Source: Natronococcus sp. A-GB1 (GTDB lineage Archaea; Halobacteriota; Halobacteria; Halobacteriales; Natrialbaceae). From it: DNA of 64,000 nt. The notes beneath the pieces are model-generated. The model did not search any database. It worked only from the letters and a program-made list of their open reading frames with translations, and was not told the DNA's origin. The stretch lies in NCBI RefSeq assembly GCF_029688845.1, contig NZ_JARUKW010000009.1:1-64000 (forward strand), given 5' to 3'. Positions 1 through 64,000 of the stretch are shown here, piece by piece. A program made the translations under genes and the position numbers. Positions within the stretch are counted from its first letter, which is position 1, and each line of letters opens with the position of its first letter.

Positions 1-1
1 A

Positions 2-55
2 GTCGACTACACTGACGACAAGCACGACGACGTGAAGAACAGCTACTACTGCTAA
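2..55 (+). CDS. 3' end of an unidentified gene cut by the window edge
   Basis: An open frame enters from the left edge and stops with TAA at 53-55, giving 17 residues that end in Asn-Ser-Tyr-Tyr-Cys. Sixteen of the 17 codons end in G or C, which is how real genes in this DNA behave, so I take it as a true C-terminus. The fragment is too short to name. It points towards, and is convergent with, the minus-strand genes that follow. Nothing else recognisable lies between here and position 211. Confidence 0.45.
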   Translation, partial: VDYTDDKHDDVKNSYYC

Positions 56-211
56 CCGCTGGTAGCACCTCGAGACCGCCGCTATTCTTTGCGGAGACTC
101 GTTCGACGAGAGACGTCTCGAGCAACGGATCGACGTTCGCTCACTGCTTCGCTATCGACGCCGGCAGATCGGGTCGCGAAACGGTCCGTTCGGTCCCGAG
201 TTTGTGAGCGT

Positions 212-559
212 TCACTCGTCGACGGCGGTTGTCGGATCCGGATACGCCTCGAGGTCGGTGATCGTTTCATCGAGACATCCCCGATCGGTTTCGTAGTAGT
301 GGCGGCGTTGAATCCACTCGAGCCGACGGTTGTACCTGATTTCGACCCGTTCCCAGACGTCCCCATCGCCGTCAGGAGCCGAGCGGATCGAGACGGTCTC
401 GAACGCCCGGAGCTCGTAGTCGCCGTCGGCGTACCCGGTCAGCTCGAGGGTCGTTCGGGCGGGCTCGAGCTCGGTGGCGGCATGCTCGAGTAGTCGGGAA
501 GCTAACTGGTCGAGGTCTGTGAGACGCGGCGGTCCGGGCTCAGGTTCGGGTTCGGGCAT
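212..559 (-). CDS. small acidic protein of unknown function, downstream of aor
   Basis: 115 residues starting with a Pro-Glu repeat (MPEPEPEPG), then a helix-rich segment and a mixed alpha/beta part with many Arg and Glu. There is no signal peptide, membrane span or Cys motif. It begins 44 nt after the stop of the aldehyde ferredoxin oxidoreductase gene on the same strand, so the two are probably cotranscribed. ATG at 559 is preferred to one five codons upstream because the conserved-looking acidic start begins there. I do not recognise the family; a role as an accessory of the oxidoreductase is only suggested by position. Confidence 0.65.
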   Translation of the reverse strand: MPEPEPEPGPPRLTDLDQLASRLLEHAATELEPARTTLELTGYADGDYELRAFETVSIRSAPDGDGDVWERVEIRYNRRLEWIQRRHYYETDRGCLDETITDLEAYPDPTTAVDE

Positions 560-603
560 CGATACGATCACCACCGCAAAAAATCACTGCACGCGAGCCG
601 GTC

Positions 604-2547
604 TCAGTCGTCGCTCGGTGCCGCACCGGCACTGTCGCCGGCGCTGACGCCGGTTCCGGGACCGATATCGATCTCGAGCTCCTCGAGTTTCTCGTCGGGG
701 ACGACGCCGTCGACCCAGCCGCGGTGCTCGTAATACTCCTCTTTCATCTCCTCGAGCTCGCAGTACTCGCCCTCGCTTGCGCCCTGGCCGGGCGTGCCGC
801 CCTCCTCGAGGAAGACCTCTGGCAGGGAGTCGTCGTCGCCGTCGAAGCCGACCAGGTTGTTGTAGTACCGCTCAAGGTTGTAGATGCGCTCGCCGGTCTC
901 CATCAGCTCGTCCTCGGTGACGTCGAAGCCGGTCATCCCGTTGTACTGGGAGACGTACTCCTCGATCCCCTCGGCGAAGGCGTTGAACTTGCAGATGTCG
1001 AACGAGTCAGAGATGGCGTGAAGGTCCTGAAACTCGGCGGTGAGTTCGCCCTTGCCCTCGTACTCGTAAGGATCGACCTTCTCGGGGATGCCCAGAATCT
1101 CGGCGGCAGGGGTGTAGCCGCGCAGGTGGCAGGCGCCGCGGTTCGAGGTGGCGTAGCCGATCCCCATTCCCTTCATGCAGCGGGGGTCGTAGGCCGCGAT
1201 GGCCTGGCCCTTGACGTCGAGGCGGCAGTCGTGGGCGTCGATCGCGTCGGCGAACCGCTCCTGGCCCTCCGCGAGCAGGTCCGGAAGCTCGCCGTCGCGG
1301 TTGGCGATGCGCTCGATCATCTCGATCATCTCGTCGGCGTCGCCCCACTCCATTCCCTCGTCGACGTCGTCGAGCTTGCCCTCTTCGGTGGCGTCCATCG
1401 CCATCGCCATGATGTTGCCCGCCTCGATCGTGTCGATCCCCATGTCGTTACAGCGGTCGATCATCACCGCGATCTTGTCGCGGTCGTCGTTCAGCGAGTT
1501 CGTGCCGAGCGCCCAGGCGGACTCGTACTCGAACGACTCCATTCGGACGTTCATCTCCTCGCCTTTGTGCATCACGTCGACCTCGACTTCCTTCTTGCAG
1601 GCGACGGGACAGGAGTGACAGGTCGGCTCGTCGACGAGAATGTTCTCGCGGACGTTCTCCCCGCTGATGCGCTCGGCGTCGAGGACGTTCTCGCCGCCCT
1701 GTTCGGCGTCGTTGTAGGAGATCGCCGAGGTGTACCGACCGTTCTTGGTCGGGTGGCCGTCCATCTCCTCGGTGATGTTCATCAGGACGTTGGTGCCGTA
1801 CATCGAGAGCCCGCCCTCGTTGGGCGCGGTGACGTCGGACTCGGTAATCGCCTGCATCGCCTGCTGGTGGCCCTCCTTGAACGTCTCCGGGTCGGCGGGC
1901 TGGGGCATCTTCGTGTTGGACTTGATAACCACCGCCTTGAGGTTCTTCGAACCGGCGACGCAGCCGGTGCCGCCCCGTCCGGAGGCCCGGTCGTCCTCGT
2001 TCATGATGCAGGCGTACCGAACCTGGTTCTCGCCGCCGTCGCCGATCGCCATGATCGAGAGGTTCTTACCGTACTGGCCGTCGACCTCCTCTTCGATCGT
2101 GTCGCGGGTCTCGTGGACGCCCTTCCCCCAGAGGTGGGAGGCGTCCCGAAGCTCGACCTCGCCGTCCTCGACGAAGGCGTAGACCGGCTCGTCGGCCTCA
2201 CCCTCGAACAGCAGGCCGTCGAACCCGGCCCACTTCAATCGGGCACCCGACCAGCCACCGTGGTGACTGTCGGTGACCGTTCCGGTCAGCGGCGACTTCG
2301 TACAGATGGCGATCCGACCGCTCATCGTCACCTGCGTTCCCGACAGCGGGCCGTTCATGAACGCCAGCAGGTTGTCCGGCCCGAGCGGGTCGACGTCCGC
2401 TCCCTGTTCGAAAACGTACTTTACCCCCAGTCCGCGCGCACCGATATACTTCCGCGCGTCCTCCTCGTCGATCCCCTCGTAGTTTACCTCGCCCTCGCTG
2501 AGGTCGATGCGTGCGACGTTGTCTTGGAATCCGCCGATCTCGGTCAT
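604..2547 (-). CDS. aor: tungsten-containing aldehyde ferredoxin oxidoreductase
   Basis: 647 residues, the usual size of AOR-family proteins. The N-terminal domain (about 1-210) carries the tungstopterin-binding signature region with GPLSGT, SGRIAICTKSPLTGT and the GGTGCVAGSKNLKAV stretch near 192-206. A [4Fe-4S] site is visible as C310-x2-C313-x3-C317 with the distant fourth ligand at C519 (DICKFN). The family oxidises aldehydes to carboxylic acids with ferredoxin as acceptor, in the cytoplasm, using a bis-pterin tungsten cofactor. The C-terminal tail (about 605-647) is acidic and low-complexity, a halophilic extension. The substrate cannot be read from sequence. Transcribed with the small gene at 212-559. 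Confidence 0.95.
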   Translation of the reverse strand: MTEIGGFQDNVARIDLSEGEVNYEGIDEEDARKYIGARGLGVKYVFEQGADVDPLGPDNLLAFMNGPLSGTQVTMSGRIAICTKSPLTGTVTDSHHGGWSGARLKWAGFDGLLFEGEADEPVYAFVEDGEVELRDASHLWGKGVHETRDTIEEEVDGQYGKNLSIMAIGDGGENQVRYACIMNEDDRASGRGGTGCVAGSKNLKAVVIKSNTKMPQPADPETFKEGHQQAMQAITESDVTAPNEGGLSMYGTNVLMNITEEMDGHPTKNGRYTSAISYNDAEQGGENVLDAERISGENVRENILVDEPTCHSCPVACKKEVEVDVMHKGEEMNVRMESFEYESAWALGTNSLNDDRDKIAVMIDRCNDMGIDTIEAGNIMAMAMDATEEGKLDDVDEGMEWGDADEMIEMIERIANRDGELPDLLAEGQERFADAIDAHDCRLDVKGQAIAAYDPRCMKGMGIGYATSNRGACHLRGYTPAAEILGIPEKVDPYEYEGKGELTAEFQDLHAISDSFDICKFNAFAEGIEEYVSQYNGMTGFDVTEDELMETGERIYNLERYYNNLVGFDGDDDSLPEVFLEEGGTPGQGASEGEYCELEEMKEEYYEHRGWVDGVVPDEKLEELEIDIGPGTGVSAGDSAGAAPSDD

Positions 2548-2797
2548 TGTAATGTACGACTAGTGCATTCGTTCCGACCCGTGTTAGGTGTTGCCGTGTA
2601 GAGGTAACCAGTACCAGTTATACCAGCCACCCGTTGGCGGAATCGCTCCGGTCGCGGTCGGTCTCGGCTTCGATAGCGGTACCCGTCCGAAAACCGGCCG
2701 TGTCCGAACCGGTCGGGCGCGGTCGAGGGGCTCGAGGCTGGAACTCTGAGGAGACGTCTCTGGCGTACACTCGTCTCGAACACGGTCCGAACTCCGA

Positions 2798-3193
2798 CTA
2801 CTCGTTGAGGTGAGAACGGTATCCCTTCGGCTCGAACCCGCGCCGGCAGATCACGCGTTTCTGCCCCACAGTGATCGCACTGACCTGGTCGTCGTCTTCC
2901 ATCTGTTCGACGACCGCGCGCAGGTGTTCTTCCGACCAGTTGGTTTCCTCGAGGACCGTCGATTCGTCGACGCGCCCCCCGCGTTTGACGAGCAGGCGCA
3001 ACACCTTGTCGTCGTCGGGGAGCTGCCGATCGTCCGTGCCGTACTCGATCTGTTCGGCGTAGCTCAGTGTTTCGTTTCGCTGCTCCTCGGTGGGCTCCGT
3101 CTCCGTTTCGGCCCCGGTGTCGGCGTCGTCAGTGTCGGCTGACTCCTTTGACCAGAGCGACGAAAGCCGTGTCCAGAGTGTGTTAAATACCAT
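2798..3193 (-). CDS. winged-helix DNA-binding protein with acidic linker
   Basis: 131 residues. Residues 1-15 form a short hydrophobic helix, 16-45 an acidic low-complexity linker, and about 60-115 a winged helix: LLVKRGGRVDESTVLEET, then a recognition-helix-like WSEEHLRAVVEQMED, then the wing VSAITVGQKRVICRRG. The C-terminal Cys-Arg-Arg-Gly-Phe resembles haloarchaeal HTH proteins of unknown target. It is preceded by a good Shine-Dalgarno and a TATA box, so it is expressed alone. It lies between the aldehyde oxidoreductase and surE with no clear functional link. Confidence 0.8.
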   Translation of the reverse strand: MVFNTLWTRLSSLWSKESADTDDADTGAETETEPTEEQRNETLSYAEQIEYGTDDRQLPDDDKVLRLLVKRGGRVDESTVLEETNWSEEHLRAVVEQMEDDDQVSAITVGQKRVICRRGFEPKGYRSHLNE

Positions 3194-3200
3194 CTGTTGA

Positions 3201-3269
3201 TCTCCTCCGCTGTAAGTATCGCTGCTTGAGCGTCGGTCTACCTTGCACTTGTGTTCGGTCCGTTATATA
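3201..3269 (-). promoter_or_regulatory. promoter and Shine-Dalgarno of the winged-helix gene
   Basis: On the minus strand GGAGGAGA (plus 3201-3208) lies 7 nt before the ATG at 3193, an unusually strong Shine-Dalgarno for a region where most genes look leaderless. A TATA box TATATAA (plus 3263-3269) lies 70 nt upstream of the ATG, predicting a leader of about 45 nt. The rest of the 302-bp gap up to surE (3194-3495) shows no gene. Confidence 0.6.
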
Positions 3270-3495
3270 CTTGGTCTGCTGTCGAGTTCGGTTTGTGCTC
3301 ATGCGATCCCGGCCGAATAGCGACGGCCTTGCGAGGCGCAAGTCGACCGAACCGGTTCGCGAGGCCGACAGGATTCGTCGCCCCCGTGGTGGCGACGGCA
3401 GTACCGATCCGATCTACGCACCAGTTCGGGTTCCTGGCCCTATCGTACGAACAGGAGGACGGCGGAGAAAGAAACGGTTCCGGCTCGTGCCGAGT

Positions 3496-4302
3496 TTACC
3501 TGCTGGCCGCGGTGACCGTCTCGAGATAGGTTTCGGCCAGCGCCTCGAGTGCTTCGTGGTGGTTTGCCGAGTGCGGTGCCGTCAGCGGCGAGATGCTGAT
3601 CCGGCCCTCGGCGACGGCCCGTCGGTCCGTTCCCTCGGGATCCGGAATCGTCTCGGGGTCCATCGACTCCCAGATCCGGTCGGTGAGGTGGACGGCGTCG
3701 CCGTTTCGCTCGGCGTCCATCTCGTAGCGCTTCGACGGCCGCGTGATCTCGATCGGTGCGGGATCCGTATCTGGCAAGGGAACGTTGACGTTCAGGTACG
3801 CGGCGTGATCGAAGATCCCTGCCTCGAGAGCGTGTTCGGCGAGGTAGGTGGTGACACGGGTGGCCTCCTCGAAGTCGGCTGGCCCGACCTCGAGTTCGTC
3901 GAACGTGATGTCTCCCAGCGGGACGTACAGCGAGGTCGCGATCGCGGGCACGTCGAAGAAGGCCGCCTCGACGGCCGCGCTGATCGTCCCCGACCGTCCC
4001 AGGACGTACTCCCCGAGGTTCGCACCCTCGTTACAGCCGGCGACGACGAGGTCCGGTTCGGGACCGAGTTCGGCCAGGCCGGCGACGACGCAGTCGGCCG
4101 GCGTGCCCTCGACGGCGTAGCCGAGTTCGTGTTCCCGGACGTCGACCGCGTGGGAGATCGATCGGCCGCAGGCGCTCTGGTCGTTCGCGGGCGCCACGAC
4201 AGTGACGTTCGCGTGCTCGGCGAGGGCGTCGTGAAGCACCCGGATTCCCGTGCTGTCGATCCCGTCGTCGTTCGTCAACAGGATCTCGAGACTGTCGCTC
4301 AT
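3496..4302 (-). CDS. surE: 5'/3'-nucleotidase SurE
   Basis: 268 residues, normal for the family. The N-terminal ILLTNDDGIDSTGI contains the metal-binding NDDG at 11-14, followed by APANDQSACGRSIS with the conserved Ser near 43, then GCNEGANLG (89-97) and RSGTISAA (103-110), all SurE landmarks. It is a cytoplasmic metal-dependent phosphatase that removes phosphate from nucleoside monophosphates and other phosphoesters. It is in the same direction as the Rsm22/TyrA pair upstream, 47 nt from the end of the Rsm22-like gene, so it may share their transcript. Confidence 0.95.
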   Translation of the reverse strand: MSDSLEILLTNDDGIDSTGIRVLHDALAEHANVTVVAPANDQSACGRSISHAVDVREHELGYAVEGTPADCVVAGLAELGPEPDLVVAGCNEGANLGEYVLGRSGTISAAVEAAFFDVPAIATSLYVPLGDITFDELEVGPADFEEATRVTTYLAEHALEAGIFDHAAYLNVNVPLPDTDPAPIEITRPSKRYEMDAERNGDAVHLTDRIWESMDPETIPDPEGTDRRAVAEGRISISPLTAPHSANHHEALEALAETYLETVTAASR

Positions 4303-4349
4303 ATCGGGTTCTGGGACGGGGGTGCGAAAAGGGCTCCGGAAGGGGCGAG

Positions 4350-5816
4350 CTACCCGATCCGGTCGACGATCGTCTCCTCGTCGACGACCAGGTTGTAGGC
4401 CTCCTCGTCGTCGTTCCAGAGGACTAGAATCCCCTCGAAGGTGAGCACCTCGCCGTAGTCGGCCTCGAGCAGCGGGCGGTTGAGCGAACTCTCCCGGGTG
4501 AGGACGGCGTAGTGGTCGACGGCCTCGCTGCCGTCGCTGATCTTGAACAGCGGGTTCGCGTCCTTGCCCGAAAGCGAGCGACTGAGTTTCGCCGCGGCGA
4601 GGTCGACGCGGTTGGTGACGTGGCGCTCGGACTCGGCCATCTTCGCCCAGTCGCTGGTCGCGAGGTCGATTTCGATCCGGCGCGTCCCGTCCAGACGGAG
4701 CAACGAGTAGGAGAACTGGACGTCGACGTTGACGAACTCGCCGGGAGCGTGGTCGGCGTCGTCCTCGGGCGTCGCCTCGTCGAGCTGGCGCTGGAACGAC
4801 GGCACCGCCAGATCGGGCCGGACGTCGAACGACCAGCCGCGATCGGTCGGCGTCGCGCCGGGCCAGAGTCGAACGGTCGGGCCGTAGACGGTGACCTCGC
4901 GGGCCGACTTGTCGTTCGCACTCGAGGGGATAACGGTCGTTCCCTCGAGGGCGCGTTCGAGGTCGCGAAGCTCGATGCTCGTGTTCTTGTCCGCGGGCGC
5001 CATCCCGAGGAACGTCCCGTCCGATGCGAGGGCCTCGAGCACCGAGCGGGCGACCGCCTCGGCGTCCGCGAGTTCGCTCAGGACGTTGCAGGCGAGCACG
5101 AGGTCGAACCCCTCCCCGTCGCCGACCGACTCGAGGTCCACGTCCTCGACGGGGTCGCGGTGGATCGTCGGGTGGACGTTCCGCCCGGTCTCCTCGAGCA
5201 GCGGGCCGAGGACGTCGGCGGCCGCGCTGGGTTCGATCGCGTGGTAGTCGACGACGGCGTCGTCGGGGAGGTAGTCACAGAGCCCGAGGGCGGGGCCGCC
5301 GACGCCGGCGCCGATGTCGAGGACGCGAAGCTCCCGGCCCAGCAGTCCCCGCTCGGCCAGATCGTCGAGCGCGTACTGCACCGCCGCGTAGTAGCCGGGC
5401 AGGTGGTAGATCGCGTAGCCTGCCGCGACGTCGTCGTCGTACTCGACGGGCCGGCCCTCGAGGTAGCGGGATTTGAACCGCCGGATCGTCGACCGCAGAA
5501 GCTGGCCTGTCCCGTCGCGGTGCCAGTCGACGCCGTAGCGATCGACAAGCAGGTCCTCGAGGCGCTCCCCGTAGCGGTCGGGAAAGCGTTCGACGGGGCC
5601 GCGGCGCGGGCTCACGGGCTCGTCTCCGACCGGGACGAAGGTACCGTCCTCGCGCTCGAGCAGGCCAAGCGAGACGGCGTCCTCCCGGAGGTGCTGGCGG
5701 ACGACCGCGGGATGGGGACTGCCCTCGACGTAGTCACAGATCTCCTCGGGATCGATCGGCCGGACGTTGCGCAGGTACTTCGCGTTCGAACGGATCGCCT
5801 CTCGTTGGTCGGTCAT
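4350..5816 (-). CDS. Rsm22-like small ribosomal subunit methyltransferase family protein
   Basis: 488 residues. An N-terminal helical region (1-90), then a Rossmann methyltransferase domain with motif I VLDIGAGVGGPALGL near 155-168 and LACNVLSEL in the motif IV position, and a C-terminal beta-rich region (about 400-488). Length and layout match the Rsm22/METTL17 family, whose members associate with the small ribosomal subunit. The start is the ATG at 5816, which overlaps the stop of tyrA as ATGA, so the two are translationally coupled. The frame stays open further upstream, but that part is the antisense shadow of tyrA. Family assignment is from layout and memory, not a search. Confidence 0.8.
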   Translation of the reverse strand: MTDQREAIRSNAKYLRNVRPIDPEEICDYVEGSPHPAVVRQHLREDAVSLGLLEREDGTFVPVGDEPVSPRRGPVERFPDRYGERLEDLLVDRYGVDWHRDGTGQLLRSTIRRFKSRYLEGRPVEYDDDVAAGYAIYHLPGYYAAVQYALDDLAERGLLGRELRVLDIGAGVGGPALGLCDYLPDDAVVDYHAIEPSAAADVLGPLLEETGRNVHPTIHRDPVEDVDLESVGDGEGFDLVLACNVLSELADAEAVARSVLEALASDGTFLGMAPADKNTSIELRDLERALEGTTVIPSSANDKSAREVTVYGPTVRLWPGATPTDRGWSFDVRPDLAVPSFQRQLDEATPEDDADHAPGEFVNVDVQFSYSLLRLDGTRRIEIDLATSDWAKMAESERHVTNRVDLAAAKLSRSLSGKDANPLFKISDGSEAVDHYAVLTRESSLNRPLLEADYGEVLTFEGILVLWNDDEEAYNLVVDEETIVDRIG

Positions 5817-6565
5817 TCGTGATCTCCCTCCTCGTGTAGCTTCCGCGCCGCCTCCGCGTACAGGGCCTCGAACTCGTCGTGGTTGGCGTCGGCGAGCGCT
5901 CCGGCGGCGTCGGCGACCGCCTCGGCCCCGTCGAAGGTCTCCTGAATGTCGGCGTAGACTCGCGGCGTTCCCGCCGTCACTCGCGTCGCGAGCGCCCGTA
6001 GCTCCTCGTAGATCGGCGTCTCGAATCCCTCGGGGACGTCCTCGGCCGCCAGGGCGAACGCGAGGATGGCGGCGTGAGTCGCCGACTGAACCGTCTCCAT
6101 CGCCTCGTCGTGTTCTTCGGGGGTCGTCTCGACGAGGTCGTTGCCCCGCCCCTCGAGGGCCTCGAGCACCGCCGCGGTCGTCGGTCCCGCGTTCTCGCGG
6201 ACGACCGCGATTGAGCCCGGCGCCCGCTCGGGGGCAAAGAGCGGGTGGAGGCTCGCGCGCTCGAGATCGGGGGCGTGTCGAGCCATCGCCGCGAGCGGGT
6301 CGGTCATCGCCCCCGAGACGTCGACCATCGCTTCGCCCGCCCTCGGGGCGTGAGCGGCGATCGCCTCGTCGGCGTGGGAGAGGGGGACCGCGATACAGAC
6401 GACGTCGTAGGTATCCTCGCCCTCGAGGGAATCGGTCTCGCCCCCGACGGCGTCCGCAGCCGCGACCGCAGCCGCCGGATCGACGTCGGCGAAGGTGACC
6501 TCGGCGTCGACGGCGTCGCCGAACCACGTCCCCATGGCCCCCGCACCGACGATCAGTACGTCCAT
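5813..6565 (-). CDS. tyrA: prephenate/arogenate dehydrogenase (short haloarchaeal TyrA)
   Basis: 250 residues. The N-terminus MDVLIVGAGAMGTWFG has the NAD(P)-binding GAGAMG at 7-12, an acidic residue at the end of beta-2 (FADVD), and SLHPLFAPE, the conserved prephenate dehydrogenase segment. The C-terminal helical domain is short, as in other haloarchaeal TyrA proteins. It catalyses the oxidative decarboxylation of prephenate (or arogenate) in tyrosine synthesis; aroC and aroA occur elsewhere in this window but are not linked. The start at 6565 is chosen because the Rossmann strand begins there. Overlaps the next gene by 4 nt (ATGA). Confidence 0.9.
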   Translation of the reverse strand: MDVLIVGAGAMGTWFGDAVDAEVTFADVDPAAAVAAADAVGGETDSLEGEDTYDVVCIAVPLSHADEAIAAHAPRAGEAMVDVSGAMTDPLAAMARHAPDLERASLHPLFAPERAPGSIAVVRENAGPTTAAVLEALEGRGNDLVETTPEEHDEAMETVQSATHAAILAFALAAEDVPEGFETPIYEELRALATRVTAGTPRVYADIQETFDGAEAVADAAGALADANHDEFEALYAEAARKLHEEGDHE

Positions 6566-6667
6566 TGGGGTGATGTACCCGACGGCGTCGCAAAAGGCGT
6601 TCGATCGGTCGTCCGATCCCGCAAGCACGAGGCCTATCGTCGCGAGTCGAGAAGCTCGACGTATCCG

Positions 6668-6907
6668 ATGACCGAGGACTCACAGTTACCCCTCGAGCGC
6701 AGAGACGCGATGAAAATTACCGGCCTGGCGGCGGTCGGATCGCTGACCGCGCTGGCCGGCTGTAGCGACGACGACGGCGAGGACGACGACCAGATCGACC
6801 ACCCGGACGAGGCGAACGACTCCAACGGTGGCGGCGGGAGCCCGGTCGACGAGGAGAACGAGACCGGCGGCAGCCCCGACGAACGGGACGACGAAGATAG
6901 GAGTTAA
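6668..6907 (+). CDS. small Tat-type lipoprotein, acidic
   Basis: 79 residues: RR at 11-12, hydrophobic KITGLAAVGSLTALAGC with the lipobox Cys near 32, then an almost pure Asp/Glu/Gly/Ser tail of about 47 residues. The twin Arg followed by a lipobox is the haloarchaeal Tat-lipoprotein pattern, so the mature acidic tail should be anchored outside the membrane. There is no folded domain to assign. ATG at 6668 is the only start placing the twin arginines near the N-terminus. Transcribed divergently from tyrA across about 100 bp. Confidence 0.75.
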   Translation: MTEDSQLPLERRDAMKITGLAAVGSLTALAGCSDDDGEDDDQIDHPDEANDSNGGGGSPVDEENETGGSPDERDDEDRS

Positions 6908-6958
6908 CGCTGGCCGTCTACGACCGCGTTCGTCCGCCTCGATGGATCGTTCAACGAG

Positions 6959-6968
6959 CATATAAATA
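6959..6968 (+). promoter_or_regulatory. TATA box upstream of the 69-aa membrane protein
   Basis: CATATAAATA is a near-ideal archaeal TATA element. It lies 55-60 nt before the ATG at 7023, predicting a short untranslated leader of roughly 30 nt. Confidence 0.55.
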
Positions 6969-7022
6969 CCGTCTGCGACAGACGGCACTATCGGTATCCA
7001 CCTCGAACGATCAGTGACGGTG

Positions 7023-7232
7023 ATGCCTGATATTGGAAGCCCGTTCGGCGTGGACCTGGCGACGACGATCTTCGGCGCGGGACTGTCGCTGGTCGTCTCG
7101 GCCGGGGCGATGACCTACGAGGATCAGATCACCGGCTGGACGTCGGCGGAGATGATCGGCGCCACGGGCCTGGGGCTCGTGGCGGTCGGGGCGGTGCTGG
7201 GGATCGTGCTGGTGCTCATCGGCCTCAGGTAG
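7023..7232 (+). CDS. small two-span membrane protein
   Basis: 69 residues with two hydrophobic helices, about 13-30 (TIFGAGLSLVVSAGAM) and 44-67 (a Gly/Val/Leu run ending in Ile-Gly-Leu-Arg), joined by a short polar loop. No known motif. ATG 7023 is preferred to an in-frame GTG at 7014. Likely a monocistronic inner-membrane protein of unknown role. Confidence 0.65.
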   Translation: MPDIGSPFGVDLATTIFGAGLSLVVSAGAMTYEDQITGWTSAEMIGATGLGLVAVGAVLGIVLVLIGLR

Positions 7233-7242
7233 GCCCGTACGG

Positions 7243-7593
7243 TCACCGACCGTCGTTCCGGGCCGATCGAACCGTCTCCTCTCGAGCCCGGAGCAGCCTC
7301 CAGGCGGCGCGGGTCGCCTCGTTCGTGCGGATTCTTCCACTTTCCGGATCGTACTCGATCACGCCCAGGTCCGCCATCTTCGGCAGGTGCCAGTGGTAGA
7401 GCGCGACCTCGAGCCTGGTTCGCTCCGCCGGCCGGCCGTCGTTCTCGGTTCCGACGAGTTCCGCGGCGACGGCCTCGAGTGTCGTTTCGGATCGCGTCCG
7501 GAGCACGCGAAGGAGCCGCCGCCGAGTCCAGTGAGCGCAGACGTCGTGAATCCCGTCGACCGCGTCGGACGCGTCGTGGCTGGGGGATATCAT
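7243..7593 (-). CDS. HTH protein of the DUF7344-like haloarchaeal group
   Basis: 116 residues. RRRLLRVLRTRSETTLEAVAAEL followed by LEVALYHWHLPKMADLGVIEYDPESGRIR is the characteristic order of this haloarchaeal winged-helix group: the recognition helix ends in HLPKMADLG and the wing reads VIEYDPES. These proteins are small putative transcription regulators. A minus-strand TATA box at 7647-7655 drives it. It is next to, and on the same strand as, a Bat-type regulator but has its own promoter. Confidence 0.8.
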   Translation of the reverse strand: MISPSHDASDAVDGIHDVCAHWTRRRLLRVLRTRSETTLEAVAAELVGTENDGRPAERTRLEVALYHWHLPKMADLGVIEYDPESGRIRTNEATRAAWRLLRAREETVRSARNDGR

Positions 7594-7646
7594 ACCCCCG
7601 TTTAGACCCTCGTCTCTCTTCGAACGTTGGGCGGTTACGACAACCA

Positions 7647-7655
7647 GTTTATAAC
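7647..7655 (-). promoter_or_regulatory. TATA box of the DUF7344-like HTH gene
   Basis: Minus strand GTTATAAAC, 54-62 nt before the ATG at 7593. The same bases read GTTTATAAC on the plus strand, so orientation is set only by the gene downstream. Confidence 0.5.
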
Positions 7656-7673
7656 GGAATCCGTTCGGACCGC

Positions 7674-8330
7674 TCACTCCGATCGAGGGAAGGGAAGAGC
7701 TGCTCGGAGCACCGCGTTGGCGCCACGGCGGACGCGCTCGGAGGCGGCCTGCTGGGAGATCCCCAGTTCGTCGGCGATCGCGGTGAGGTCGGTCTCCCGT
7801 GGCACCTCGAAGTAGCCCCGCTGGACGGCGAGGACGATCGCCTCCCGCTGACCGGGTGTGAGCTCGAAGCGCCGTCCCGCCCGTGAGGCTTCCGCGAGCG
7901 GATGGACCCGGCCGACGCGGATCGAGATCGATCGATCGGAACAGTACTCGGAGAACCGCTCGACCAGCTCGTTGCTCGGGAACCGGACCCGGAAGTACCA
8001 GCCCTCCTCTGCCGTCATCGCCTCGAGGACGACGGCCTCCGCCTCGGCGAGCCCGCCCAGGAGTCCGTCGGCGTCGCTCGACCACACCGCCCGGTACAGC
8101 GCGGTGCCGTCGATCCGATCGATCCGGGTGATACTCTCGATATCCGGCTCCGAGCCGACGTGGTGTTCGAACGGCTCGAACCCCTCTCCGGTCGCCCAGA
8201 AGTACGGGATAAACTGACCACCGACCGGCACGATTGCCTCGAGTTCGATCTCCATGCGCTCGACCGTCTCGAGCGCCGAGCCGAAGACGAACTCCTCGGT
8301 TGCGATGCTGAACTCCACGATAACGCTCAT
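7674..8330 (-). CDS. Bat-type HTH_10 transcriptional regulator
   Basis: 218 residues. The N-terminal two thirds form the alpha/beta sensor domain seen in bacterio-opsin activator-like proteins (VIVEFSIATEEFVFG start, ALYRAVW in the middle). Residues about 163-213 are the HTH_10 domain: LTPGQREAIVLAVQRGYFEVPRE, then LTAIADELGISQQAASERVRRG. Such proteins are one-component regulators of catabolic or stress genes in haloarchaea. The ligand is unknown. The start ATG 8330 has a TATA-like box 24 nt upstream, so the mRNA is probably leaderless. Confidence 0.9.
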   Translation of the reverse strand: MSVIVEFSIATEEFVFGSALETVERMEIELEAIVPVGGQFIPYFWATGEGFEPFEHHVGSEPDIESITRIDRIDGTALYRAVWSSDADGLLGGLAEAEAVVLEAMTAEEGWYFRVRFPSNELVERFSEYCSDRSISIRVGRVHPLAEASRAGRRFELTPGQREAIVLAVQRGYFEVPRETDLTAIADELGISQQAASERVRRGANAVLRAALPFPRSE

Positions 8331-8353
8331 GTGGTAGTCCTACGAGCGGCCGA

Positions 8354-8360
8354 GATATAC
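8354..8360 (-). promoter_or_regulatory. TATA-like box of the Bat-type regulator
   Basis: Minus strand GTATATC, about 24-30 nt before ATG 8330, at the right distance for a leaderless transcript. Confidence 0.5.
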
Positions 8361-8492
8361 GCTGTCTGCCGTCTCCTGCGGCTCCTGTGGCTTGGCGAAC
8401 AGCTATTTCGTATCGAGGGGGTCGTGGCCCGTCGTCACGAGAGCTGTCGGCGCGGGAAACATTCAACCTGGTCGCCATCGAACCGACGGGCA

Positions 8493-8960
8493 ATGGCGCG
8501 GACTCCGCTCAACCCGTTCCGCGACGAGGACGGCAGCTGGACCAGCCCGTCGGGACGGGAGGGCGAGTTCCTCGTCCTCCTCGTCGGGCTTCCGATATTC
8601 GCCTGGTTCGCGGCCGTCGATCTGGGCGGGCTCGCGCCCGGCGAGAGCTGGCCCGCGCTCGCCGCCGGCGTCTGGGCCGGGGTCGCCTACGCCGTCTTCT
8701 TCCGGGAACGACTGCTCGAGGCCGTCCCCGACGACTTCGGCGGCTGGACCCTCGTCTCGCTCCTCACGGGTGGGTTCGGGCTCTCGATCCTCGAGTTCGT
8801 CCACCTCGGAGAACCGACAGCGCTGTTCGTCCTCGCGGCCGGAACGACAGTGCTCGCCGTCTCCGCGATCAGGCTCGTCTCGCCGCTCCACGAGGGGATG
8901 GAACCGCAACGGCGGGGCGTCGAACCGCCCGCGTCGGCGGACCTCGAGCGATACCAGTAG
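8493..8960 (+). CDS. four-span membrane protein of unknown function
   Basis: 155 residues. Hydrophobic stretches at about 24-42 (FLVLLVGLPIFAWFAAV), 55-70 (AAGVWAGVAYAVFF), 84-100 (WTLVSLLTGGFGLSILEF) and 107-126 (ALFVLAAGTTVLAVSAIRL) predict four helices. The tail after the last helix is charged and ends in Ala-Asp-Leu-Glu-Arg-Tyr-Gln. No enzyme motif. The start is ATG 8493, giving a short cytoplasmic N-terminus. The gene points towards the TnpB element that follows. Confidence 0.7.
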   Translation: MARTPLNPFRDEDGSWTSPSGREGEFLVLLVGLPIFAWFAAVDLGGLAPGESWPALAAGVWAGVAYAVFFRERLLEAVPDDFGGWTLVSLLTGGFGLSILEFVHLGEPTALFVLAAGTTVLAVSAIRLVSPLHEGMEPQRRGVEPPASADLERYQ

Positions 8961-9021
8961 ATCGTCGCACAGTTTCTTTGTTCATCCTATCGTACAAAAC
9001 CCGCGTTAGGTGTGACATCCT

Positions 9022-9059
9022 CCTCGCCGTAAACGGCGAGGCTTCCCACGCATGGGGAA
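9022..9059 (-). repeat. right-end hairpins of the tnpB element, likely omega-RNA 3' part
   Basis: Two stem-loops follow the tnpB stop at once: CCTCGCCG/CGGCGAGG around TAAA (9022-9041) and TTCCC/GGGAA around ACGCATG (9043-9059). In TnpB elements the guide omega-RNA comes from the 3' end of tnpB plus the right end. On the minus strand these stems sit where the scaffold of that RNA would end, with the guide beyond 9022. Inference from position and structure only. Confidence 0.5.
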
Positions 9060-9065
9060 TACCAG

Positions 9066-10322
9066 TTAGTCGTCGCTGGCAGAGGGTTTCGACTCTTGGA
9101 ACGCCGTGAGCGTCATCTGCGCTGGTACACTCGTCTCACGGTGAGTCGTGGCGGTGTCACAACCGCTCCCATCCCGTGACGAGTCATCGCGTTCCGCCTT
9201 GTCAAGCGGGACGCTCTCTCCCCACGGGTCAATCCGTCGTGCGATATTCGCCGAAGCGTTGATGTCTGCCTGAAACGTCGAAACGTGGCACTCGTCGTGA
9301 GGACACCGGAACTCGGCTTGGGAGTCCCGCCGACCGATGCGGTGGCACGAGTGGCACGTCTGCGAGGTGTACGCCGGATTCACGTACTCGACAGGGATGC
9401 CTGCTTCCGTCGCCTTGTCCTCGATACGTCCTTGGAGTCGGGCGAACGCCCACGAGTGAAGCCGACGGTTCATGTACTTCCCGTAGTCGAGACGCTTACG
9501 GATGTACGTCAAGTCTTCCATCACCAACATCGGATTCTCGTACTGCTTGGCGTACTCGACAGCCTGTCGAGACGCTTTCTCCACGATGTCGGTGAGGGCA
9601 TTCTGGTAGTGCGAAAAGCGGTCTTCAATCCGCCACTCGGATGCGTCACGCTCTTGGAGTCGCTTCAGGGCCGTGTGCATCTCCTTGCGAAGATGCTTCG
9701 CTCTGCTTCCACTACACACGAACGGGTCAGTCAGAGAACCGTCCTTGAGGGCACAGCCCGTGATGAGGGCGGTTTCTCCGATGTCTAAGCCGATGTGCGT
9801 AGCGTCACCGTCCGTTGCTGGTTCTTCGACCGGGTACTCGACGGTGACGTGAAGTATCCAGTTCTTCTGATGCTTCTGAAGGCGTATCTCTCCGGCCTTC
9901 GCGTCCTCAGATACGAGGTCGTGCCAGAGGTCTTCCTGTTCGGGGTTGATTCGGAGCGGTATCCAGAAGTTCGTCCCCCGACCGGGACGCGGAACCCACC
10001 ACGTAAACTCGTAGTCGCGTTCTTCGGAGTGGTCGAACTTGGCAGCCTGATTCGTGAGTCGTATCGGGTGTTCGTCGTCCAACTCCTTGGCGTTGTACGT
10101 CTTGCGGAGTTTCGGGACGTAGTTGCAGAGTGCTGCCTTCGCTTGATACGGTAGGTCGTAAGGCGTCACGATGTCGCTCACCGCCGACATGGTACTCGTC
10201 CCGGCGTCGAACGCCTCTTGCAGACCGTCACGGTAGGTTTCGAGTAGGTCGTTGAGTTTCGACTGCTTGTGGGCTGTCGGTGGGGCGAACGTCGCTTGAA
10301 GCGTCTTAGTTATCGTTGTCAC
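9066..10322 (-). CDS. tnpB: TnpB RNA-guided endonuclease (IS605 OrfB), apparently intact
   Basis: 418 residues. The RuvC-like triad is present: Asp in THIGLDIGETAL, Glu in MLVMEDLTYIR, and Asp in FQADINASANIA. The zinc ribbon CHSC...CPHDEC lies between the last two, preceded by NPAYTSQT. TnpB is a programmable nuclease guided by omega-RNA that maintains the element at its site. It starts with GTG at 10322, inside the preceding small gene. Codon use is less G/C-rich in third position than the neighbours, as expected for a mobile gene. Confidence 0.92.
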   Translation of the reverse strand: MTTITKTLQATFAPPTAHKQSKLNDLLETYRDGLQEAFDAGTSTMSAVSDIVTPYDLPYQAKAALCNYVPKLRKTYNAKELDDEHPIRLTNQAAKFDHSEERDYEFTWWVPRPGRGTNFWIPLRINPEQEDLWHDLVSEDAKAGEIRLQKHQKNWILHVTVEYPVEEPATDGDATHIGLDIGETALITGCALKDGSLTDPFVCSGSRAKHLRKEMHTALKRLQERDASEWRIEDRFSHYQNALTDIVEKASRQAVEYAKQYENPMLVMEDLTYIRKRLDYGKYMNRRLHSWAFARLQGRIEDKATEAGIPVEYVNPAYTSQTCHSCHRIGRRDSQAEFRCPHDECHVSTFQADINASANIARRIDPWGESVPLDKAERDDSSRDGSGCDTATTHRETSVPAQMTLTAFQESKPSASDD

Positions 10323-10431
10323 TGGCGTCTAATCCTTTCTCGATTAGTTCAGCGTAGGCGCGAGGGTGTCGAATGCCATTGTCGCGGGCGTACTCTTTCA
10401 CCCGTTCGTGGAGGTCACTCCCTCGCTCCAT
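10306..10431 (-). CDS. 41-aa ribbon-helix-helix-like protein overlapping tnpB
   Basis: I translated ATG 10431 to TAA 10306 by hand: MERGSDLHERVKEYARDNG, then IRHPRAYAELIEKGLDASDNDN. Two amphipathic helices joined by a Gly turn, with the ending ELIEKGL, resemble ribbon-helix-helix or CopG-like DNA-binding proteins. It overlaps the GTG start of tnpB by 17 nt, so translation is coupled. Its codons (CGA, ATT, GGA, TTA) share the atypical usage of tnpB. A role as repressor of tnpB or the element is inference. Confidence 0.7.
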   Translation of the reverse strand: MERGSDLHERVKEYARDNGIRHPRAYAELIEKGLDASDNDN

Positions 10432-10550
10432 ATCGATTTCAGTTCGCACAACTCTTTGTACGTTATTTTGGTACTAATAACTTCCGTTCGGTATTCAGAC
10501 TGCTGTAGACTGTGGATTGCGTAGTGGAGTGACGCGATTCACGCCCGTCC

Positions 10551-10788
10551 CCAGAACGCTCCGCGTTCTGGTGTGCAAACGAGACGCAAAGCGTCTCGTC
10601 AACGCCGTGAACGGCGGGATTCTCTCGCTGTTTAAAGATAGGCGGACCATGTCTCAGTTCGGTCCGACCGCTCTTCCTGCGGTGGCGTGCGCTGTCGACC
10701 GACCGAGCGAAAGTGAGGGCGGTCAATGATGCCGCGCGAGGTCTTCGTGAACAGCGTGAACGAAGGCTTGTCAGAGCGTGCTCTGACA
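10551..10788. repeat. array of five perfect hairpins in non-coding DNA
   Basis: Inverted repeats follow one another: CCAGAACGC/GCGTTCTGG (10551-10571, loop TCC), ACGAGACGC/GCGTCTCGT (10579-10599, loop AAA), CGCCGT/ACGGCG (10603-10616), CTTCGT/ACGAAG (10743-10765) and TGTCAGAGC/GCTCTGACA (10769-10788, spacer GT). No frame through here looks coding. The first three probably belong to the left end of the tnpB element; the last two lie outside it. The whole stretch 10432-11030 (599 bp) is otherwise without genes. Confidence 0.65.
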
Positions 10789-10894
10789 GTGGACGAACGA
10801 GCGCAGCGAGTGAGTCGGCTGGGGAGGGCGTGGCGATCCCCTGTGTTCGTGCGAGCAAGACTGCTACTCGTCGGTAGTACCGCGAAAGCCCCTG

Positions 10895-10920
10895 GCCCCT
10901 TTCAATCCCACCCAGGGTGG
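10895..10920. repeat. orphan palindrome-plus-ATTGAAAG motif
   Basis: On the minus strand CCACCC-T-GGGTGG, a perfect 13-nt palindrome, runs directly into GATTGAAAGGGGC. The GGGATTGAAA part resembles the 3' end of haloarchaeal CRISPR repeats, but only one copy is present and no spacers. Function unknown. Confidence 0.4.
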
Positions 10921-11030
10921 ATAGTTGGGGCTGCAGACACGACGCCGGCCGTTCCATTCGCATCTATACGTAACAGTTCGAGGTATTCCGATTCGCCCGA
11001 ACAGGGCACGTACTCCCACCTACTGAGGCC

Positions 11031-12257
11031 TTACCACGCCTCCTCGAGCACGCCCTCGATCTCCTCGACGGTCGGATCGAGTCCCGGCGGGGCATTGGCC
11101 ATGAAGCCGTCGGCGAGGATCGCCTCGGCGACGTCGCCGAACTCGTCGTTCTCGACGGGGTCGAGGTCCCGCAGCCGGAACGGCAGTCCGAGCTCGTTGC
11201 GCAGTTCGGCGACCCGGTCGACGACCGCGGCGCCGTGGTCGGCGGCCTCGCCGACGCCGAGGGTGTCCGCGAGCAGCCCCGCTCGCGCGTCGACGCCCTC
11301 CCGGTCGAAGAGGTAGCGCAGGACATGGGGGACGACGACGGCGTGGGCGACCCCCTGCTGGAGGTCGTAGGCGTCCCGCAGCCCGTGGCCGAAGGCGTGG
11401 ACGACCGACAGCGTCGTCCCGTCGGGACGGGAGATGCCGTACTGAACGAGGATCAGGCCCTCGAGCAGCGTCTCGAACGTTTCGACGTCGCGATCGCCCC
11501 GTCCGAACGCCTCGAGTCCGTCCCCGAACTTCTCGAGGCCGTGTCTGGCTGCGGCGTCGGTGATCGGGGTCGCGTTGGCCGCGTAGATCGTCTCGAGGCC
11601 CTTGTCGAACCCGTTCATCGCCGATCCCGCGAGAATCGAGGCGGGCGTCGTCGCGACCAGTTCGGGGTCGTAGAACGCCGCGGTCGGCATCAGCTTGGGA
11701 TCCGAGATCCCGCCGCCGAGTTCCTCGTCGACCAGCCCCGAGTGGGGCGCGGCGGTGATCCCGGCGCCCGTCGAGAGGTCGGCGCCGGCCAGCGTCGTCG
11801 GGACGGCGACGATCGGGACCAGTCCCTCGTCGGGGACGGCGATCGTGCCCGTCTGAGCGAACTCCTCGGCGATCCGATCGCGCGAGCGGTCGCTCGCCGC
11901 GAGGGCGCTGATCGCCTTCGCGACGTCGAGGCTGCTCCCGCCGCCGAGGCTGACGAGGGCGTCCGCTTCCTCGGTCTCGATCCGATCGAGTCCGTCGAAC
12001 GCCGTCCCGAGGCGCTTGTCGGGCGTCGTCTCGTCGAAGACGCCCGCCAGCCGGTCGCCGAGCCCCTCGCGAACGGGGTCAATCACTTCGGGCGTGTCCC
12101 CGACCGTGGAGCCACAGACCACCAGCGCTCCCTCGAGGTCCAGCGCCTCGAGTTCGGCCTCGAGATCGTCGACACAGCCCGCGCCGAACCTGATCGTCGC
12201 CGGGCGGTACTCGAACCGGAAGGCCGGATCGCGCGTCGTCTCGTCGGTTGTGGCCAT
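11031..12257 (-). CDS. iron-containing alcohol dehydrogenase family protein with altered metal site
   Basis: 408 residues. The nucleotide-binding GGGSSLDVAKA (105-115), VAVPTTLAGAD and the helical C-terminal half identify the group III (Fe) ADH family. At the metal site the family Asp-Ala-Leu-x-His-x-Ile-Glu reads N215-GFDK219-GLE, so Asp is Asn and His is Lys, and the Pro-His-Gly motif is QQG at about 300-302, leaving only the HAFGH histidines. The protein may therefore not bind iron in the usual way. Substrate unknown; the next gene is a VOC protein in the same direction 60 bp upstream. Confidence 0.85.
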   Translation of the reverse strand: MATTDETTRDPAFRFEYRPATIRFGAGCVDDLEAELEALDLEGALVVCGSTVGDTPEVIDPVREGLGDRLAGVFDETTPDKRLGTAFDGLDRIETEEADALVSLGGGSSLDVAKAISALAASDRSRDRIAEEFAQTGTIAVPDEGLVPIVAVPTTLAGADLSTGAGITAAPHSGLVDEELGGGISDPKLMPTAAFYDPELVATTPASILAGSAMNGFDKGLETIYAANATPITDAAARHGLEKFGDGLEAFGRGDRDVETFETLLEGLILVQYGISRPDGTTLSVVHAFGHGLRDAYDLQQGVAHAVVVPHVLRYLFDREGVDARAGLLADTLGVGEAADHGAAVVDRVAELRNELGLPFRLRDLDPVENDEFGDVAEAILADGFMANAPPGLDPTVEEIEGVLEEAW

Positions 12258-12317
12258 GACTTCCCGTAGGAGGAGCTCGCAGTAAAAAGGACCAGCGGCG
12301 TCAGCCGGGGGACAGGG

Positions 12318-13319
12318 TCAGTCGCTCGCGTCGACGGACGGCCCGTCGAACGGTGGCAGTTGCGCCTCGATCCGTTCGCGTTCGTCCTCGAGACGCTCGG
12401 GGAGGACGAGTTCGGAACCCAGCTCCGCGGGATCCTCGTCGACGGCGAACCCGGGCCCCGTCGTCGCCATCTCGAAGAGAACCCCGCCCGGCTCGCGGAC
12501 GTAAATCGAGTGGAAGTACTTTCGGTCGATCACTTCGGTCGGCGATAGCCCGTGGTCGGCGAACGCCTCGCGCCACGCCTCCTGTTCCTCGACGTCCTCG
12601 ACCGTGAACGCGACGTGGTGGACCGTCCCGACGCCCATTCGACCGCGGCCGACGTCGGTCTCGACAAGGTCTACGATCGAGCCCGGACCGCTCGCTGCAC
12701 TCCGATAGCGCCGTCGGCCGTCGGTTTCGTCCTCGAGTTCGTACCCCAGGACGTCGGTCAATACGGCCGCGGTCGAGTCGACGGAGTCGACCGCGAGCGT
12801 CACGGCGTGAAAGCCGCGCAACTGATGTTCCGCGGGTACTGAGCCCTCGGTCCAGGTCGCCGCCTTCGGTTCGTCGCTCGCGGTGTCACCGCTCGCGTTA
12901 TCCGAGGCCCGTTGCGCCTCGCTCGCGGCCACCAGCTCGAGTCCGATCCCGTCCGGGTCCTCGAACTGGAGAACCGTCTCGCCGAATCGATCCTCGACGT
13001 CGACCGCAACGTTCCGCGACTCGAGGCGGTCGCGCCAGTAGTCGACCGACCCCTGCGGAATCCGATAGGCGGTCGCCTGCGTCTGCCCCGCGCCGAACTG
13101 CCCGGGTCGGCCCTCGTCGGTCCACGGGAAGAACGTGATGTTCGTCCCGGGCGTCCCCTCCCCGTCGCCGAAGTAGAGGTGGTAGGTGCCGGGATCGTCG
13201 TGGTTGACGGTCTGCTTGACGAGGCGCAGTCCCAGCGTGTCGACGTAGAAGTCGGCGTTTCGCTGCGGGTCGCCCGCGATCGCGGTCACGTGGTGGAGGC
13301 CGGGCGTTTCGGGTGCCAT
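12318..13319 (-). CDS. VOC-family ring-cleaving-dioxygenase-like protein (MhqO/MhqA type)
   Basis: 333 residues with two glyoxalase/VOC modules. Module 1 (about 5-150) starts GLHHVTAIAGDPQRNADFYVDTLGL and has the TNITFFPW segment; module 2 (about 165-300) starts LRGFHAVTLAVDS and contains GTVHHVAFTVEDV and GGVLFEMATTGPGF. His-His and Glu positions fit a mononuclear metal site. Relatives are annotated as hydroquinone-specific or ring-cleaving dioxygenases, although many have no proven substrate. Lies between the ADH-like and OsmC genes, all on the minus strand, a possible detoxification group. Confidence 0.85.
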   Translation of the reverse strand: MAPETPGLHHVTAIAGDPQRNADFYVDTLGLRLVKQTVNHDDPGTYHLYFGDGEGTPGTNITFFPWTDEGRPGQFGAGQTQATAYRIPQGSVDYWRDRLESRNVAVDVEDRFGETVLQFEDPDGIGLELVAASEAQRASDNASGDTASDEPKAATWTEGSVPAEHQLRGFHAVTLAVDSVDSTAAVLTDVLGYELEDETDGRRRYRSAASGPGSIVDLVETDVGRGRMGVGTVHHVAFTVEDVEEQEAWREAFADHGLSPTEVIDRKYFHSIYVREPGGVLFEMATTGPGFAVDEDPAELGSELVLPERLEDERERIEAQLPPFDGPSVDASD

Positions 13320-13434
13320 ACCGGGAGGAGGCGCTCGAGCCTTGAGACGTTTCGCTCACACCGGTGTTACGGGGTGACGCCAACGTTATCGGGAGTAGAG
13401 CGTCGAAAACGGTCCGTCTCGGACGGACCGCGTC

Positions 13435-13998
13435 TCACTCGATTTCGAGCCGAGTCACGAGCGGAATCTCGTTCGTGACGATATCCATCAGCGGCGAGGT
13501 CGCCTCGACGCGCTCGCGCAGCTCCTCGAGATGCTCCTCCGACGCGTCGGCCTCGATGTGGGTCGTACAGGTGATCGACTCGTAGCCGGGTCGGACGTCC
13601 TCGTCGAGGCCGAGGAACCCCCGCAGGTCCACGTCACCGTTCATCTCGAACCGGAGGTCATCGAGTTCGATCCCCATGGCTGCGGCGTTTGCCGCGTAGC
13701 CGACGGTCAGACACGACCCGAGCGCGCCGAGCAGCAACTCGACGGCGTTGGGGCCCGTCCGCTCGCCCAGGATCTCCTCCGGCTCGTCGCCCTGAAGGGT
13801 AAACTCCCGTGTATGGACGGTTTCTCCCGCCTGATCGAACTCGTCGATGATCGTCGTCGCCTTCAGCGCGTCCTCCCACTTGGTTTCGGCTCGGAAGGTG
13901 AACGCCCCGACGGCAGCATCGTCGTCGATCGCCTCCATCGCTCCCTCGAGGGCGGAAACGTCGACACCGTTGACCGTGGTTTCTTCTCTGGTCGCCAT
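13435..13998 (-). CDS. OsmC-family hydroperoxide-reductase-like protein
   Basis: 187 residues. Typical OsmC order: a beta-rich N-terminus, GPNAVELLLGALGSCLTVGYAANAAA carrying the peroxidatic Cys, then SITCTTHIEADAS carrying the second Cys, and a C-terminal PLMDIV segment. Two conserved cysteines imply thiol-dependent peroxidase activity on organic hydroperoxides, in the cytoplasm. ATG 13998 is preferred; 13 upstream residues would be unlike the family. A palindrome in its upstream region (14044-14060) may control it. A second OsmC domain is fused to E2 at 25.2 kb. Confidence 0.9.
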   Translation of the reverse strand: MATREETTVNGVDVSALEGAMEAIDDDAAVGAFTFRAETKWEDALKATTIIDEFDQAGETVHTREFTLQGDEPEEILGERTGPNAVELLLGALGSCLTVGYAANAAAMGIELDDLRFEMNGDVDLRGFLGLDEDVRPGYESITCTTHIEADASEEHLEELRERVEATSPLMDIVTNEIPLVTRLEIE

Positions 13999-14043
13999 TG
14001 TTGACTCACCGACCTTCCCTCCGACGGCCGCGATCATAACCTA

Positions 14044-14060
14044 GCTAGATACCCTCTAGC
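14044..14060. promoter_or_regulatory. inverted repeat between divergent osmC and Cys-rich gene
   Basis: GCTAGA-TACCC-TCTAGC is a perfect 6-bp inverted repeat with a 5-nt spacer, about midway in the 101-bp gap between the OsmC start (13998) and the start at 14100. A-T content is higher here than in the flanks. It could be an operator shared by both genes. Confidence 0.45.
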
Positions 14061-14099
14061 TTTCTATCGGGTCCGCTCTAACTCGCTCGAGTTTCGCCG

Positions 14100-14369
14100 A
14101 TGAGAATAGTTACCATCGGACGGAACGTACCGGCGAACGTGACCTGCCCGCACCTCGAGTACCGCGACCGAGCCGACGACCGGCGCTTCGACGAGCCGCG
14201 AGCGTACTGTGCCGTCGCCGACCGGTTCGTCCAGCCGATGCGTGCCGATATCTGCAACGACCGTTACGCGCTCGCACACGACCGTCACTGCGAGATCTAC
14301 CTCGAGCACACCAGCGGGGACACAGACGGTGGAGGCGGGATCGGCGATCCGGAGGCGACGAACGAATGA
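14100..14369 (+). CDS. small Cys/His-rich protein coupled to BKACE
   Basis: 89 residues with MRIVTIGRNVPANVTCPHLEYR at the start and further Cys in AYCAVADRF, DICNDR and RHCEIY: four Cys near 16, 37, 52 and 64 plus several His, consistent with a metal-binding fold. The tail is a Gly/Asp linker. It overlaps the next gene as ATGA, so the two are cotranslated. I do not recognise the family; a metal-site or accessory role for the BKACE enzyme is a guess from coupling. Confidence 0.7.
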   Translation: MRIVTIGRNVPANVTCPHLEYRDRADDRRFDEPRAYCAVADRFVQPMRADICNDRYALAHDRHCEIYLEHTSGDTDGGGGIGDPEATNE

Positions 14370-15208
14370 GCTACGACGACTACCTCGCCGGCGACCCCCT
14401 GATCGTCACCGCGGCGCTGACCGGGGGTGTCCACGGGAAGGAGGCGAACCCGAACCTCCCGGAGACGCCCGAGGAGATCGGTCGGGCCGCCGCGGCGGCC
14501 GAGGAAGCTGGCGCGTCGGTCGTCCACCTCCACGCCCGCCGACCGAACGGCGAGCGCAGCTTCGAGACCGAGCGCTTTCAGGCGATCGACGACGCAGTTC
14601 GACGACACGCCGACGACGTCATCATCCAGCACTCGACGGGCGGAACGGGCGCCCCCGAGGACCGGCGCCACCTCCCGCTGCGGACCGATCCCCCGCCGGA
14701 GATGGCCTCGCTCGACATGGGTCCGTTGAACCGGTACGACCACCTCACCAGCGAGAACACTCGGGGACTGGTGGATGCCCTCCACGAGGAGATGATCGAC
14801 CGCGGGATCAAGCCCGAACTCGAGGTGTTCAACGACGGCCACGCCAACGAGGTGCTGGGACTGCTCGAGCGCCGCGAGCTCGCCGCCCCCGTCTACGCGA
14901 CGCTGATCTTCGGCCCGGGAACACTCACCCCGCCGACGCCGCGGAACTTCCTGACCGCCGTCTCTAACCTGCCCGACGACGCGCTGTTCAACACGCTCGG
15001 CTTCGGGCGCCACCAGCTGCCATTCGCGACGATGGGGATCCTCTTCGGCGGCCACGTCCGGGTCGGCCTCGAGGACAACGTCTACTACCGACGGGGCGAA
15101 CTCGCCGAGAGCAACGCCCAGCTTGTCGACCGAGTCGTCCGTCTCGCCGAGGACCTCGGTCGCCCCGTCGCGACCCCTGCGGAGGCGCGGTCGATCCTCG
15201 GGCTCTAA
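14366..15208 (+). CDS. beta-keto acid cleavage enzyme (BKACE, DUF849/Kce family)
   Basis: 280 residues, the family length. VTAALTGGVHGKEANPNLP at the N-terminus, SVVHLHARRPNG with the zinc-binding HLHAR at 54-58, and GGHVRVGLEDNVYY near the C-terminus are the BKACE signatures. The family condenses a beta-keto acid with acetyl-CoA to give acetoacetate and a new CoA ester; the founding member acts on 3-keto-5-aminohexanoate in lysine fermentation. The substrate here cannot be deduced. ATGA overlap with the Cys-rich gene upstream. Confidence 0.92.
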   Translation: MSYDDYLAGDPLIVTAALTGGVHGKEANPNLPETPEEIGRAAAAAEEAGASVVHLHARRPNGERSFETERFQAIDDAVRRHADDVIIQHSTGGTGAPEDRRHLPLRTDPPPEMASLDMGPLNRYDHLTSENTRGLVDALHEEMIDRGIKPELEVFNDGHANEVLGLLERRELAAPVYATLIFGPGTLTPPTPRNFLTAVSNLPDDALFNTLGFGRHQLPFATMGILFGGHVRVGLEDNVYYRRGELAESNAQLVDRVVRLAEDLGRPVATPAEARSILGL

Positions 15209-15231
15209 TCCAGGGCCAGTCGTCGAAATCC

Positions 15232-15237
15232 TTATAT
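15232..15237 (+). promoter_or_regulatory. TATA box of the 71-aa winged-helix gene
   Basis: TTATAT lies 31-36 nt before ATG 15268, fitting a leaderless transcript. Confidence 0.55.
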
Positions 15238-15267
15238 CCCTCATTGGCATGTAAGGCATTAACACAC

Positions 15268-15483
15268 ATGCAAGGATGCTCGGATCAAGCGCTGTTAGCC
15301 ACGCTTGCCGAGCGGGGGCCGGCCGAGATGGTGACGTTGGCCGACGAGTTCGAGATCCACCCCGTGACGATCACCGAACGCTGTTACGAGCTTCAGTCGG
15401 ACGGCCACGTCCGCCAGATCTCGGGCGGCGTCTATGTGATCACCGACGACGGCAGGGCCTACCTCGAGACGCTCTCGGAGTGA
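15268..15483 (+). CDS. small winged-helix repressor (PhiH1-repressor-like)
   Basis: 71 residues, entirely a winged helix: LLATLAERGPAEMVTLADEFEIHPVTITERCYELQSDGHVRQISGGVYVITDDGRAYLETL. The helix-turn-helix is followed by a two-stranded wing and the Asp-Gly-Arg-Ala-Tyr-Leu ending common in haloarchaeal MarR-like or phage PhiH1 repressor-like proteins. ATG 15268 fits the TATA box better than an in-frame TTG at 15244. Target genes unknown. It converges with the EamA gene, with one base between the stops. Confidence 0.8.
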   Translation: MQGCSDQALLATLAERGPAEMVTLADEFEIHPVTITERCYELQSDGHVRQISGGVYVITDDGRAYLETLSE

Positions 15484-15484
15484 G

Positions 15485-16393
15485 CTACGACCCGCTCGAG
15501 GCGCGCCGGCGCTCGCGCTCGATCGTCGTCACGTAGATGCCGGCGAGGACGACGAGCCCGCCCGCGACCGTGATCGCGTCGGGCACCTCCGCGAGCAGGA
15601 CGAGCGCCAGCAGGGTCGACCCGACCGGTTCACCCAGCCAGGTGACGCTGACGACGACCGACTCGAGGTGTTTCAGCGCCCAGTTGACGATCGTGTGTCC
15701 GAAGATTCCCGGGCCGATCGCCATCCCGAGAAAGAGCAGCCACTCCCGCGGCGGATAGTCGAGGTAGGCGTGGCCCTGCGCGCCGACGAGGACGAACAGG
15801 GTGAGCGTACAGGCCGCGTAGACGACGGTCACGTAGGGAAACAGCGAGACGCGCTGGCGGATCGACCGCCCCGCGAGCACGTAACCCGCGACGGTGACCG
15901 CTCCTAAAACGGCGAGCGCGTTGCCGTACATCGTCGCGTCCGAAATCGGCGCCTCGCCGGCGTCGCCCAGTGACATCGCGGTCGCGCCGATCAGGGCGAC
16001 GACGATGCCGACGACCGTCTCGCGGTTGACGTGCTCGCCGAGCACCAGCGCCGCGCCGAGGGCGACGAAGATCGGCTGAGTCTGGACGAGCGTGACGCTG
16101 GCGGCGACGCTCGTGTGGTTCAGGCTCTCGAACCAGGCCGCGAAGTGGATCGCGAGGGCGACGCCGGCGACGATCGCAAAGCCCAGATCCCGCCTTGAGA
16201 GGCGAGCGAACTCCTCGCGGTACCACAGCAGGGCGATCGGCGCGACGATCGCCGTCGTGAATAGCACACGGTAGAGGGCTGCAACCGAACTCGGGGCCGC
16301 GCTCCAGCGCACTAGAATGGCGCTCGTGCTGGCGGCGAAGACGGCGAATCCCAGGGCAGCGAGGGGGGTGACCTCGAGGTCGGCGGCGTTCAC
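15485..16393 (-). CDS. EamA-family (DMT superfamily) transporter
   Basis: 302 residues with ten predicted membrane helices in two five-helix repeats. Repeat 1 begins AALGFAVFAASTSAILVRWS, repeat 2 VLGAVTVAGYVLAGRSIRQ, and the end of repeat 2 has the EPVGSTLLALVLLAEVP motif typical of EamA. Such proteins export amino acids, metabolites or sugars; the substrate cannot be told. The last residues are charged and cytoplasmic. Confidence 0.92.
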   Translation of the reverse strand: MNAADLEVTPLAALGFAVFAASTSAILVRWSAAPSSVAALYRVLFTTAIVAPIALLWYREEFARLSRRDLGFAIVAGVALAIHFAAWFESLNHTSVAASVTLVQTQPIFVALGAALVLGEHVNRETVVGIVVALIGATAMSLGDAGEAPISDATMYGNALAVLGAVTVAGYVLAGRSIRQRVSLFPYVTVVYAACTLTLFVLVGAQGHAYLDYPPREWLLFLGMAIGPGIFGHTIVNWALKHLESVVVSVTWLGEPVGSTLLALVLLAEVPDAITVAGGLVVLAGIYVTTIERERRRASSGS

Positions 16394-16473
16394 GTCGTGT
16401 CACAATACGTGATCGGAACAAACGAGTTCCGGTAGCCGGCCGAGCGAACCGGTATCAGCCTGCCGAAACGGTT

Positions 16474-17112
16474 CTACTCCTCGGGGAACCGTCCGTCCCG
16501 GTATATCGAGGCGACCTCGGCATCGATATCCTCGAAGCCGACGATATCGTCCTCCGTGAGCTCCTCGGCGTCCCACTCCTCGAGATACGCTAGGGCGTCG
16601 TCCTCGTCGGCGAACGCGCGGGGGTTCAGCCCCATCACCTCGTCGTCGACGCCGTCCTCGTCGGTGACGATCACGAAGTAGGCTTCCGTGGCGTCGATCA
16701 GTTCGCCCGTCTCGTAGTCGACCGTCCAGGCGCCGACGATCTCCGAGTCGACCGGGACGTCCGCGAGGTAGGCGGTCATGCAGCCCGAGGAACAGAAGAT
16801 CGCTCGCTCCTCGCTCTCGTGGGCGAGCTGGCTGTGCCAGTCGGGGTAGTCCGTCGGCGTCATCGAGCAGACGACGCAGTTCTGATCCCGCTCGAACTCG
16901 AGTGGCTCGTCGCCGGACTCCTCGAGGTGGGGCGTGTTCTGGTGTTCGCCGTCGTCGTCACCGCCCTCGCCGTCGTCGCCGTTTCCGCCCTCGTCGGCGT
17001 CGTCGTCCGCACCGCCGCCGTCGAGACAGCCCGCGACGCCGACGCAGGCGCCCGCGCCCAGCGCGCCCAGGAGCCGTCGCCGGGCGAGCGATCGACGATC
17101 GTGTGCACTCAT
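16474..17112 (-). CDS. NosL-family Tat lipoprotein
   Basis: 212 residues. Tat/lipobox leader: ARRRLLGALGAGACVGVAGC with Cys at 29, then an Asp/Glu/Gly linker to about 70. The NosL core follows: C79-x2-C82-x-M84 (NCVVCSM), HSQLAHESEERAIFCSSGC with C107 and C111, MTAYLAD, and AYFVIVTDEDG. NosL-like proteins bind Cu(I) outside the membrane and help copper delivery, classically to nitrous oxide reductase. No nos gene is in the window, so this may be a general copper chaperone. Confidence 0.85.
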   Translation of the reverse strand: MSAHDRRSLARRRLLGALGAGACVGVAGCLDGGGADDDADEGGNGDDGEGGDDDGEHQNTPHLEESGDEPLEFERDQNCVVCSMTPTDYPDWHSQLAHESEERAIFCSSGCMTAYLADVPVDSEIVGAWTVDYETGELIDATEAYFVIVTDEDGVDDEVMGLNPRAFADEDDALAYLEEWDAEELTEDDIVGFEDIDAEVASIYRDGRFPEE

Positions 17113-17166
17113 GCGGGGAGGTAGCGACGCCGCGATGAAAACAGGCGCGGTTCGTTCGGCGGTCGG

Positions 17167-17640
17167 CTACTCGAGCTCTGCTTTCGTCAGCCGGTGGCGA
17201 GCCCGGAACATGGTCTCGAAACCGACTCGCGAGAACGGCGTCGCCGCCCTGCCCAGCGGGCCGAACGGCAGCTCGTACTCGACGCGGTCCCGCAGGAGCG
17301 TCTCGTCGCCGTCGCCGTAGAAGGCGTGGGTGTGGACCCAGCGCTCGAAGGGACCGTCAGTCATCTCGTCGCGGAAGTACGCCGTCCCGTCGGTTCGCTC
17401 GCGCTCGGTGATCATCGACGTCCACCGCTGGCGCGGTCCGACGCCGAACGGTCGCGTCGACAGCGTTACCTCCGAGCCGGCCTCGAGGACGCCCGGCTCC
17501 CCGTCGGGACCGACGACCGACTCGACGGCCAGTCCCATCCACGCGGGCGTCACCGCCTCGAGTCCCGACACTCGCGAGTAGAACTCCCAGACGTCCTCGA
17601 GGGGGGCGTCGACTCGGGTCTGGCGCTCGTAGGTGGCCAT
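17167..17640 (-). CDS. SRPBCC (START-like) family protein
   Basis: 157 residues. TRVDAPLEDVWEFYSRVSGLEAVTPAW opens the helix-grip fold, a beta-sheet follows (QRWTSMITERERTDG, YFRDEMTDGPFERWVHTHAF), and a long C-terminal helix ends it. Such proteins bind small hydrophobic ligands or act as polyketide cyclases; here the ligand is unknown. ATG 17640 is preferred as the beta-1 strand follows it directly. Downstream of the HAD gene by about 50 bp on the same strand. Confidence 0.88.
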   Translation of the reverse strand: MATYERQTRVDAPLEDVWEFYSRVSGLEAVTPAWMGLAVESVVGPDGEPGVLEAGSEVTLSTRPFGVGPRQRWTSMITERERTDGTAYFRDEMTDGPFERWVHTHAFYGDGDETLLRDRVEYELPFGPLGRAATPFSRVGFETMFRARHRLTKAELE

Positions 17641-17691
17641 GACCGTCGGTAGACCCCTCGAGGGCAAAAGCGCGCGCCTATCGGCACCCGC

Positions 17692-18351
17692 TTACCGCTT
17701 CTCGAAGACGTCGTCCAGTTCGTCCAGCCTCTCGAGTTCGTAGGTCGCACCCTCAGGAAGCGCCGCATTGGCGTTATGCGATCGTCTGAGGTACGCCGAC
17801 TCGAGGCCGACCCTCTCGGCGGCGACGACGTCGGTCTCGCGGTCACCGACGTAGAGTCCCGCCTCGGTTCCCAGCTCCTCGAGCGTCTCACGAAGGAGGT
17901 GCGGGTCGGGTTTGCGTCGTTCGAACCCCTCCGGCGTCGGATCGCGTCCCCTGGCGTCCGCAAACGGCACCGGGAGGAAGTCGGCGACGTACCGGGCGGT
18001 CTCGTGGCGGTTGTTGCTGACGAGCGCGAGCGACGCTCGTTCGGCGAGTGACTCCAGGGCCGCGACATCCTCGTAGATCCCCCGCTCGCCGGAACGGATC
18101 CGCTCGGCCGCGAGCCGGGAGGCCGCGGCTTCTTTCCGGCGCCAGAACTCCCGAGGGTCAGCGTCGAGGGTCGAACAGGTCGATTCGACGGTTTCGTAGC
18201 CGTGTGAGCGGAGATCGGCACGCTGTCGGTCCGTCGGCTCGAGTCCGAGCTCCGCGGCTGCGGCGTCGGCTGCGCGGTCGTAGACCGGCTGCGGCGTCCC
18301 CGGTCCCTCGAGGACGACGCCGTCCATATCGAGCAGTATCGTCTCGGTCAC
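17692..18351 (-). CDS. HAD-superfamily hydrolase
   Basis: 219 residues. HAD motif I LLDMDGVVLEG with nucleophile D8 and acid/base D10, motif II ALVSNNR, the Lys of motif III in RRKPDPHLL, and motif IV YVGDRETDVVAAE. A helical cap lies between motifs I and II (about 15-90). Likely a cytoplasmic phosphatase of the phosphoglycolate-phosphatase-like group; the exact substrate is not visible. Confidence 0.9.
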   Translation of the reverse strand: MTETILLDMDGVVLEGPGTPQPVYDRAADAAAAELGLEPTDRQRADLRSHGYETVESTCSTLDADPREFWRRKEAAASRLAAERIRSGERGIYEDVAALESLAERASLALVSNNRHETARYVADFLPVPFADARGRDPTPEGFERRKPDPHLLRETLEELGTEAGLYVGDRETDVVAAERVGLESAYLRRSHNANAALPEGATYELERLDELDDVFEKR

Positions 18352-18460
18352 GGCGGCGGCTACGGACCGGACGCGTATGGATCCGAGGGTGCGTGGGTCG
18401 AGAGAACGTAGCAGGGCGAGCGACGAGAAGCGACGGAGCCGACGGCGGGCGCAGCGGGCG

Positions 18461-18889
18461 TTACTTCAGTCGCTCCTGGAGGAACGAGGGGTGGGCGGCC
18501 GTGACGCCCTCGATCTCGAGCAGCTCCTCGGAGATGATCTCGCCGAGCGCGTCGCCGTCCGCGGCTCGCACCTCGGCCATCAGCATGTGGTCGCCGCTGG
18601 AGCTGTACAGCGCCTCGACCTCCTCCAAGGCCTTGATCGCCTTCGTCGCCTCGACGTAGCGCTCGCTGGCGACGTCGAGTCCGACCAGCGCGATTGTCTG
18701 GCTCGAGAGCTTCTTCGGGTCGACGTCCGCGGAGTAGCCGACGATGACCCCCTCCTCCTCGAGTTGGTTGATGTACTTGCGAACCGTCGGCTTCGAGACG
18801 TCCGCGCGGTCGGCGATCTCGGCGTAGGACGCCTGGGCGTCCTCCTCGAGAACCGCAAGAATGCGGTCTTCCGTCGCTTGCGTGCTCAT
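18461..18889 (-). CDS. Lrp/AsnC-family transcriptional regulator
   Basis: 142 residues. N-terminal HTH (EDRILAVLEEDAQASYAEIADRADVSKPTVRKYINQLEEEGVI) followed by the RAM/AsnC ligand-binding domain (SQTIALVGLDVAS, LYSSSGDHMLMAEVRA). Such archaeal regulators respond to amino acids. ATG 18889 keeps the family start MSTQATEDRIL. The upstream 138 bp are A-T rich, including a minus-strand AAAGTTATTTT segment that may be its promoter. It does not overlap the next gene, which is divergent. Confidence 0.92.
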   Translation of the reverse strand: MSTQATEDRILAVLEEDAQASYAEIADRADVSKPTVRKYINQLEEEGVIVGYSADVDPKKLSSQTIALVGLDVASERYVEATKAIKALEEVEALYSSSGDHMLMAEVRAADGDALGEIISEELLEIEGVTAAHPSFLQERLK

Positions 18890-19027
18890 ACAGTATCGTT
18901 TTGCTCCGAGTGGAAAATAACTTTTGTATTCGAAAACGTCGACTGTGGTGAGTGAAGGTCCGTTTTGGGTCGGCGCGACGGCGGGGAGATCGCCGGCTTT
19001 ATTCGCTCGCTCCGCCGACACCCGCCG

Positions 19028-19363
19028 ATGGTCGACGCGAACGTCTTGCTGGGGCTGTTCTGGATCGGCTGCGGACTCGTCATCCTCGTGCCCGCCGTCC
19101 TGATCGCGTTCGGCGGGCGGGCGGATCTCCACGTCCACTACGACGAGGCCGTCGATCCCGACTACGTCTCGAGGCGGGCCGGGACGACGGCGCTGCTGAT
19201 GGGGCTGTTCACCGTGGCCTACGGCACTCACCAGTTGTTGTACGGGTTCTCCTCGACGGCGTTCGGCGGCCTGCTCGTCGCCCTGCTGATCCTGAGCACG
19301 CTCACGAAGCGGTTCGCGCAGGGGTGGGGGTACGACGCGGGTACCGATGACGCGACGAACTGA
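19028..19363 (+). CDS. three-span membrane protein of unknown function
   Basis: 111 residues. Helices at about 6-28 (LLGLFWIGCGLVILVPAVLIAFG), 52-73 (TALLMGLFTVAYGTHQLLYGF) and 77-92 (AFGGLLVALLILSTLT), with a short acidic tail. No known motif. ATG 19028 is the first that places a helix directly at the N-terminus. Divergent from the Lrp gene and convergent with the 84-aa membrane gene. Confidence 0.7.
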   Translation: MVDANVLLGLFWIGCGLVILVPAVLIAFGGRADLHVHYDEAVDPDYVSRRAGTTALLMGLFTVAYGTHQLLYGFSSTAFGGLLVALLILSTLTKRFAQGWGYDAGTDDATN

Positions 19364-19386
19364 CGAGAGTTGCGTTCCGTTCGCGC

Positions 19387-19641
19387 TCAAAGAAGTAAGA
19401 GGACTGCCGTGAGGACGAACAGCGCCGCACAGCCGGTCGCAATCCGGGCGTCACGGTCGGAAACGTCCTGCGTAGCGTCCGTCGGCTTTCGAATGTGATA
19501 GGCCACTAGTCCGATTCCACAGATCAGGAAAAGTCCCGTCCAGGTCCCCAATCCGTCTCTTAGGGCACTGATGGCGCCGTAGACCATTACGCCGGTACCG
19601 AGAACGAGGGTCGCCACTCGAAACTGCCGTCCGGACTCCAT
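19387..19641 (-). CDS. small three-span membrane protein
   Basis: 84 residues with helices at about 8-27 (VATLVLGTGVMVYGAISAL), 32-48 (TWTGLFLICGIGLVAYH) and 66-84 (ARIATGCAALFVLTAVLLLL). It ends with four leucines at the membrane. Function unknown. G+C in third positions is lower than the neighbours, but the hydrophobic pattern supports a real gene. Confidence 0.6.
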   Translation of the reverse strand: MESGRQFRVATLVLGTGVMVYGAISALRDGLGTWTGLFLICGIGLVAYHIRKPTDATQDVSDRDARIATGCAALFVLTAVLLLL

Positions 19642-19745
19642 ACACAGCAGTCAGCAGTTCGACAGATAACTCTGCTGGCGTTTCGAGCAGCGCTGCTCGG
19701 CGGCCGATAGCCAAAAAACCGCGACCGAAATCCGCGACTGCGGGG

Positions 19746-20681
19746 TTACGTGTGGCGCTCGAGCAGGTCGTAGCTGCGCTCCCACTCGGCGTCCTCGTCG
19801 AAGTATCGCTCGGCGACCGGCTGTTCCGGCATCTCGCCAACGGCCTTCTTCTCCTCGGTGTAGGAGGGGCTCTCGTCGTCGACGTAGTATCGACCGGTGA
19901 GGACGGTGCCCTCGTTGAGAACGTCCTCGGTCTCACGCATCATCTGTGCGGCCTCTTCGCGGTCGCTGACGTCGAAGTCGTAGTCGTCGGACTCCTGGAC
20001 GTCGATGTAGGGGACGTACTGTCGGGCGTCCTTGTTCCAGGTCGGACACTGGGTCAGGAAGTCGACGTGAGCGAAGCCGTCGTGTTCGATGGCTTCCTTG
20101 ATGATCTCCTTTGCCTGATTGGGGTTGACCGCGGCGGTGCGAGCGACGTACGTCGCACCGGCGTTCAGCGACATCGACAGCGGGCGAAGCGGCGATTTTG
20201 CGCTTCCGGAGGGCTGGGTCTTGGACTTGTGGCCCTTCGGACTCGTAGGCGACGTCTGGCCCTTCGTCAGCCCGAAGATCTCGTTGTTGAACACGATGTA
20301 GGTCATATCGTGGTTCTCCCGGGCCGTGTGGATGAAGTGGTTGCCGCCGATGCCGTAGCCGTCGCCGTCGCCGCCGGCCGCGATGACCTCGAGTTCGGGG
20401 TTTGCGAGCTTCGCCGCACGGGCCACGGGCAGCGAGCGCCCGTGGATCGTGTGGAAGCCGTACGTGTCGAGGTAGCTGTTCAGCTTTCCCGAACAGCCGA
20501 TTCCGGTGACCGTCAGGACCTCCTCGGGGGTCTTGCCGACCTCCGGGAGTGCCTGCTTCAGCGACTTCAGTACGCCGAAGTCGCCACAGCCAGGACACCA
20601 GGTCGGCTGCGGTTCGACGCCGGGCGTGTACTCGTCCCGGTCGATCTCTCGTTCCTCACCGATTGCGTTGAATGCACTCAT
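19746..20681 (-). CDS. 2-oxoacid:ferredoxin oxidoreductase, beta subunit
   Basis: 311 residues. QPTWCPGCGDFGVLKSL with C29 and C32, TGIGCSGKLNSYLDTYGFHTIHGRSL, and the thiamine diphosphate motif AGGDGDGYGIGGNHFIHTARENHD followed by FNNEIFGLTKGQ. It is the catalytic partner of the alpha subunit just upstream (2-nt gap). The pair oxidatively decarboxylates pyruvate or 2-oxoglutarate to the acyl-CoA, reducing ferredoxin. The 311/634 sizes match the two-subunit haloarchaeal pyruvate enzyme as I remember it better than the 2-oxoglutarate one, but the substrate is not certain. Confidence 0.92.
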   Translation of the reverse strand: MSAFNAIGEEREIDRDEYTPGVEPQPTWCPGCGDFGVLKSLKQALPEVGKTPEEVLTVTGIGCSGKLNSYLDTYGFHTIHGRSLPVARAAKLANPELEVIAAGGDGDGYGIGGNHFIHTARENHDMTYIVFNNEIFGLTKGQTSPTSPKGHKSKTQPSGSAKSPLRPLSMSLNAGATYVARTAAVNPNQAKEIIKEAIEHDGFAHVDFLTQCPTWNKDARQYVPYIDVQESDDYDFDVSDREEAAQMMRETEDVLNEGTVLTGRYYVDDESPSYTEEKKAVGEMPEQPVAERYFDEDAEWERSYDLLERHT

Positions 20682-20683
20682 GT

Positions 20684-22588
20684 TCAGTCACCTGCAGCGG
20701 GTTCGATTCGTACCTGTGCGGACGGTTCGCGGTCCTCGTCGGCGACGTTGACCTCGTAGCCTTCGACGATCTCCGCCGGTTCGAACGGGTTGCCGTTATA
20801 CTTCAGCAGACTCGTCATCTTGTCGCCGAAGCGGCCGAGTTCCTTCTGGATCAGGCCGCGGAACTGGGCGGTGGCGTTCATCTCGACGACCATCGCCTCG
20901 TCGACGCTCTCTAAGAACTCCGTTACCTCGCGCTCGGCGAACGGCATCATGTCGGAGACGCTGATACCTTTTACCGAGTGGCCGCTGTCGTTCAGCCGTT
21001 CGACGGCCTCGACGACGGCGCCCTGGCTCGAGCCCCAGGTGATGATGCCGTACTCGGCCGTCTCGTCGCCGAAGTAGGTCTGGTTGGAGTCGTGTTCCTC
21101 GTCGAGCTCCTCGCGGATGGAGTCGAGCTTCTCGATGCGGCGGGTCATCTGGTAGACCCGGTTGTCCGGGTCCTCGCTGATGTGCCCGACGGGCGAGTGC
21201 TCGTTCCCGGTCGCGAGGTAGCGCCCGCCCTTCTGGCCGGGCAGCGAGCGCTTGCTGACGTTCTTCTCGTTGTCCTCGTAGCCGAAGCGCTCGAACTTGC
21301 CGGAGTTGTCGTGTGCGGCCTCCTTGAGTTCCTCCTCAGTCAGGGTCGTACCCAGTCCAGGCTCGGGCTCGCGGTCGAAGAACTCGACGTCGACGTTCTT
21401 GTTCTCGCCGGAGAGCTTCTGGTCGTAGATGATGATCGTCGGGATCTGGTACTCCCAGGCGATGTGGAAAGCCAGTCGCGTCTGCTCGTAGGCCTCCTCG
21501 ATGGTTCCGGGTGCGAAGACGACCCGCGATGAGTCGCCCTGGCTCGTGTAGAGGACGAACTCGAGGTCGCCCTGTTCGGGTTTCGTCGGCATCCCGGTCG
21601 AGGGACCGGCCCGCATCGACTCGACGAGCACGAGCGGCGTCTCGGTCATCTCAGCGAGGCCGAGCGGTTCGCTCATCAGTGCGAAGCCACCGCCCGAAGA
21701 GCCGGACATGGCCTTCGCACCGGCGTGGCTCGCGCCCACCGCGAGCGCGGCCGCGGCGATCTCGTCTTCGACCTGCTCGGAGACCCCCCCGATGTCGGGG
21801 AAGTTCTGGCTGAGGATGGTGAAGACGTCGGTCCACGGCGTCATCGGGTAGCCCGCGATGAAGCGACAGCCGCCGTCGATGGCGCCGTAGGCGATCGCGT
21901 TCGACCCCGACAGCAGCGCCTGCTCGGTGTCGTGTTCGCCCGTCGGGACGCGGAGGTCGTGGGTCGTCTCGAACTCCTCGTCGACCATCTCGTAGGCCTC
22001 GTGGAGGATCTCGAGGTTCGCCTCGAGGATGTCCCCGCCCATCGCGTCGGACATCAGGTCCTCGATGTGCTCGAGTTGCATGTCGAGCAGTCCAGCCGTG
22101 ATGCCGACGCCGGCGGTGTTACGCATGACCTCGCGGCCGTGTTCCTTGGCGAGACCGCGCAGGTCGACCGGGTAGACGTGCCAGTCGTTCTCCTCGGCGC
22201 GCTCTTCCAGGTCGAGGTCGGCGACGTCGTCCTCGCTGAGCAGCCCCTCGTCGTAGACGATGACGCCGCCCTCGCGGAGTTCGTCCAGGTTCTCCGAGAG
22301 AGGTTTAATCTCCTCGTTGCCGTAGTAGGCCTCTTCCTGTGGGTTCCGGGCGAAGGAGTCCCCCAGCGCGAGGAGGAAGTTGTAGCCGTCGCCCCGTGAC
22401 TGTACCTCGTCGGCTGCGGCCCGAATCTCGACGTAGGTGTGGCCGCCGCGGATCCGCGACGGATAGTGGCGGTGTGTAAATACGTCGAGCCCCGAGCGCA
22501 TCAGCGCCTTCGCGAAGTTCTGGCTCGTCGAGTCGATCCCGTCTCCGGAACCGCCTGAGACTCGCCAGATGAGTTCGTCATCGCTCAT
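20684..22588 (-). CDS. 2-oxoacid:ferredoxin oxidoreductase, alpha (gamma-alpha fused) subunit
   Basis: 634 residues. N-terminal gamma domain (about 1-190): VSGGSGDGIDSTSQNFAKAL, then RIRGGHTYVEIR. The alpha (pyrimidine-binding) domain (200-440) has GSNAIAYGAIDGGCRFIAGYPMTPWT and EDEIAAAALAVGASHAGAKAMSGSSGGGF; the C-terminal transketolase-like domain (about 500-630) has GITWGSSQGAV. ATG 22588 is chosen because the gamma-domain strand starts there; the frame is open 34 codons further but looks unlike the family. Operon with the beta subunit. Confidence 0.92.
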   Translation of the reverse strand: MSDDELIWRVSGGSGDGIDSTSQNFAKALMRSGLDVFTHRHYPSRIRGGHTYVEIRAAADEVQSRGDGYNFLLALGDSFARNPQEEAYYGNEEIKPLSENLDELREGGVIVYDEGLLSEDDVADLDLEERAEENDWHVYPVDLRGLAKEHGREVMRNTAGVGITAGLLDMQLEHIEDLMSDAMGGDILEANLEILHEAYEMVDEEFETTHDLRVPTGEHDTEQALLSGSNAIAYGAIDGGCRFIAGYPMTPWTDVFTILSQNFPDIGGVSEQVEDEIAAAALAVGASHAGAKAMSGSSGGGFALMSEPLGLAEMTETPLVLVESMRAGPSTGMPTKPEQGDLEFVLYTSQGDSSRVVFAPGTIEEAYEQTRLAFHIAWEYQIPTIIIYDQKLSGENKNVDVEFFDREPEPGLGTTLTEEELKEAAHDNSGKFERFGYEDNEKNVSKRSLPGQKGGRYLATGNEHSPVGHISEDPDNRVYQMTRRIEKLDSIREELDEEHDSNQTYFGDETAEYGIITWGSSQGAVVEAVERLNDSGHSVKGISVSDMMPFAEREVTEFLESVDEAMVVEMNATAQFRGLIQKELGRFGDKMTSLLKYNGNPFEPAEIVEGYEVNVADEDREPSAQVRIEPAAGD

Positions 22589-22814
22589 TGAGATCAGTGG
22601 CCAGGTGGCCAGCCGTATTCGGAATTTTGTCTCACCGTGCCTAAAGCCTTTGCTATGGATTGTCATGCATCTATCGTGAAGAATGTACAACCATCCAATT
22701 TACGTCACACAGAGTCCCTCTACCCTGCAGCAGTGTTCTCCGTCGTTCGAAACTGATAGTTCCGCTCTCAGGACATAGCGTTTCGACAAGGTGTGGTGTG
22801 GTAACAGCTAGCTT

Positions 22815-22822
22815 GTTTATAG
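22815..22822 (+). promoter_or_regulatory. TATA box of the SDR gene
   Basis: GTTTATAG lies 28-35 nt before ATG 22850, fitting leaderless transcription. The 261-bp gap shared with the oxidoreductase operon shows no other feature. Confidence 0.6.
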
Positions 22823-22849
22823 TGGTCGCTCGCCTATCGACCGACGGGT

Positions 22850-23662
22850 ATGGTCGAAGAATCCACACTCGAAGGAGCAGTATCGATCGTAACGGGTGGC
22901 GGCGGCGATATCGGTACCGGCATCGCGGCCGAACTCGCGGCCGCCGGAAGCGACGTCGTGATCGCGGACGTCGACGTTCTCGAGACGGAGTACAACCAGC
23001 AGGCGTCCACGGACGTTGGGGGGATAGAACGCACCCGGGAGGTCGTGGATCGCGTCGAGAACGAGGGCCAGCGCGCACACGTCGTCGAGTGCGACGTGAC
23101 CGACGCCGAGCAGGTCGAGGCGATGGTCGAGGAGGTCGTCGACGAGTTCGGCCGCATCGACGTCGTGGCGAACAACGCCGGCGTCATCACCGTTGCCCCG
23201 GTCGAGGAGATGGCCGAGGCGGAGTGGGAGTCGATCGTCGACGTCAACGCGAAGGGCGTGTTCCTCGTCGCCCGGGCCGCGATCCCGCACCTTCGGGACT
23301 CACACGGAACGATCGTCAACACCGCCTCGATCGCCGGCGAGATCGGGGCGGGCGGACTCGCCCACTACTGTGCGTCGAAACACGCCGTCCTCGGGTTCAC
23401 GAAGTCGCTGGCGCTGGAACTCGCCCCCGAGGTCACGGTCAACGCCGTCTGTCCGGGCATCGTCGAGACGCCGATGTGGGAGGACGTGCTGACCCCGTCG
23501 CTCGGCGAATCCTATGGGGAGACGATCGAACGGGCGATCCCGATGGGTCGGGACCAAGATCTCGAGGACATGGGACGGGCCGTCGTCTTCCTCGCGCAGA
23601 ATCGCAACATCACCGGCGAGTCGGTCGTCGTCGACGGCGGGATCCTCCAGAACGTTATTTGA
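22850..23662 (+). CDS. short-chain dehydrogenase/reductase (SDR)
   Basis: 270 residues, classical SDR. Cofactor motif TGGGGDIGTG (15-24), NNAG 108-111, catalytic S160, Y173 and K177 (HYCASKHAV), then the C-terminal VVDGG. An Asp after beta-2 (IADVD) favours NAD(H). The ETEYNQQASTDVGGIE insertion between beta-2 and alpha-3 is longer than usual. It precedes the E2 gene by 118 bp in the same direction. In an acetoin-type cluster a 2,3-butanediol/acetoin dehydrogenase would fit, but that is inference. Confidence 0.9.
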   Translation: MVEESTLEGAVSIVTGGGGDIGTGIAAELAAAGSDVVIADVDVLETEYNQQASTDVGGIERTREVVDRVENEGQRAHVVECDVTDAEQVEAMVEEVVDEFGRIDVVANNAGVITVAPVEEMAEAEWESIVDVNAKGVFLVARAAIPHLRDSHGTIVNTASIAGEIGAGGLAHYCASKHAVLGFTKSLALELAPEVTVNAVCPGIVETPMWEDVLTPSLGESYGETIERAIPMGRDQDLEDMGRAVVFLAQNRNITGESVVVDGGILQNVI

Positions 23663-23780
23663 AGAGCCGTCGCGACGACGGATCGGGCCGGAACCGCTCG
23701 CCAGAGCGACTGCTCCCCCGGTTCAGCTGCTCCGGCCGAGAGATACGTTTTAGTGACGCGGTGTGCTGCGTAGTATTGAC

Positions 23781-25604
23781 ATGGGGTACGTTGTCAAGAT
23801 GCCGAAGCTCGGACTGGAGATGGAGCGCGGAGAGCTCCTGGGGTGGGAGATAACCGAGGGCGAGACGGTAGAGGAGGGCGAACTCGTCGCCGAGGTCGAG
23901 TCCGAGAAGAGTATCGGAGAGATCCAGGCCCGAGAACACGGCGTCCTCCGGCGGACGTACCTCGAGCCCGGCGAGACGGTCCCGCCCGGGACGCCGATCG
24001 GGATCGTCGCTCCCGCCGACGACGAGATCGACGACCTCGAGGCCCAGGTCGAGGCGGAGCTCGAGGACGTCGGCGGCGAGGCCGTCGAGGCGACCACGGA
24101 CGCGAGCGCGGATACGGACGCGAGCGCCCAAACCGACGGCGCCGCGTCGGTGGCCGCGGCGGGGTCGGGGTCGACCGCCGACGCGGGCAAGGTCTCACCG
24201 CGAGCACGCAAACGCGCCGAGGAGCTCGGCGTGGAGCTCGCGACCGTTGAGGGAACGGGGTATCAGGGCGCGATCACCGAGGACGACGTTGAGCGTGCGT
24301 CCGAGACTGACGAGGGCGCGACGGCGGAGGTCCAGGCCTCTCCGCGGGCCCGCAAGCGCGCCGAGGAGCTGGGCGTCGACCTCGCGACCGTCGAGGGGAC
24401 GGGGTATCAGGGGTCGGTCACCGAGGAGGACGTCGAGGCGGCTGTCGAGTCGGTCGACGACACCGGACGAACGCTCCGCGAGGAGCGTCCCTTTGACGGG
24501 ATGCGTCGAACGATCGCCTCGCGGCTCGGCGAGAGCTACCGCGAGGCCGTCCACGTTACGGCCCACCGCGAGGCCGACGCCGAGGCACTGTTCGCCGCTG
24601 TCGACGCCGCGGACGACGCACTCGAGACGGACGTCTCCGTCCAGGACGTCCTCTTGCTCGCGGTCTCGGCAGCTCTCGAGGACCACCCCGCGTTCAACGC
24701 GACCTTCGAGGACGACACCCACCGCCTCTGGACCGACCACAACCTCGGGATCGCCGTCGACGTCGAGCAGGGGCTTATCGCGCCGGTGCTCCGGAACGTC
24801 GAGGAGAAGTCGCTCGAGGCGGTTGCACGCGAGCGCCGCGAGCTCGTCGGGGCCGCCCTCGAGGGCGAGTACACGATGGACGACCTGCAGGGAGGAACGT
24901 TCACAATGACGAACCTCGGCGTGCTCGGCGTCGAGTCGTTCGATCCGATCATCAATCCACCACAGGTCGCGATCCTCGGGATCGACGCCGTCGCCGAGCG
25001 ACCGACGCGAGGTCCCGACGACGAGGTCGAGTGGCGCCGTCACCTCCCGTTCGATCTCTCCTTCGACCACCGGGTCGTCGACGGGGCCGACGCCGCCAGG
25101 TTCCTCGAGACGCTGATCGAGCGCGTCGAGGAACCGTGGTCGCTACTTCCCGAGGAAGTCGACGCCGAGGCCGGCGTTCGAGCCGACACGGCCGAAACGG
25201 AGATGCCCGAACGAACCGTCAGTGCCTCGAACGCCAAGGGGATGGCCGGTACGATCGAGGCGGGCTCGTTCGAGTGGGGCTACGACGAGCCCGAAGCGGC
25301 CGGCGGCACCGAGACGGGACCGACCCCGGTCGACGTCTTCCTCGGCGGGCTGGCCGCCTGTCTCTCGCTCTCGATCCGATTCCAGGCCGAAAAGCGCGAC
25401 GCCGCCGTCGGCGAGATCGACGTCACGACCGACGCCGAACCCGAACACGGCGCCGTCGAGCGGATCGCGGCGACGGTTCGCCTCGAGAGCGACGCCGACG
25501 ACGAGACCCTCGAGCGGATCGTCGACCTCGGCGAGCGGGGCTGTCACGTCTCGCAGCTGCTCCGGGAGGACCTCCCGCTCGAGCTGTCCTGGGAGCGGAT
25601 GTGA
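23781..25604 (+). CDS. 2-oxoacid dehydrogenase E2 with two binding domains and a C-terminal OsmC domain
   Basis: 607 residues. Order: lipoyl domain (1-78, lipoyl Lys K43 in SEKS), acidic Ala-rich linker, E1/E3-binding domain 1 (138-172), a near-identical second binding domain (186-220), acyltransferase domain (235-457, with active-site FDHRVVDG, H430 and D434), then an OsmC-like domain (471-607) with both family cysteines, C527 (GGLAACLS) and C588 (ERGCHVS). E2 transfers the acyl group from lipoamide to CoA. The OsmC part might reduce peroxides with the lipoyl dithiol. ATG 23781 is used; a GTG lies 18 nt earlier. No stop separates E2 and OsmC; an internal ATG at 25203 could also give OsmC alone. 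Confidence 0.93.
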   Translation: MGYVVKMPKLGLEMERGELLGWEITEGETVEEGELVAEVESEKSIGEIQAREHGVLRRTYLEPGETVPPGTPIGIVAPADDEIDDLEAQVEAELEDVGGEAVEATTDASADTDASAQTDGAASVAAAGSGSTADAGKVSPRARKRAEELGVELATVEGTGYQGAITEDDVERASETDEGATAEVQASPRARKRAEELGVDLATVEGTGYQGSVTEEDVEAAVESVDDTGRTLREERPFDGMRRTIASRLGESYREAVHVTAHREADAEALFAAVDAADDALETDVSVQDVLLLAVSAALEDHPAFNATFEDDTHRLWTDHNLGIAVDVEQGLIAPVLRNVEEKSLEAVARERRELVGAALEGEYTMDDLQGGTFTMTNLGVLGVESFDPIINPPQVAILGIDAVAERPTRGPDDEVEWRRHLPFDLSFDHRVVDGADAARFLETLIERVEEPWSLLPEEVDAEAGVRADTAETEMPERTVSASNAKGMAGTIEAGSFEWGYDEPEAAGGTETGPTPVDVFLGGLAACLSLSIRFQAEKRDAAVGEIDVTTDAEPEHGAVERIAATVRLESDADDETLERIVDLGERGCHVSQLLREDLPLELSWERM

Positions 25605-25613
25605 GAAACCCGC

Positions 25614-26123
25614 TTAGTCGGGGTACGTCGCGTCGGGCTCGGGGATCGAATCGACGTTCGCCGCGGTCTCGAAGATCGTCCCGTTGAGTTCGTCTGCGGT
25701 GTCGAAGTACCAGAACTCGACGCCCTCGTAGTTCCCGCTCTGGAGCACCGGCATCCCCGCGTCCTCAAACTCCTCGACGACGGCGTGAGGGTCATCGAAC
25801 GCGAAGCAGGCGACGTGGTGGAGTCCCTCGCCATGCTCCTCGAGGTGTTCCGTGTAGATGCTCGGTCCCTCGAGCGGTTCGATCAGCTCGATCATCGTGT
25901 CGCCGAGCTGTGTCAGTGCGAGCAGCATCGAGAACTCGCCGTCCTCGCCCCGGAAGGTCCGGTCGGTCATCGCGGGCGGCTCGAAGCGGTGGATCTCCCA
26001 GGGACCGATCCCAAGGAGCCCGCTGAAACGATCCATCCCGTCTTCGATATCCTCGACGACGAACGCGACCTGCGAGAGTTCGGGGAGCTCGATCTCGAGT
26101 TGTGGTATGTTCTCGTTGACCAT
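25614..26123 (-). CDS. VOC-family protein (glyoxalase fold)
   Basis: 169 residues, one VOC unit of two beta-alpha-beta modules: LSQVAFVVEDIEDGMDRFSGLLGIGPWEI, later GEGLHHVACFAFDD and GVEFWYFDTADELNGTIFE. The tail and the IGPWEI segment resemble methylmalonyl-CoA epimerase or 4-hydroxyphenylpyruvate dioxygenase-like halves. Glu and His at metal positions suggest an enzyme. It is convergent with the E2 gene (9 nt apart) and follows AcoX on the same strand, so it is probably part of the same cluster. Confidence 0.85.
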   Translation of the reverse strand: MVNENIPQLEIELPELSQVAFVVEDIEDGMDRFSGLLGIGPWEIHRFEPPAMTDRTFRGEDGEFSMLLALTQLGDTMIELIEPLEGPSIYTEHLEEHGEGLHHVACFAFDDPHAVVEEFEDAGMPVLQSGNYEGVEFWYFDTADELNGTIFETAANVDSIPEPDATYPD

Positions 26124-26179
26124 GGCATGCGTGTCGACGGCCAGGGAAATAGCGTTTGGCGTCCGCTCGACCGACCCTC

Positions 26180-27211
26180 TCAGTCCTCCGGTGCCGGCGG
26201 TGCGTCGGTCGCCTCGAGCGCGAACGCGCCGGCGTTGGCTCCGATCGTGAGCGCGGCGTCGACATCGACCAGCCGCGGCCCGTCAGAGCGAACCCGAAAC
26301 TCGACGCTTGCGTCGGTGAGTTCGAGTTCACGCTCGCCGTCGGCGCCGACGACGCCGTCCGGAACCTCGAACGTGACCGGCTCGTCGGAATCGACCCGTT
26401 CGCACGACTCGATTCCGACGGTCGCCACGACGCCCGGTGCGAGCACCGCACGGGCGGTTCTCGGGGAGTTCTCGGGATCGGTGAGTCGCACGGCGACGCC
26501 GCCAGGTTCGTCGGGTGCGACAGGCTCGAGCGCACCGGCAATCGCTGGAAGTCCGATGTCGCCCGGCCGCGCTCTCGAGACCACGCCCCCGCGAAGGTCG
26601 TCGGGATCGAGTAGCGCCCTGGAACCGATGAACGACCGGGAGGAGACCTCGGCCGCTGCCAGCGCGGTAAGTCGTTTCTCGCCGTTCGGGGTCTCGGCTC
26701 GAGCCTCGATCCGTCCATGTCGATCGACAACGTCAGCAGCCAGGACGGCGCCCGTCGCGACCAGCGCCGCGGCGACGCCCGCAACGGTACCGTCGACGGC
26801 TGAGGGGACGACATTGTTCGTTCCCGTCGAGACCGCGACGACCGGCACCGAGCCGATCTCGCTCGCGACGTCGCGGGTCGTTCCGTCCCCGCCGAGGACG
26901 ACGACGGCACCGACTCCCGCCTCGCGAAACCGCGCGGCTGCCCGGCGCGTGTCCGCGGCCGTGTTCTCGACCGGCATCTCGAGGGCTTCGGCCTCGATCG
27001 CGTCGGGCGCCTCCTCAAGGATGTGGTCGGCGATCCCGGACCGGTCGGGCATCAGCCGGACGGATGGGCGGTCGGCGACCGCGGTCAGCCCCTCGAGGAC
27101 GCAGTCAGCGACCCGTCGCTTCGCGTAGTTGTCGACGACGCTGGCGCCGCCGGTGAGCCGCCGAATGTCGCGTCCGGCCGCGGGGTTGACGACCAGTCCG
27201 ACGCGGGCCAC
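26180..27211 (-). CDS. AcoX/ATP-NAD kinase family protein
   Basis: 343 residues. NAD-kinase-like N-terminal domain with NPAAG (9-13) and the GGDGTTRD motif at 107-114, VSTGTNN (the equivalent of the second binding loop), then a beta-rich C-terminal domain. Homologues called AcoX sit inside acetoin dehydrogenase operons, with unknown biochemical role. The start is GTG 27211, sharing one base with the E1-beta stop (TAGTG), so it is coupled. Confidence 0.88.
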   Translation of the reverse strand: MARVGLVVNPAAGRDIRRLTGGASVVDNYAKRRVADCVLEGLTAVADRPSVRLMPDRSGIADHILEEAPDAIEAEALEMPVENTAADTRRAAARFREAGVGAVVVLGGDGTTRDVASEIGSVPVVAVSTGTNNVVPSAVDGTVAGVAAALVATGAVLAADVVDRHGRIEARAETPNGEKRLTALAAAEVSSRSFIGSRALLDPDDLRGGVVSRARPGDIGLPAIAGALEPVAPDEPGGVAVRLTDPENSPRTARAVLAPGVVATVGIESCERVDSDEPVTFEVPDGVVGADGERELELTDASVEFRVRSDGPRLVDVDAALTIGANAGAFALEATDAPPAPED

Positions 27212-28221
27212 TACGTCACCCGCTCGATCGCCTCGCGGACATCATCGCCGTCGGGCAGGACCTCCTGCTCGAGGGGCGTGCTAAACGGCATGTGCGTGTC
27301 CGGTGTCCCGACCCGCTGGATCGGCGCGTCGAGGCTGAAGAACGCCTCCTCCTGGACGCGGGCGACGATCTCGGCGTGGGTTCCGTACGACAGCGGGCTC
27401 TCGTCGGCGACGATGAGCCGTCCCGTCTTCCGGACGCTCTCGACGATCGTCTCCGTGTCGAGGGGGTACAGCGAACGGGGGTCGATTACCTCGGCCTCGA
27501 CGCCGGCCTCGGCCAGGCTCTCGGCGGTCTGGAGCGACTCGCCGACCAGCCGCTGGGTGGCGACGACGGTGACGTCCTCGCCTTCGCGTTCGATGGCAGC
27601 CTCGCCAAGCGGGATGGTAAACTCGTCGTCGGTCGGCACCGCGCCCTCCTGCTCGTAGATCATCTTGTTCTCGAAGACGAAAACGGGGTCGTCGGAGCGG
27701 ATCGCGGCCTTGGTCAGCCCCTTCGCGCTCGCGGCGGTGCCGGGGGCGACGGCCATCAGTCCGGGGAAGTGGGCCATCCACGTATGAATCGTCCCCGAGT
27801 GCTGGCTGGCGGCGCCCATGCCGCCGCCCTCGGTGGTGCGGACGGTGACCGGCATCTCGGCCTTTCCGCCGAACATGTAGCGCATCTTCGCCATCTGGTT
27901 CATGATCTGCTCCATCGAGACCCCCGCGAAGTCGGAGAACATGAGCTCGACGACTGGGCGGGTGCCCGTCGCCGCCGCACCCGTCGCCGCACCCATAAAG
28001 CCGGCCTCGCTGATCGGCGTATCCCGCACGCGCTCGCCGCCGAACTCGTCGTACAGTCCGCTCGTGACTTCGAGGACGCCCCCGAAGAGGCCGACGTCCT
28101 CGCCCATGATGTAGACGTCCTCGTCGCGCTCGAGCTCCTCACGCAGCGCCTGACGGACGGCCTCCCGGACGGTCATCGTCTCCGTCTCGGTCTCGAGTTC
28201 GCGTTCGGCCTGGGCGGTCAT
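27211..28221 (-). CDS. 2-oxoacid dehydrogenase E1 component, beta subunit
   Basis: 336 residues. VREAVRQALREELERDEDVYIMGEDVGLFGG, FADFAG-type region (FSDFAGVSMEQIMNQMAKMRYMFGG), QHSGTIHTWMAHFPGL, and the C-terminal transketolase domain. The QHS loop contains the His that contacts the decarboxylation intermediate in this family. It pairs with E1-alpha (ATGA overlap at 28218-28221) and supplies half of the thiamine diphosphate site. Sequence resembles acetoin dehydrogenase beta subunits, in line with AcoX next door. Confidence 0.93.
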   Translation of the reverse strand: MTAQAERELETETETMTVREAVRQALREELERDEDVYIMGEDVGLFGGVLEVTSGLYDEFGGERVRDTPISEAGFMGAATGAAATGTRPVVELMFSDFAGVSMEQIMNQMAKMRYMFGGKAEMPVTVRTTEGGGMGAASQHSGTIHTWMAHFPGLMAVAPGTAASAKGLTKAAIRSDDPVFVFENKMIYEQEGAVPTDDEFTIPLGEAAIEREGEDVTVVATQRLVGESLQTAESLAEAGVEAEVIDPRSLYPLDTETIVESVRKTGRLIVADESPLSYGTHAEIVARVQEEAFFSLDAPIQRVGTPDTHMPFSTPLEQEVLPDGDDVREAIERVT

Positions 28222-29306
28222 CGTCGTTCACCTCCCTCGGATCGCGAACGATCCGATGTGGATCGCGAATCTTCGATTCGCTCACCTCCATCAGTCCGCG
28301 CGGCAGTCGCAAAGCGCTCGATCTCGGGGGGTGTCTCGGCGAACATGTCCTCGTAGGCTTCGTGGGGCGCCGGCGGCTCCGCGCTCTGGGCGTACTCGAC
28401 CGCCGCCTCGATCTCGGCTTCGATCTCGTGTTCGAGCTCGTCGAACTCCTCGGCGGTGAGCTCGCCCCGGTCGATCAGCCGTTCCTTGAACGAGTCGATC
28501 GGATCCCGCGCCTTCCAGCGCTCGATCTCGTCCTCGTCGCGGTAGGGCTCCTCGTCACCCTCGTAGTGGCCCCGGTAGCGGTAGGTCTCGGCCTCGATCA
28601 GCGACGGCCCGTCGCCAGCCCTGGCGCGGGCGCGGGCCTCGCCGACGGCCTCCGCGACCGCCGTGACGTCCATCCCGTCGACGGTCAGTCCCGGAATGTC
28701 GTAGGCCTGAGCCGTGTCGCTCAGGTTATCGACGTTGTGTTGCTCCTCGACGGGAGTCCCTTCGCCGTAGTGGTTGTTCTCAATGACGAAGATAGCCGGC
28801 AGATCCCACGTGGCCGCGAGGTTCATCGCCTCGTGGACCTGGCCTTGGGCGACCGCGCCGTCGCCGAGGAAGCCGACCGCGACCTGGTCGCGGTCCTGGT
28901 AGTCGATCGACAGCGCCGCGCCGGTTGCGAGTGGCGGGCCCGCGCCGACGATCCCGTTGGCGCCGAGCATCCCCGCGTCGACGTCGGCGATGTGCATCGA
29001 GCCACCCTTGCCGTTGCAGTAGCCCTCGGCTTTCCCGTACAGTTCGGCCATCATGTACTTCGGATCCAGTCCCTTCGCGATACAGTGGCCGTGACCGCGG
29101 TGGGTGCTCGCGATGTAATCCTCGTCCTCGAGCGACGCGCAGGTGCCGACGCCGACCGCCTCCTCGCCGATGTAGAGGTGGACGAAGCCAGGGATCTCGC
29201 CGTCTGCGAACCGGTCCCCGGCCTCACTATCGAACGCCCGGATCGTCAGCATTCGGCGCAACGCCTCTCGCCGCCCCTCTTCGGTCTCTATGTCAAGTCC
29301 TCCCAT
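28218..29306 (-). CDS. 2-oxoacid dehydrogenase E1 component, alpha subunit
   Basis: 362 residues. TPP motif GDGAVAQGQVHEAMNLAATW with GDG at 148-150 and the closing NN at 177-178, preceded by GKGGSMHIADVDAGMLGANGIVGAG, the acetoin-type E1-alpha region. The phosphorylation-loop equivalent (about 250-290) is Arg/Glu-rich (YRYRGHYEGDEEPYRDEDE). A Ser/Arg-rich tail (about 330-362) is extra to the family core. E1 decarboxylates the 2-oxo acid (or cleaves acetoin) and acylates the E2 lipoyl group. First gene of the operon; a minus-strand TATA box lies 26-33 nt upstream. Confidence 0.93.
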   Translation of the reverse strand: MGGLDIETEEGRREALRRMLTIRAFDSEAGDRFADGEIPGFVHLYIGEEAVGVGTCASLEDEDYIASTHRGHGHCIAKGLDPKYMMAELYGKAEGYCNGKGGSMHIADVDAGMLGANGIVGAGPPLATGAALSIDYQDRDQVAVGFLGDGAVAQGQVHEAMNLAATWDLPAIFVIENNHYGEGTPVEEQHNVDNLSDTAQAYDIPGLTVDGMDVTAVAEAVGEARARARAGDGPSLIEAETYRYRGHYEGDEEPYRDEDEIERWKARDPIDSFKERLIDRGELTAEEFDELEHEIEAEIEAAVEYAQSAEPPAPHEAYEDMFAETPPEIERFATAARTDGGERIEDSRSTSDRSRSEGGERR

Positions 29307-29331
29307 AGCAGGCTAGGCTTCCACAACATCC

Positions 29332-29339
29332 ACAATAAG
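29332..29339 (-). promoter_or_regulatory. TATA-like box of the E1alpha-E1beta-acoX operon
   Basis: Minus strand CTTATTGT, 26-33 nt before ATG 29306; leaderless spacing. Confidence 0.5.
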
Positions 29340-29460
29340 TGCTAGCAGTCACCACGAAGTGGTACCACGGGAGCCTTCAGGTTGTCGACACCGCGACCGC
29401 ATGCCGAGCGGAACGCCACAAATCCGGACGTACGGCTGTCTTCTTCCGGGGAAGGGCCGG

Positions 29461-30612
29461 TTACTCGTTTCGCGGGCTGCTCGGATGATAGTCGGTATCG
29501 TACTCACCGGGCTGATCGTCGACACGGTCGGGGTTCATCCGGCCAGACAGCAGCATGAAGTCGACGAGCGTGAGCGCGAGCATCGCCTCGACGACGGGCA
29601 CGCCGCGGGGCGGCAAAACGGGATCGTGGCGGCCGATGACCTGCTCCTCCTTGAGTTCGCCCGTCTCCCAGTCGGCCGTCTGCTGGCTCTTGGGGATCGA
29701 GGTCGGGGCGTGGAGGGTGACCTCGCCGTAGATTGGCTCGCCGCTCGAGATCCCGCCCTGGATCCCGCCGTGGTCGTTCTCGACGGGGGTCGGGTTCCCC
29801 TCGGCATCGAACTCCCAGTCGTCGTTGCGGTCCTTGCCGGTCCACTCCGCGGCCTCGGTGCCGAGGCCGAACTCGAAGGCCGTCGTCGCGGGCACCGCCA
29901 TCATCGCCTGCCCGAGTCGGGCCGAGAGGGAGTCAAAGCGGGGCGCGCCGAGGCCGACCGGCACACCCTGCGCTTCGAAGTAGATCGAGCCGCCGATCGA
30001 GTCGCCTTCGTCCTGGTACTCCTCGATCAGTTCCTGCATCTCCGCTGCGGTCTCGGGGTGGGCACAGCGGACGTCGTTTTCCTCGCTGTGTTCTTTGATC
30101 TCCTCGAAGCTCACCTCGGGCGCCTCGACGTCGCCGATCTGGTTCACGTGAGCCTTGAGTTCGATTCCCTCGCGCTCGAGGAGCTTCTTGGCGATGGCGC
30201 CCGCGGCGACCCAGTTGACCGTCTCGCGGGCCGACGAGCGACCGCCGCCGCCCCAGTTGCGCGTGCCGAACTTCGCCGAGTAAGTGAAGTCGCCGTGGCT
30301 CGGTCGGGGCGCGGTAATGAAGGGTTCGTACTTGCCCGAGCGGGCGTCCTTGTTCTGGATCACCATGCCGATCGGCGTCCCTGTCGTGTAGCCGTCCTGA
30401 ATGCCGGACTTGATCGAGACGTCATCGGGCTCGCCGCGGCTGGTCGTGATCATCGACTGGCCGGGCTTGCGCCGATCGAGGTCGGCCTGGATGTCCTCCT
30501 CGGAAAGCTCGAGACCCGCGGGACAGCCCGAGACGGTACAGCCCATCGCCTCCCCGTGACTCTCGCCGAACGTGGTCACCTGGAAGAGGCGACCGAAGCG
30601 GTTGCCGTTCAT
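29461..30612 (-). CDS. aroC: chorismate synthase
   Basis: 383 residues. The N-terminus MNGNRFGRLFQVTTFGESHGEAMGC is the family start, GCPAGLELSEEDIQADLDRRKPGQS follows, and the RNWGGGGRSSARETVNWVAAGAIAKKLL signature is clear. It removes phosphate from EPSP to give chorismate using reduced FMN as a non-consumed cofactor. ATG 30612 is chosen by homology; the frame is open upstream. aroA is 3.3 kb away on the same strand, so the shikimate genes are close but not an operon. A stem of Pro codons and GC-rich sequence precedes it. Confidence 0.96.
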   Translation of the reverse strand: MNGNRFGRLFQVTTFGESHGEAMGCTVSGCPAGLELSEEDIQADLDRRKPGQSMITTSRGEPDDVSIKSGIQDGYTTGTPIGMVIQNKDARSGKYEPFITAPRPSHGDFTYSAKFGTRNWGGGGRSSARETVNWVAAGAIAKKLLEREGIELKAHVNQIGDVEAPEVSFEEIKEHSEENDVRCAHPETAAEMQELIEEYQDEGDSIGGSIYFEAQGVPVGLGAPRFDSLSARLGQAMMAVPATTAFEFGLGTEAAEWTGKDRNDDWEFDAEGNPTPVENDHGGIQGGISSGEPIYGEVTLHAPTSIPKSQQTADWETGELKEEQVIGRHDPVLPPRGVPVVEAMLALTLVDFMLLSGRMNPDRVDDQPGEYDTDYHPSSPRNE

Positions 30613-30894
30613 TGGGACCCCCTCGGGGACGCGGACACTTAGGGGTGCAGGATCGGTGCAAGATCCGGAAGCGCGGGACCGAACCGAAGTTACGAGGAAG
30701 GTTCCGATCGCTCCGTCACTGGAAGGAGCCACCTACCACGCTCGAGAACCGGCACAACGGATCGACTCGAGCGGGACGGGTTCGGCGCCCTCGAGGAGTC
30801 CGACCGACCGACGGACGTACCCTCCCCGGGCGAGATAAGCACGGCGTACGACGACCCGCACGGCTGGTAACGATCCCTCCTCGAGGGATAGGCG

Positions 30895-30903
30895 GCCTAT
30901 ACT
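30895..30903 (+). promoter_or_regulatory. TATA box of the FxLYD-like lipoprotein gene
   Basis: GCCTATACT lies 29-37 nt before ATG 30932. The 319-bp region between the aroC start and this gene (30613-30931) shows no gene; it holds the two divergent promoters. Confidence 0.5.
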
Positions 30904-30931
30904 CAACTCGACGAACGGGATACGCTCTCGC

Positions 30932-31471
30932 ATGCACAGACGAACGGTGCTACTTGGAACAGGCGTTACAGTCTCGGCACTCCTCGCCGGATGCGCGTCC
31001 GAAGATGGGGACGGAGCCGACGATATCGAAGACGAAACGGACGACACCGAGGTCGGAAGCGACGACGAAACTGACGATGAAAACGGCGACGACGAAGACG
31101 AAGACACTGACGACGAGGACGAGGACGAGACGGAGGAGAGCGACGGCGAGGACGGTCTCGAGGAACGGATCGAGGAGGGGCCGCCGATCGAGGGCCTCGT
31201 GATCGAAGAACACGAGCTCGTCGAAGACGACCTCTCGGGCTCGGTCGAAGGGCTCATCGTCAACGAGTCGGGCGAGGACGTTCGATCCGTTCGAGTGGGT
31301 ATCGTCTTCCACGACGCCGACGGCGAGCGGATCGACGAGGCCACGACGAGTACCTCCGAGCTGGCCGACGAGGAGGAGTGGTCGTTCAGCGTGATGACGC
31401 TCGAGGAGGGGATCGCGAGCTACGCGATCGGGGTCATCGAGGCCGAACCGGTCGAGCGGTCACCGCTGTAG
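30932..31471 (+). CDS. Tat lipoprotein with acidic spacer and FxLYD-like domain
   Basis: 179 residues. MHRRTVLLGTGVTVSALLAGC is a Tat signal with lipobox Cys 21. Residues 22-90 are Asp/Glu/Thr/Ser spacer. The C-terminal domain (about 95-179) starts GLVIEEHELVEDD and has GSVEGLIVNESGEDVRSVRVGIVFHDADGERID, the beta-sandwich pattern of FxLYD-like domains, which are often surface exposed. It may interact with other envelope components; role unknown. Confidence 0.8.
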   Translation: MHRRTVLLGTGVTVSALLAGCASEDGDGADDIEDETDDTEVGSDDETDDENGDDEDEDTDDEDEDETEESDGEDGLEERIEEGPPIEGLVIEEHELVEDDLSGSVEGLIVNESGEDVRSVRVGIVFHDADGERIDEATTSTSELADEEEWSFSVMTLEEGIASYAIGVIEAEPVERSPL

Positions 31472-31489
31472 CTCTCCGCTCCGTTTCTC

Positions 31490-31702
31490 TCACTCGACGA
31501 GATAGTAGCGATCGTATGCGGCGAGCAGTCCGACGAAGATGGCGACGAACGACGCGACCGCGACCGCGTAGGCGGCGACCCCCTCGAGGCCCGTGAAGCC
31601 GACGATCGCCATCGTCGCGATTCCGGTGAGGAGGAACGCGCCGACGAGATAGAGGAAGTTCCCCAGGGCCGGCGGGACGTCGGTCGTGCCGGGAAGGCTC
31701 AT
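31490..31702 (-). CDS. small two-span membrane protein
   Basis: 70 residues. Helices at about 13-34 (LGNFLYLVGAFLLTGIATMAIV) and 41-62 (GVAAYAVAVASFVAIFVGLLAA), ending Tyr-Asp-Arg-Tyr-Tyr-Leu-Val-Glu. ATG 31702 is preferred; upstream codons are Arg-rich and unlike a membrane protein start. Function unknown. Confidence 0.65.
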   Translation of the reverse strand: MSLPGTTDVPPALGNFLYLVGAFLLTGIATMAIVGFTGLEGVAAYAVAVASFVAIFVGLLAAYDRYYLVE

Positions 31703-31754
31703 GCTCGGGGTACGGGACAGTGAACGTATATGTCTTCTCCCGGGACCAGTCCGT

Positions 31755-33017
31755 TCAGAGTACATCTAGACGGGCCGCAGCCAGGGGGACCAGCATCTCC
31801 CCGTCGGTGAGCCCGCCGTGCATCCCGATCGAATCCATCTCCGTCCACCACAGTCCGCGGTTCCGGTGGACGGCGAGCAGATTGCCGCAGCGCCGGTCGA
31901 ACAGCGCCGACGGCTCGCCGGGACCGAACAGCCCGCGCTCGAGTGCCTCCTCGCGGGTGAACGTCCGCCCGTCGAGGGTCGACTCGACGATCCGCCGGGC
32001 CTCCTCGAGGCGATCCGGTCGCACGTGGAAGTGGACGTTGCGCGGACTGCCCGTCGGCAGTCGCGGCTCACCCGCCCCGTCGCGGCGGAACGTCTCCCGC
32101 AGTGCCGGCCACGCCTCCCAGTCGGTCATCACGACGTTCTCCTCGGGGGCGGTGTCGACGATCCCGTGGTCGGCCGTCACCACCAGCAGCGTCCGCTTTG
32201 CAAGATCTGAGTCGAGCCGTTCGACCAGTTCGTAGTGGAGCCGTTCGAGGATCGCCTCGAGGTTCTGGCGGTACCGTTCGGTGCCCGTTCCCTCGGCGTG
32301 GGAGACCGCGTCGATCGTCGGCTCGTAGGCGTAGACGTACGCCGGGGTCGCGGACTCCTCGAGGGCGCGACGGATCGACAGCGCGAGGTCGGTCGCGGTA
32401 TCGTAGCCGACCCGGGTGGCGCCCGCGGTCGTCGCCCGGGTGTAGCCCGAGTCGACCAACTCGGCGGGCTGGAGCGCGTACGTGTCGATCCCCGCCCGTT
32501 CGGCCCGCTCGTAGATCGACGAGCCGGCGAACAGTTCCGACGCAGCCGAGGACGGCGAGACGTCCGCCAGCGGGTCGCCCTCGACCGTTCGAAACGGCAG
32601 GGTCTCGACGATCTCGCCGGCGGACTCGAGGTACTGGAACCAGCCGAGCAGCCCGTGTTCGACGGGCGAGGAACCGGTGTTGATCGTCGTCAGCGCGGCG
32701 GCCGTCTCGGAGGGATAGACCGTCGTCAGCGGCGCCACGGTGCCGGCAGTCGAGAAGCGATCGAGCAACGGGTGGACCCCGCGGTGGCGCTTCCAGTGCT
32801 CGTAGCCGAACCCGTCCAGCAGGAAGAGAACGACGTTGTCGACGTCCGTGTCGACGCCCTCGATCGCGCCGTCGGGCAGCCGTCGCTCGAACCCCTCCGC
32901 GAGCAGCGACAGCGCCGTCTCCGGCACGTTCGCGACGCAGTAGCCGTCGTAGTCGGGAAACAGGTACTCACCCTCGCTCAGGCGCTGCCGGAGCCGCGAC
33001 TCGAGGGACGCTCGCAT
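31755..33017 (-). CDS. alkaline-phosphatase-superfamily hydrolase (nucleotide pyrophosphatase/phosphodiesterase type)
   Basis: 420 residues. Metal motif NVVLFLLDGFGYEHW with D68, the nucleophile region TTVYPSETAAALTTINTG with T105 in PSET, and TADHGIVDT late in the fold, the sequence order of type I phosphodiesterases/nucleotide pyrophosphatases. No signal peptide, so cytoplasmic. Substrate unknown. GNAT gene diverges 107 bp upstream. Confidence 0.9.
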   Translation of the reverse strand: MRASLESRLRQRLSEGEYLFPDYDGYCVANVPETALSLLAEGFERRLPDGAIEGVDTDVDNVVLFLLDGFGYEHWKRHRGVHPLLDRFSTAGTVAPLTTVYPSETAAALTTINTGSSPVEHGLLGWFQYLESAGEIVETLPFRTVEGDPLADVSPSSAASELFAGSSIYERAERAGIDTYALQPAELVDSGYTRATTAGATRVGYDTATDLALSIRRALEESATPAYVYAYEPTIDAVSHAEGTGTERYRQNLEAILERLHYELVERLDSDLAKRTLLVVTADHGIVDTAPEENVVMTDWEAWPALRETFRRDGAGEPRLPTGSPRNVHFHVRPDRLEEARRIVESTLDGRTFTREEALERGLFGPGEPSALFDRRCGNLLAVHRNRGLWWTEMDSIGMHGGLTDGEMLVPLAAARLDVL

Positions 33018-33093
33018 GCCTCTTCCGATGATCGCGGCCGGGATAGTACCACCGACGCGGGCGGTCCGGAAAGTATGGTACCGAATGCCAAGG

Positions 33094-33100
33094 ACTATAC
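33094..33100 (+). promoter_or_regulatory. TATA box of the GNAT gene, deciding its start
   Basis: ACTATAC centred at 33097 predicts transcription to begin near 33122, just before the second in-frame ATG (33125) and after the first (33113). Confidence 0.5.
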
Positions 33101-33124
33101 TCGTGCCACCCGATGACCTCCCCT

Positions 33125-33856
33125 ATGCGCGCACCCGAGCGGCCGACGTTCGAGAGCGAGGCGAGCAGGTCGATCTACCAGTACGTCGAGCGCCACGGCA
33201 CGGCGGCTCGACACCGGATCCGGGAGATGACGTCGCTGTCGCCCGAACGGTTCCGAACGGAGCTCGAGGGACTGGAGACGAAGGGCTACCTCGAGGAGGA
33301 CGGCGGCACGGTCCGGCTCGCGCTCGACGTCGGCTCGGTCGAGGAGTACGAGACCGACGACGGGACCTACCTCATCCGTCCCGGGCAGAACCGGGACTTC
33401 GACGGGCTCGTCGACGCGATCCGCGACGTAACCTCGAAGGAGTCCTACGTCGTCGCCGAGAGCGTCGCCGAGCAACTGCTGTACGAGGATGCCGTCACCC
33501 GCCACAACACCGTCGAGTCGCGGGTGTTCTTCGTCGCCACGATCGACGACGAGATCGCGGGCTGGGTCCACCTCGACCTCCCACAGGTCGAGAAGCTCCG
33601 CGAGACGGCCCAGCTCACCGTCGGCGTCCGACCCGACCACCGCAGACGCGGCGTCGGCGACGCCCTGCTCACCCGCGGGGTCGACTGGGCCGAAGCCAAC
33701 GGCTACCGGAAGGTGTACAACAGCGTTCCGGCGACCAACGACGAGGCCCTGGCGTTCCTCGAGGATCACGGCTGGAACACCGAGGGCATCCGTCGAAACC
33801 ACTACACGATCGACGACGAGTTCGTCGACGAGGTGTTGATGGCCTACACGTTCTGA
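33125..33856 (+). CDS. GNAT acetyltransferase with N-terminal winged helix
   Basis: 243 residues from ATG 33125 (247 if the ATG at 33113 is used). Residues about 15-75 form a winged helix (RSIYQYVERHGTAARHRIREM, then SPERFRTELEGLETKGYLEEDGGTVRL). The GNAT domain follows, with motif A TVGVRPDHRRRGVGDALLTRGVDWA (Q/RxxGxG-type acetyl-CoA loop RRRGVGDA) and motif B YNSVPATNDEALAFLEDHGW. The combination suggests an acetyltransferase whose activity is coupled to DNA binding or self-regulation; known relatives are not characterised to my knowledge. Confidence 0.88.
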   Translation: MRAPERPTFESEASRSIYQYVERHGTAARHRIREMTSLSPERFRTELEGLETKGYLEEDGGTVRLALDVGSVEEYETDDGTYLIRPGQNRDFDGLVDAIRDVTSKESYVVAESVAEQLLYEDAVTRHNTVESRVFFVATIDDEIAGWVHLDLPQVEKLRETAQLTVGVRPDHRRRGVGDALLTRGVDWAEANGYRKVYNSVPATNDEALAFLEDHGWNTEGIRRNHYTIDDEFVDEVLMAYTF

Positions 33857-33902
33857 GGACCGTTCGGATCGCCGAGGTTCCAGGCTCGAGTGTAGCTCCC
33901 GT

Positions 33903-33950
33903 CAGTCGTCGCACTCGAGGTCGGACACCGCTCAGTCGTCGCGCTCGAGG
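33903..33950. repeat. short duplication of the aroA 3' end
   Basis: The 18 nt CAGTCGTCGC-A-CTCGAGG at 33903-33920 recur with one change at 33933-33950, where they encode the last residues and stop of aroA on the minus strand. The outer copy is non-coding, a remnant of tandem duplication or replication slippage. Confidence 0.5.
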
Positions 33951-35221
33951 CTCGCGCCCAGCTCCTCGAGCGTCTCGAAGAAGTTCGGGAACGAGACGTC
34001 GACGTGTTCGGCGCCCGCGATCGTCGTCTCGCCGTCGGCGACCAGTCCCGCCAGCGCCAGCGCCATCACGATGCGGTGATCGCCTCGCCCATCGACTGCG
34101 GCGCCCTCGAGGGTCGATTCGCTGCCATGGACCGTCAGCGATTCCTGCTTTTCAGTCGTCTCGACGCCCAGCTTCCCCAGCTCCTCGGCCATCGCGCTCA
34201 CCCGATCGGTCTCCTTGTAGCGGACGTGCTCGGCGTTCGTGATCATCGTCTCGCCGTCGGCGACCGCGCCCAGCGTCGCAATCGTCGGCAGCAGGTCCGG
34301 CGTGTCCTCGACGGAGACCTCGACTCCCTCGAGATCGGTCGCCGAGACGTCGATCGTCCCGCCCTCCCGATTCCAGTCGACGTCAGCGCCCATCTCCTCG
34401 ACGATCTCGACGATCGCAGTGTCGCCCTGGGCGCTGGGCTTGGCGCCCTCGATTCGGACCCCGTCGTCGCCGGCGATCGCGCCCGCCGCGAGCAGGTACG
34501 AGATCGAGGAGAAGTCGCCGGGAACGCGGTACTCGCCGTCCGCGGGATCGTATCGCTGGCCGCCGTCGACGGCGAACCCGGCGTCGGTTTTGCGGGCCTC
34601 AACGCCAAAATCGTCGAGCACCTCGAGCGTGATATCGACGTACGGCGCCGACTTGAGCTCGGTCTCGAGGCCGATCTCGAGTCCCTCCTCGGTTACCGCG
34701 CCAGCCATCAGCAGGGCGGTGATGTACTGCGAGGAGACGTCGCCGGGAATGGAGACCTCGGTACCGGAGATCGGTCCCGTGATTACCAGCGGCGCCTGCC
34801 CGTTCCCGCGGGTGCTGAAGGCTTCGCCGCCGAGATCGGCGATGGCCTCGAGCAGCGGTCCCTGCGGCCGACTCCGGAGCGAGGAGTCGCCGGTGAGGAC
34901 GCTCGTCCCGTCGGCCAGCGCCGCCGCCGCCGTCACGAGGCGCATCGTCGTCCCGCTGTTCTCACAGTCGATGACGTCGTCGGGAACGCCCGGCTGGCCG
35001 TCGAAGCCCTCGACCTCGAGGCTGTCGTCGTCGCGGTCGACGCTCCCGCCGAACAGCGAGACGGCGCGCGCTGTGGCCTTCGTGTCGGCGCTCCAGAGGG
35101 CGTCCCGGACGGTCGTCTGCGAGGCGTAGCCCGCGGCGAGGATCGCGCGGTGGGTGTAGCTCTTCGAGGGTGGCGCTCGAGCCCGTCCCGCGACGCGGGA
35201 GGGGGTGATGGTGACGTCCAT
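33932..35221 (-). CDS. aroA: 3-phosphoshikimate 1-carboxyvinyltransferase (EPSP synthase)
   Basis: 429 residues. [15 protein letters not shown] at the N-terminus carries the Lys-Ser-Tyr-x-His-Arg shikimate-phosphate site, ENSGTTMRL is the second signature, [16 protein letters not shown] with the RP loop follows, and KETDR-VSAM is the third. It transfers the enolpyruvyl group of PEP to shikimate-3-phosphate. ATG 35221 is set by the family start [12 protein letters not shown]. Same strand as aroC. Confidence 0.96.
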
Positions 35222-35332
35222 ACCGACTCCTGGGAAGGGGCGCCCTATCACGGTACCGATGCTGGTAGTATTGCAGAACGGGTTCGCCGTCGACGCGAGT
35301 CGACCGCCGAGCCGAAACCTCCGTTCGTGCGA

Positions 35333-35977
35333 TCAGCGCTCGGGGCGAACCGCGTCCTCGATAGCGGTATCGCCGCCGAAGAGCCTGATCGTCTCGCCGA
35401 TCGTCTCGTCGGTCTCGAGCGCTGCGACGACCGCCTGGGCGACGTCAGCACGCGGAATGTCGTCGCCGCCCTCGCCGTCGTACTCAAAGGTCGCCGAGAC
35501 GCGGCCCGTCCCCTCGTCATCGGTCAGCGCCGTCGGCCGGAGGATCGTCGCGTCGAGCGCGGACGCCTCGAGGAAGTCGTCGGCACAGCGCTTGGCGACC
35601 CAGTAGGGACGCATCGCCTCGGGGTCGCCAAGCGGCTCGCTGGCCCGGTAGGCGCTGATCATCACGAACCGGTCGATCCCGCGCTCGAGGCAGGCGTCGA
35701 TACTCCGCCGCGCCCCCCAGAGGTCGATCAGCAGCGTCTTGCCCCAGTCCGTGTCACCGCCCGAGCCCGCCGTGAAGACGACGGCGTCGGCGTCCTCGAG
35801 AGCCGATTCGAACTCGCCCTCGAGGTCGCCCAGGCGTGGCTCGCCGCCGCGCTCGCGGATCTCGTCGAACTGGGACTCGTCTCGCACGACGCCGATCGGG
35901 TCGTGACCGGCGTCCGCGAGGCGGGGCAGTAGCTCGCGGCCGATTCCGCCGTTCGCGCCGATAACTGCGACGTGCAT
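35333..35977 (-). CDS. NAD(P)-binding atypical SDR (NmrA/SDR-a-like)
   Basis: 214 residues. MHVAVIGANGGIGRELLPRLADAGHDPIGVVRD has the GANGGIG dinucleotide motif at 7-13 and an Arg suggesting NADPH. VVFTAGSGG and FVMISAYRA follow, then YWVAKRCADDFLEASALDATILRPTAL, with Tyr-x3-Lys in the active-site position. Likely a flavin-reductase- or epimerase-like oxidoreductase, substrate unknown. Not coupled to aroA (111-bp gap). Confidence 0.9.
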   Translation of the reverse strand: MHVAVIGANGGIGRELLPRLADAGHDPIGVVRDESQFDEIRERGGEPRLGDLEGEFESALEDADAVVFTAGSGGDTDWGKTLLIDLWGARRSIDACLERGIDRFVMISAYRASEPLGDPEAMRPYWVAKRCADDFLEASALDATILRPTALTDDEGTGRVSATFEYDGEGGDDIPRADVAQAVVAALETDETIGETIRLFGGDTAIEDAVRPER

Positions 35978-36082
35978 CGTGTGCCGTCACAACACGACGG
36001 CGCCAATAGGAGCTGCGGTCGGCGAACCCCGGAAGAGTTCGAGAGGAGAGACTGTCGTCGAAACGCCCTGCGGAGTGGGAGG

Positions 36083-37864
36083 CTACTCGTCCGTCGGCCC
36101 GGCCACGGCGTCGCTCTCGAGCGCGCCCTCGCCGGTCTTCCCTGCGGCCTTCTCGACGACGCAGTCCTCGAGCACGAGCACGTCCAGACCCATCCCGTAG
36201 AAGTCCTTGAGCGCCTCCGTGGGCGTGTTGACGATCGGCTCGGCGTGGTCGTTGAAGGAGGTGTTCAGGACGACCGGAACGCCGGTGATGGACTCGAACT
36301 CCGAGATCAGCTGGTGGTAGCGGGGGTGTTGGTCCTCGCGGACGGTCTGGGGTCGCGTCGAGTCGTCTGCGGGGTGGAGCACTGCCTCGAGGTCGTCGAC
36401 CTTCTCGGGGCGGACGTCGAAGGTGTCGATCATGAACGGGGCGGGCTGGCCGTCGATCAGGTACTCGGGAGCCGCGGACTCGAGCATCGAGGGGGCGAAC
36501 GGTCGCCACTCCTCGCGGTGTTTAACGTACCTGTTGACCCGATCCCGCGATGCGGCGGTCCGGGGATCGGCGAGGATGCTCCGGGCGCCAAGCGCTCGGG
36601 GCCCCATCTCCATCCGCCCCTGGAACCAGCCGACGAGGGCGCCGTCGGCCAGCCGTTCGGCGACGTAGCCCTCGAGGTCGTCGGGTTTCCCGTACTGGAT
36701 CTTGTTCGTCTCGAGTAACGACTCGATCTCGTCGGTCCCGTACTCGGGGCCGAGGTAGGCCGTCGTCTGGGTTTCGACGTCGGCGGGTCGCTGCTCGAGC
36801 CAGCCGGCGCCGAGGGCGAGCCCCGCGTCGTGGGCGACGGGCTGGATGAACGTGTCGTCGACCGCCTCGAGCTCTCGTACGCTCTTGTTGAGTTTGCAGT
36901 TCAGCGCGACGCCGCCCGCGAGCGCGACGTCGTTCGACCGGGAGGCGCCGAGGTAGGCGTCGACGATCTCACAGACGGTCTCCTCGAGCAGCTCCTGGGC
37001 GGTGCGGGCGAGGTCTTTCTCCCACTGGTCGAACTGGCCGGGCTCGTCGTTTCGCGACCGGCCGAACGCCTCCTCGAGCTGGCGGACGCCGTAGCCGGTC
37101 CCCCAGCGCCTGGTCAACGCCGTGACGTCGTAGTCGACGCCGGTGTCGATCAGGCTCCGCAGGGTGCGTTCGATTTCGGGTCGTCGCTCGCCGTATGGAG
37201 CGAGCCCCATGACCTTCCCCTCGCCGTTGAACATCCGGTAGCCGAGGAACTCGGTGACGATGGCGAAAAAGAGCCCGAGACTGTTCGGGTGGTCGTAGGT
37301 TCGGACTCGCGCCAGGCCATCGGGGGTGCCCCGCCAGATCACTGTCGAGTCGTACTCGCCTTTCGCGTCGATCGTCAGGATTAACGCGTCGTCGAACCCG
37401 GAGGGATGGAAGGCGCTCGCGGCGTGACAGCGGTGGTGGGAGCGACACTCGACGGGGGGGATCGGCGTTCCGATCGACTCGAGCCTGCTCTCGACCTGCT
37501 TGGTCGGGAAGAAACGGCTCCGAATCTCGTCGACGACCGTCTTCTCGAGCGCCGACACCTTTCGGGCGAACCCCTGTGCCGTGATCGCGTCGGTGACGTA
37601 GTGGCGTCGAATACGTGCGCGGAGTTTCGGGTCGTAGGGGAGGAGGATTCGCTTGAGGTCCGCGAGCTCGAGGTCCCGAAAGTCGAGGCAGGCGCGGATC
37701 GCCCGCTCGGGGAACGTGTCGACGGCGTGTTTGTCCCGCGTCAGCCGCTCCTCTTCGATACCGAAGACCGGCGTCCCGTCCTCGAAGAGGACGGCGCTTG
37801 GATCGTGCTGGCCGTATAGTCCGATCGCGGGCTTACAGGCGACGATATACGAGGGCGAACTCAT
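36083..37864 (-). CDS. carbamoyltransferase (NodU/CmcH/TobZ family)
   Basis: 593 residues. The N-terminal Kae1-like ASKHA domain (about 5-340) starts YIVACKPAIGLYGQHDPSAVL and has GIEEERLTRDKHA, ECRSHHRCHAASAFHPSGF with the metal-binding His, and ALAGGVALNCKLN; the C-terminal carbamoyltransferase domain (about 370-575) has GWFQGRMEMGPRALGARSILADPR and VVLNTSFNDHAEPIVNTP. Known members carbamoylate sugars, antibiotics or Nod factors using carbamoyl phosphate and ATP. No glycosyltransferase or other secondary-metabolite gene is adjacent, so the acceptor is unknown. Confidence 0.92.
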   Translation of the reverse strand: MSSPSYIVACKPAIGLYGQHDPSAVLFEDGTPVFGIEEERLTRDKHAVDTFPERAIRACLDFRDLELADLKRILLPYDPKLRARIRRHYVTDAITAQGFARKVSALEKTVVDEIRSRFFPTKQVESRLESIGTPIPPVECRSHHRCHAASAFHPSGFDDALILTIDAKGEYDSTVIWRGTPDGLARVRTYDHPNSLGLFFAIVTEFLGYRMFNGEGKVMGLAPYGERRPEIERTLRSLIDTGVDYDVTALTRRWGTGYGVRQLEEAFGRSRNDEPGQFDQWEKDLARTAQELLEETVCEIVDAYLGASRSNDVALAGGVALNCKLNKSVRELEAVDDTFIQPVAHDAGLALGAGWLEQRPADVETQTTAYLGPEYGTDEIESLLETNKIQYGKPDDLEGYVAERLADGALVGWFQGRMEMGPRALGARSILADPRTAASRDRVNRYVKHREEWRPFAPSMLESAAPEYLIDGQPAPFMIDTFDVRPEKVDDLEAVLHPADDSTRPQTVREDQHPRYHQLISEFESITGVPVVLNTSFNDHAEPIVNTPTEALKDFYGMGLDVLVLEDCVVEKAAGKTGEGALESDAVAGPTDE

Positions 37865-38115
37865 TCGCGGGGACTCGTTCCACCACTCCGTGAGGGGGAT
37901 TCAAAGTCTTCCCGAAACTTGTCTCGCGTAAGAGATGTCGAGCGCCTGATGATGCTGAGGATTTCGAGAAGCCGTAATCGAGCCCCGACGGTGATTCGAG
38001 TCCGATGCTGGGTTCGGCGACGGTTTTGATCACCAACCGATCCCGCCGGCGGCAACGCCGAACCGACGGCGGGGCATCCGGCTCTGGCGGGGCGACGCCG
38101 GTCCGCAACCCCCGC

Positions 38116-38123
38116 AATTATGT
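38116..38123 (+). promoter_or_regulatory. TATA-like box of the M24 prolidase gene
   Basis: AATTATGT lies 25-32 nt before ATG 38148. The 283-bp gap upstream (37865-38147) carries this and the divergent carbamoyltransferase promoter; no gene seen. Confidence 0.5.
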
Positions 38124-38147
38124 AGGACGGTTCCGGAAGCACGTGAC

Positions 38148-39332
38148 ATGGAACCCGATCTCGGCCCGCTGCTCGCCGTCCTCGAGGACGGTTCGCTCGA
38201 CGGCTACCTCATCGACGACGACGACTCCGACTCCGACCAGCGCTACGTCTCCGGCTTCACGGCGCCCGACGCCTACCAGACGCTCGTTACCGCCGACGGC
38301 GACGCTCATTTGCTGGTTTCGGGGCTCGAGTACGGCCGCGCGACGAAGGAGGCCGACGCCGACTCCGTGAGCCGACGATCGGCGTACGACTATCAGGAAC
38401 TGGTCGCCGAACACGGCTCCTACGAGGGGACGGTGCGAACGATCGCCGCGTTCCTCGCCGATCACGGGATCGACTCGGTCGCCGTCCCGCGGAACTTTCC
38501 GACGGGAACCGCAGACGGGCTCCGCGAGCGGGGCCTCGAGGTCGCCGTCGAGCGCGAGGGCGTCGTCGAAGGGATCCGCGCGACAAAGACGCCCTGGGAG
38601 GCAAACCAGATCAGCGCCACGCAGTCGGCCAACGAGGCCGCGATGGCCGTCGCCGAACGACTCATCGCGACGGCCGAGGTCGAAGACGGTGCGCTCGTCC
38701 TCGACGGCGAGGAGCTGACCAGCGAACGGGTCAAGGAGGAGATCGAGATAGCACTGTTGCGCCACGGCTGTGCGCTCGACGAGACGATCGTCGCCTGCGG
38801 TGCCGACGGCGCTGACCCGCACAACCGCGGCAGCGGGACCCTCGAGGCCGGCGAACTGATCGTGATCGACATCTTCCCCCGGGACAAGGGAACCGGCTAC
38901 TTCGGGGACATGACCCGCACCTTTGTCCGCGGCGAGCCGAGCGAGGAGGCTCGGCGGCGGTACGATGTCACCCGCGAGGCGTTCGACGCTGCTCTCGAGG
39001 CGATCGAGCCGGGTGTCACCGGCGCGGCCGTCCACGACGCGACCTGCGACGTCATCGAGGACGCCGGCTACGAGACGCTCCGGAGCGATCCGAGCGCCGG
39101 AACCGGCTTCATCCACAGCACCGGCCACGGCGTCGGCCTCGACATCCACGAACAGCCCAGTCTCTCACCGACCGGAGGCGAACTCGAGCCGGGTCACGTC
39201 GTGACGGTCGAACCCGGCATCTACGACCCCAAGGTGGGCGGGGTCCGCATCGAGGACCTGGTGGTCGTCACCGAGGACGGCTACGAGAACCTGACCGAGT
39301 ATCCGATCCGACTCGAGCCGCGGGCAAACTGA
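38148..39332 (+). CDS. M24B Xaa-Pro peptidase, full metal site
   Basis: 394 residues. An N-terminal creatinase-N domain (1-135) precedes the pita-bread domain. All five dinuclear metal ligands are visible: D241 (VIDIFP), D254 (FGDMTRT), H327 (HSTGHGVG), E355 (TVEPGIYD) and E369 (GVRIEDL). It should cleave Xaa-Pro dipeptides or act as aminopeptidase P in the cytoplasm. It is useful as a comparison for the metal-ligand-poor M24 homologue at 59.4 kb. Confidence 0.93.
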   Translation: MEPDLGPLLAVLEDGSLDGYLIDDDDSDSDQRYVSGFTAPDAYQTLVTADGDAHLLVSGLEYGRATKEADADSVSRRSAYDYQELVAEHGSYEGTVRTIAAFLADHGIDSVAVPRNFPTGTADGLRERGLEVAVEREGVVEGIRATKTPWEANQISATQSANEAAMAVAERLIATAEVEDGALVLDGEELTSERVKEEIEIALLRHGCALDETIVACGADGADPHNRGSGTLEAGELIVIDIFPRDKGTGYFGDMTRTFVRGEPSEEARRRYDVTREAFDAALEAIEPGVTGAAVHDATCDVIEDAGYETLRSDPSAGTGFIHSTGHGVGLDIHEQPSLSPTGGELEPGHVVTVEPGIYDPKVGGVRIEDLVVVTEDGYENLTEYPIRLEPRAN

Positions 39333-39377
39333 GCGGCTCGATGTCTCTTAGCCTATTTTTCAATCCCTTCACAAAGC

Positions 39378-39386
39378 ATTTATATT
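39378..39386 (+). promoter_or_regulatory. TATA box with no open reading frame downstream
   Basis: ATTTATATT, one of the best TATA matches in the window. Predicted transcription start near 39408 coincides with the first base of the hairpin RNA candidate. The next plus-strand gene is more than 6 kb away. Confidence 0.55.
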
Positions 39387-39406
39387 GGAGGGCTGAACGA
39401 AGAGAT

Positions 39407-39481
39407 AGCCGGGACCGATCCCCCCAACCGCGTCCGAATCGCTGGTACGCCGTCCCGGCTGATCCACCCCCTCCCCCTTTT
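39407..39481 (+). ncRNA. candidate hairpin small RNA of about 75 nt
   Basis: AGCCGGGAC (39407-39415) pairs perfectly with GTCCCGGCT (39452-39460) across a 36-nt loop. The stem starts where the TATA box at 39378-39386 predicts transcription to begin, and a C/T run ending in TTTT follows at 39471-39481. No coding frame is visible. The stem resembles a tRNA acceptor, but the span is too short for a tRNA. Candidate only. Confidence 0.4.
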
Positions 39482-39491
39482 GTCCGATCGT

Positions 39492-40541
39492 TCAGTCCCA
39501 ACGTCGCTCGGCGATCCGCTCGCCGACCTCGAGGCCGTTTCGAAGTGCCGCGTGGATCCGTCCCTCGCCCGCGGTCCAGTCGCCGACGCAGTACAACCCC
39601 TCTGACTCCGCTCGCTCCAGTGAGTCACTCGAGACGCCGCCTTCGGGGATCGCGTAACGCCAGCCCTGGTGGTCGGTCCACTCCGGCTCGGTGAGGCGGT
39701 CGTCCTCGAGCAGGCCGGCGGTCAGCGCGGCGAGTTCGGCGAGGTTTCGCTCCGGGTCACGATCATAGTGGTCGACCGACCACTCATGGTTAGCCTGGAC
39801 AATCAGCAGGGAGTCGCCGTCGGGAACGTGGTCGGGCTTGCACTCCTCGCGGCTGACCCAGCCGATCTCGTGGTCCTTGTCGGTGTTGACCAGCGCGTAG
39901 TAGGGGACGTCGAGTTCGAACGGGTAGCGAAAGACGCCGGTCCACACCCGGCGGTAGGAGACCTCGGCGATTGCCTCGAGCAGCGACTCCCGTCGGTCCG
40001 ACTCCCAGACGCTCGACTCGAGTAGGGCCGCCGTCTGTGGCGCCGGCGGGTTCAGGAGGACAACGTCGTACGGCCCCCACGGGTTGCCGGCGGCGTCCTC
40101 GAGGGTCCACGTCCCGGCGTCCTCGTCTCGCACCAGTCGCTCGACGCGCGTCTCGCGGTGGATCATCGCGTCGGTGCGGGCGAACAGCCGCTTGGCGAGC
40201 TGGGTCAGCCCCCGTCGGTACGTCCACTTGTGGTCGTCCGCGTCGCGGCCGGGTTCGATCGCGCCGCCCCGGTCGAACGTCCAGACGGGCTCGTCGATAT
40301 CGACGAGGCCCTCCGTCGGGAGCGTCTCCGTCACCAGCTCGACGACCCGCTCGTCGCCGGCCTTCAGGTAGTTCGCGCCGTAGTCGTAGACGACGTCGTC
40401 CCGGCGACGGGTCGCGGCCCGTCCGCAGAGTCCGCCCGACTTCTCGAGCACCGTCACCGAAACGTCGTCGGTCGACTCCTCGAGGGCGAACGCCGCCCCG
40501 GCGGCGCCGACACCCGCGCCGACGATCCCGATTCGTTTCAT
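39492..40541 (-). CDS. FAD-dependent amine oxidoreductase (renalase-like)
   Basis: 349 residues. MKRIGIVGAGVGAAGAAFALEE is the FAD dinucleotide fold (GAGVGAAG at 8-15), VTVLEKSGGLCGRAATRRRDDVVYDYGANYLKAG the second contact, and GLYCVGDWTAGEGRIHAALRNGLEVGERI the C-terminal flavin motif. This order matches the renalase/NAD(P)-binding Rossmann oxidoreductase group. The substrate (NADH isomers, amines) is not deducible. ATG 40541 is chosen at the beta-1 strand. Confidence 0.9.
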   Translation of the reverse strand: MKRIGIVGAGVGAAGAAFALEESTDDVSVTVLEKSGGLCGRAATRRRDDVVYDYGANYLKAGDERVVELVTETLPTEGLVDIDEPVWTFDRGGAIEPGRDADDHKWTYRRGLTQLAKRLFARTDAMIHRETRVERLVRDEDAGTWTLEDAAGNPWGPYDVVLLNPPAPQTAALLESSVWESDRRESLLEAIAEVSYRRVWTGVFRYPFELDVPYYALVNTDKDHEIGWVSREECKPDHVPDGDSLLIVQANHEWSVDHYDRDPERNLAELAALTAGLLEDDRLTEPEWTDHQGWRYAIPEGGVSSDSLERAESEGLYCVGDWTAGEGRIHAALRNGLEVGERIAERRWD

Positions 40542-40665
40542 ACGCGGGGTTCGAGGGCAACCCGGAAGTACCCTTCCGCAGCCGGCGTCGATTGCCGGCT
40601 GTCGCGGCACCCCGAAAACGGTCGCCCGTCGGCTCGCTTTGCGAAGAACGGGCCGCTCGAGGGAG

Positions 40666-41967
40666 CTACCGCGGGTCGACTACGCGGCCGAGAAACAGCG
40701 TCGCGCCCGTCTCGCGGTCCCGGATCAGAAACAGGAACGGCCGGTCGACGACCATCCGGAAGTCGACCGCAGGGGCGGAGTCGGCCTCCATCTCGACACC
40801 CGTCGCGGCCGCGGCCTCGGTCCCCTCCTCGTCGACGGCGACGTAGGCCTCGTGGCGGACGTCGCCGACGAACAGGTTCTCGTCGATCTCCTCGAGGGGG
40901 ACCATCCCGTCGAAGTTCGCCCGGTCTGGATCGAACGCCCGCTCGATCCCCAGCTCCGCGAGGACGTCGGTCAGGCCGAACCCGGCGTCGAACTCGAACC
41001 GAGGGAGGACGACCTCACCCTCCCGCTCCTCGAGGGCTTCCGTGAACGTCGCCAGCGCCTCGGCGTCGAGTTCGTCTTCGACCCGTTCAAACTCGTCCTC
41101 CGGCGGGAGGACGACGAGCATGCCGATTTCCTCGTTGACGTAAGGAAGGTCGACGACCTGGTGGCCCTTGACCTCGGCGTAGGGGAACGTCTCGGTCTGG
41201 CGCATCAGGGGTACCTCGGTCGTCTCGCCGTCCAACAGCGTGAACTCCTCCTCGCGCGTGTCGCCCTCCTCGAACTGGTGGTGCCAGTCGGCTAGCAGGT
41301 AGACGGCGTTCGCTAGCACGAGCCGCGTCTGATCATCGAACGAGCCGTCCGGAAACAGCTCGTCGATGCGCTCGTTCGTTCGCTCGGCGACCCACCCGTT
41401 GATCTCCTCGCGGGCGCCCTCCGGATCCCCGCCGAAGTCGGCCGTCCGCAGCTCGGCCCCGTAGCGGCCCTCGAGGATCTCCAGGTACGACTCGCGGTAG
41501 GGGTAGCCCTCGAGTCCCCAGACCGCGTTCGCGACCGCGAGTTCGAACTCCCTGTCTGCCGCGGCGTCCGCGCGCTCGTTCAGCTCGTACTGGAGCTGCT
41601 GATGGGCGGATCGGAGCGCCTCGCGATCGTCCGGAAACCGGAGCGCCTCGGCGATCTCCTCGGCCGTCTCCTCGCGAGCCCCCGCGTCGGTCATCCCGAG
41701 CGCGAAGCCGACGCTGGCGGGTGATACGAGCAGGTTCTCGTCGGGGTTGGCGTCGGCGAGTCGATCCAGTAGCGCGAGTCCGAACTCGACGTTCCCCTCG
41801 ACCGCCCGCTCGAGGGCGTCGCCGTCGTGATCGGTCGCCGCACCGACGCCGGGAGCGGGCTCGACGGTCGGGCTCGAGGCGGCGTCGCGGCCGAACCGCC
41901 ACCAGAGGGCGCCGCTCGCGAGGGCCGCCCCCGATGCGGTCGCGAGCCGTCGTCGCGATAGTTTCAT
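40666..41967 (-). CDS. serpin (serine protease inhibitor) with Tat-like leader
   Basis: 433 residues. SRRRLATASGAALASGALWW at 4-23 is a Tat-like leader or anchor, so it likely acts outside the cell or at the membrane. Serpin landmarks: NLLVSPASVGFALGMTDAGA, LVLANAVYLLADW, the inhibitory hinge EEGTEAAAATG at 380-390, and DRPFLFLIRDRETGATLFLGRV at the C-terminus. The hinge fits an inhibitory serpin; the scissile bond lies near 396-400, with Asp and Pro rather than Arg or Lys at likely P1, so a trypsin-like target is unlikely. ATG 41967 sets the signal at the N-terminus. Confidence 0.9.
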   Translation of the reverse strand: MKLSRRRLATASGAALASGALWWRFGRDAASSPTVEPAPGVGAATDHDGDALERAVEGNVEFGLALLDRLADANPDENLLVSPASVGFALGMTDAGAREETAEEIAEALRFPDDREALRSAHQQLQYELNERADAAADREFELAVANAVWGLEGYPYRESYLEILEGRYGAELRTADFGGDPEGAREEINGWVAERTNERIDELFPDGSFDDQTRLVLANAVYLLADWHHQFEEGDTREEEFTLLDGETTEVPLMRQTETFPYAEVKGHQVVDLPYVNEEIGMLVVLPPEDEFERVEDELDAEALATFTEALEEREGEVVLPRFEFDAGFGLTDVLAELGIERAFDPDRANFDGMVPLEEIDENLFVGDVRHEAYVAVDEEGTEAAAATGVEMEADSAPAVDFRMVVDRPFLFLIRDRETGATLFLGRVVDPR

Positions 41968-42067
41968 ACAGCTAACCCGTTGCCGGCGTCGAAAAACCCC
42001 TGGGCAGGGTGAAAGCGGCGTTTGAGCTAGAGCAGAAGCGATTGGGAGCGTCCTCGAGATCGCGTCG

Positions 42068-42835
42068 CTACCCGTCGTCGGGAGCGCGCTGCGGATGGGA
42101 AGTCGTTGCTCGACGCTCCGCGAATCGCCCGCCGACGTAGCCACCGAGTGCGCCGAGCGCGGCCGCGAGGGTCGCGACGAGCAGCGCGGTCAGCAACAGC
42201 GTCGTGCCGACGACGATCGCCTCCCCGATTTGTCCGATCGTCAGCAGCCCCGCGATCAACCCGCCGAGGACGAAGACGAGGACCGCGAGGACCGGAGCCG
42301 CCGGCAGGAATCCGGCGAGCGCTCCGACGCGGACCGTGCGATCGGACTCGCCGCGCGCGAGGTAGCCGGCCACCCCACCGCCCAGTGCCGGCGAGAACGG
42401 GACGAACGACAGGACGACGGTGACGACGGCGCCGAGGACGGCGTAGGTTCCGTACGAACTCGTGGGCTCGCCCGTTTCGCTCCGGCGGTGGGCGCGCCGT
42501 CTCGCGACGAGGTAGCCGACGGCGACCAGCACCGTTCCGGCGCCGACCACCAGCAGTCCCGTTCCTGTCCACGAAACGGCTGCGTCGGCCACCTCGAGCG
42601 CCTCGGCGTCGGTCAGCTCCGTCGTTGCGACCGTTACCGTCACCGTGCCGTCCTCGATCCCGGCCGCGAGCCCGTCCCGGTCGACGAGGAAGACGAGCGC
42701 ACTGCCGGCGACGACCGAGAGAAGACCGACCAGCGCCACGACGGTCGCGAGAATCCAGTCGACGACCTCCGGTAACGGCCCGTCGGCGGTCGGATGCCGC
42801 TCTCCGTCTACCCGCTCGGCTGGTGTCGATCCCAT
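42068..42835 (-). CDS. multi-span membrane protein (DUF5518-like)
   Basis: 255 residues. A helix near 25-50 (WILATVVALVGLLSVVAGSALVFL), an extracytoplasmic segment with Thr/Val repeats (TVTVTVATTELTD), another helix (GTGLLVVGAGTVLVAVGYLVA), then a Gly/Ala-rich C-terminal half with GAVVTVVLSFVPFSPALGGGVAGYL, GFLPAAPVLAVLVFVLGGLIAGLL and Ala/Leu helices. The second half matches haloarchaeal DUF5518-type membrane proteins by memory. Function unknown. Confidence 0.75.
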   Translation of the reverse strand: MGSTPAERVDGERHPTADGPLPEVVDWILATVVALVGLLSVVAGSALVFLVDRDGLAAGIEDGTVTVTVATTELTDAEALEVADAAVSWTGTGLLVVGAGTVLVAVGYLVARRRAHRRSETGEPTSSYGTYAVLGAVVTVVLSFVPFSPALGGGVAGYLARGESDRTVRVGALAGFLPAAPVLAVLVFVLGGLIAGLLTIGQIGEAIVVGTTLLLTALLVATLAAALGALGGYVGGRFAERRATTSHPQRAPDDG

Positions 42836-42862
42836 GATATTCGTTCGTACGTGAGGCGGTCG

Positions 42863-42871
42863 CTTATAGCT
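42863..42871 (-). promoter_or_regulatory. TATA box of the DUF5518-like gene
   Basis: Minus strand GCTATAAGC, 28-36 nt before ATG 42835. Confidence 0.5.
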
Positions 42872-42917
42872 CACAGGGACCGGAGAGCAACGACGATCGG
42901 ACTGTGAGGAGCGCCCG

Positions 42918-43697
42918 CTACGCCGACTTGCCCTCGAGGTACGAGGGCCGCTGCTCGTACTCGATCGGATCGCGAACGCCGAGACGCTGGAACGCCTGCA
43001 GGCGGTAGGCACAGGCGTCGCAGGTGCCACAGGCCGGCTCGTTCTCGCGGTAACAGCTCCAGGTGTGCTCGTAGGGGACCTCAAGCTCGAGCCCCCGCTC
43101 GGCGATGTCGGTCTTCGATTCCTCGACGAACGGCGCCTCGATCGCGATCTCGGTACCGGGTTTCGTGCCGACGTCGACCACCTGCTCGAAGGCCTCGAAG
43201 AACTCGGGTCGGCAGTCGGGATACCCCGAGAAGTCCTCGCTATGGGCGCCGATGAATACCGCCTCGCAGCCGTTGGCCTCGGCGTAGGAGACTGCCATCG
43301 CCAGCAGGTTCGCGTTTCGAAACGGGACGTACGAGGTCGGGATCTCGTCGCTGTCCATATCGGCGTCGGCGACGTCGAGTTCGCCGTCGGTGAGACTCGA
43401 GGCCCCGATCGCCGAGAGGTGGCCCGTCTCGATTCGCAGGAAGTCCGCGGCGTCGAACGCCTCGGCCAGCCTGCGGGCACACTCGAGTTCGCGGTCTTCG
43501 GTACGCTGGCCGTAGGAGGTGTGCAGCGCGTAGATCTCGTAGCCCCGCTGGCGGGCGACGGCGGCTGCGGTGGCGCTGTCCATCCCTCCGGAGAGGAGGA
43601 CGACGGCGCGTTTTTCGGTCGGTTCGTCGTTCCGTGCGGGCGTGTCCTTGGTCGTCGTGGTGGTGTCGTCGGCCATGGTCGTGATGTCGTCGGTCAT
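42918..43697 (-). CDS. queC: 7-cyano-7-deazaguanine (preQ0) synthase QueC
   Basis: 259 residues. AVVLLSGGMDSATAAAVAR carries the PP-loop SGGMDS at 36-41, YALHTSYGQR follows, and HTWSCYRENEPACGTCDACAYR is the zinc-binding Cys cluster. It converts 7-carboxy-7-deazaguanine to preQ0 using ammonia and ATP; in archaea preQ0 is then inserted into tRNA for archaeosine. A Thr-rich N-terminal extension (1-28) is not part of the core; a start at the ATG at 43676 is also possible. Third gene of the queDEC operon, 21 nt after queE. Confidence 0.96.
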   Translation of the reverse strand: MTDDITTMADDTTTTTKDTPARNDEPTEKRAVVLLSGGMDSATAAAVARQRGYEIYALHTSYGQRTEDRELECARRLAEAFDAADFLRIETGHLSAIGASSLTDGELDVADADMDSDEIPTSYVPFRNANLLAMAVSYAEANGCEAVFIGAHSEDFSGYPDCRPEFFEAFEQVVDVGTKPGTEIAIEAPFVEESKTDIAERGLELEVPYEHTWSCYRENEPACGTCDACAYRLQAFQRLGVRDPIEYEQRPSYLEGKSA

Positions 43698-43718
43698 CGT
43701 GTGAGTCGGTGTCGTCGG

Positions 43719-44498
43719 CTACGTTTCGGGGGCGTCGTTCCAGAGGTCGACGTGGAGTCGGGGCGTGTACCGGAAGCCGTACTCCATCGCCAGCTCGGCG
43801 ACGCGGCCGCGGGTTTCGGCGAGTCGTTCGCGGGTGGCACCCTCGGGCATCAGGAGGACATCGTCGTCACGGATCGGCTCGCTCGTCGCGCCGCGGAGCT
43901 CCTCGAGCAACTCGAGGATCTCGGGCATGTCGTCGGCGTCGGTGACGACGAACTTCAGCTGGAACGGGTAGTCCTCGACGAGTGCGGCGAGCGCCTCGAG
44001 GTCGATGCGGTCGTTCTCGTGGTGCTCGGCCCACTCACCGTCGCCTTTAGGATCGCGCTCCGACGTCGGTGTCGAGCTCTCGAGCTTCGGGCTGATCGAG
44101 GCGAGGTTGATCGGCGCCTCGCGGTAGATCGTCCCGTTGGTCTCGACGGTCGTGTGGTAGCCACGCTCCTCGAGGGCGTCGAGCAGGTCGACGCTCTCCT
44201 CGTGAAGCAGGGGTTCCCCGCCCGTGAGGACGACGTGGTCGGCCTCGGCGTGGGCCTCGACTTCGGCGACGATCTCCTCGAGGCTCATCCGGGCGTGGGT
44301 GGGTTCCCAGGAGGTGTGGTAGGAGTCACAGAACCAGCACCGAAGATTGCAGCCGCTGGTGCGGACGAACACCGACGGAACCCCGGCGAGGGTCCCCTCG
44401 CCCTGCAGCGAGTAGAACAGCTCGTTGATCGGGAGCCCCTCGCCGCCCGGGTTGCGGTCGGCGACACACTCGCGGTCCGTCGAGTCGGAGACGGGCAT
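43719..44498 (-). CDS. queE: 7-carboxy-7-deazaguanine synthase QueE
   Basis: 259 residues. Radical SAM cluster TSGCNLRCWFCDSYHTSW with C50, C54 and C57 (C-x3-C-x2-C), FYSLQGEGTLAGVPSVFVRTSG before it, VLTGGEPLLHEE, and TVETNGTI. It rearranges 6-carboxytetrahydropterin to 7-carboxy-7-deazaguanine. ATG 44498 lies one base after the queD stop, a tight operon; an in-frame GTG at 44510 would overlap queD and is less likely. Confidence 0.96.
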   Translation of the reverse strand: MPVSDSTDRECVADRNPGGEGLPINELFYSLQGEGTLAGVPSVFVRTSGCNLRCWFCDSYHTSWEPTHARMSLEEIVAEVEAHAEADHVVLTGGEPLLHEESVDLLDALEERGYHTTVETNGTIYREAPINLASISPKLESSTPTSERDPKGDGEWAEHHENDRIDLEALAALVEDYPFQLKFVVTDADDMPEILELLEELRGATSEPIRDDDVLLMPEGATRERLAETRGRVAELAMEYGFRYTPRLHVDLWNDAPET

Positions 44499-44499
44499 C

Positions 44500-44958
44500 T
44501 CAGACCCCACCGCCCCCGCAGAGTTCGCTCGTCTCGTTGACCTGGACGGCGACGTCGACCACGGTGTCGGGCAGGGCGGCCTCGAGTTTCTCCTCGAGGA
44601 GGACGCTCATCACCTCCGCCGTGGGCGGGTGCTCGAGAACGATCACGCCGTCGTCGTCGCCGGCTGCCTCGAAGGCCTCGACCAGGGGGTCGCCGCGCTC
44701 GAGCAGGAACATGTGATCCCACTCGTCGATCACTGCGGTAATAGCTCCCTTGTCGGCGACCCATCCCTCCTCGGTGAGCTCGCCCTCGACCCTGACGGCT
44801 ACCTCGTAGTTGTGACCGTGTGGTCGAGCGCACTTGCCGTCGTGGTGGAGCAGGCGGTGGCCGGTACTGATCCGGATCGGGCGGTCCCGGCCGACGTGGA
44901 GGACTCGGCGGCTACCGACGACGTCGGCGTCCTCGCGGATAGAGAGCGTCTCGGTCAT
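44500..44958 (-). CDS. queD: 6-carboxytetrahydropterin synthase QueD
   Basis: 152 residues. Zinc ligands H34, H47 and H49 in STGHRLLHHDGKCARPHGHNYEV with catalytic C43, and a second catalytic segment VIDEWDHMFLLERGD. It makes 6-carboxytetrahydropterin from dihydroneopterin triphosphate, the first committed step to preQ0. First gene of the queDEC operon. The ATG at 44958 follows a palindrome at 44963-44980. Confidence 0.95.
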   Translation of the reverse strand: MTETLSIREDADVVGSRRVLHVGRDRPIRISTGHRLLHHDGKCARPHGHNYEVAVRVEGELTEEGWVADKGAITAVIDEWDHMFLLERGDPLVEAFEAAGDDDGVIVLEHPPTAEVMSVLLEEKLEAALPDTVVDVAVQVNETSELCGGGGV

Positions 44959-44962
44959 ACCG

Positions 44963-44980
44963 AGGTATTCTTCCGAGAAT
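44963..44980. promoter_or_regulatory. inverted repeat at the queDEC promoter
   Basis: GTATTCT-TCCG-AGAATAC, a perfect 7-bp inverted repeat ending 5 nt before the queD ATG and overlapping a minus-strand TATA-like CCTAAGTA (44979-44986). It covers the predicted transcription start, where a repressor would act. Confidence 0.45.
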
Positions 44981-45266
44981 ACTTAGGCCGGTCGGTCCGA
45001 ACTTGAGTCGACGGTCCAAGGGCGAGGAGTGAGGGAGTACGTTTCCGCTGTTCTTCGGTTCACGAGTGTAAACAATCCGCTGTAAGCACCGGGTCTTCCT
45101 CACGCTATTGGGTCGCGTCCAGAACCGCTCCACTGCTGTGTGGAGTTGGCGGCAGAGAACCCGACTCCACGTGAATGATCCGAGCCACTGGGTTTCCCGT
45201 CCGGATGCAGACTACCAGAAACCCCACTGATTCCGCTATCGACGGGAGGTGGAGAATCCCCGGTAT
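44981..45266. other. gene-free stretch between queD and vapB
   Basis: No coding frame with haloarchaeal codon use is visible. It contains a CTCCAC-TGCTGT-GTGGAG hairpin at about 45128-45145 and a GGGTTTC/GAAACCC pair at about 45190-45224. Base composition is less G+C rich than the neighbours, so it may be the remains of inserted DNA bringing in the vapBC pair. Confidence 0.4.
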
Positions 45267-45301
45267 GCTTATCCCATCTTGCTGTGTATGTGTACGTGTA
45301 C
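45267..45301 (+). promoter_or_regulatory. vapBC promoter with three tandem GTGTAY hexamers
   Basis: A TATA-like GCTTATC (45267-45273) lies 29-35 nt before the vapB ATG. GTGTAT, GTGTAC, GTGTAC (45284-45301) then run directly into the ATG. Direct repeats over the start fit an autoregulatory site for the antitoxin-toxin complex. Confidence 0.5.
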
Positions 45302-45523
45302 ATGGGAACGAAAACGATCAGTATCAAAGACGACGCGTACGACCGTTTGAAGCGCCACAAGCGAGGCGATGAGAGCTTTAGCGACGTCGTTATGCGGCTG
45401 ACAGAGCGGGAGAACGATCCGATGGAAGCCGCTGGAACGTTCCCCGGACTCGGTGAGGAACGTGACGAGTTCCGCGACCGATTCGACCGCGACTCGAGGG
45501 AGCGCCGTGATCTTGGACAGTAG
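45302..45523 (+). CDS. vapB: VapB-type antitoxin
   Basis: 73 residues. MGTKTISIKDDAYDRLKRHKRGDESFSDVVMRLTE is the antitoxin DNA-binding part (strand-helix-helix), and the flexible acidic tail DEFRDRFDRDSRERRDLGQ would bind the toxin. ATG 45302 matches the promoter spacing. It overlaps the toxin start by 17 nt. Small haloarchaeal VapB of the UPF0330/DUF7557-like group by appearance. Confidence 0.88.
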   Translation: MGTKTISIKDDAYDRLKRHKRGDESFSDVVMRLTERENDPMEAAGTFPGLGEERDEFRDRFDRDSRERRDLGQ

Positions 45524-45932
45524 CGCTCTCGTCGACTTTCTCGACCCGGAGACCGACCATCACGAGGACGTCCGATCGTACATCGAAGATCGGCCGACCC
45601 AACCCTGGTTCTCGCCGACGATTGTCTTGTTCGAACTGTATCAGTACCGAGCCCGCCAGGCCGGACGTGACGGTGTCGCCGACCTCGCCGAACGACTCGA
45701 CTGGGTCGATCCCCTCGAGTTCACGGAACCGGCCGCTCGAGAGGCGGCGGTGATCGACGCGGAACTCATGGCTGATGGGAATCCGATCAACATGATGGAC
45801 GTCCTGATTGCGGGCGTCGCTCGCAGCGTCGATATGGCGCTGCTCGCTCGAGACGGCGACTTCGAGAGAATCGCTGGGCTCGACGTGGAGTACTACGCTG
45901 CTACCGATCGCGAAGCGTCCGACTCCAACTAA
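45507..45932 (+). CDS. vapC: VapC-type PIN-domain toxin
   Basis: 141 residues from GTG 45507. PIN acidic residues are D4 (ILDSSALVDFL), E43 (LFELYQY), D98 (NMMDVLIAG) and D116 (LLARDGDFE). VapC toxins are magnesium-dependent RNases usually cutting tRNA or rRNA, kept inactive by VapB. All catalytic residues are in place, so the toxin looks functional. The gene overlaps vapB by 17 nt. Confidence 0.92.
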   Translation: MILDSSALVDFLDPETDHHEDVRSYIEDRPTQPWFSPTIVLFELYQYRARQAGRDGVADLAERLDWVDPLEFTEPAAREAAVIDAELMADGNPINMMDVLIAGVARSVDMALLARDGDFERIAGLDVEYYAATDREASDSN

Positions 45933-46214
45933 TTCTCTCGAGCCGTCAGCGGGGTTGCGGAGCCAACTCCGACATGACGCCTTGAACTTCGATGATGCCA
46001 ACGTGCGGTATACCGGTCGTGTGCGAGGGTTCATCCGACGGTTAGGATCGGCTCTCGAAACCGCACTCCCGACCACCGTTACGGCTCGCCCTCGAGTCGC
46101 TCCCGCAGCCGAACTCTGGCCTTGTTCCGTCGCTCCCGGTTTTCTTTTCATGCGATAGGGAGCGGGGTCGACGGCTGGCGGGACCCATTTGAACCGTCGG
46201 TTCGAAGGCGAGGT

Positions 46215-46907
46215 ATGAACGCCGCGGTCGTGACGGTTGGAGACGAACTGCTCGCCGGACGGACGACGAACACGAACGCCACCTGGCTCTGTGAACGCCT
46301 CACGGATCGGGACGTGACCGTCGAACGCGTGACGACCGTTCCCGACCGGATCGAGGACATCTCGTCCGTCGTTGGCGACTATAGCGCAGCCTACGACGCC
46401 GTCCTCGTCACGGGCGGGCTCGGACCGACCCACGACGACCTCACGATGGAGGCGATCGCGGCGACGTTCGGACGCGACCTCGAGACCGACGAGACGGCCC
46501 TCGAGTGGCTCGAGGAACACGGCTACTCGCGGTCGGATCTGACGACGGGGACGGCCGACCTGCCCGCAGGGTCGCGGCCGCTACACAACGAGGCGGGAGT
46601 CGCGCCCGGTGCGGTTCTCGAGAACGTCTACGTTCTCCCGGGAGTTCCCACCGAGATGCGAGCGATGTTCGAGACGGTCGCCGAGGAGTTCACCGGAACT
46701 CGGGTGTACAGAGAGACGGTCGTCGCCGACGAACCCGAGAGCGCGCTGCTCGATCGCCTCGAGAACCTCAACCGGGAGTTCGACGTCTCGGTGGGGAGCT
46801 ACCCCGGCGAGTCGGTCAGACTCGAGCTCTCCGGACCCGACGAGGAGACGGTCGCGGCGGCGGCGACGTGGCTCCGCGAGCGAGTGGAGACGGTCGAGGA
46901 GTCGTAG
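46215..46907 (+). CDS. CinA N-terminal/MoaB-like molybdopterin-binding protein
   Basis: 230 residues. MNAAVVTVGDELLAGRTTNTNATWL and VLVTGGLGPTHDDLTMEAIAATFGRDL form the MoCF-biosynthesis/CinA-like domain; NEAGVAPGAVLENVYVLPGVPTEMRAMFE is the CinA loop. The C-terminal nicotinamide-nucleotide amidase domain of bacterial CinA is absent, as is common in archaea. The family has ADP-ribose pyrophosphatase-type activity in bacteria. ATG 46215 is the family start. The preceding gap (45933-46214) is without a gene. Confidence 0.9.
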   Translation: MNAAVVTVGDELLAGRTTNTNATWLCERLTDRDVTVERVTTVPDRIEDISSVVGDYSAAYDAVLVTGGLGPTHDDLTMEAIAATFGRDLETDETALEWLEEHGYSRSDLTTGTADLPAGSRPLHNEAGVAPGAVLENVYVLPGVPTEMRAMFETVAEEFTGTRVYRETVVADEPESALLDRLENLNREFDVSVGSYPGESVRLELSGPDEETVAAAATWLRERVETVEES

Positions 46908-46978
46908 CGGTCGCGGACACCCGTCGGACCGCGCTATCGGTGAGGCTTCAGGGGCAGGCCTCGAGGCACTCGCCCGGT

Positions 46979-47104
46979 CTACCTGTAGAGATACGCCAGC
47001 CAGACGATCGTGACGACGAGACTCAACAGGAGTGTTCCCCAGCCGACGATATCCATCGGCAGCGTCGGTTCGGCCTCGAGCACGACGGCAATCAGTTCGT
47101 TCAT
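46979..47104 (-). CDS. 41-aa single-span membrane protein
   Basis: I translated ATG 47104 to TAG 46979 by hand: MNELIAVVLEAEPTLPMDI, then VGWGTLLLSLVVTIVWLAYLYR. A short acidic N-terminus is followed by one membrane helix (about 22-39) and a Tyr-Leu-Tyr-Arg end. Codons have high G/C in third position (GTC, CTG, CTC, ATC), typical of real genes here. Such micro-membrane proteins are common in haloarchaea; role unknown. Confidence 0.65.
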   Translation of the reverse strand: MNELIAVVLEAEPTLPMDIVGWGTLLLSLVVTIVWLAYLYR

Positions 47105-47200
47105 GCGTCGCGGTCGGTTCCGGTCCCTCTTAGTCTTTCAGAAAGCGTGTCGTTCGATGAAAAGCCACACGGCTTTGGTCGCCGCCTCCGAAGGCCCGCC

Positions 47201-48307
47201 ATGGACACGATCGGCGTCGTCGTCAACCCGATCGCCGGCATGGGCGGGCGGGTCGGACTGAAGGGAACCGACGGGAAGGTCGCGGAAGCGCGCCGACGCG
47301 GCGCGACGACACGAGCACCCGAGCGGGCGCGACAAGCCCTCGAGGTGCTGGCCCGCAAAGCCGACGACCTGACGGTGTACGCGGCCGCGGGGCCGATGGG
47401 GGAGGACGCGGCTCGAGACGCGGGTTTCGATCCCGAGGTCGTCTACGATCCGTGGGCACCGTCCGACGAGGGACCGCCCGAGGACCCCGGCGAGGCCGAG
47501 ACCACCGCCGAGGACACGCGGGCAGCCGTCCGGGCGCTTCTCGAGGAGAACGTCGATCTCGTCCTGTTCGTCGGCGGCGACGGGACGGCGGTCGACGTCG
47601 CCGAGGTGCTCGAGGAGACCGGCGACGAGACGCCGATGCTCGGCGTGCCCGCGGGGGTCAAGATCTACTCCTCGGTGTTCGCCGTTACCCCTAGAGACGC
47701 CGGCCGGATCGCGGCCGGGTTCGACGCGGTCGAGCCCCGCGAGGTCAACGACATCGACGAGGCGGCCTACCGCGAGGGCGAGGTTCGGTCCGAGCTCCGG
47801 GCGGTCGTCCCGGTGCCCGTCGCGCCGGACGTCCAGTCGGGAAAGCAGGTCTCGAGCGGCAGCACCGAATCGCTGGCCGCGGGCTTCGCTCGCGAGATCG
47901 AGGACGGGCGGACCTACGTCTTTGGGCCGGGTGGGACGGTCGGGGCGATCGAGTCGGAACTCGGGATCAACGCCTCCCCGCTCGGGGTCGACGTCTGGCG
48001 CGACGGCGAGGTACTCGCACGGGACGCCGCGGAGGCGGAGCTTCTCGAGGTCCTCGAGGAGCCAGTCACGATCGTCGTCTCGCCGATCGGCGGTCAGGGG
48101 TTCGTCTTCGGGCGGGGTAATCACCAGCTCTCGCCCGCCGTCATCGAGCAGGCCGACGAGATCGCGGTCGTCGCCGCCGGCGAGAAGCTGGACGCGATCG
48201 ACGCGCTCCGTGTCGACACCGACGACGACGATCTCGACGAGGAGCTACGGGGCTGGATGAAGGTACGAACGGGACGGTTCACGACGCGGCTCGTGAAGGT
48301 TGTTTAA
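47201..48307 (+). CDS. ATP-NAD kinase family protein
   Basis: 368 residues. MDTIGVVVNPIAGMGGRVGLKG and the GGDGTAVDVAE motif at 125-135 are the NAD-kinase-type nucleotide site; VPAGVKIYSSVFAVTPRDAG and SPIGGQGFVFGRGNHQLSP follow in the C-terminal domain. This longer archaeal group is annotated as ATP-NAD/AcoX kinase and differs from the true NAD kinase. A second, shorter family member (AcoX) lies at 26.2-27.2 kb. Substrate not known. Confidence 0.9.
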   Translation: MDTIGVVVNPIAGMGGRVGLKGTDGKVAEARRRGATTRAPERARQALEVLARKADDLTVYAAAGPMGEDAARDAGFDPEVVYDPWAPSDEGPPEDPGEAETTAEDTRAAVRALLEENVDLVLFVGGDGTAVDVAEVLEETGDETPMLGVPAGVKIYSSVFAVTPRDAGRIAAGFDAVEPREVNDIDEAAYREGEVRSELRAVVPVPVAPDVQSGKQVSSGSTESLAAGFAREIEDGRTYVFGPGGTVGAIESELGINASPLGVDVWRDGEVLARDAAEAELLEVLEEPVTIVVSPIGGQGFVFGRGNHQLSPAVIEQADEIAVVAAGEKLDAIDALRVDTDDDDLDEELRGWMKVRTGRFTTRLVKVV

Positions 48308-48410
48308 GGAGGGGCCGTTCTGAGGGTTCTGTGACAAGGATATTACTATCGGATGCGAATATACTGTGTGTATAGTCAGGATTAAGGTATCCTCTAGCCT
48401 ACTCCGGCGC

Positions 48411-49442
48411 ATGGAAACGCGGAAAGTGCAGCGACTCGGTCCGTCGACGCTCGCGATGACCCTCCCGGCGGAATGGGCGTCCGAGCACGACGTCGAGAAG
48501 GGAGACGAAGTGACGATCCGGACTAGCGGCAAGGGCACCCTAACGGTGATGCCGGAGTCGGCCAACACCGAGGAGACGGAAGCAACGATCCACGTCGACA
48601 ACCTCGACGCGGCCGCCGTCGAGCGGGCAATCGTCGCCCAGTACGTCCTCGGCCGACGGGTGATCCGGATCCAGTGTGAGGACGGCGCCCTCGAGTCCGA
48701 GCACATCAACGCGGTCTACCAGGCCGAGACGCAGCTGATGGGGCTGGGCGTGATCGAGGAGACCCCCGAGAACATCTCGATCCGCTGTTCGGTTGACCCC
48801 GAGGACTTCACCCTTGACAACCTCCTCGAGCGCCTCGAGCGAACCGGGAGCACGATGCGCGGCGAGGCGATCAAAGCACTGGCCCACGGCAACCCCGATC
48901 TCGCCCAGCGCGCGCTGAACCGCGAGCGCCAGGCCAACAAGATCTTCGTGCTCCTGCTCCGCCTGATCTTTACGGCCTACCAGAACCCCAACCTCGCGCG
49001 GGCGGTCGGGCTCAACAGCGGGTTCCCGCTGATCGGCTACCGATCGATCGCGAAGAACCTCGAACTCACGGCCGACAACGCCGAGGACATCGCCGACATC
49101 GTCATGGAGACGGAGGGCCACACCCTCGACATCGACAGCTCCATCATGCGAGACATCCGCGAGCTGAACGAGATCGTCGACGAGATCACCTCGCTGGCGG
49201 TTGAGGCCGCCGTCGAGCGGGACTACGACAAATCAAACAAGGTTCGAGCGCTGTTCCACGAGATCGCCGATCGGGAGAAGGAGATCCTCGCGGACCTTCC
49301 CGAGATGGACAACGAAGACCTGCTTCGGGTTCGGGAGGTGCTCGTCAGCCTCCAGCAGACCGCCCAGTACGCGATGCGAAACGCCGAGATCTCGGCGAAC
49401 CTCGCGCTCAACGAGGAGTCCGAGCATACGACGATCAGCTGA
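48411..49442 (+). CDS. phosphate uptake regulator, AbrB plus PhoU domains
   Basis: 343 residues. N-terminal SpoVT/AbrB-like DNA-binding domain (METRKVQRLGPSTLAMTLPAEWASEHDVEKGDEVTI, about 1-45), then two PhoU helical repeats (about 105-200 and 225-330; LELTADNAEDIADIV and LNEIVDEITSLAVEAAV). In archaea such fusions replace separate PhoU and a DNA-binding partner in phosphate control. No pst genes nearby. ATG 48411 gives the AbrB start; several A-T rich boxes precede it (48380-48386). Confidence 0.9.
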   Translation: METRKVQRLGPSTLAMTLPAEWASEHDVEKGDEVTIRTSGKGTLTVMPESANTEETEATIHVDNLDAAAVERAIVAQYVLGRRVIRIQCEDGALESEHINAVYQAETQLMGLGVIEETPENISIRCSVDPEDFTLDNLLERLERTGSTMRGEAIKALAHGNPDLAQRALNRERQANKIFVLLLRLIFTAYQNPNLARAVGLNSGFPLIGYRSIAKNLELTADNAEDIADIVMETEGHTLDIDSSIMRDIRELNEIVDEITSLAVEAAVERDYDKSNKVRALFHEIADREKEILADLPEMDNEDLLRVREVLVSLQQTAQYAMRNAEISANLALNEESEHTTIS

Positions 49443-49538
49443 TCGACCTCCGAGCTTCGGCCTCGTGAAGCCGTCACGAAGGGCTCTCTCGAGCGCTCGA
49501 GCCGGAGCCGAGTGGGGCTCCCGTCGGTATTCCTCACC

Positions 49539-49547
49539 AATTTAAAT
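49539..49547 (+). promoter_or_regulatory. TATA box before the BASS transporter
   Basis: AATTTAAAT predicts transcription near 49568, just before an ATG at 49570 that is out of frame with the transporter; see the transporter entry. Confidence 0.5.
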
Positions 49548-49661
49548 CAGATATTAGCCAATTGAAAAGATGTATATACGGCCGTTTCAATACTCGCTGC
49601 CATCGTCCGACACATCGCCCGTCTCCAGAACACCGTCCGATCGCAGAGTACGCTCCTGGTC

Positions 49662-50519
49662 GTGATCGGTGCCACGCTCGCGGGCGTCGCGTACCCGACG
49701 TTCGCCGCCCCCCTCCAGCCGCTCCTGCCGGTGCTCGTCGCCGGACTGATCTTTACCGGATTCTACGGATTCAGTCTCGGGGAAGCTGCGGAGCAGCGCG
49801 TCTCCCTTCCCGTTGTCACCTCCCTACTCTGTCTCTACCTGCTCGTCCCGGTCGCGCTGTACCCCGTCGCCGCCGCGGTGCTCTCCGGGGAGATGCTCCT
49901 GGGCGTCCTCGTGGTCCTCTCGGCGCCGCTGGCGGCCGGGAGCTCGATCATCTGGACGCGCCTGGGTGGCGGAAACACCGTTCTGACGACGATCGTCGTC
50001 CTCGCTTCGATGCTGCTCGCGCCGCTCGTCATGCCCTCGCTCATCACCCTGTTCGCCGACTCGGCGGTCGAGGTCTCCGCCTCGGCGCTGATCCTCGAGC
50101 TCGGCGCGATCGTCCTCGCGGGCGGGGCGCTCGCGTACGTCGTCCCCGACGGTTCGGTCTCCGAGAGCCAGCTCGACGGGTTCTCGATTGCCACGATCGG
50201 TGCGCTGATCTACGCCGGCGTCGGCAGCTCGACGCTCGCACTCGAGCCCTCCCAGCTTGCGTTCGTCGGCGCGATCGGGGCCGCGGCGATCGGCCTCAGC
50301 GCGGCGGTCGCGTACGGACTGTACGTACATGGGATGCGACAGGACGACTGCGTCACCGTCCTGTTCTCGAGTTCGATGAAGAACATGAGCGTCTCGGTGA
50401 TGATCGGCGCGGTGCTGGGCGGAGGGACGATCGTTGCCAGCATCACCGCCTTCTACGTCGTCCAGCAGCTCGTGAGCAGCTCGCTGGTCCGTCATCTCGA
50501 CGCTGCCACCTCCGGATAG
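49662..50519 (+). CDS. bile acid:sodium symporter (BASS)-like membrane protein, 5' end uncertain
   Basis: 285 residues from GTG 49662, with about nine helices: LAGVAYPTFAAPL, VLVAGLIFTGFYGF, VTSLLCLYLLVPVALYP, and the later VTVLFSSSMKNMSVSVMIGAVLGGG resembling the BASS core. The frame reads on upstream to 49566 in good coding style (ILAAIVRHIARLQ then NTVRSQSTLLVV) but has no ATG, GTG or TTG there; the ATG the promoter predicts (49570) is in another frame. So either a single-base frameshift near 49575-49600 or a rare start. Substrate unknown. Confidence 0.75.
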   Translation: MIGATLAGVAYPTFAAPLQPLLPVLVAGLIFTGFYGFSLGEAAEQRVSLPVVTSLLCLYLLVPVALYPVAAAVLSGEMLLGVLVVLSAPLAAGSSIIWTRLGGGNTVLTTIVVLASMLLAPLVMPSLITLFADSAVEVSASALILELGAIVLAGGALAYVVPDGSVSESQLDGFSIATIGALIYAGVGSSTLALEPSQLAFVGAIGAAAIGLSAAVAYGLYVHGMRQDDCVTVLFSSSMKNMSVSVMIGAVLGGGTIVASITAFYVVQQLVSSSLVRHLDAATSG

Positions 50520-50598
50520 TCGGCGATGCCCAGTTGTGGGTACCCCTCGGCTTGCACGAATGAAAGCAATTAAGCGACGTCACTCGGAACCCTCGAGC

Positions 50599-50784
50599 AT
50601 GACTACGCAATCGGAGTCGACGGACAAGGGCCTGGGACTGGCGCTTGCACTCGGTGCGGTCGCAACCATCGGCGCGCTCGGCATGTTGGTCGGCGCCCCC
50701 GACATCGAAGCCGCGTGGGGCTTTGCCGGCGCGATGCTGTTTAGCGCGCTCGCGATCGTCGGAATTCACCTCTACTGGGACTGA
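50599..50784 (+). CDS. 61-aa two-span membrane protein
   Basis: Helices at about 11-31 (GLGLALALGAVATIGALGML) and 39-58 (AWGFAGAMLFSALAIVGIHLY), joined by GAPDIEA. The Thr/Ser/Glu-rich N-terminus is cytoplasmic. The layout matches small haloarchaeal membrane proteins of unknown role. ATG 50599 is chosen; upstream codons are Arg/Lys-rich and unlikely. Confidence 0.65.
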   Translation: MTTQSESTDKGLGLALALGAVATIGALGMLVGAPDIEAAWGFAGAMLFSALAIVGIHLYWD

Positions 50785-50873
50785 CACTCCCATCGGTTCG
50801 CCGTTCGATATCGCCCTTCGAGAGTTGGCGTCAAACGTTAATACCGCCGACGACCTACACTGCGTAACGGACG

Positions 50874-51098
50874 ATGACGAACTACTCCGACGAAGAGCAG
50901 CGTATTCTCTCGTACCTCAGGGAGAGTGCCGCCCGCGGCGAGCAGTACTTCCGGGCGAAAAATATCGCGGAGGCGATCGGCCTCTCATCGAAGCAGGTCG
51001 GCGCCCGCCTCCCCCACCTCGCCGAGAAGTCGGACGAGGTCGACATCGAGAAGTGGGGCCGTGCCCGGTCGACGACCTGGCGAGTCACCGTCAGCTGA
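50874..51098 (+). CDS. small HTH protein (DUF7123-like)
   Basis: 74 residues: EEQRILSYLRESAARGEQYFRAKNIAEAIGLSSKQVGARLPHLAEKSDEVDIEKWGRARSTTWRV is one winged helix. The RAKNIAEAIGLSSKQVGA helix-turn-helix and the C-terminal TTWRV wing resemble the haloarchaeal DUF7123 group. A TATA-like CGTTAATACC lies about 30 nt upstream. Possible small regulator, target unknown. Confidence 0.78.
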   Translation: MTNYSDEEQRILSYLRESAARGEQYFRAKNIAEAIGLSSKQVGARLPHLAEKSDEVDIEKWGRARSTTWRVTVS

Positions 51099-51192
51099 GA
51101 CGGACTGTGGGACTCGGTCCCGACGCAACCTCGAGCCGTCCCCCGATCGCATCGGAACTCCCTGTGACGGACCGTCTGAGGGGTTCGTGGTC

Positions 51193-51199
51193 TTTTTAC
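51193..51199 (+). promoter_or_regulatory. TATA-like box of the SRPBCC-nitrilase operon
   Basis: TTTTTAC lies 24-30 nt before ATG 51223; leaderless spacing. Confidence 0.5.
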
Positions 51200-51222
51200 C
51201 CGAGAACGACCGACGTAGTTGC

Positions 51223-51657
51223 ATGACTGTACGCGTCGACCGGTCGTTCGAGCTCGCGGCGCCGCCGGAACGGGTCTGGGAGTTCATCGTCGATCCGGAG
51301 AACCGCGCCCGGGCGATCAGCGTCGTTCAGGAGTACTCCATCGACGGCCCCGAGGGCCGACAAGCGACCTGGCAGGTCGAGCTTCCGATCCCGCTCGTTC
51401 GCCAGACCGTCGCCGTCGAAACCGAGGACATCACTCGGGACCCCCCGGAGTACGTCAAGTTCACCGGACGGTCGACGGGGCTTGACGTCACCGGCGAACA
51501 CCGGATCGTCGAGACCGAGACCGGAAGCCGCCTCGAGAACGAGTTCGTCGTCGACGGCAAGCTGCCGGGAGTCGAGAAGTTCTTCAAGCGCAATCTGGAC
51601 GACGAGCTCGAGAACCTGCAGCGGGCGCTCGAGCGCGACCTGGAGGGATCGCCGTGA
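51223..51657 (+). CDS. SRPBCC (START-like) family protein
   Basis: 144 residues. VDRSFELAAPPERVWEFIVDPENRARAI opens the helix-grip fold, PEYVKFTGRSTGLDVTGEHRIVETETGSRLENEF is the sheet, and EKFFKRNLDDELENLQRALE the long C-terminal helix. This resembles CoxG/polyketide-cyclase-like lipid-binding proteins. Its stop overlaps the nitrilase start (GTGA), so the pair works together or is at least coproduced. Confidence 0.88.
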   Translation: MTVRVDRSFELAAPPERVWEFIVDPENRARAISVVQEYSIDGPEGRQATWQVELPIPLVRQTVAVETEDITRDPPEYVKFTGRSTGLDVTGEHRIVETETGSRLENEFVVDGKLPGVEKFFKRNLDDELENLQRALERDLEGSP

Positions 51658-52478
51658 GCGCCGACGGACTCGAGCTCGCGCTCGCACAGCTCGAAATCGA
51701 GGCCGGCGACGTCGAGGGCAACGTCGAACGTGCCCTCGAGGCGATCGAACGGGCCGCCGACCGGGGCGCCGATCTGATCGCCCTACCGGAGCTGTTCAAC
51801 GTCGGCTACTTCGCGTTCGACCTCTACGAGCGCTACGCGGAGCCGTTCGAGGGGGAGACGTTCACCCGACTCAGCGAGGCCGCCGCGGATCACGGGATCG
51901 CCGTCCTCGCGGGGACCATCGTCGAGGATCTCGCCGAAACCGGCTCAGTCGAGACGCCCGCCGACGAGGGGCTGGCCAACACCGCCGCGCTGTTCGACGC
52001 CAGCGGCGAGTTACAGCTGGTCTACCGCAAACACCACCTCTTCGGCTACGATTCGGCCGAAGCCGAGCTGCTCGTCCCCGGCGAGCGGATCGAGACAGCG
52101 TCGATCGACGGCGTCACGATCGGCGTGACGACCTGTTACGACCTGCGATTCCCCGAACTCTACCGGGAGCTGGTCGACGCCGGCGCGGAACTGCTGGTCG
52201 TCCCCAGCGCCTGGCCCTACCCGAGGATCGAACACTGGGCGACCCTCTCGCGGGCGCGGGCGATCGAGAACCAGTGTTACGTCGCGACGGTCAACGGCTC
52301 CGGCGAGTTCGACGACGCCGGCGCCGAGCTGCTTGGACGGTCGACGGTGTACGACCCCTGGGGCGTGACGCTCGCCTCAAGCGGCGACGATCCGGCCTTC
52401 GTCACCGCCGAGATCGATCCGGACGCGATCGCGTCGATCCGCGAGGAGTTCCCCGCCCTCCGGGACCGCCGACTGTAG
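51654..52478 (+). CDS. carbon-nitrogen hydrolase (nitrilase superfamily)
   Basis: 274 residues from GTG 51654. Catalytic triad E46 (LIALPELFNVGYF), K126 (YRKHHLFG) and C161 (VTTCYDLRFPEL). The sequence is close to Nit2/omega-amidase-like and N-carbamoyl-amide hydrolases by its GYFAFDLYERYAEP and FGYDSAEAELLVPG segments; the exact substrate is not set. Translationally coupled to the SRPBCC gene. A T-run follows the stop. Confidence 0.92.
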   Translation: MSADGLELALAQLEIEAGDVEGNVERALEAIERAADRGADLIALPELFNVGYFAFDLYERYAEPFEGETFTRLSEAAADHGIAVLAGTIVEDLAETGSVETPADEGLANTAALFDASGELQLVYRKHHLFGYDSAEAELLVPGERIETASIDGVTIGVTTCYDLRFPELYRELVDAGAELLVVPSAWPYPRIEHWATLSRARAIENQCYVATVNGSGEFDDAGAELLGRSTVYDPWGVTLASSGDDPAFVTAEIDPDAIASIREEFPALRDRRL

Positions 52479-52494
52479 CCGACCTCGACCGCTG

Positions 52495-52501
52495 TTTTTT
52501 T
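52495..52501 (+). terminator. T-run terminator after the nitrilase gene
   Basis: Seven T in a row 17 nt after the stop, the longest such run in a gene-end position in this G+C-rich window; archaeal terminators are oligo-T tracts. Confidence 0.55.
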
Positions 52502-52699
52502 ATCCACTGACGGCATTGTCTTGGATGCCGGTTACAGGCGCTTTTCACGTCAGACCGGCACTGCGCGTCGCTCCGGCCGCGCTCGCTCGATTTCCCGGGA
52601 ATCGAGCACCCCACTCCCGTCGGCTCGTCTTCGCCCGCGCCACTCCTTTCGCCCGCGTCTTTCACGGTTCGTTCTCGAGCATCGCTTCGGCTCGACGGG

Positions 52700-53425
52700 T
52701 CATCGTTTCTCGAGAACCGACCGCCACTGGACGTCGCCGTATCGGGCCTCGGCGACCGTCCACGGCGTTCCGACGGTCGCTTCCCGGAGCCGATCGACGC
52801 TGAACAGCCGAAACAGCAGCGTCCGACCGACGTCGTCCTCGTACTCGCAGTGGTACACCCGATAGGCCAACCCGGGCGCGGCGTCCTCGCGGTACCCGAA
52901 CGTGTCAGCGGTCGCCGCCAGTTCCGGGGCGTAGTTGTCGAGGACGGCCGTCGCGTCGGGTGTCGTCACGAATGCGAGATCGGTGAGGAACTCCCGGACG
53001 GCACTCATCGAGCCGGCCAGCCCGACCTGGGTGCCGATGGCGTGGGCCGATCGGAACCGATCGCGGTCGAAGCACCGCCGAAGCGAGAACATATCGGCAA
53101 GTCTGGCGTCCTCGACGCCCCGCTCCCGCATCACGTCGACGAGCGGTTCGCTCACTTCGATGGCGACGGTCTCGAACTGCTCCTGGTAGTAGAGGGTGTC
53201 TCGCCCCGCGCCGGCGCCCATCTCGAGCAGCGGTCCCTCGAGCCACGCGTCTCGCCAGGCGTCCCCGTCGTGGTCGCCGAAGTACCACTCTTCGATGGCA
53301 TGCTCGCGGCTCTCCTCACCGTCGCGATCGAGCAGCGGCGCCGTTCGCTCGCCGCGGTAGTGGTCGCGGACGGCACAGCCGAACGGATCGTGTGTCGTCA
53401 CAGTGTGTGACACACGCTCGACCAT
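52700..53425 (-). CDS. class I SAM-dependent methyltransferase
   Basis: 241 residues. Motif I LLEMGAGAGRDTLYYQ, motif II VAIEVSEPLVDVM, then FVTTPDATAVLDNYAP in the motif IV position. N-terminal region is Asp/His-rich (DPFGCAVRDHYRGE). Substrate unknown. The TnpB2 element ends only about 12 nt upstream of the ATG 53425, so the natural promoter may have been separated from the gene. Confidence 0.88.
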   Translation of the reverse strand: MVERVSHTVTTHDPFGCAVRDHYRGERTAPLLDRDGEESREHAIEEWYFGDHDGDAWRDAWLEGPLLEMGAGAGRDTLYYQEQFETVAIEVSEPLVDVMRERGVEDARLADMFSLRRCFDRDRFRSAHAIGTQVGLAGSMSAVREFLTDLAFVTTPDATAVLDNYAPELAATADTFGYREDAAPGLAYRVYHCEYEDDVGRTLLFRLFSVDRLREATVGTPWTVAEARYGDVQWRSVLEKR

Positions 53426-53436
53426 CTTGACCTCCT

Positions 53437-53456
53437 CCCACGACTGAAGTTGTGGG
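53437..53456. repeat. right-end hairpin of the second tnpB element
   Basis: CCCACGAC-TGAA-GTTGTGGG, 8-bp arms with one G-T pair, just past the tnpB stop and 12 nt from the methyltransferase ATG. On the minus strand it is where the omega-RNA scaffold should end. Identical copy at 54987-55006. Confidence 0.6.
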
Positions 53457-53485
53457 ATTCCTCCGTGGGCAATCCGGCCAGTGGA

Positions 53486-54898
53486 CTACCCCGGCTGTGA
53501 ACTTGCGGGTTTGCCGACGCTGGGTTGGTCGACCGGGCTCGACTGTTTCCCAAATACGGCGGGTCTCCAGTCGTGTCCGTCCCACTCCCAGTACGTTCCA
53601 TCACACTCCGAAGAGTTGTCGGATCCGTCCCTGCCGCGTCCAGCAGACAGGGCGGCGGGCCGGGCCATCGGCCCTTCTCTCGCTTGCAGCAGATTCCACG
53701 CCCCCACAACATCACTATGCGCGTCCAACGCGCAGTCGCGGCACCTGAACAAGTCACCCTCCCTCGACACGTTCTCGCTGCCACACTCGGGACACGCACT
53801 ACTCGACTCTGCCTCGCTCACCTGCTCGACGGTGATGCCGACATCACCGAGCGTGAGTTCGAGACGGTCGACGAGCTGGCGGTGTGACCAGAACCCGTGG
53901 GTTTTCTCGTTCACCACAGCCGACCAGTGCGTCTCCAACACGCCGGTCAGATCGCCGACGTACACGGTGCAGACGTTGCGCTCGAGCAGCCAGTCGACCG
54001 CGTGTTTCACCCCGGCGTCGCGGCTATGATCGCGTCTCTCGCCACGCCTCTCGTACACGCGCTGGATGCGCGGGCTCGTATACTGGTCGGCGGGCAATTG
54101 CGACTGCAGCTCGGCGATCAACTCTGACAGCGCTTGGAACCGTTCAAATTCGAGGCGAGCGTGGTAGACGGCGGTCTCCCCGGTGGTGGTGACGATGGCG
54201 AGGGTGTTGTTCGCGCCGACGTCGATGGCGGCCGCGTGCATCGTGTTCTCGGGATCGAGTGTGTGAGTGAAGGCATCCAGCCGCTGTTCTCGCAATCGGT
54301 CTGGCCGTATGCGAACCGGATGCTTGACACGAAGCGTGTCGGCCGCCTCGTCGTAGACGAGTTCCAACCGCGCGTCGTCACCGTCCCACTGGGGATTGCC
54401 GCGGACTTCCAGCGTGATGCGTTCGTTGTGGTCGAAGTCGTATTTCTCTTCTAGCACTTCGCCGACGCCGAACTCGAGGGTACTCCGGTGTTCGTCCCAG
54501 TCGAACTCGTAGAGGTCGTTGCGGACGAGGCCGTACAGCTCGTAGCCGTCGTCGCGGTTGCCTTTGAATCCGGGCGGAGAGGGTTTCTCGGTGATCGAGG
54601 GGGCGTCGGAGTGGTATGTCTCGAGGAGGGCGAAGTGGCTGCGCCACGCGTCGGCGTTTTTGCGGGCGACTTGTTGGCAGGTGGCTTTGCCGAGGACGAG
54701 TGCGTACTTGTCGTATAAGTCGGTGTACTCGGCATCCCAGACGTTGCCGTCGGGGTCGAAGTATTGGTCGAGGCGGCGGTAGTTGATCTGGTTCCAGAGG
54801 GGTGCGTGGGCGACCAACCATTCGAACAAGCACTGTTTATACCGCTCGCTGGTGGGTGTGACAGTGTACTCGTTCGTGCGCCGCGGTCGGTCGCTCAC
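53486..54898 (-). CDS. tnpB: TnpB-like protein lacking the RuvC-II glutamate
   Basis: 470 residues from GTG 54898. RuvC-I Asp is present (AAIDVGANNTLAIV) and RuvC-III Asp is present (DAHSDVVGAWNLL), as is the zinc ribbon CPECGSENVSREGDLFRCRDC. At RuvC-II, however, the segment reads VYVGDLTGVLETHW where active TnpB has Glu before Asp-Leu (as in MEDLTY of the first tnpB here): Glu is Gly. A Ser/Gly/Pro-rich C-terminal tail (about 400-470) is extra. The protein may bind RNA-guided targets without cutting. Foreign-looking codon usage. Confidence 0.88.
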   Translation of the reverse strand: MSDRPRRTNEYTVTPTSERYKQCLFEWLVAHAPLWNQINYRRLDQYFDPDGNVWDAEYTDLYDKYALVLGKATCQQVARKNADAWRSHFALLETYHSDAPSITEKPSPPGFKGNRDDGYELYGLVRNDLYEFDWDEHRSTLEFGVGEVLEEKYDFDHNERITLEVRGNPQWDGDDARLELVYDEAADTLRVKHPVRIRPDRLREQRLDAFTHTLDPENTMHAAAIDVGANNTLAIVTTTGETAVYHARLEFERFQALSELIAELQSQLPADQYTSPRIQRVYERRGERRDHSRDAGVKHAVDWLLERNVCTVYVGDLTGVLETHWSAVVNEKTHGFWSHRQLVDRLELTLGDVGITVEQVSEAESSSACPECGSENVSREGDLFRCRDCALDAHSDVVGAWNLLQAREGPMARPAALSAGRGRDGSDNSSECDGTYWEWDGHDWRPAVFGKQSSPVDQPSVGKPASSQPG

Positions 54899-54986
54899 GT
54901 GTCGTCTGTTTGATGTACTGGAGTGTGAACGTTGGGATTGCGGCCGTGTATGGGAGCGTGGTTGTGGTCAGCAGTGACGGATTCAT

Positions 54987-55006
54987 CCCACGACTGAAGT
55001 TGTGGG
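54987..55006. repeat. left-end hairpin of the second tnpB element
   Basis: Exact copy, same orientation, of the hairpin at 53437-53456. It lies 89 nt upstream of the tnpB GTG and 120 nt before the ferredoxin ATG. Confidence 0.6.
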
Positions 55007-55126
55007 CTTTCTCCTGTTTTCCCTGTAAGCGTGATCGAGAGTCGGTACCGAATCCCGTTCCTGGTGGCCCGCGTCGGGACTGCCGTCTCGCGAACGACTT
55101 TGGGTCCGCGTCTCGTACGCCGTTCC

Positions 55127-55459
55127 ATGCCGACGGTTACCTTCGACGGCCGGGAGATCGACTGTGAGGAGGGGGCGATCCTTCGCGACGTCCTGCTCGA
55201 GGCGAGGCTGTCGCCGCACAACGGACGATCGTCGCTGCTGAACTGCCGCGGCCACGGCACCTGTGGAACCTGCGCGGTGGAGATCGACGGCTCCACGAAC
55301 GAGCCGACGAGCCGCGAAAAGCGACGGCTCTCGGTGCCACCTCACGATCCCGACGCCGGACTACGGCTGTCCTGCCAGACGGAAGTGCGGGGCGACCTGA
55401 CGGTCGAGAAACACGGCGGGTTCTGGGGACAGCACACGGAGAAAACGTCGCGCGACTAG
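55127..55459 (+). CDS. plant-type [2Fe-2S] ferredoxin
   Basis: 110 residues. Cluster ligands C40, C46, C49 (NCRGHGTCGTC) and C83 (LSCQTEV), the C-x5-C-x2-C...C pattern. MPTVTFDGREIDCEEGAILRDVLLEARL is the beta-grasp start. It lacks the acidic N-terminal insertion of the main haloarchaeal ferredoxin, so it is a second, smaller ferredoxin. Partner unknown; the neighbouring P5C dehydrogenase does not need it. ATG 55127 sets the strand-1 start. Confidence 0.9.
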   Translation: MPTVTFDGREIDCEEGAILRDVLLEARLSPHNGRSSLLNCRGHGTCGTCAVEIDGSTNEPTSREKRRLSVPPHDPDAGLRLSCQTEVRGDLTVEKHGGFWGQHTEKTSRD

Positions 55460-55519
55460 CACCGCCGGCTGTCCGACGGGTCCGGTGCGTCGAAAACGGA
55501 GATCGGCTCGAGGACCCGC

Positions 55520-57055
55520 TCAGTCCTCTCGAGTGAGGATGTCCGCGGAGAGCCCCTGGGCCATCTCGATGTCCTTCGAGTTGTTCATCGTCCAGGCGGT
55601 GCGCTCGGTGACGGCCTCGATGGCCTCGCGGGCGCTCGGGTAGCCGTTGCCTGACTTCTTGACGCCGCCGAACGGCAGCTGTACTTCTGCGCCGATACAC
55701 GGCAGGTTCGCGTAGGCCAGGCCGATCTCGGCGCGATCACGGAAGTAGTTGATCTGGCGGTAGTCCTCCGAGACGATCGCCCCCGCCAGCCCGTAGGGGG
55801 TGTCGTTGTGGATCTCGACTGCATCCTCGATATCGCCCGAGTACTCGAGCAAGGCGACGTGGGGGCCGAAACACTCCTCTTTCAGACAGCGCAGGTCTGT
55901 GTCGTACTCGATCTCGTAGACGAACGGGCCGACCCAGTGGCCGTCCTCGTGGCCGTCGGGAATCTCGCCGTCCTCGAGTTCGAAGCGGTCGACGAGAACG
56001 TCGGCACCCTCCTTGCGGGCGAGCTCGTTGTGCTTCTCGATCTTTTCGACGTGCTCGGCCTCGATGGCCGGCCCCATGAACGTCGACTCCTCGAGGGGGT
56101 CGCCGACGGCGACGTCCTCGGCGATCTCGACGAAGCGTTCCTTGAACTCGTCGTAGAGGTCCTCGTGGACGATCAGGCGTTCGCTCGAGACGCAGCGCTG
56201 GCCGGTCGTCTTGAAGCTCGACATGATCGCCGAGTGGACGGCGATGTCGAGGTCGGCCTCCTCGGTGACGATGATGCCGTTCTTGCCGCCCATCTCGCAG
56301 GCCGCGAGCTTGCCGGGCTCGCCGCCGACCTTGCTAGCGATCTCCTGTCCGACTTCGGCCGAGCCGGTAAAGAGGACGGTGTCGACGCGCTCGTCGTCGG
56401 TAATCGCGGCGCCGGCGTCGCCGTACCCCTGGATCATGTTGAACACGCCCTCGGGGATCCCCGAATCTTCGAACATCTCGGCGATGATCTGGCCGCACCA
56501 CGGCGTCTGCTCGGCTGGCTTCCAGACGACCGTGTTCCCCTCGACCAGGGCGATGGCCATGTGCCAGAACGGGATCGCGACCGGGAAGTTCCACGGGGTG
56601 ACACAGCCGATCACGCCCCGCGGTTTGCGGCGCATGTAGGCGTCCTTGTTCGCGACCTCGCTCGGCACGACGTCGCCGTGGGGGTGGCGAGCGTTACCGG
56701 CGGCCCACTCGACCATATGCCAGGCCTCCGTGACGTCGGCTTTCCCCTCGCTGATCTCCTTGCCACACTCCTGACTGACGATCTCGCCGAGTTCCTCGTG
56801 GCGTTCGCGAAGTTCGTGGTAGATGTCCCAGAGGTACTCCGCCCGGTCGATATACGAGAGGCCCCGCCACTCCTCGAAGGCCGACTCCGCGGCCTCGAGG
56901 GCGGCGTCGACGTCGTCGGCGGTCCCGCGCTGGAACTCCGCCAGGGTTTCGCCCGTCGCCGGATTCTCACTTGCGAACGTCTCCGAACCGCTTCCGTCGG
57001 TCCACTCTCCCGCGATGTAGTGCTGGTGTGGTTGCGTCCCGGTTTGCTGCGACAT
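55520..57055 (-). CDS. aldehyde dehydrogenase, probably P5C dehydrogenase
   Basis: 511 residues. FTGSAEVG (229-236) in the NAD site, general base E254 (ACEMGGKNG) and nucleophile C288 (TTGQRCVSS), and CVTPWNFPVA near 151-160, all ALDH hallmarks. It is divergent, across 139 bp, from proline dehydrogenase, which makes 1-pyrroline-5-carboxylate; the best assignment is thus oxidation of glutamate semialdehyde to glutamate. The sequence alone would allow other aldehydes. Confidence 0.9.
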   Translation of the reverse strand: MSQQTGTQPHQHYIAGEWTDGSGSETFASENPATGETLAEFQRGTADDVDAALEAAESAFEEWRGLSYIDRAEYLWDIYHELRERHEELGEIVSQECGKEISEGKADVTEAWHMVEWAAGNARHPHGDVVPSEVANKDAYMRRKPRGVIGCVTPWNFPVAIPFWHMAIALVEGNTVVWKPAEQTPWCGQIIAEMFEDSGIPEGVFNMIQGYGDAGAAITDDERVDTVLFTGSAEVGQEIASKVGGEPGKLAACEMGGKNGIIVTEEADLDIAVHSAIMSSFKTTGQRCVSSERLIVHEDLYDEFKERFVEIAEDVAVGDPLEESTFMGPAIEAEHVEKIEKHNELARKEGADVLVDRFELEDGEIPDGHEDGHWVGPFVYEIEYDTDLRCLKEECFGPHVALLEYSGDIEDAVEIHNDTPYGLAGAIVSEDYRQINYFRDRAEIGLAYANLPCIGAEVQLPFGGVKKSGNGYPSAREAIEAVTERTAWTMNNSKDIEMAQGLSADILTRED

Positions 57056-57078
57056 GGTTCGTACTCACACGCCGTACG

Positions 57079-57086
57079 TATGTAAG
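57079..57086 (-). promoter_or_regulatory. TATA-like box of the aldehyde dehydrogenase
   Basis: Minus strand CTTACATA, about 24-31 nt before ATG 57055. Next to it lies the palindrome CGTACG. Confidence 0.5.
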
Positions 57087-57161
57087 CACCACCGATCATG
57101 GTCGGCCCCGTCCGAAGATAATTCCACCCGCTCATCTGTCTAACGCATTGGTCGGGTAGTG

Positions 57162-57169
57162 GCTTATGC
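57162..57169 (+). promoter_or_regulatory. TATA-like box of proline dehydrogenase
   Basis: GCTTATGC lies 26-33 nt before ATG 57195. The two divergent promoters share one 139-bp region, so one regulator could control both steps. Confidence 0.5.
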
Positions 57170-57194
57170 CGACTGTCTCAAGTGATGCGAACGA

Positions 57195-58031
57195 ATGATC
57201 CCCCCTATTGCAAGCAAGTTCGTCGCGGGTGAGACGCCCACCGACGCGCTCGAGCACGTTCGGACGCTCAACGAACGCGAGGTCGCGGGCATTCTCAACC
57301 TGCTCGGCGAACACTACGAGGACCCGTCGGACGCGGCCGCGGACACGAACGCCTACGTCGAACTGATCGACAGCATCGCGGCGTCGGATCTCGACGCCTG
57401 CATCTCGGTGAAACCGTCCCAGATCGGCCTCGGCGTCGACGAGGAGACGTTCGAACGAAACCTCATCGAAATCGTCGACTACGGCGCAAACAGGGGCGTG
57501 TTCGTCTGGGTCGACATGGAAGACCACACGACGACCGACGCTACCCTCGACGCCTACGAAGCGCTCGTCCGTCGCCACGGGGGCGGAGCGGGCGTCTGTC
57601 TCCAGGCGAACCTCAAGCGCACTCGGGAGGATCTCGAGCGCCTCGCGGACGTTCCCGGCAAGGTCCGACTCGTCAAAGGCGCCTACGACGAACCCGAGGA
57701 GATTGCCTACACCGACAAGGACCGCGTCGACGAGGTCTACCGGGAGCTCATCGAGTACATGTTCGAGTCGTTCGACGACGGGATCGCGATCGGGAGCCAC
57801 GATCCGGCGGCCGTCGCCCACGCACGCGAGCTACACCGGACCCACGGCACGCCCTACGAGGTGCAGATGCTGATGGGCGTTCGGACGGACGCCCAGTACG
57901 AGCTGGCCGCCCAGGGGGTCGACGTGTATCAGTACGTTCCCTACGGCTCCAGGTGGCTGTCGTACTTCTATCGACGGGTTCGCGAGCGCAGGGAGAATCT
58001 CACGTTCGCGCTGCGGGCGATCCTGAGCTGA
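57195..58031 (+). CDS. proline dehydrogenase
   Basis: 278 residues, the small monofunctional type. LDACISVKPSQIGLGVDEETFERN, VFVWVDMEDHTTTDATLDAYE, GVCLQANLKRTREDLERL, RLVKGAYDEPEEIAY, and the C-terminal VQMLMGVRTDAQYELAAQGVDVYQYVPYGSRWLSYFYRRVRER, the FAD/proline-binding signature. It oxidises proline to 1-pyrroline-5-carboxylate with electrons to the membrane quinone pool. ATG 57195 agrees with the TATA box. Confidence 0.94.
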   Translation: MIPPIASKFVAGETPTDALEHVRTLNEREVAGILNLLGEHYEDPSDAAADTNAYVELIDSIAASDLDACISVKPSQIGLGVDEETFERNLIEIVDYGANRGVFVWVDMEDHTTTDATLDAYEALVRRHGGGAGVCLQANLKRTREDLERLADVPGKVRLVKGAYDEPEEIAYTDKDRVDEVYRELIEYMFESFDDGIAIGSHDPAAVAHARELHRTHGTPYEVQMLMGVRTDAQYELAAQGVDVYQYVPYGSRWLSYFYRRVRERRENLTFALRAILS

Positions 58032-58117
58032 GTCGGCGTTCCCCGTTCTCGAGCGGAGACGGTGACGACGAGAGGGGCAACCACGAACCGTCCGTCTACA
58101 GAGATACAGCGAGAGTG

Positions 58118-58524
58118 CCTCGGGGTCGTACGAGAATCTCCGATTTTCGTAATGACGAGACGCCTTTGGCGTCTCGAACCACTTGACCCCGAGGCTGAAT
58201 CGCGTAAACCATATGACCAATATCACCGTATTGACGAGTACAGTTGCGACGTGGGTTACAGACCGCAATCCGAAGCAACTGCGCGCAGTTGCGAGGAATG
58301 CGACACCTCTCAAAGCCCGCGCTCTTGGCGTGGTGAGACGGGTGTTGTCGGGTCGTGGTGGAGCGACCGACCCTCACGGACACAACGGGTGTTCGGGTGT
58401 TAATTCCAGCCGACCCATTCCGGGAAGGTCGAGGGGAATTAAATTCGCCTGCGTCCATCCGTCCGTTTCTGGACAGCATGGACAAGACGGTGAAGCCTCG
58501 GGACTTGTCCCCGAGGTACTTCAC
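58118..58524. mobile_element. degenerate IS605-type remnant
   Basis: A 10-bp stem CCTCGGGGTC/GACCCCGAGG (58118-58127/58185-58194) encloses CGAGACGCC-TTT-GGCGTCTCG (58156-58176). At the other end GTGAAG...CTTCAC (58490-58524) encloses CTCGGG/CCCGAG. No intact transposase lies between. The inner CGAGACGC stem resembles the one at 10579-10599 by the first tnpB. The whole gene-free stretch is 58032-58520; its right end overlaps the stop codon of the regulator at 58521. Confidence 0.5.
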
Positions 58525-59243
58525 GGATCCAGTAGCTTCGATTCGGCCCTGCGCAGGTGCTCGAGCAGCGTCGATTTCGCGATGTCGAGGTCGGCCGCAA
58601 GCTCCCGAGTCGTAGTCTCTCGAGGCCACTCGTAGTACCCCGTTTCGCGGGCGTGTTCGAACACTTCCCGCTGGGCAGCCGTCAGCGTGTCGAGACGCCG
58701 GGCACGGGCCGAGTGCCCGGGGGCGTCGGCGGTCGTGATCGACGTTACGGTTACTTCGGCACCGGTCGTCTCGCGGACGTCGTCCAGCGAGGGCTCGATG
58801 CCGGACCGATCACCGGCGAAACACAGCTTCCACGTCTCGCTGCCGTCCTCGATCCGAACCGGTGCGCTGTGGACGAACCCGTTCTCGAGCAGGGTCGGAC
58901 AGACCATCTCAGCGGGATCGTACTCGAGGAAAAACTCGCTAACGACGTTTCCGGGCGCGTTACGGGCACGTCCGAACCGTTCCTGAAGTTCGAACACCTC
59001 GCCCGAGTGCTCGGAGTCACGGATCGCGTCCAGAAGCCCCTCGACCTCCGCCGACGTGTCGCCGAAGGCCGTGAACAGTCCTTTGACCGTGTTCGGTCCC
59101 TCGCCGTCCGATTTCGGGGAGTTGTAGACCGCGTGAGCGAGCACGCCGCCCCCCGTTCGATCCGTCGCCTCGATAGCCCAGCAGTTCGGGTGCCACAGAT
59201 CGAGCGTCAGCCGAACGCTCGATAGCTCGCCGTCCAGGCTCAT
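58521..59243 (-). CDS. Bat-type HTH_10 transcriptional regulator
   Basis: 240 residues. Sensor part 1-170 (RLTLDLWHPNCWAIEATDRTGGGVLAHA start) and HTH_10 at about 183-236: LTAAQREVFEHARETGYYEWPRETTTRELAADLDIAKSTLLEHLRRAESK. It is placed between proline dehydrogenase and the creatinase-like gene, so it may control this catabolic block. The last codons and the stop lie inside an IS-type hairpin, so the original C-terminus may have been replaced. Confidence 0.9.
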   Translation of the reverse strand: MSLDGELSSVRLTLDLWHPNCWAIEATDRTGGGVLAHAVYNSPKSDGEGPNTVKGLFTAFGDTSAEVEGLLDAIRDSEHSGEVFELQERFGRARNAPGNVVSEFFLEYDPAEMVCPTLLENGFVHSAPVRIEDGSETWKLCFAGDRSGIEPSLDDVRETTGAEVTVTSITTADAPGHSARARRLDTLTAAQREVFEHARETGYYEWPRETTTRELAADLDIAKSTLLEHLRRAESKLLDP

Positions 59244-59266
59244 ATGTAACCGTGCCTCTAGCGAGG

Positions 59267-59275
59267 GTTTTTATG
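59267..59275 (-). promoter_or_regulatory. TATA box of the Bat-type regulator
   Basis: Minus strand CATAAAAAC, 24-32 nt before ATG 59243. Confidence 0.55.
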
Positions 59276-59359
59276 TTGCGGTTCCGAGGAGAACGCTTCG
59301 AATCGACGCGGCTGGCGTCGGACGGAGAATCGTATCAGCAGCGACCTGTCGTCGACCGC

Positions 59360-60532
59360 TCAGACAATCAGTCGCCCGAGATCGCGCGGATAGTACGTCA
59401 GCGTCTCCGTACCGTTGTCGGTTACTAACACTGTATCGGAGTGGCGGAAGCCGCCCAGGTCGGGAAGATAAAACCCCGGCTCGACGGTGAACAGCTCCCC
59501 GGGTTGGATCTCGCCCGCCTGACCAACATCGAGGAACGGCCGCTCGTGTCCTTCCATGCCGATGTTGTGGCCGACGTGGTGTTGTGCGTACTCGGCAACC
59601 CCCTGCTCCTCGTAATAGTCGACGACCGCTTCCTCGACGGCGGCGTACTCGACGCCCGGTCCGATCGCGTCGATCGCGATCTCCTGGGACTCCTTCATGA
59701 TCTCGAAGTATGTCCGCTGGGCGTCCGAGGCTTCGTCGACGAACATCGTCCGCTCGAGTTCGGTCGTGTAGCCGCCGACGGTCGGTTTGACGATGGTGAC
59801 GACGTTGTCGCCGCGTTCGATCCTGTTCGTCTGGTTCATGCTGTGTGGCAGCGCCGTCACCTCGCCGGTTGTGAACAGACACTGCATCGGGTTCGCCCAC
59901 GATCGCATCTCGTAGCGGTCGCCCAGCGCGTCGAGCATCGGCTTGACGGCTTCGGCCTCGACTTCCGCGCGGACCTCGATCGGTCGCCGGCCGACTTCGA
60001 TCCGGTCTTGTAGGAGCTGGTGACCGAGGTTGGCCCAGACGCTCGCCTCTCGAATGAGTTCGATCTCGTGGTCGCTTTTCGTCTCCCGCATCTCCGTCAC
60101 GTACTCCTCGACGCTAACGTCCGCGGCGACGAGTTCGGAGAGTGAGGGGCCGGTGTATCCGTTTCGCGCCGGGCTCCCGTCTAAATCGACCGCGATCGCG
60201 CCGTCGGCGATCTCGAGTCGATCGCACATCTCGGCGACGCGCCCCATCGGATCGCTTTGCGGGTACTCGAAGTATGTCGTCACGTCGTCGATCAGGAAAT
60301 CGTCCCGGGAGGCGTGTTCCTGTTCCAGACGGGGAACGACTGCCTCGACCCGCTCGTCGGTGACGCCGAGCGCGACCGGCCGCTCTGTCGCCAAGTGGTA
60401 CATCCCGCTGACGTAGTGGATGTTCAGCGACCCGAACAGGACGACGCCGTCGTACCCGTCGGCGTCCGCACGGTCCAGTAGCTCGCGTTTTCGGTCGCGG
60501 TGTGTCGTCTCGGGGATCGTGAGACCGGTCAT
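59360..60532 (-). CDS. creatinase-type M24 family hydrolase lacking metal ligands
   Basis: 390 residues: creatinase-N domain (1-130), pita-bread domain (about 145-385). Where metallo-M24 proteins have Asp, Asp, Glu, this one has IVKP (no Asp), TTELERT (Glu) and GGFRHSD (His/Ser), while HHVGHNIGMEGHE and VEPGFY are kept. The GGYTTELERTMFVD stretch strongly resembles creatinase, which uses no metal and hydrolyses creatine to sarcosine and urea. So the substrate is probably a small C-N compound rather than an Xaa-Pro peptide. Divergent from a sodium symporter. Confidence 0.88.
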   Translation of the reverse strand: MTGLTIPETTHRDRKRELLDRADADGYDGVVLFGSLNIHYVSGMYHLATERPVALGVTDERVEAVVPRLEQEHASRDDFLIDDVTTYFEYPQSDPMGRVAEMCDRLEIADGAIAVDLDGSPARNGYTGPSLSELVAADVSVEEYVTEMRETKSDHEIELIREASVWANLGHQLLQDRIEVGRRPIEVRAEVEAEAVKPMLDALGDRYEMRSWANPMQCLFTTGEVTALPHSMNQTNRIERGDNVVTIVKPTVGGYTTELERTMFVDEASDAQRTYFEIMKESQEIAIDAIGPGVEYAAVEEAVVDYYEEQGVAEYAQHHVGHNIGMEGHERPFLDVGQAGEIQPGELFTVEPGFYLPDLGGFRHSDTVLVTDNGTETLTYYPRDLGRLIV

Positions 60533-60555
60533 TGAGTGACACCAGATGAGTCTCC

Positions 60556-60564
60556 GTATTAAAA
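60556..60564 (-). promoter_or_regulatory. TATA box of the creatinase-like gene
   Basis: Minus strand TTTTAATAC, 24-32 nt before ATG 60532. Confidence 0.55.
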
Positions 60565-60644
60565 CCGGACCCGACCGGAGACGGTCACGGGTTCGTTTCT
60601 ATTTACTATCTATAACGATCGACGGGAAACGATCGGTCGGGCGT

Positions 60645-60663
60645 GTATTTAACAGACCGGTCT
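60645..60663 (+). promoter_or_regulatory. TATA box and palindrome at the SSS symporter start
   Basis: GTATTTAAC (60645-60653) lies 25-33 nt before ATG 60678. The perfect palindrome AGACCGGTCT (60654-60663) follows at once, between TATA box and start of transcription, a repressor-type position. Confidence 0.5.
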
Positions 60664-60677
60664 TTCATTCGCACGAT

Positions 60678-62087
60678 ATGGCAGTCGAAGCTGACGGTAC
60701 GTTACTCTATATCGTCGCCAGCTATCTGGTCGTGATGCTCGGCGTCGGCGTCTGGGCGTACAGTAAGACGGACACTGCGGAGGACTTCATGGTCGCCGGC
60801 CGAAGCCTCGGTGCGGTGATCATCGCCGGGACGCTGATGGCGACGTGGATGGGGTCCGGAACTGTCACAGGGGGTGCGAACTCGATCGCGTACGCCAACG
60901 GGTTCTGGCCCGCGCTCCTGTTCGGAACGGCCGCCCTCATCGGCATCGGGGTCCTGAAAACGCTCGCCCCGCGCATCCGCAGGTTCGACAAGCTTACGAT
61001 CCCCGAGATGATCGAGGAGGAACTGGGCAAGGAAGGGCGGATCATCAGCCTGCTCGTGATCGCGTTCGCCTACGTCGGCATCGTCTCCTACCAGTTCATC
61101 GGTCTCGGCTTCGTGTTGAACGTCACGACCGGGATCTCGGTCGCACAGGGGACGCTCATCGGGACGGTCATCATCATCGCGCTCGCAGCGATGGGCGGGC
61201 TCATGTCCGTCGCGTACACGGACGCGATCAGCGCGTTCCTGATGCTCGTCGGTCTCGTTCTCGCCGTGCCGTTCGTGATCCTCGAGGCCGGCGGGATAGA
61301 CGGAATCGCTGCGAGCGTCCCCGAGACCCACTTCGACGCGCTCGGTGACCTCTCCTTCCTCCAGTTCTTCGCGCTGTGGGCGCCGCCACTGCTGTTGATC
61401 CTTGCGGACCAGAACATGTACCAGCGGATCATCGCCGGCGAAACCGACGAGGGAACCAACGCGGGACTCGTCGCCTGGTTCGTCGGCGTGGCCGCGGCGA
61501 TGACGCTCGTCCCTATCATCGCGTTCGCCTCGCGGGCGATGTTCCCCGAACTCGACCCCGGAATGGCCCTGATAGCGACCACGACTGAGATTCCTGTCTG
61601 GGTCGGCGGGATCCTCCTGGCAGCCGCCGCAGCGTTTATCATCACGACCGGCAGCTCCTACCTGCTGTCGGCCTGTACGAACCTCTCACAGGACCTCTAT
61701 AAGGGCTTCATTAACCCCGACGCCACCGACCAACAGGTCTTCTGGCTGACGCGGGTCTGCGTGGTCGTTCTAGGGATCTTCGCGTTCGTTCTCGGACAGT
61801 TCTTCCCGACCATCCTCGAGGTCCAGATGTACTCGTACACAGCCTACGGCGCTGCAATCACGCCGCCCCTGCTGGCGATCTTTCTGATGCGCGAGCGGCT
61901 GACTAAAATCGGCGGTCTCACCGGGATGATCGTCGGTGCGACGCTCGCGATCACGTGGGACACGGTGCTCGCGAGCCCGTACGGACTGGATGCGGTGATC
62001 ATCGCCGCGCCGGTTGCCGGACTGCTCATCGTCGTCGTCAGTCATTTCACGAGTAGTTCGTCGATGCCGTCGGGGACTCACGCCTAA
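60678..62087 (+). CDS. sodium:solute symporter (SSS family)
   Basis: 469 residues, about 13 membrane helices. TAEDFMVAGRSLGAVIIAGTLMATWMGSGTVTGGANSIAYANGFWPALL is the SSS start (helices 1-3), FDKLTIPEMIEEELGKEGR the cytoplasmic loop, and AYTDAISAFLMLVGLVLAVPFV and AAAAAFIITTGSSYLLSACTNLSQDLYKGFINP carry the second sodium-site helix and the family signature. The substrate is unknown; given the neighbours, proline, betaine, creatine or a related amino-acid-like compound is plausible. Divergent from the creatinase-like gene. Confidence 0.92.
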   Translation: MAVEADGTLLYIVASYLVVMLGVGVWAYSKTDTAEDFMVAGRSLGAVIIAGTLMATWMGSGTVTGGANSIAYANGFWPALLFGTAALIGIGVLKTLAPRIRRFDKLTIPEMIEEELGKEGRIISLLVIAFAYVGIVSYQFIGLGFVLNVTTGISVAQGTLIGTVIIIALAAMGGLMSVAYTDAISAFLMLVGLVLAVPFVILEAGGIDGIAASVPETHFDALGDLSFLQFFALWAPPLLLILADQNMYQRIIAGETDEGTNAGLVAWFVGVAAAMTLVPIIAFASRAMFPELDPGMALIATTTEIPVWVGGILLAAAAAFIITTGSSYLLSACTNLSQDLYKGFINPDATDQQVFWLTRVCVVVLGIFAFVLGQFFPTILEVQMYSYTAYGAAITPPLLAIFLMRERLTKIGGLTGMIVGATLAITWDTVLASPYGLDAVIIAAPVAGLLIVVVSHFTSSSSMPSGTHA

Positions 62088-62139
62088 TACGAAACGAACC
62101 GATATGTCGGCCGGCGTGCTGGAACGTCGAACGCCTCTT

Positions 62140-62682
62140 CTACCGATCCTCGTCCTTGCCGCGATCCCGCGTCACCGTTCGATCCCCCTCGGGAGGCGCC
62201 TCCTCGTTATCGGAGTGGCGCTCGTCGCCGGCCTCGTCCATCCCCTCGGTTTCGGGCTCGAGGGCCTCGCCGGAGCGCCCGTCCTCGTCGGGGAGGTCGT
62301 CGGTTCCCGCGGTCCCCTGTCCGGTGTCGCGTCTGCCGTCCCCGGAGCCCTCGTCGTCGATCCGTTCGTCGTGTTCGATGACCGGTTCGCCGTCGTCGCG
62401 TCCGGCACTCTCGGCGTCGTCGTCCGCGCTGCCGTCGTCGCCGGCGCGCTCGAGCCGAACCGTCTCGTCCGTGATCCCGCCGACGTCGTCTTCTCCGAAC
62501 GAAACCGTTTCCGCATCGGTGTCGACGTTCTGACCGAGCGCACCTCTGAGCGACTCGAGGGCGCCGGAGTCGTGGTCGATCTCGGCCGTCGCACCCTCGA
62601 GGGAGACGACGACGCCGACCCGTTCGCCGTCCGCGGTCTCGACCGGTTTGCCGACGTCGTTCTCGGTGAGTTGCGTTCCCAT
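62140..62682 (-). CDS. PRC-barrel domain protein with long acidic tail
   Basis: 180 residues. PRC-barrel fold at 1-75 (LTENDVGKPVETADGERVGVVVSLEGATAEIDHD, then DDVGGITDETVRLERA). The remaining 100 residues are Asp/Glu/Gly/Arg low-complexity tail with no predicted fold. PRC barrels act in RNA processing, ribosome maturation and photosystems. Haloarchaeal PRC proteins are often of unknown role. ATG 62682 starts the fold. Confidence 0.85.
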   Translation of the reverse strand: MGTQLTENDVGKPVETADGERVGVVVSLEGATAEIDHDSGALESLRGALGQNVDTDAETVSFGEDDVGGITDETVRLERAGDDGSADDDAESAGRDDGEPVIEHDERIDDEGSGDGRRDTGQGTAGTDDLPDEDGRSGEALEPETEGMDEAGDERHSDNEEAPPEGDRTVTRDRGKDEDR

Positions 62683-62770
62683 GGGCGGGCTAACGGTGAG
62701 CGGGAAAAACCGGCAGTGCCTGCACTCGCGGGGTCCGCGAATCGGCGGCTCGCCGGAGCGAACCGGCTCG

Positions 62771-63583
62771 TCAGCGCTGCTGACCCAGATCCGCCGCCTT
62801 CTCGAGTTCGCTTCGTAGCGTCGTCGAGTCGAACTCGTGGTCGGGGCGCAGCCGGACGAAGTCCAGAAAGCGCCGAGCTGACAGCAGCGTCTCCGGATCG
62901 TACACCGACAGGGCCGCGTTGACGGCGTCTCGGGGGCCGATCCGGGGCTCGAGCACCGCGAGCGCGCAGGCGATATCGTAGGCGGTCGTCTCGTCGACCC
63001 GGTCCTCGTGGACGCTGGTGGCGTCGATGAAGTACAGCTCGCCGTCACACAGCAGGATGTTCTCGGCACGCAGGTCGCCGTGGGCCATCCCGTGGGTGTG
63101 CAGCGTCGCCAGCATCTCGAAGAGGTCGACGGCGCGGGCCGCGACGAACTCGTCGGAGACCTCGTCGAGGGACTCGAACGCCGGGAGGTACTCGAGGACG
63201 AGCACGCCCAGCCCGTTGACCTCGAAGGCGTCGATCGGCCGGGGCGCGTTGATCCCGATCTCGCGCATTCGCCTGGTCGCCTCGTACTCGTGTTCGACCA
63301 TCTCGCGGGGCGTGTCGAACCGGTCGAAAAAGCCCTCCGTACCCGAGGAGAAGGCGCCGACGTTACGACCGGTCGTCAGTAGGGCGTGGACCAGCGCGTT
63401 CTGTCGGGAGACGATCTTGACGAACCACTCCTCGTCGATGACACACGGCGTCGACAGCCAGTTGTCGGCCTCGAGGAACTCGACGCGGACGTCCTCGCGG
63501 CCGTACCGATCCGCCAGCGTCCGGACGACGCGCTCGATGCGGCTCCACTCGACGGTTCCGCGAGCGAGCTGGCGGATATCCAT
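62771..63583 (-). CDS. RIO-like/atypical protein kinase
   Basis: 270 residues. Lys 56 in EEWFVKIVSRQ (ATP-site Lys), catalytic loop GMAHGDLRAENIL (168-177 with HGDLRAEN), and metal Asp 187 in LYFIDATS. The N-terminal 60 residues form a winged-helix-like part. The HGDLxxxN loop is like RIO and Bud32-type kinases; the closest fit is the haloarchaeal RIO1-like group. Substrate unknown. Confidence 0.88.
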   Translation of the reverse strand: MDIRQLARGTVEWSRIERVVRTLADRYGREDVRVEFLEADNWLSTPCVIDEEWFVKIVSRQNALVHALLTTGRNVGAFSSGTEGFFDRFDTPREMVEHEYEATRRMREIGINAPRPIDAFEVNGLGVLVLEYLPAFESLDEVSDEFVAARAVDLFEMLATLHTHGMAHGDLRAENILLCDGELYFIDATSVHEDRVDETTAYDIACALAVLEPRIGPRDAVNAALSVYDPETLLSARRFLDFVRLRPDHEFDSTTLRSELEKAADLGQQR

Positions 63584-63698
63584 ACGTCCAACGAAGGAGC
63601 GATGGGGTTAAATGCCTCTCGAACTCCCGCAATCGAGACCGGTTTCGGAGACGAGTTCGCGATCCGACGTTCCCGCTCGCGGACCGTCGGAACAGTAT

Positions 63699-63704
63699 TA
63701 TTAT
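63699..63704 (+). promoter_or_regulatory. TATA-like box of the right-edge membrane gene
   Basis: TATTAT lies within 30-35 nt of ATG 63734, in a short A-T rich stretch. Confidence 0.45.
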
Positions 63705-63733
63705 CAGCGGTGCGACGGTACCGTTCGGTACGC

Positions 63734-64000
63734 ATGGACGCTGTCGACGACCTCGGTGACGCGATCGCCGCGACGCGGAACTTCCTGACGCCAGTCCGGG
63801 CCGGGCTGTGGCTCCGGCTGGCGATACTCGCGCTGTTCGTCGGTGGACTGGGCACCGGGTTTCCGTCCGCTCCGACCGGCGACGTCGGCCCGGCGGCAGA
63901 GCAAGCCCCCGGTCCCGGAGCCGAGACGATCCCCGAGGAGGCGCTCGCCGCGGCCGCCGTCGCCGTCGGCTTCCTGCTGTTGCTGTGGCTTGGCTACGCG
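63734..64000 (+). CDS. membrane protein cut by the window edge
   Basis: 89 residues to the edge, no stop. MDAVDDLGDAIAATRNFLTPVRAGLWLRLAILALFVGGLG has a first membrane helix at about 25-40; a Gly/Pro/Glu-rich loop (PSAPTGDVGPAAEQAPGPGAE) and a second helix (ALAAAAVAVGFLLLLWLGYA) follow. The N-terminal Asp/Ala-rich start with NFLTPVRAGLWLRLA resembles haloarchaeal multi-span membrane proteins of unknown function. Confidence 0.75.
   Translation, partial: MDAVDDLGDAIAATRNFLTPVRAGLWLRLAILALFVGGLGTGFPSAPTGDVGPAAEQAPGPGAETIPEEALAAAAVAVGFLLLLWLGYA

What the first reader, a model, noticed from the sequence alone, without database searches (positions are those of the whole stretch)
23781..25604. E2 acyltransferase fused to OsmC, with duplicated binding domain
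One open frame encodes lipoyl domain, two near-identical E1/E3-binding domains (138-172 and 186-220), acyltransferase domain with His430/Asp434, and an OsmC domain keeping both redox cysteines (527, 588). OsmC proteins reduce hydroperoxides, and in bacteria OsmC/Ohr is known to take electrons from lipoylated proteins. A fusion would put the peroxidase on its own electron donor, so the complex might defend itself or couple carbon oxidation to peroxide reduction. Duplicated binding domains may bind E1 and E3 at the same time. That functional reading is inference; the domain order is seen.
Basis: partly seen in the sequence, partly recalled or inferred. Interest (0 to 1): 0.78.

Follow-up and report, generated by a model that had tools for sequence, protein, structure and literature searches.

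The report
Metabolic enzyme fused to OsmC domain
Salt-loving archaea carry a single protein that joins the acyl-carrying core of an acetoin-type dehydrogenase to an OsmC redox domain; the fusion is real and widespread, but relatives that shed the enzyme core and the lipoyl anchor while keeping the OsmC half show that OsmC does not depend on the swinging arm it is attached to.

Summary
Window 23781-25604 (+) is one 607-aa frame: lipoyl domain (Lys43), two peripheral-subunit-binding domains, acyltransferase (His430/Asp434) and a complete OsmC domain (Cys527, Cys588). It is a conserved haloarchaeal fusion found in at least five families. It sits beside E1-alpha, E1-beta and an AcoX-like gene, so it is the E2 of an acetoin-dehydrogenase-type complex. 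First, the OsmC domain has both cysteines in 61 of 61 relatives but lacks the Arg/Glu pair of Ohr/OsmC peroxidases, which places it with the uncharacterised YhfA-like group. Second, ten relatives have lost the whole E2 core and the lipoyl lysine yet keep an OsmC under purifying selection. This happened at least six separate times, in genomes without AcoX and, where searched, without a close E1-alpha. One genus carries this OsmC as a free gene. The OsmC therefore has a function independent of lipoyl in cis. Best reading: a YhfA-type dithiol redox enzyme tethered to E2, able to use lipoyl groups but not dependent on its own. No description of the fusion was found in the open papers searched. New variant of a known kind.

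The parts
23781..25604 (+). E2-OsmC fusion gene, 607 aa
   Evidence: Open frame; Pfam domains; 39 full-length relatives
23793..24002 (+). Lipoyl domain, residues 5-74; lipoyl lysine Lys43 at 23907-23909
   Evidence: Pfam Biotin_lipoyl; E40, E42, K43 invariant in 39 fused relatives
24192..24296 (+). First E3/E1-binding domain, residues 138-172
   Evidence: Pfam E3_binding; repeat comparison
24336..24440 (+). Second E3/E1-binding domain, residues 186-220, 88% identical to the first
   Evidence: Pfam E3_binding; repeat comparison
24480..25148 (+). Acyltransferase catalytic domain, residues 234-456; His430 at 25068-25070, Asp434 at 25080-25082
   Evidence: Pfam 2-oxoacid_dh; H430 invariant, D434 nearly invariant
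25173..25208 (+). Flexible linker between acyltransferase and OsmC, residues 465-476
   Evidence: pLDDT below 50 in the full-length model
25200..25601 (+). OsmC domain, residues 474-607 (Pfam core 509-602); Cys527 at 25359-25361, Cys588 at 25542-25544
   Evidence: Pfam OsmC; model pLDDT 96; fold match to Ta0195 and YhfA; Cys invariant in 61/61
22850..23662 (+). Short-chain dehydrogenase upstream; seen at this place only in the window and L030
   Evidence: Pfam, neighbourhoods
25614..26123 (-). Glyoxalase-superfamily protein, convergent neighbour in most fused clusters
   Evidence: Pfam Glyoxalase_4, neighbourhoods
26180..27211 (-). AcoX-like NAD-kinase-fold protein
   Evidence: Pfam NAD_kinase; bacterial homologue heads an acetoin dehydrogenase operon
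27211..28221 (-). E1-beta subunit
   Evidence: Pfam Transket_pyr + Transketolase_C
28218..29306 (-). E1-alpha subunit
   Evidence: Pfam E1_dh, NCBIfam

Best explanation
It is the E2 of an acetoin-dehydrogenase-type complex (E1-alpha/E1-beta/AcoX alongside) to whose C-terminus a YhfA-like OsmC domain was fused early in haloarchaeal history. The lipoyl arm, binding domains and acyltransferase do ordinary E2 work. The OsmC domain is a dithiol redox enzyme working through Cys527 (attacking) and Cys588 (resolving). Tethering places its disulfide among the lipoyl arms of the complex, which can plausibly reduce it, but its function is general to the cell: lineages that abandon the complex keep the OsmC and let the lipoyl lysine go. 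Shown: architecture, conservation, invariant cysteines, independent losses of the E2 core with OsmC retained. Inferred: that the cysteines act in redox, and that lipoyl groups reduce them. The substrate (organic hydroperoxide or another electrophile) is not known.
For: Fusion intact in 39 full-length relatives with K43, H430, C527 and C588 invariant. OsmC and E2 distances strongly correlated over 47 fused proteins (Mantel r 0.90, 0 of 2000 permutations as high), so the two halves have travelled together. OsmC Cys pair 61/61. Ten relatives = lysine-less lipoyl-like domain + OsmC without E2 core, needing at least six separate changes on the OsmC tree; a single origin is rejected (AU p = 4e-46 overall, 0.014 within family f1). 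OsmC dN/dS in pairs involving these 0.18-0.41, lipoyl part 0.24-0.93. AcoX missing from all ten genomes; no close E1-alpha in the nine that were sampled or in G010. Genus g39 keeps OsmC as a free gene next to E1-alpha. AcoX homologue in Paraburkholderia lies with E1-alpha, E1-beta and an acetoin dehydrogenase E2. Lipoylated proteins reduce Ohr and OsmC (PMC8945050).
Against: No activity has been measured for any YhfA-like OsmC protein in the papers read. The Ohr Arg and Glu are absent, so the cysteines could do something other than peroxide chemistry. In the fused proteins the lipoyl lysine is invariant, but E2 function alone explains that. The OsmC is not kept by every genome that lacks the complex, so the independent function is not essential.
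Confidence: 0.58

Rival explanations
1. One reading: the fusion is a self-contained lipoyl-dependent hydroperoxide reductase. E3/NADH or E1/substrate reduces Lys43-lipoyl, which reduces the Cys527-Cys588 disulfide in the same particle.
For: Ohr/OsmC are reduced by lipoylated E2s (PMC8945050); an Ohr-dihydrolipoamide complex exists in the PDB (6ebg, listed); Lys43 and both Cys invariant in fused proteins; flexible linker.
Against: Arg and Glu of the Ohr active site absent. OsmC retained without any lipoyl lysine in at least six lineages and as a free gene in g39.
Confidence: 0.25
2. The OsmC dimer is a structural module: E2 cores are trimers and OsmC is an obligate dimer, so a C-terminal OsmC would link trimers across two-fold axes and help build the particle.
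For: Position at the E2 C-terminus, where two-fold contacts form in known E2 cores (established knowledge, not tested here); OsmC proteins are homodimers (PMC5962072).
Against: OsmC is kept when the E2 core is gone, both cysteines are invariant, and unfused E2 orthologues exist without it (Halococcus L033, L088, L089).
Confidence: 0.07
3. The OsmC domain has a non-peroxidase role (thiol-based detoxification of carbonyls such as diacetyl, thioester or ligand binding) tied to the substrates of this catabolic cluster.
For: YhfA-like active site without Arg/Glu; co-location with a glyoxalase-family gene and, in the window, a short-chain dehydrogenase.
Against: Retention after loss of E1, E2 core and AcoX argues against a role specific to this pathway. 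No direct evidence for any such substrate.
Confidence: 0.1

Closest known systems
Dihydrolipoamide acyltransferase E2 of 2-oxoacid/acetoin dehydrogenase complexes
   Same: Lipoyl domain with lysine, E3-binding domain, catalytic domain with HxxxDG
   Different: Duplicated binding domain and a C-terminal OsmC domain
Ohr/OsmC lipoyl-dependent peroxidases
   Same: Same fold, same two-cysteine arrangement; reduced by lipoylated E2 proteins in bacteria
   Different: Free proteins with catalytic Arg and Glu, both missing here
YhfA-like OsmC proteins (E. coli YhfA, 1ml8; third Ohr/OsmC subfamily)
   Same: Two cysteines, no Arg and Glu; the YhfA structure 1ml8 gives the lowest rmsd among listed matches (2.2)
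   Different: Here fused to E2; YhfA function is unknown
Mycobacterial AhpC-AhpD-DlaT-Lpd peroxidase system (from established knowledge)
   Same: Works-like comparison: an antioxidant enzyme served by an E2 lipoyl group
   Different: Separate proteins of other folds; no OsmC and no fusion
Bacterial acoXABC acetoin dehydrogenase operon
   Same: AcoX-like protein with E1-alpha and E1-beta
   Different: The AcoC family model matches only the N-terminal part of this protein; this E2 has a standard acyltransferase plus OsmC
Alpha/beta-hydrolase-OsmC fusions (annotated in Ensifer)
   Same: OsmC domain joined to a metabolic enzyme
   Different: Different partner domain

Membership tests
2-oxoacid dehydrogenase E2 | Lipoyl domain with target lysine | tested here: met
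   Pfam; E40/E42/K43 invariant
2-oxoacid dehydrogenase E2 | Peripheral-subunit-binding domain | tested here: met
   Two E3_binding matches
2-oxoacid dehydrogenase E2 | Catalytic HxxxDG motif | tested here: met
   H430, D434, G435
Ohr/OsmC peroxidase (sensu stricto) | Two conserved redox cysteines | tested here: met
   61/61
Ohr/OsmC peroxidase (sensu stricto) | Catalytic Glu in the PE motif before the peroxidatic Cys | tested here: not met
   Aligned residue is Val517 (PVD) against PEQ/PEE in 3eer, 2bjo, 1qwi; Pro516 invariant, next acid is Asp/Glu518 in all 61
Ohr/OsmC peroxidase (sensu stricto) | Catalytic Arg in the loop after the first strand | tested here: not met
   Aligned with Ala485; no Arg conserved there in 61 domains
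Ohr/OsmC peroxidase (sensu stricto) | Lipoyl-dependent hydroperoxide reduction | not testable with these tools
   Needs an enzyme assay
YhfA-like OsmC subfamily | Two cysteines without the Arg/Glu pair | tested here: met
   definition from PMC8945050
YhfA-like OsmC subfamily | Closer to YhfA than to Ohr/OsmC by sequence | tested here: inconclusive
   Profile matches 1ml8 only weakly (7e-5); fold match good; NCBIfam hit OsmC_like_Se is below cut-off
Acetoin dehydrogenase complex | E1-alpha and E1-beta with AcoX-type gene | tested here: met
Acetoin dehydrogenase complex | Own E3 in the cluster | tested here: not met
   No E3 at the locus; the one strong Pyr_redox_dim match in the genome lies by the other E2 on contig C12
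Acetoin dehydrogenase complex | Acetoin as substrate | not testable with these tools
   Needs growth or enzyme assay

The most novel reading that the evidence does not exclude
The fused OsmC taps dihydrolipoyl groups directly and passes electrons to hydroperoxides, so the complex can turn over without E3 and NAD, coupling acetoin oxidation to peroxide removal in one particle.
Probability: 0.15. Interest if true: 0.85.

Novelty: new variant of a known kind. Interest (0 to 1): 0.6.

Why it matters
It provides a natural series: fused with lipoyl lysine, fused without lysine (L085), OsmC with a dead lipoyl-like domain, and free OsmC. That series makes the question of what YhfA-like OsmC proteins do, and whether they need lipoyl donors, directly testable in culturable, non-pathogenic archaea. 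It also warns against reading function from a fusion alone: relatives show the domains come apart repeatedly.

Tried and rejected
Frameshift or artefact: rejected, the fusion recurs in independent genomes. OsmC as a pure assembly module: rejected as main reading because it outlives the E2 core. Single ancient loss giving all lysine-less proteins: rejected by tree and AU test. Lysine-less proteins as simple pseudogenes: not favoured, frames are open and OsmC dN/dS is low. Fusion outside haloarchaea: among the rows listed, no bacterial plasmid had a match covering both E2 and OsmC (only 25 rows each were listed); bacterial chromosomes could not be searched well. Published description: none in the open papers searched; subscription literature was not searched. 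Concerted evolution of the two binding domains: within-protein identity 0.84 against 0.77-0.81 between species, suggestive only. A paper search on tandem binding domains failed on a term rule.

Full report
Observation. AlphaFold gives a complete OsmC fold (pLDDT 96) and a flexible linker at 465-476 in the full-length model.

Surroundings. The gene faces, convergently, a glyoxalase-family gene, an AcoX-like gene, E1-beta and E1-alpha. An AcoX homologue in Paraburkholderia heads E1-alpha, E1-beta and an annotated acetoin dehydrogenase E2, followed by a lipoate ligase. The cluster is therefore acetoin-dehydrogenase-like; the substrate is inferred. There is no E3 at the locus. The one strong match to the E3 dimerisation domain in the genome is next to another E2 on contig C12.

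Distribution. Named relatives with the fusion are Natronococcus, Natronorubrum, Haloterrigena, Halobiforma, Natronolimnohabitans, Natribaculum and Halomarina; the sample of the order adds members of families f4, f5, f12 and f14. In 39 aligned full-length fusions K43, H430, C527 and C588 never change. E2 and OsmC distances correlate at r = 0.90. Orthologues without OsmC exist (Halococcus, Halalkalicoccus, L088, L089). By my count, 83 of 392 sampled genomes have the close E1-alpha; 39 of these have this OsmC family, 35 fused and 4 (genus g39) as a separate gene.

The informative exceptions. In ten relatives (L061-L064, L071, L126-L130) the gene encodes a lipoyl-like domain joined to OsmC with no binding domains and no acyltransferase. 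None has the lipoyl lysine (ESEKS has become ESGAS, EFETA, ASERR, ASESG and others). Pfam still recognises most of the lipoyl folds, and all the OsmC domains, in those that were scanned. None of these genomes has AcoX, and no close E1-alpha was found in them. Six lie in the same slot between the 2-oxoacid:ferredoxin oxidoreductase genes and chorismate synthase; others are elsewhere. On the OsmC tree they need at least six separate changes, and a single origin is rejected. Their OsmC parts are under purifying selection by pairwise dN/dS (0.18-0.41), more so than their lipoyl parts. L085 is an intermediate: a truncated lysine-less lipoyl part, no binding domain, acyltransferase and OsmC intact. 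Genus g39 has OsmC as a free gene beside E1-alpha.

What this says about mechanism. The OsmC cysteines are invariant in all 61 domains whatever the architecture, so they matter; the lipoyl lysine is invariant only where the rest of the E2 is kept. The OsmC function is thus separable from lipoyl in cis. Reduction by lipoyl groups of other complexes in trans is not excluded. Against solved structures, the Glu of the Ohr/OsmC PE motif is Val517 here, and no Arg is conserved in the Arg loop. In Ohr these two residues give the peroxidatic cysteine its reactivity (PMC5962072), and their absence with both cysteines present is the description of YhfA-like proteins, whose activity is unknown (PMC8945050). 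I therefore favour a YhfA-type dithiol redox enzyme tethered to, and possibly served by, the E2 lipoyl groups but not dependent on them (0.58).

Novelty. I found no description of an E2-OsmC fusion in the open literature searched. Both halves are known families, so this is a new variant of a known kind. Gene tallies come from samples of genomes and contigs, some incomplete, and pairwise dN/dS on GC-rich genes is approximate.

Noticed in passing
L057-L060 (genus g39), L034, L091: E2 proteins in intact E1/AcoX clusters have a divergent catalytic domain that has lost the catalytic His (YDAR, YDTR, YDPR in place of FDHR), while E1 and AcoX are well conserved; in L060 the E2 frame is also broken.
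   Followed up: partly
window 13435-14037 (-): A second OsmC-family gene 10 kb away keeps the first Cys (GSCLT) but has no Cys at the usual second place.
   Followed up: no
L065, L066, L068, L069, L070: A second, more distant set of E2-OsmC fusions (41-45% identity), several next to other E1 genes: a paralogous group with the same architecture.
   Followed up: partly
L130 6504-7316 (-): The lysine-less lipoyl-OsmC gene lies antisense between what read by eye as A-type ATP synthase subunit genes.
   Followed up: no
L072 7590-8035: A decayed second OsmC copy with stops beside a glyoxalase fragment, in a genome that also has the intact fusion.
   Followed up: no
L029, L032, L033: Number of E3-binding domains varies (1, 1, 3); L029 looks like a recombinant of the two repeats.
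   Followed up: partly
window 9066-10322 (-): Frame that reads by eye as an IS200/IS605-type TnpB/OrfB protein.
   Followed up: no
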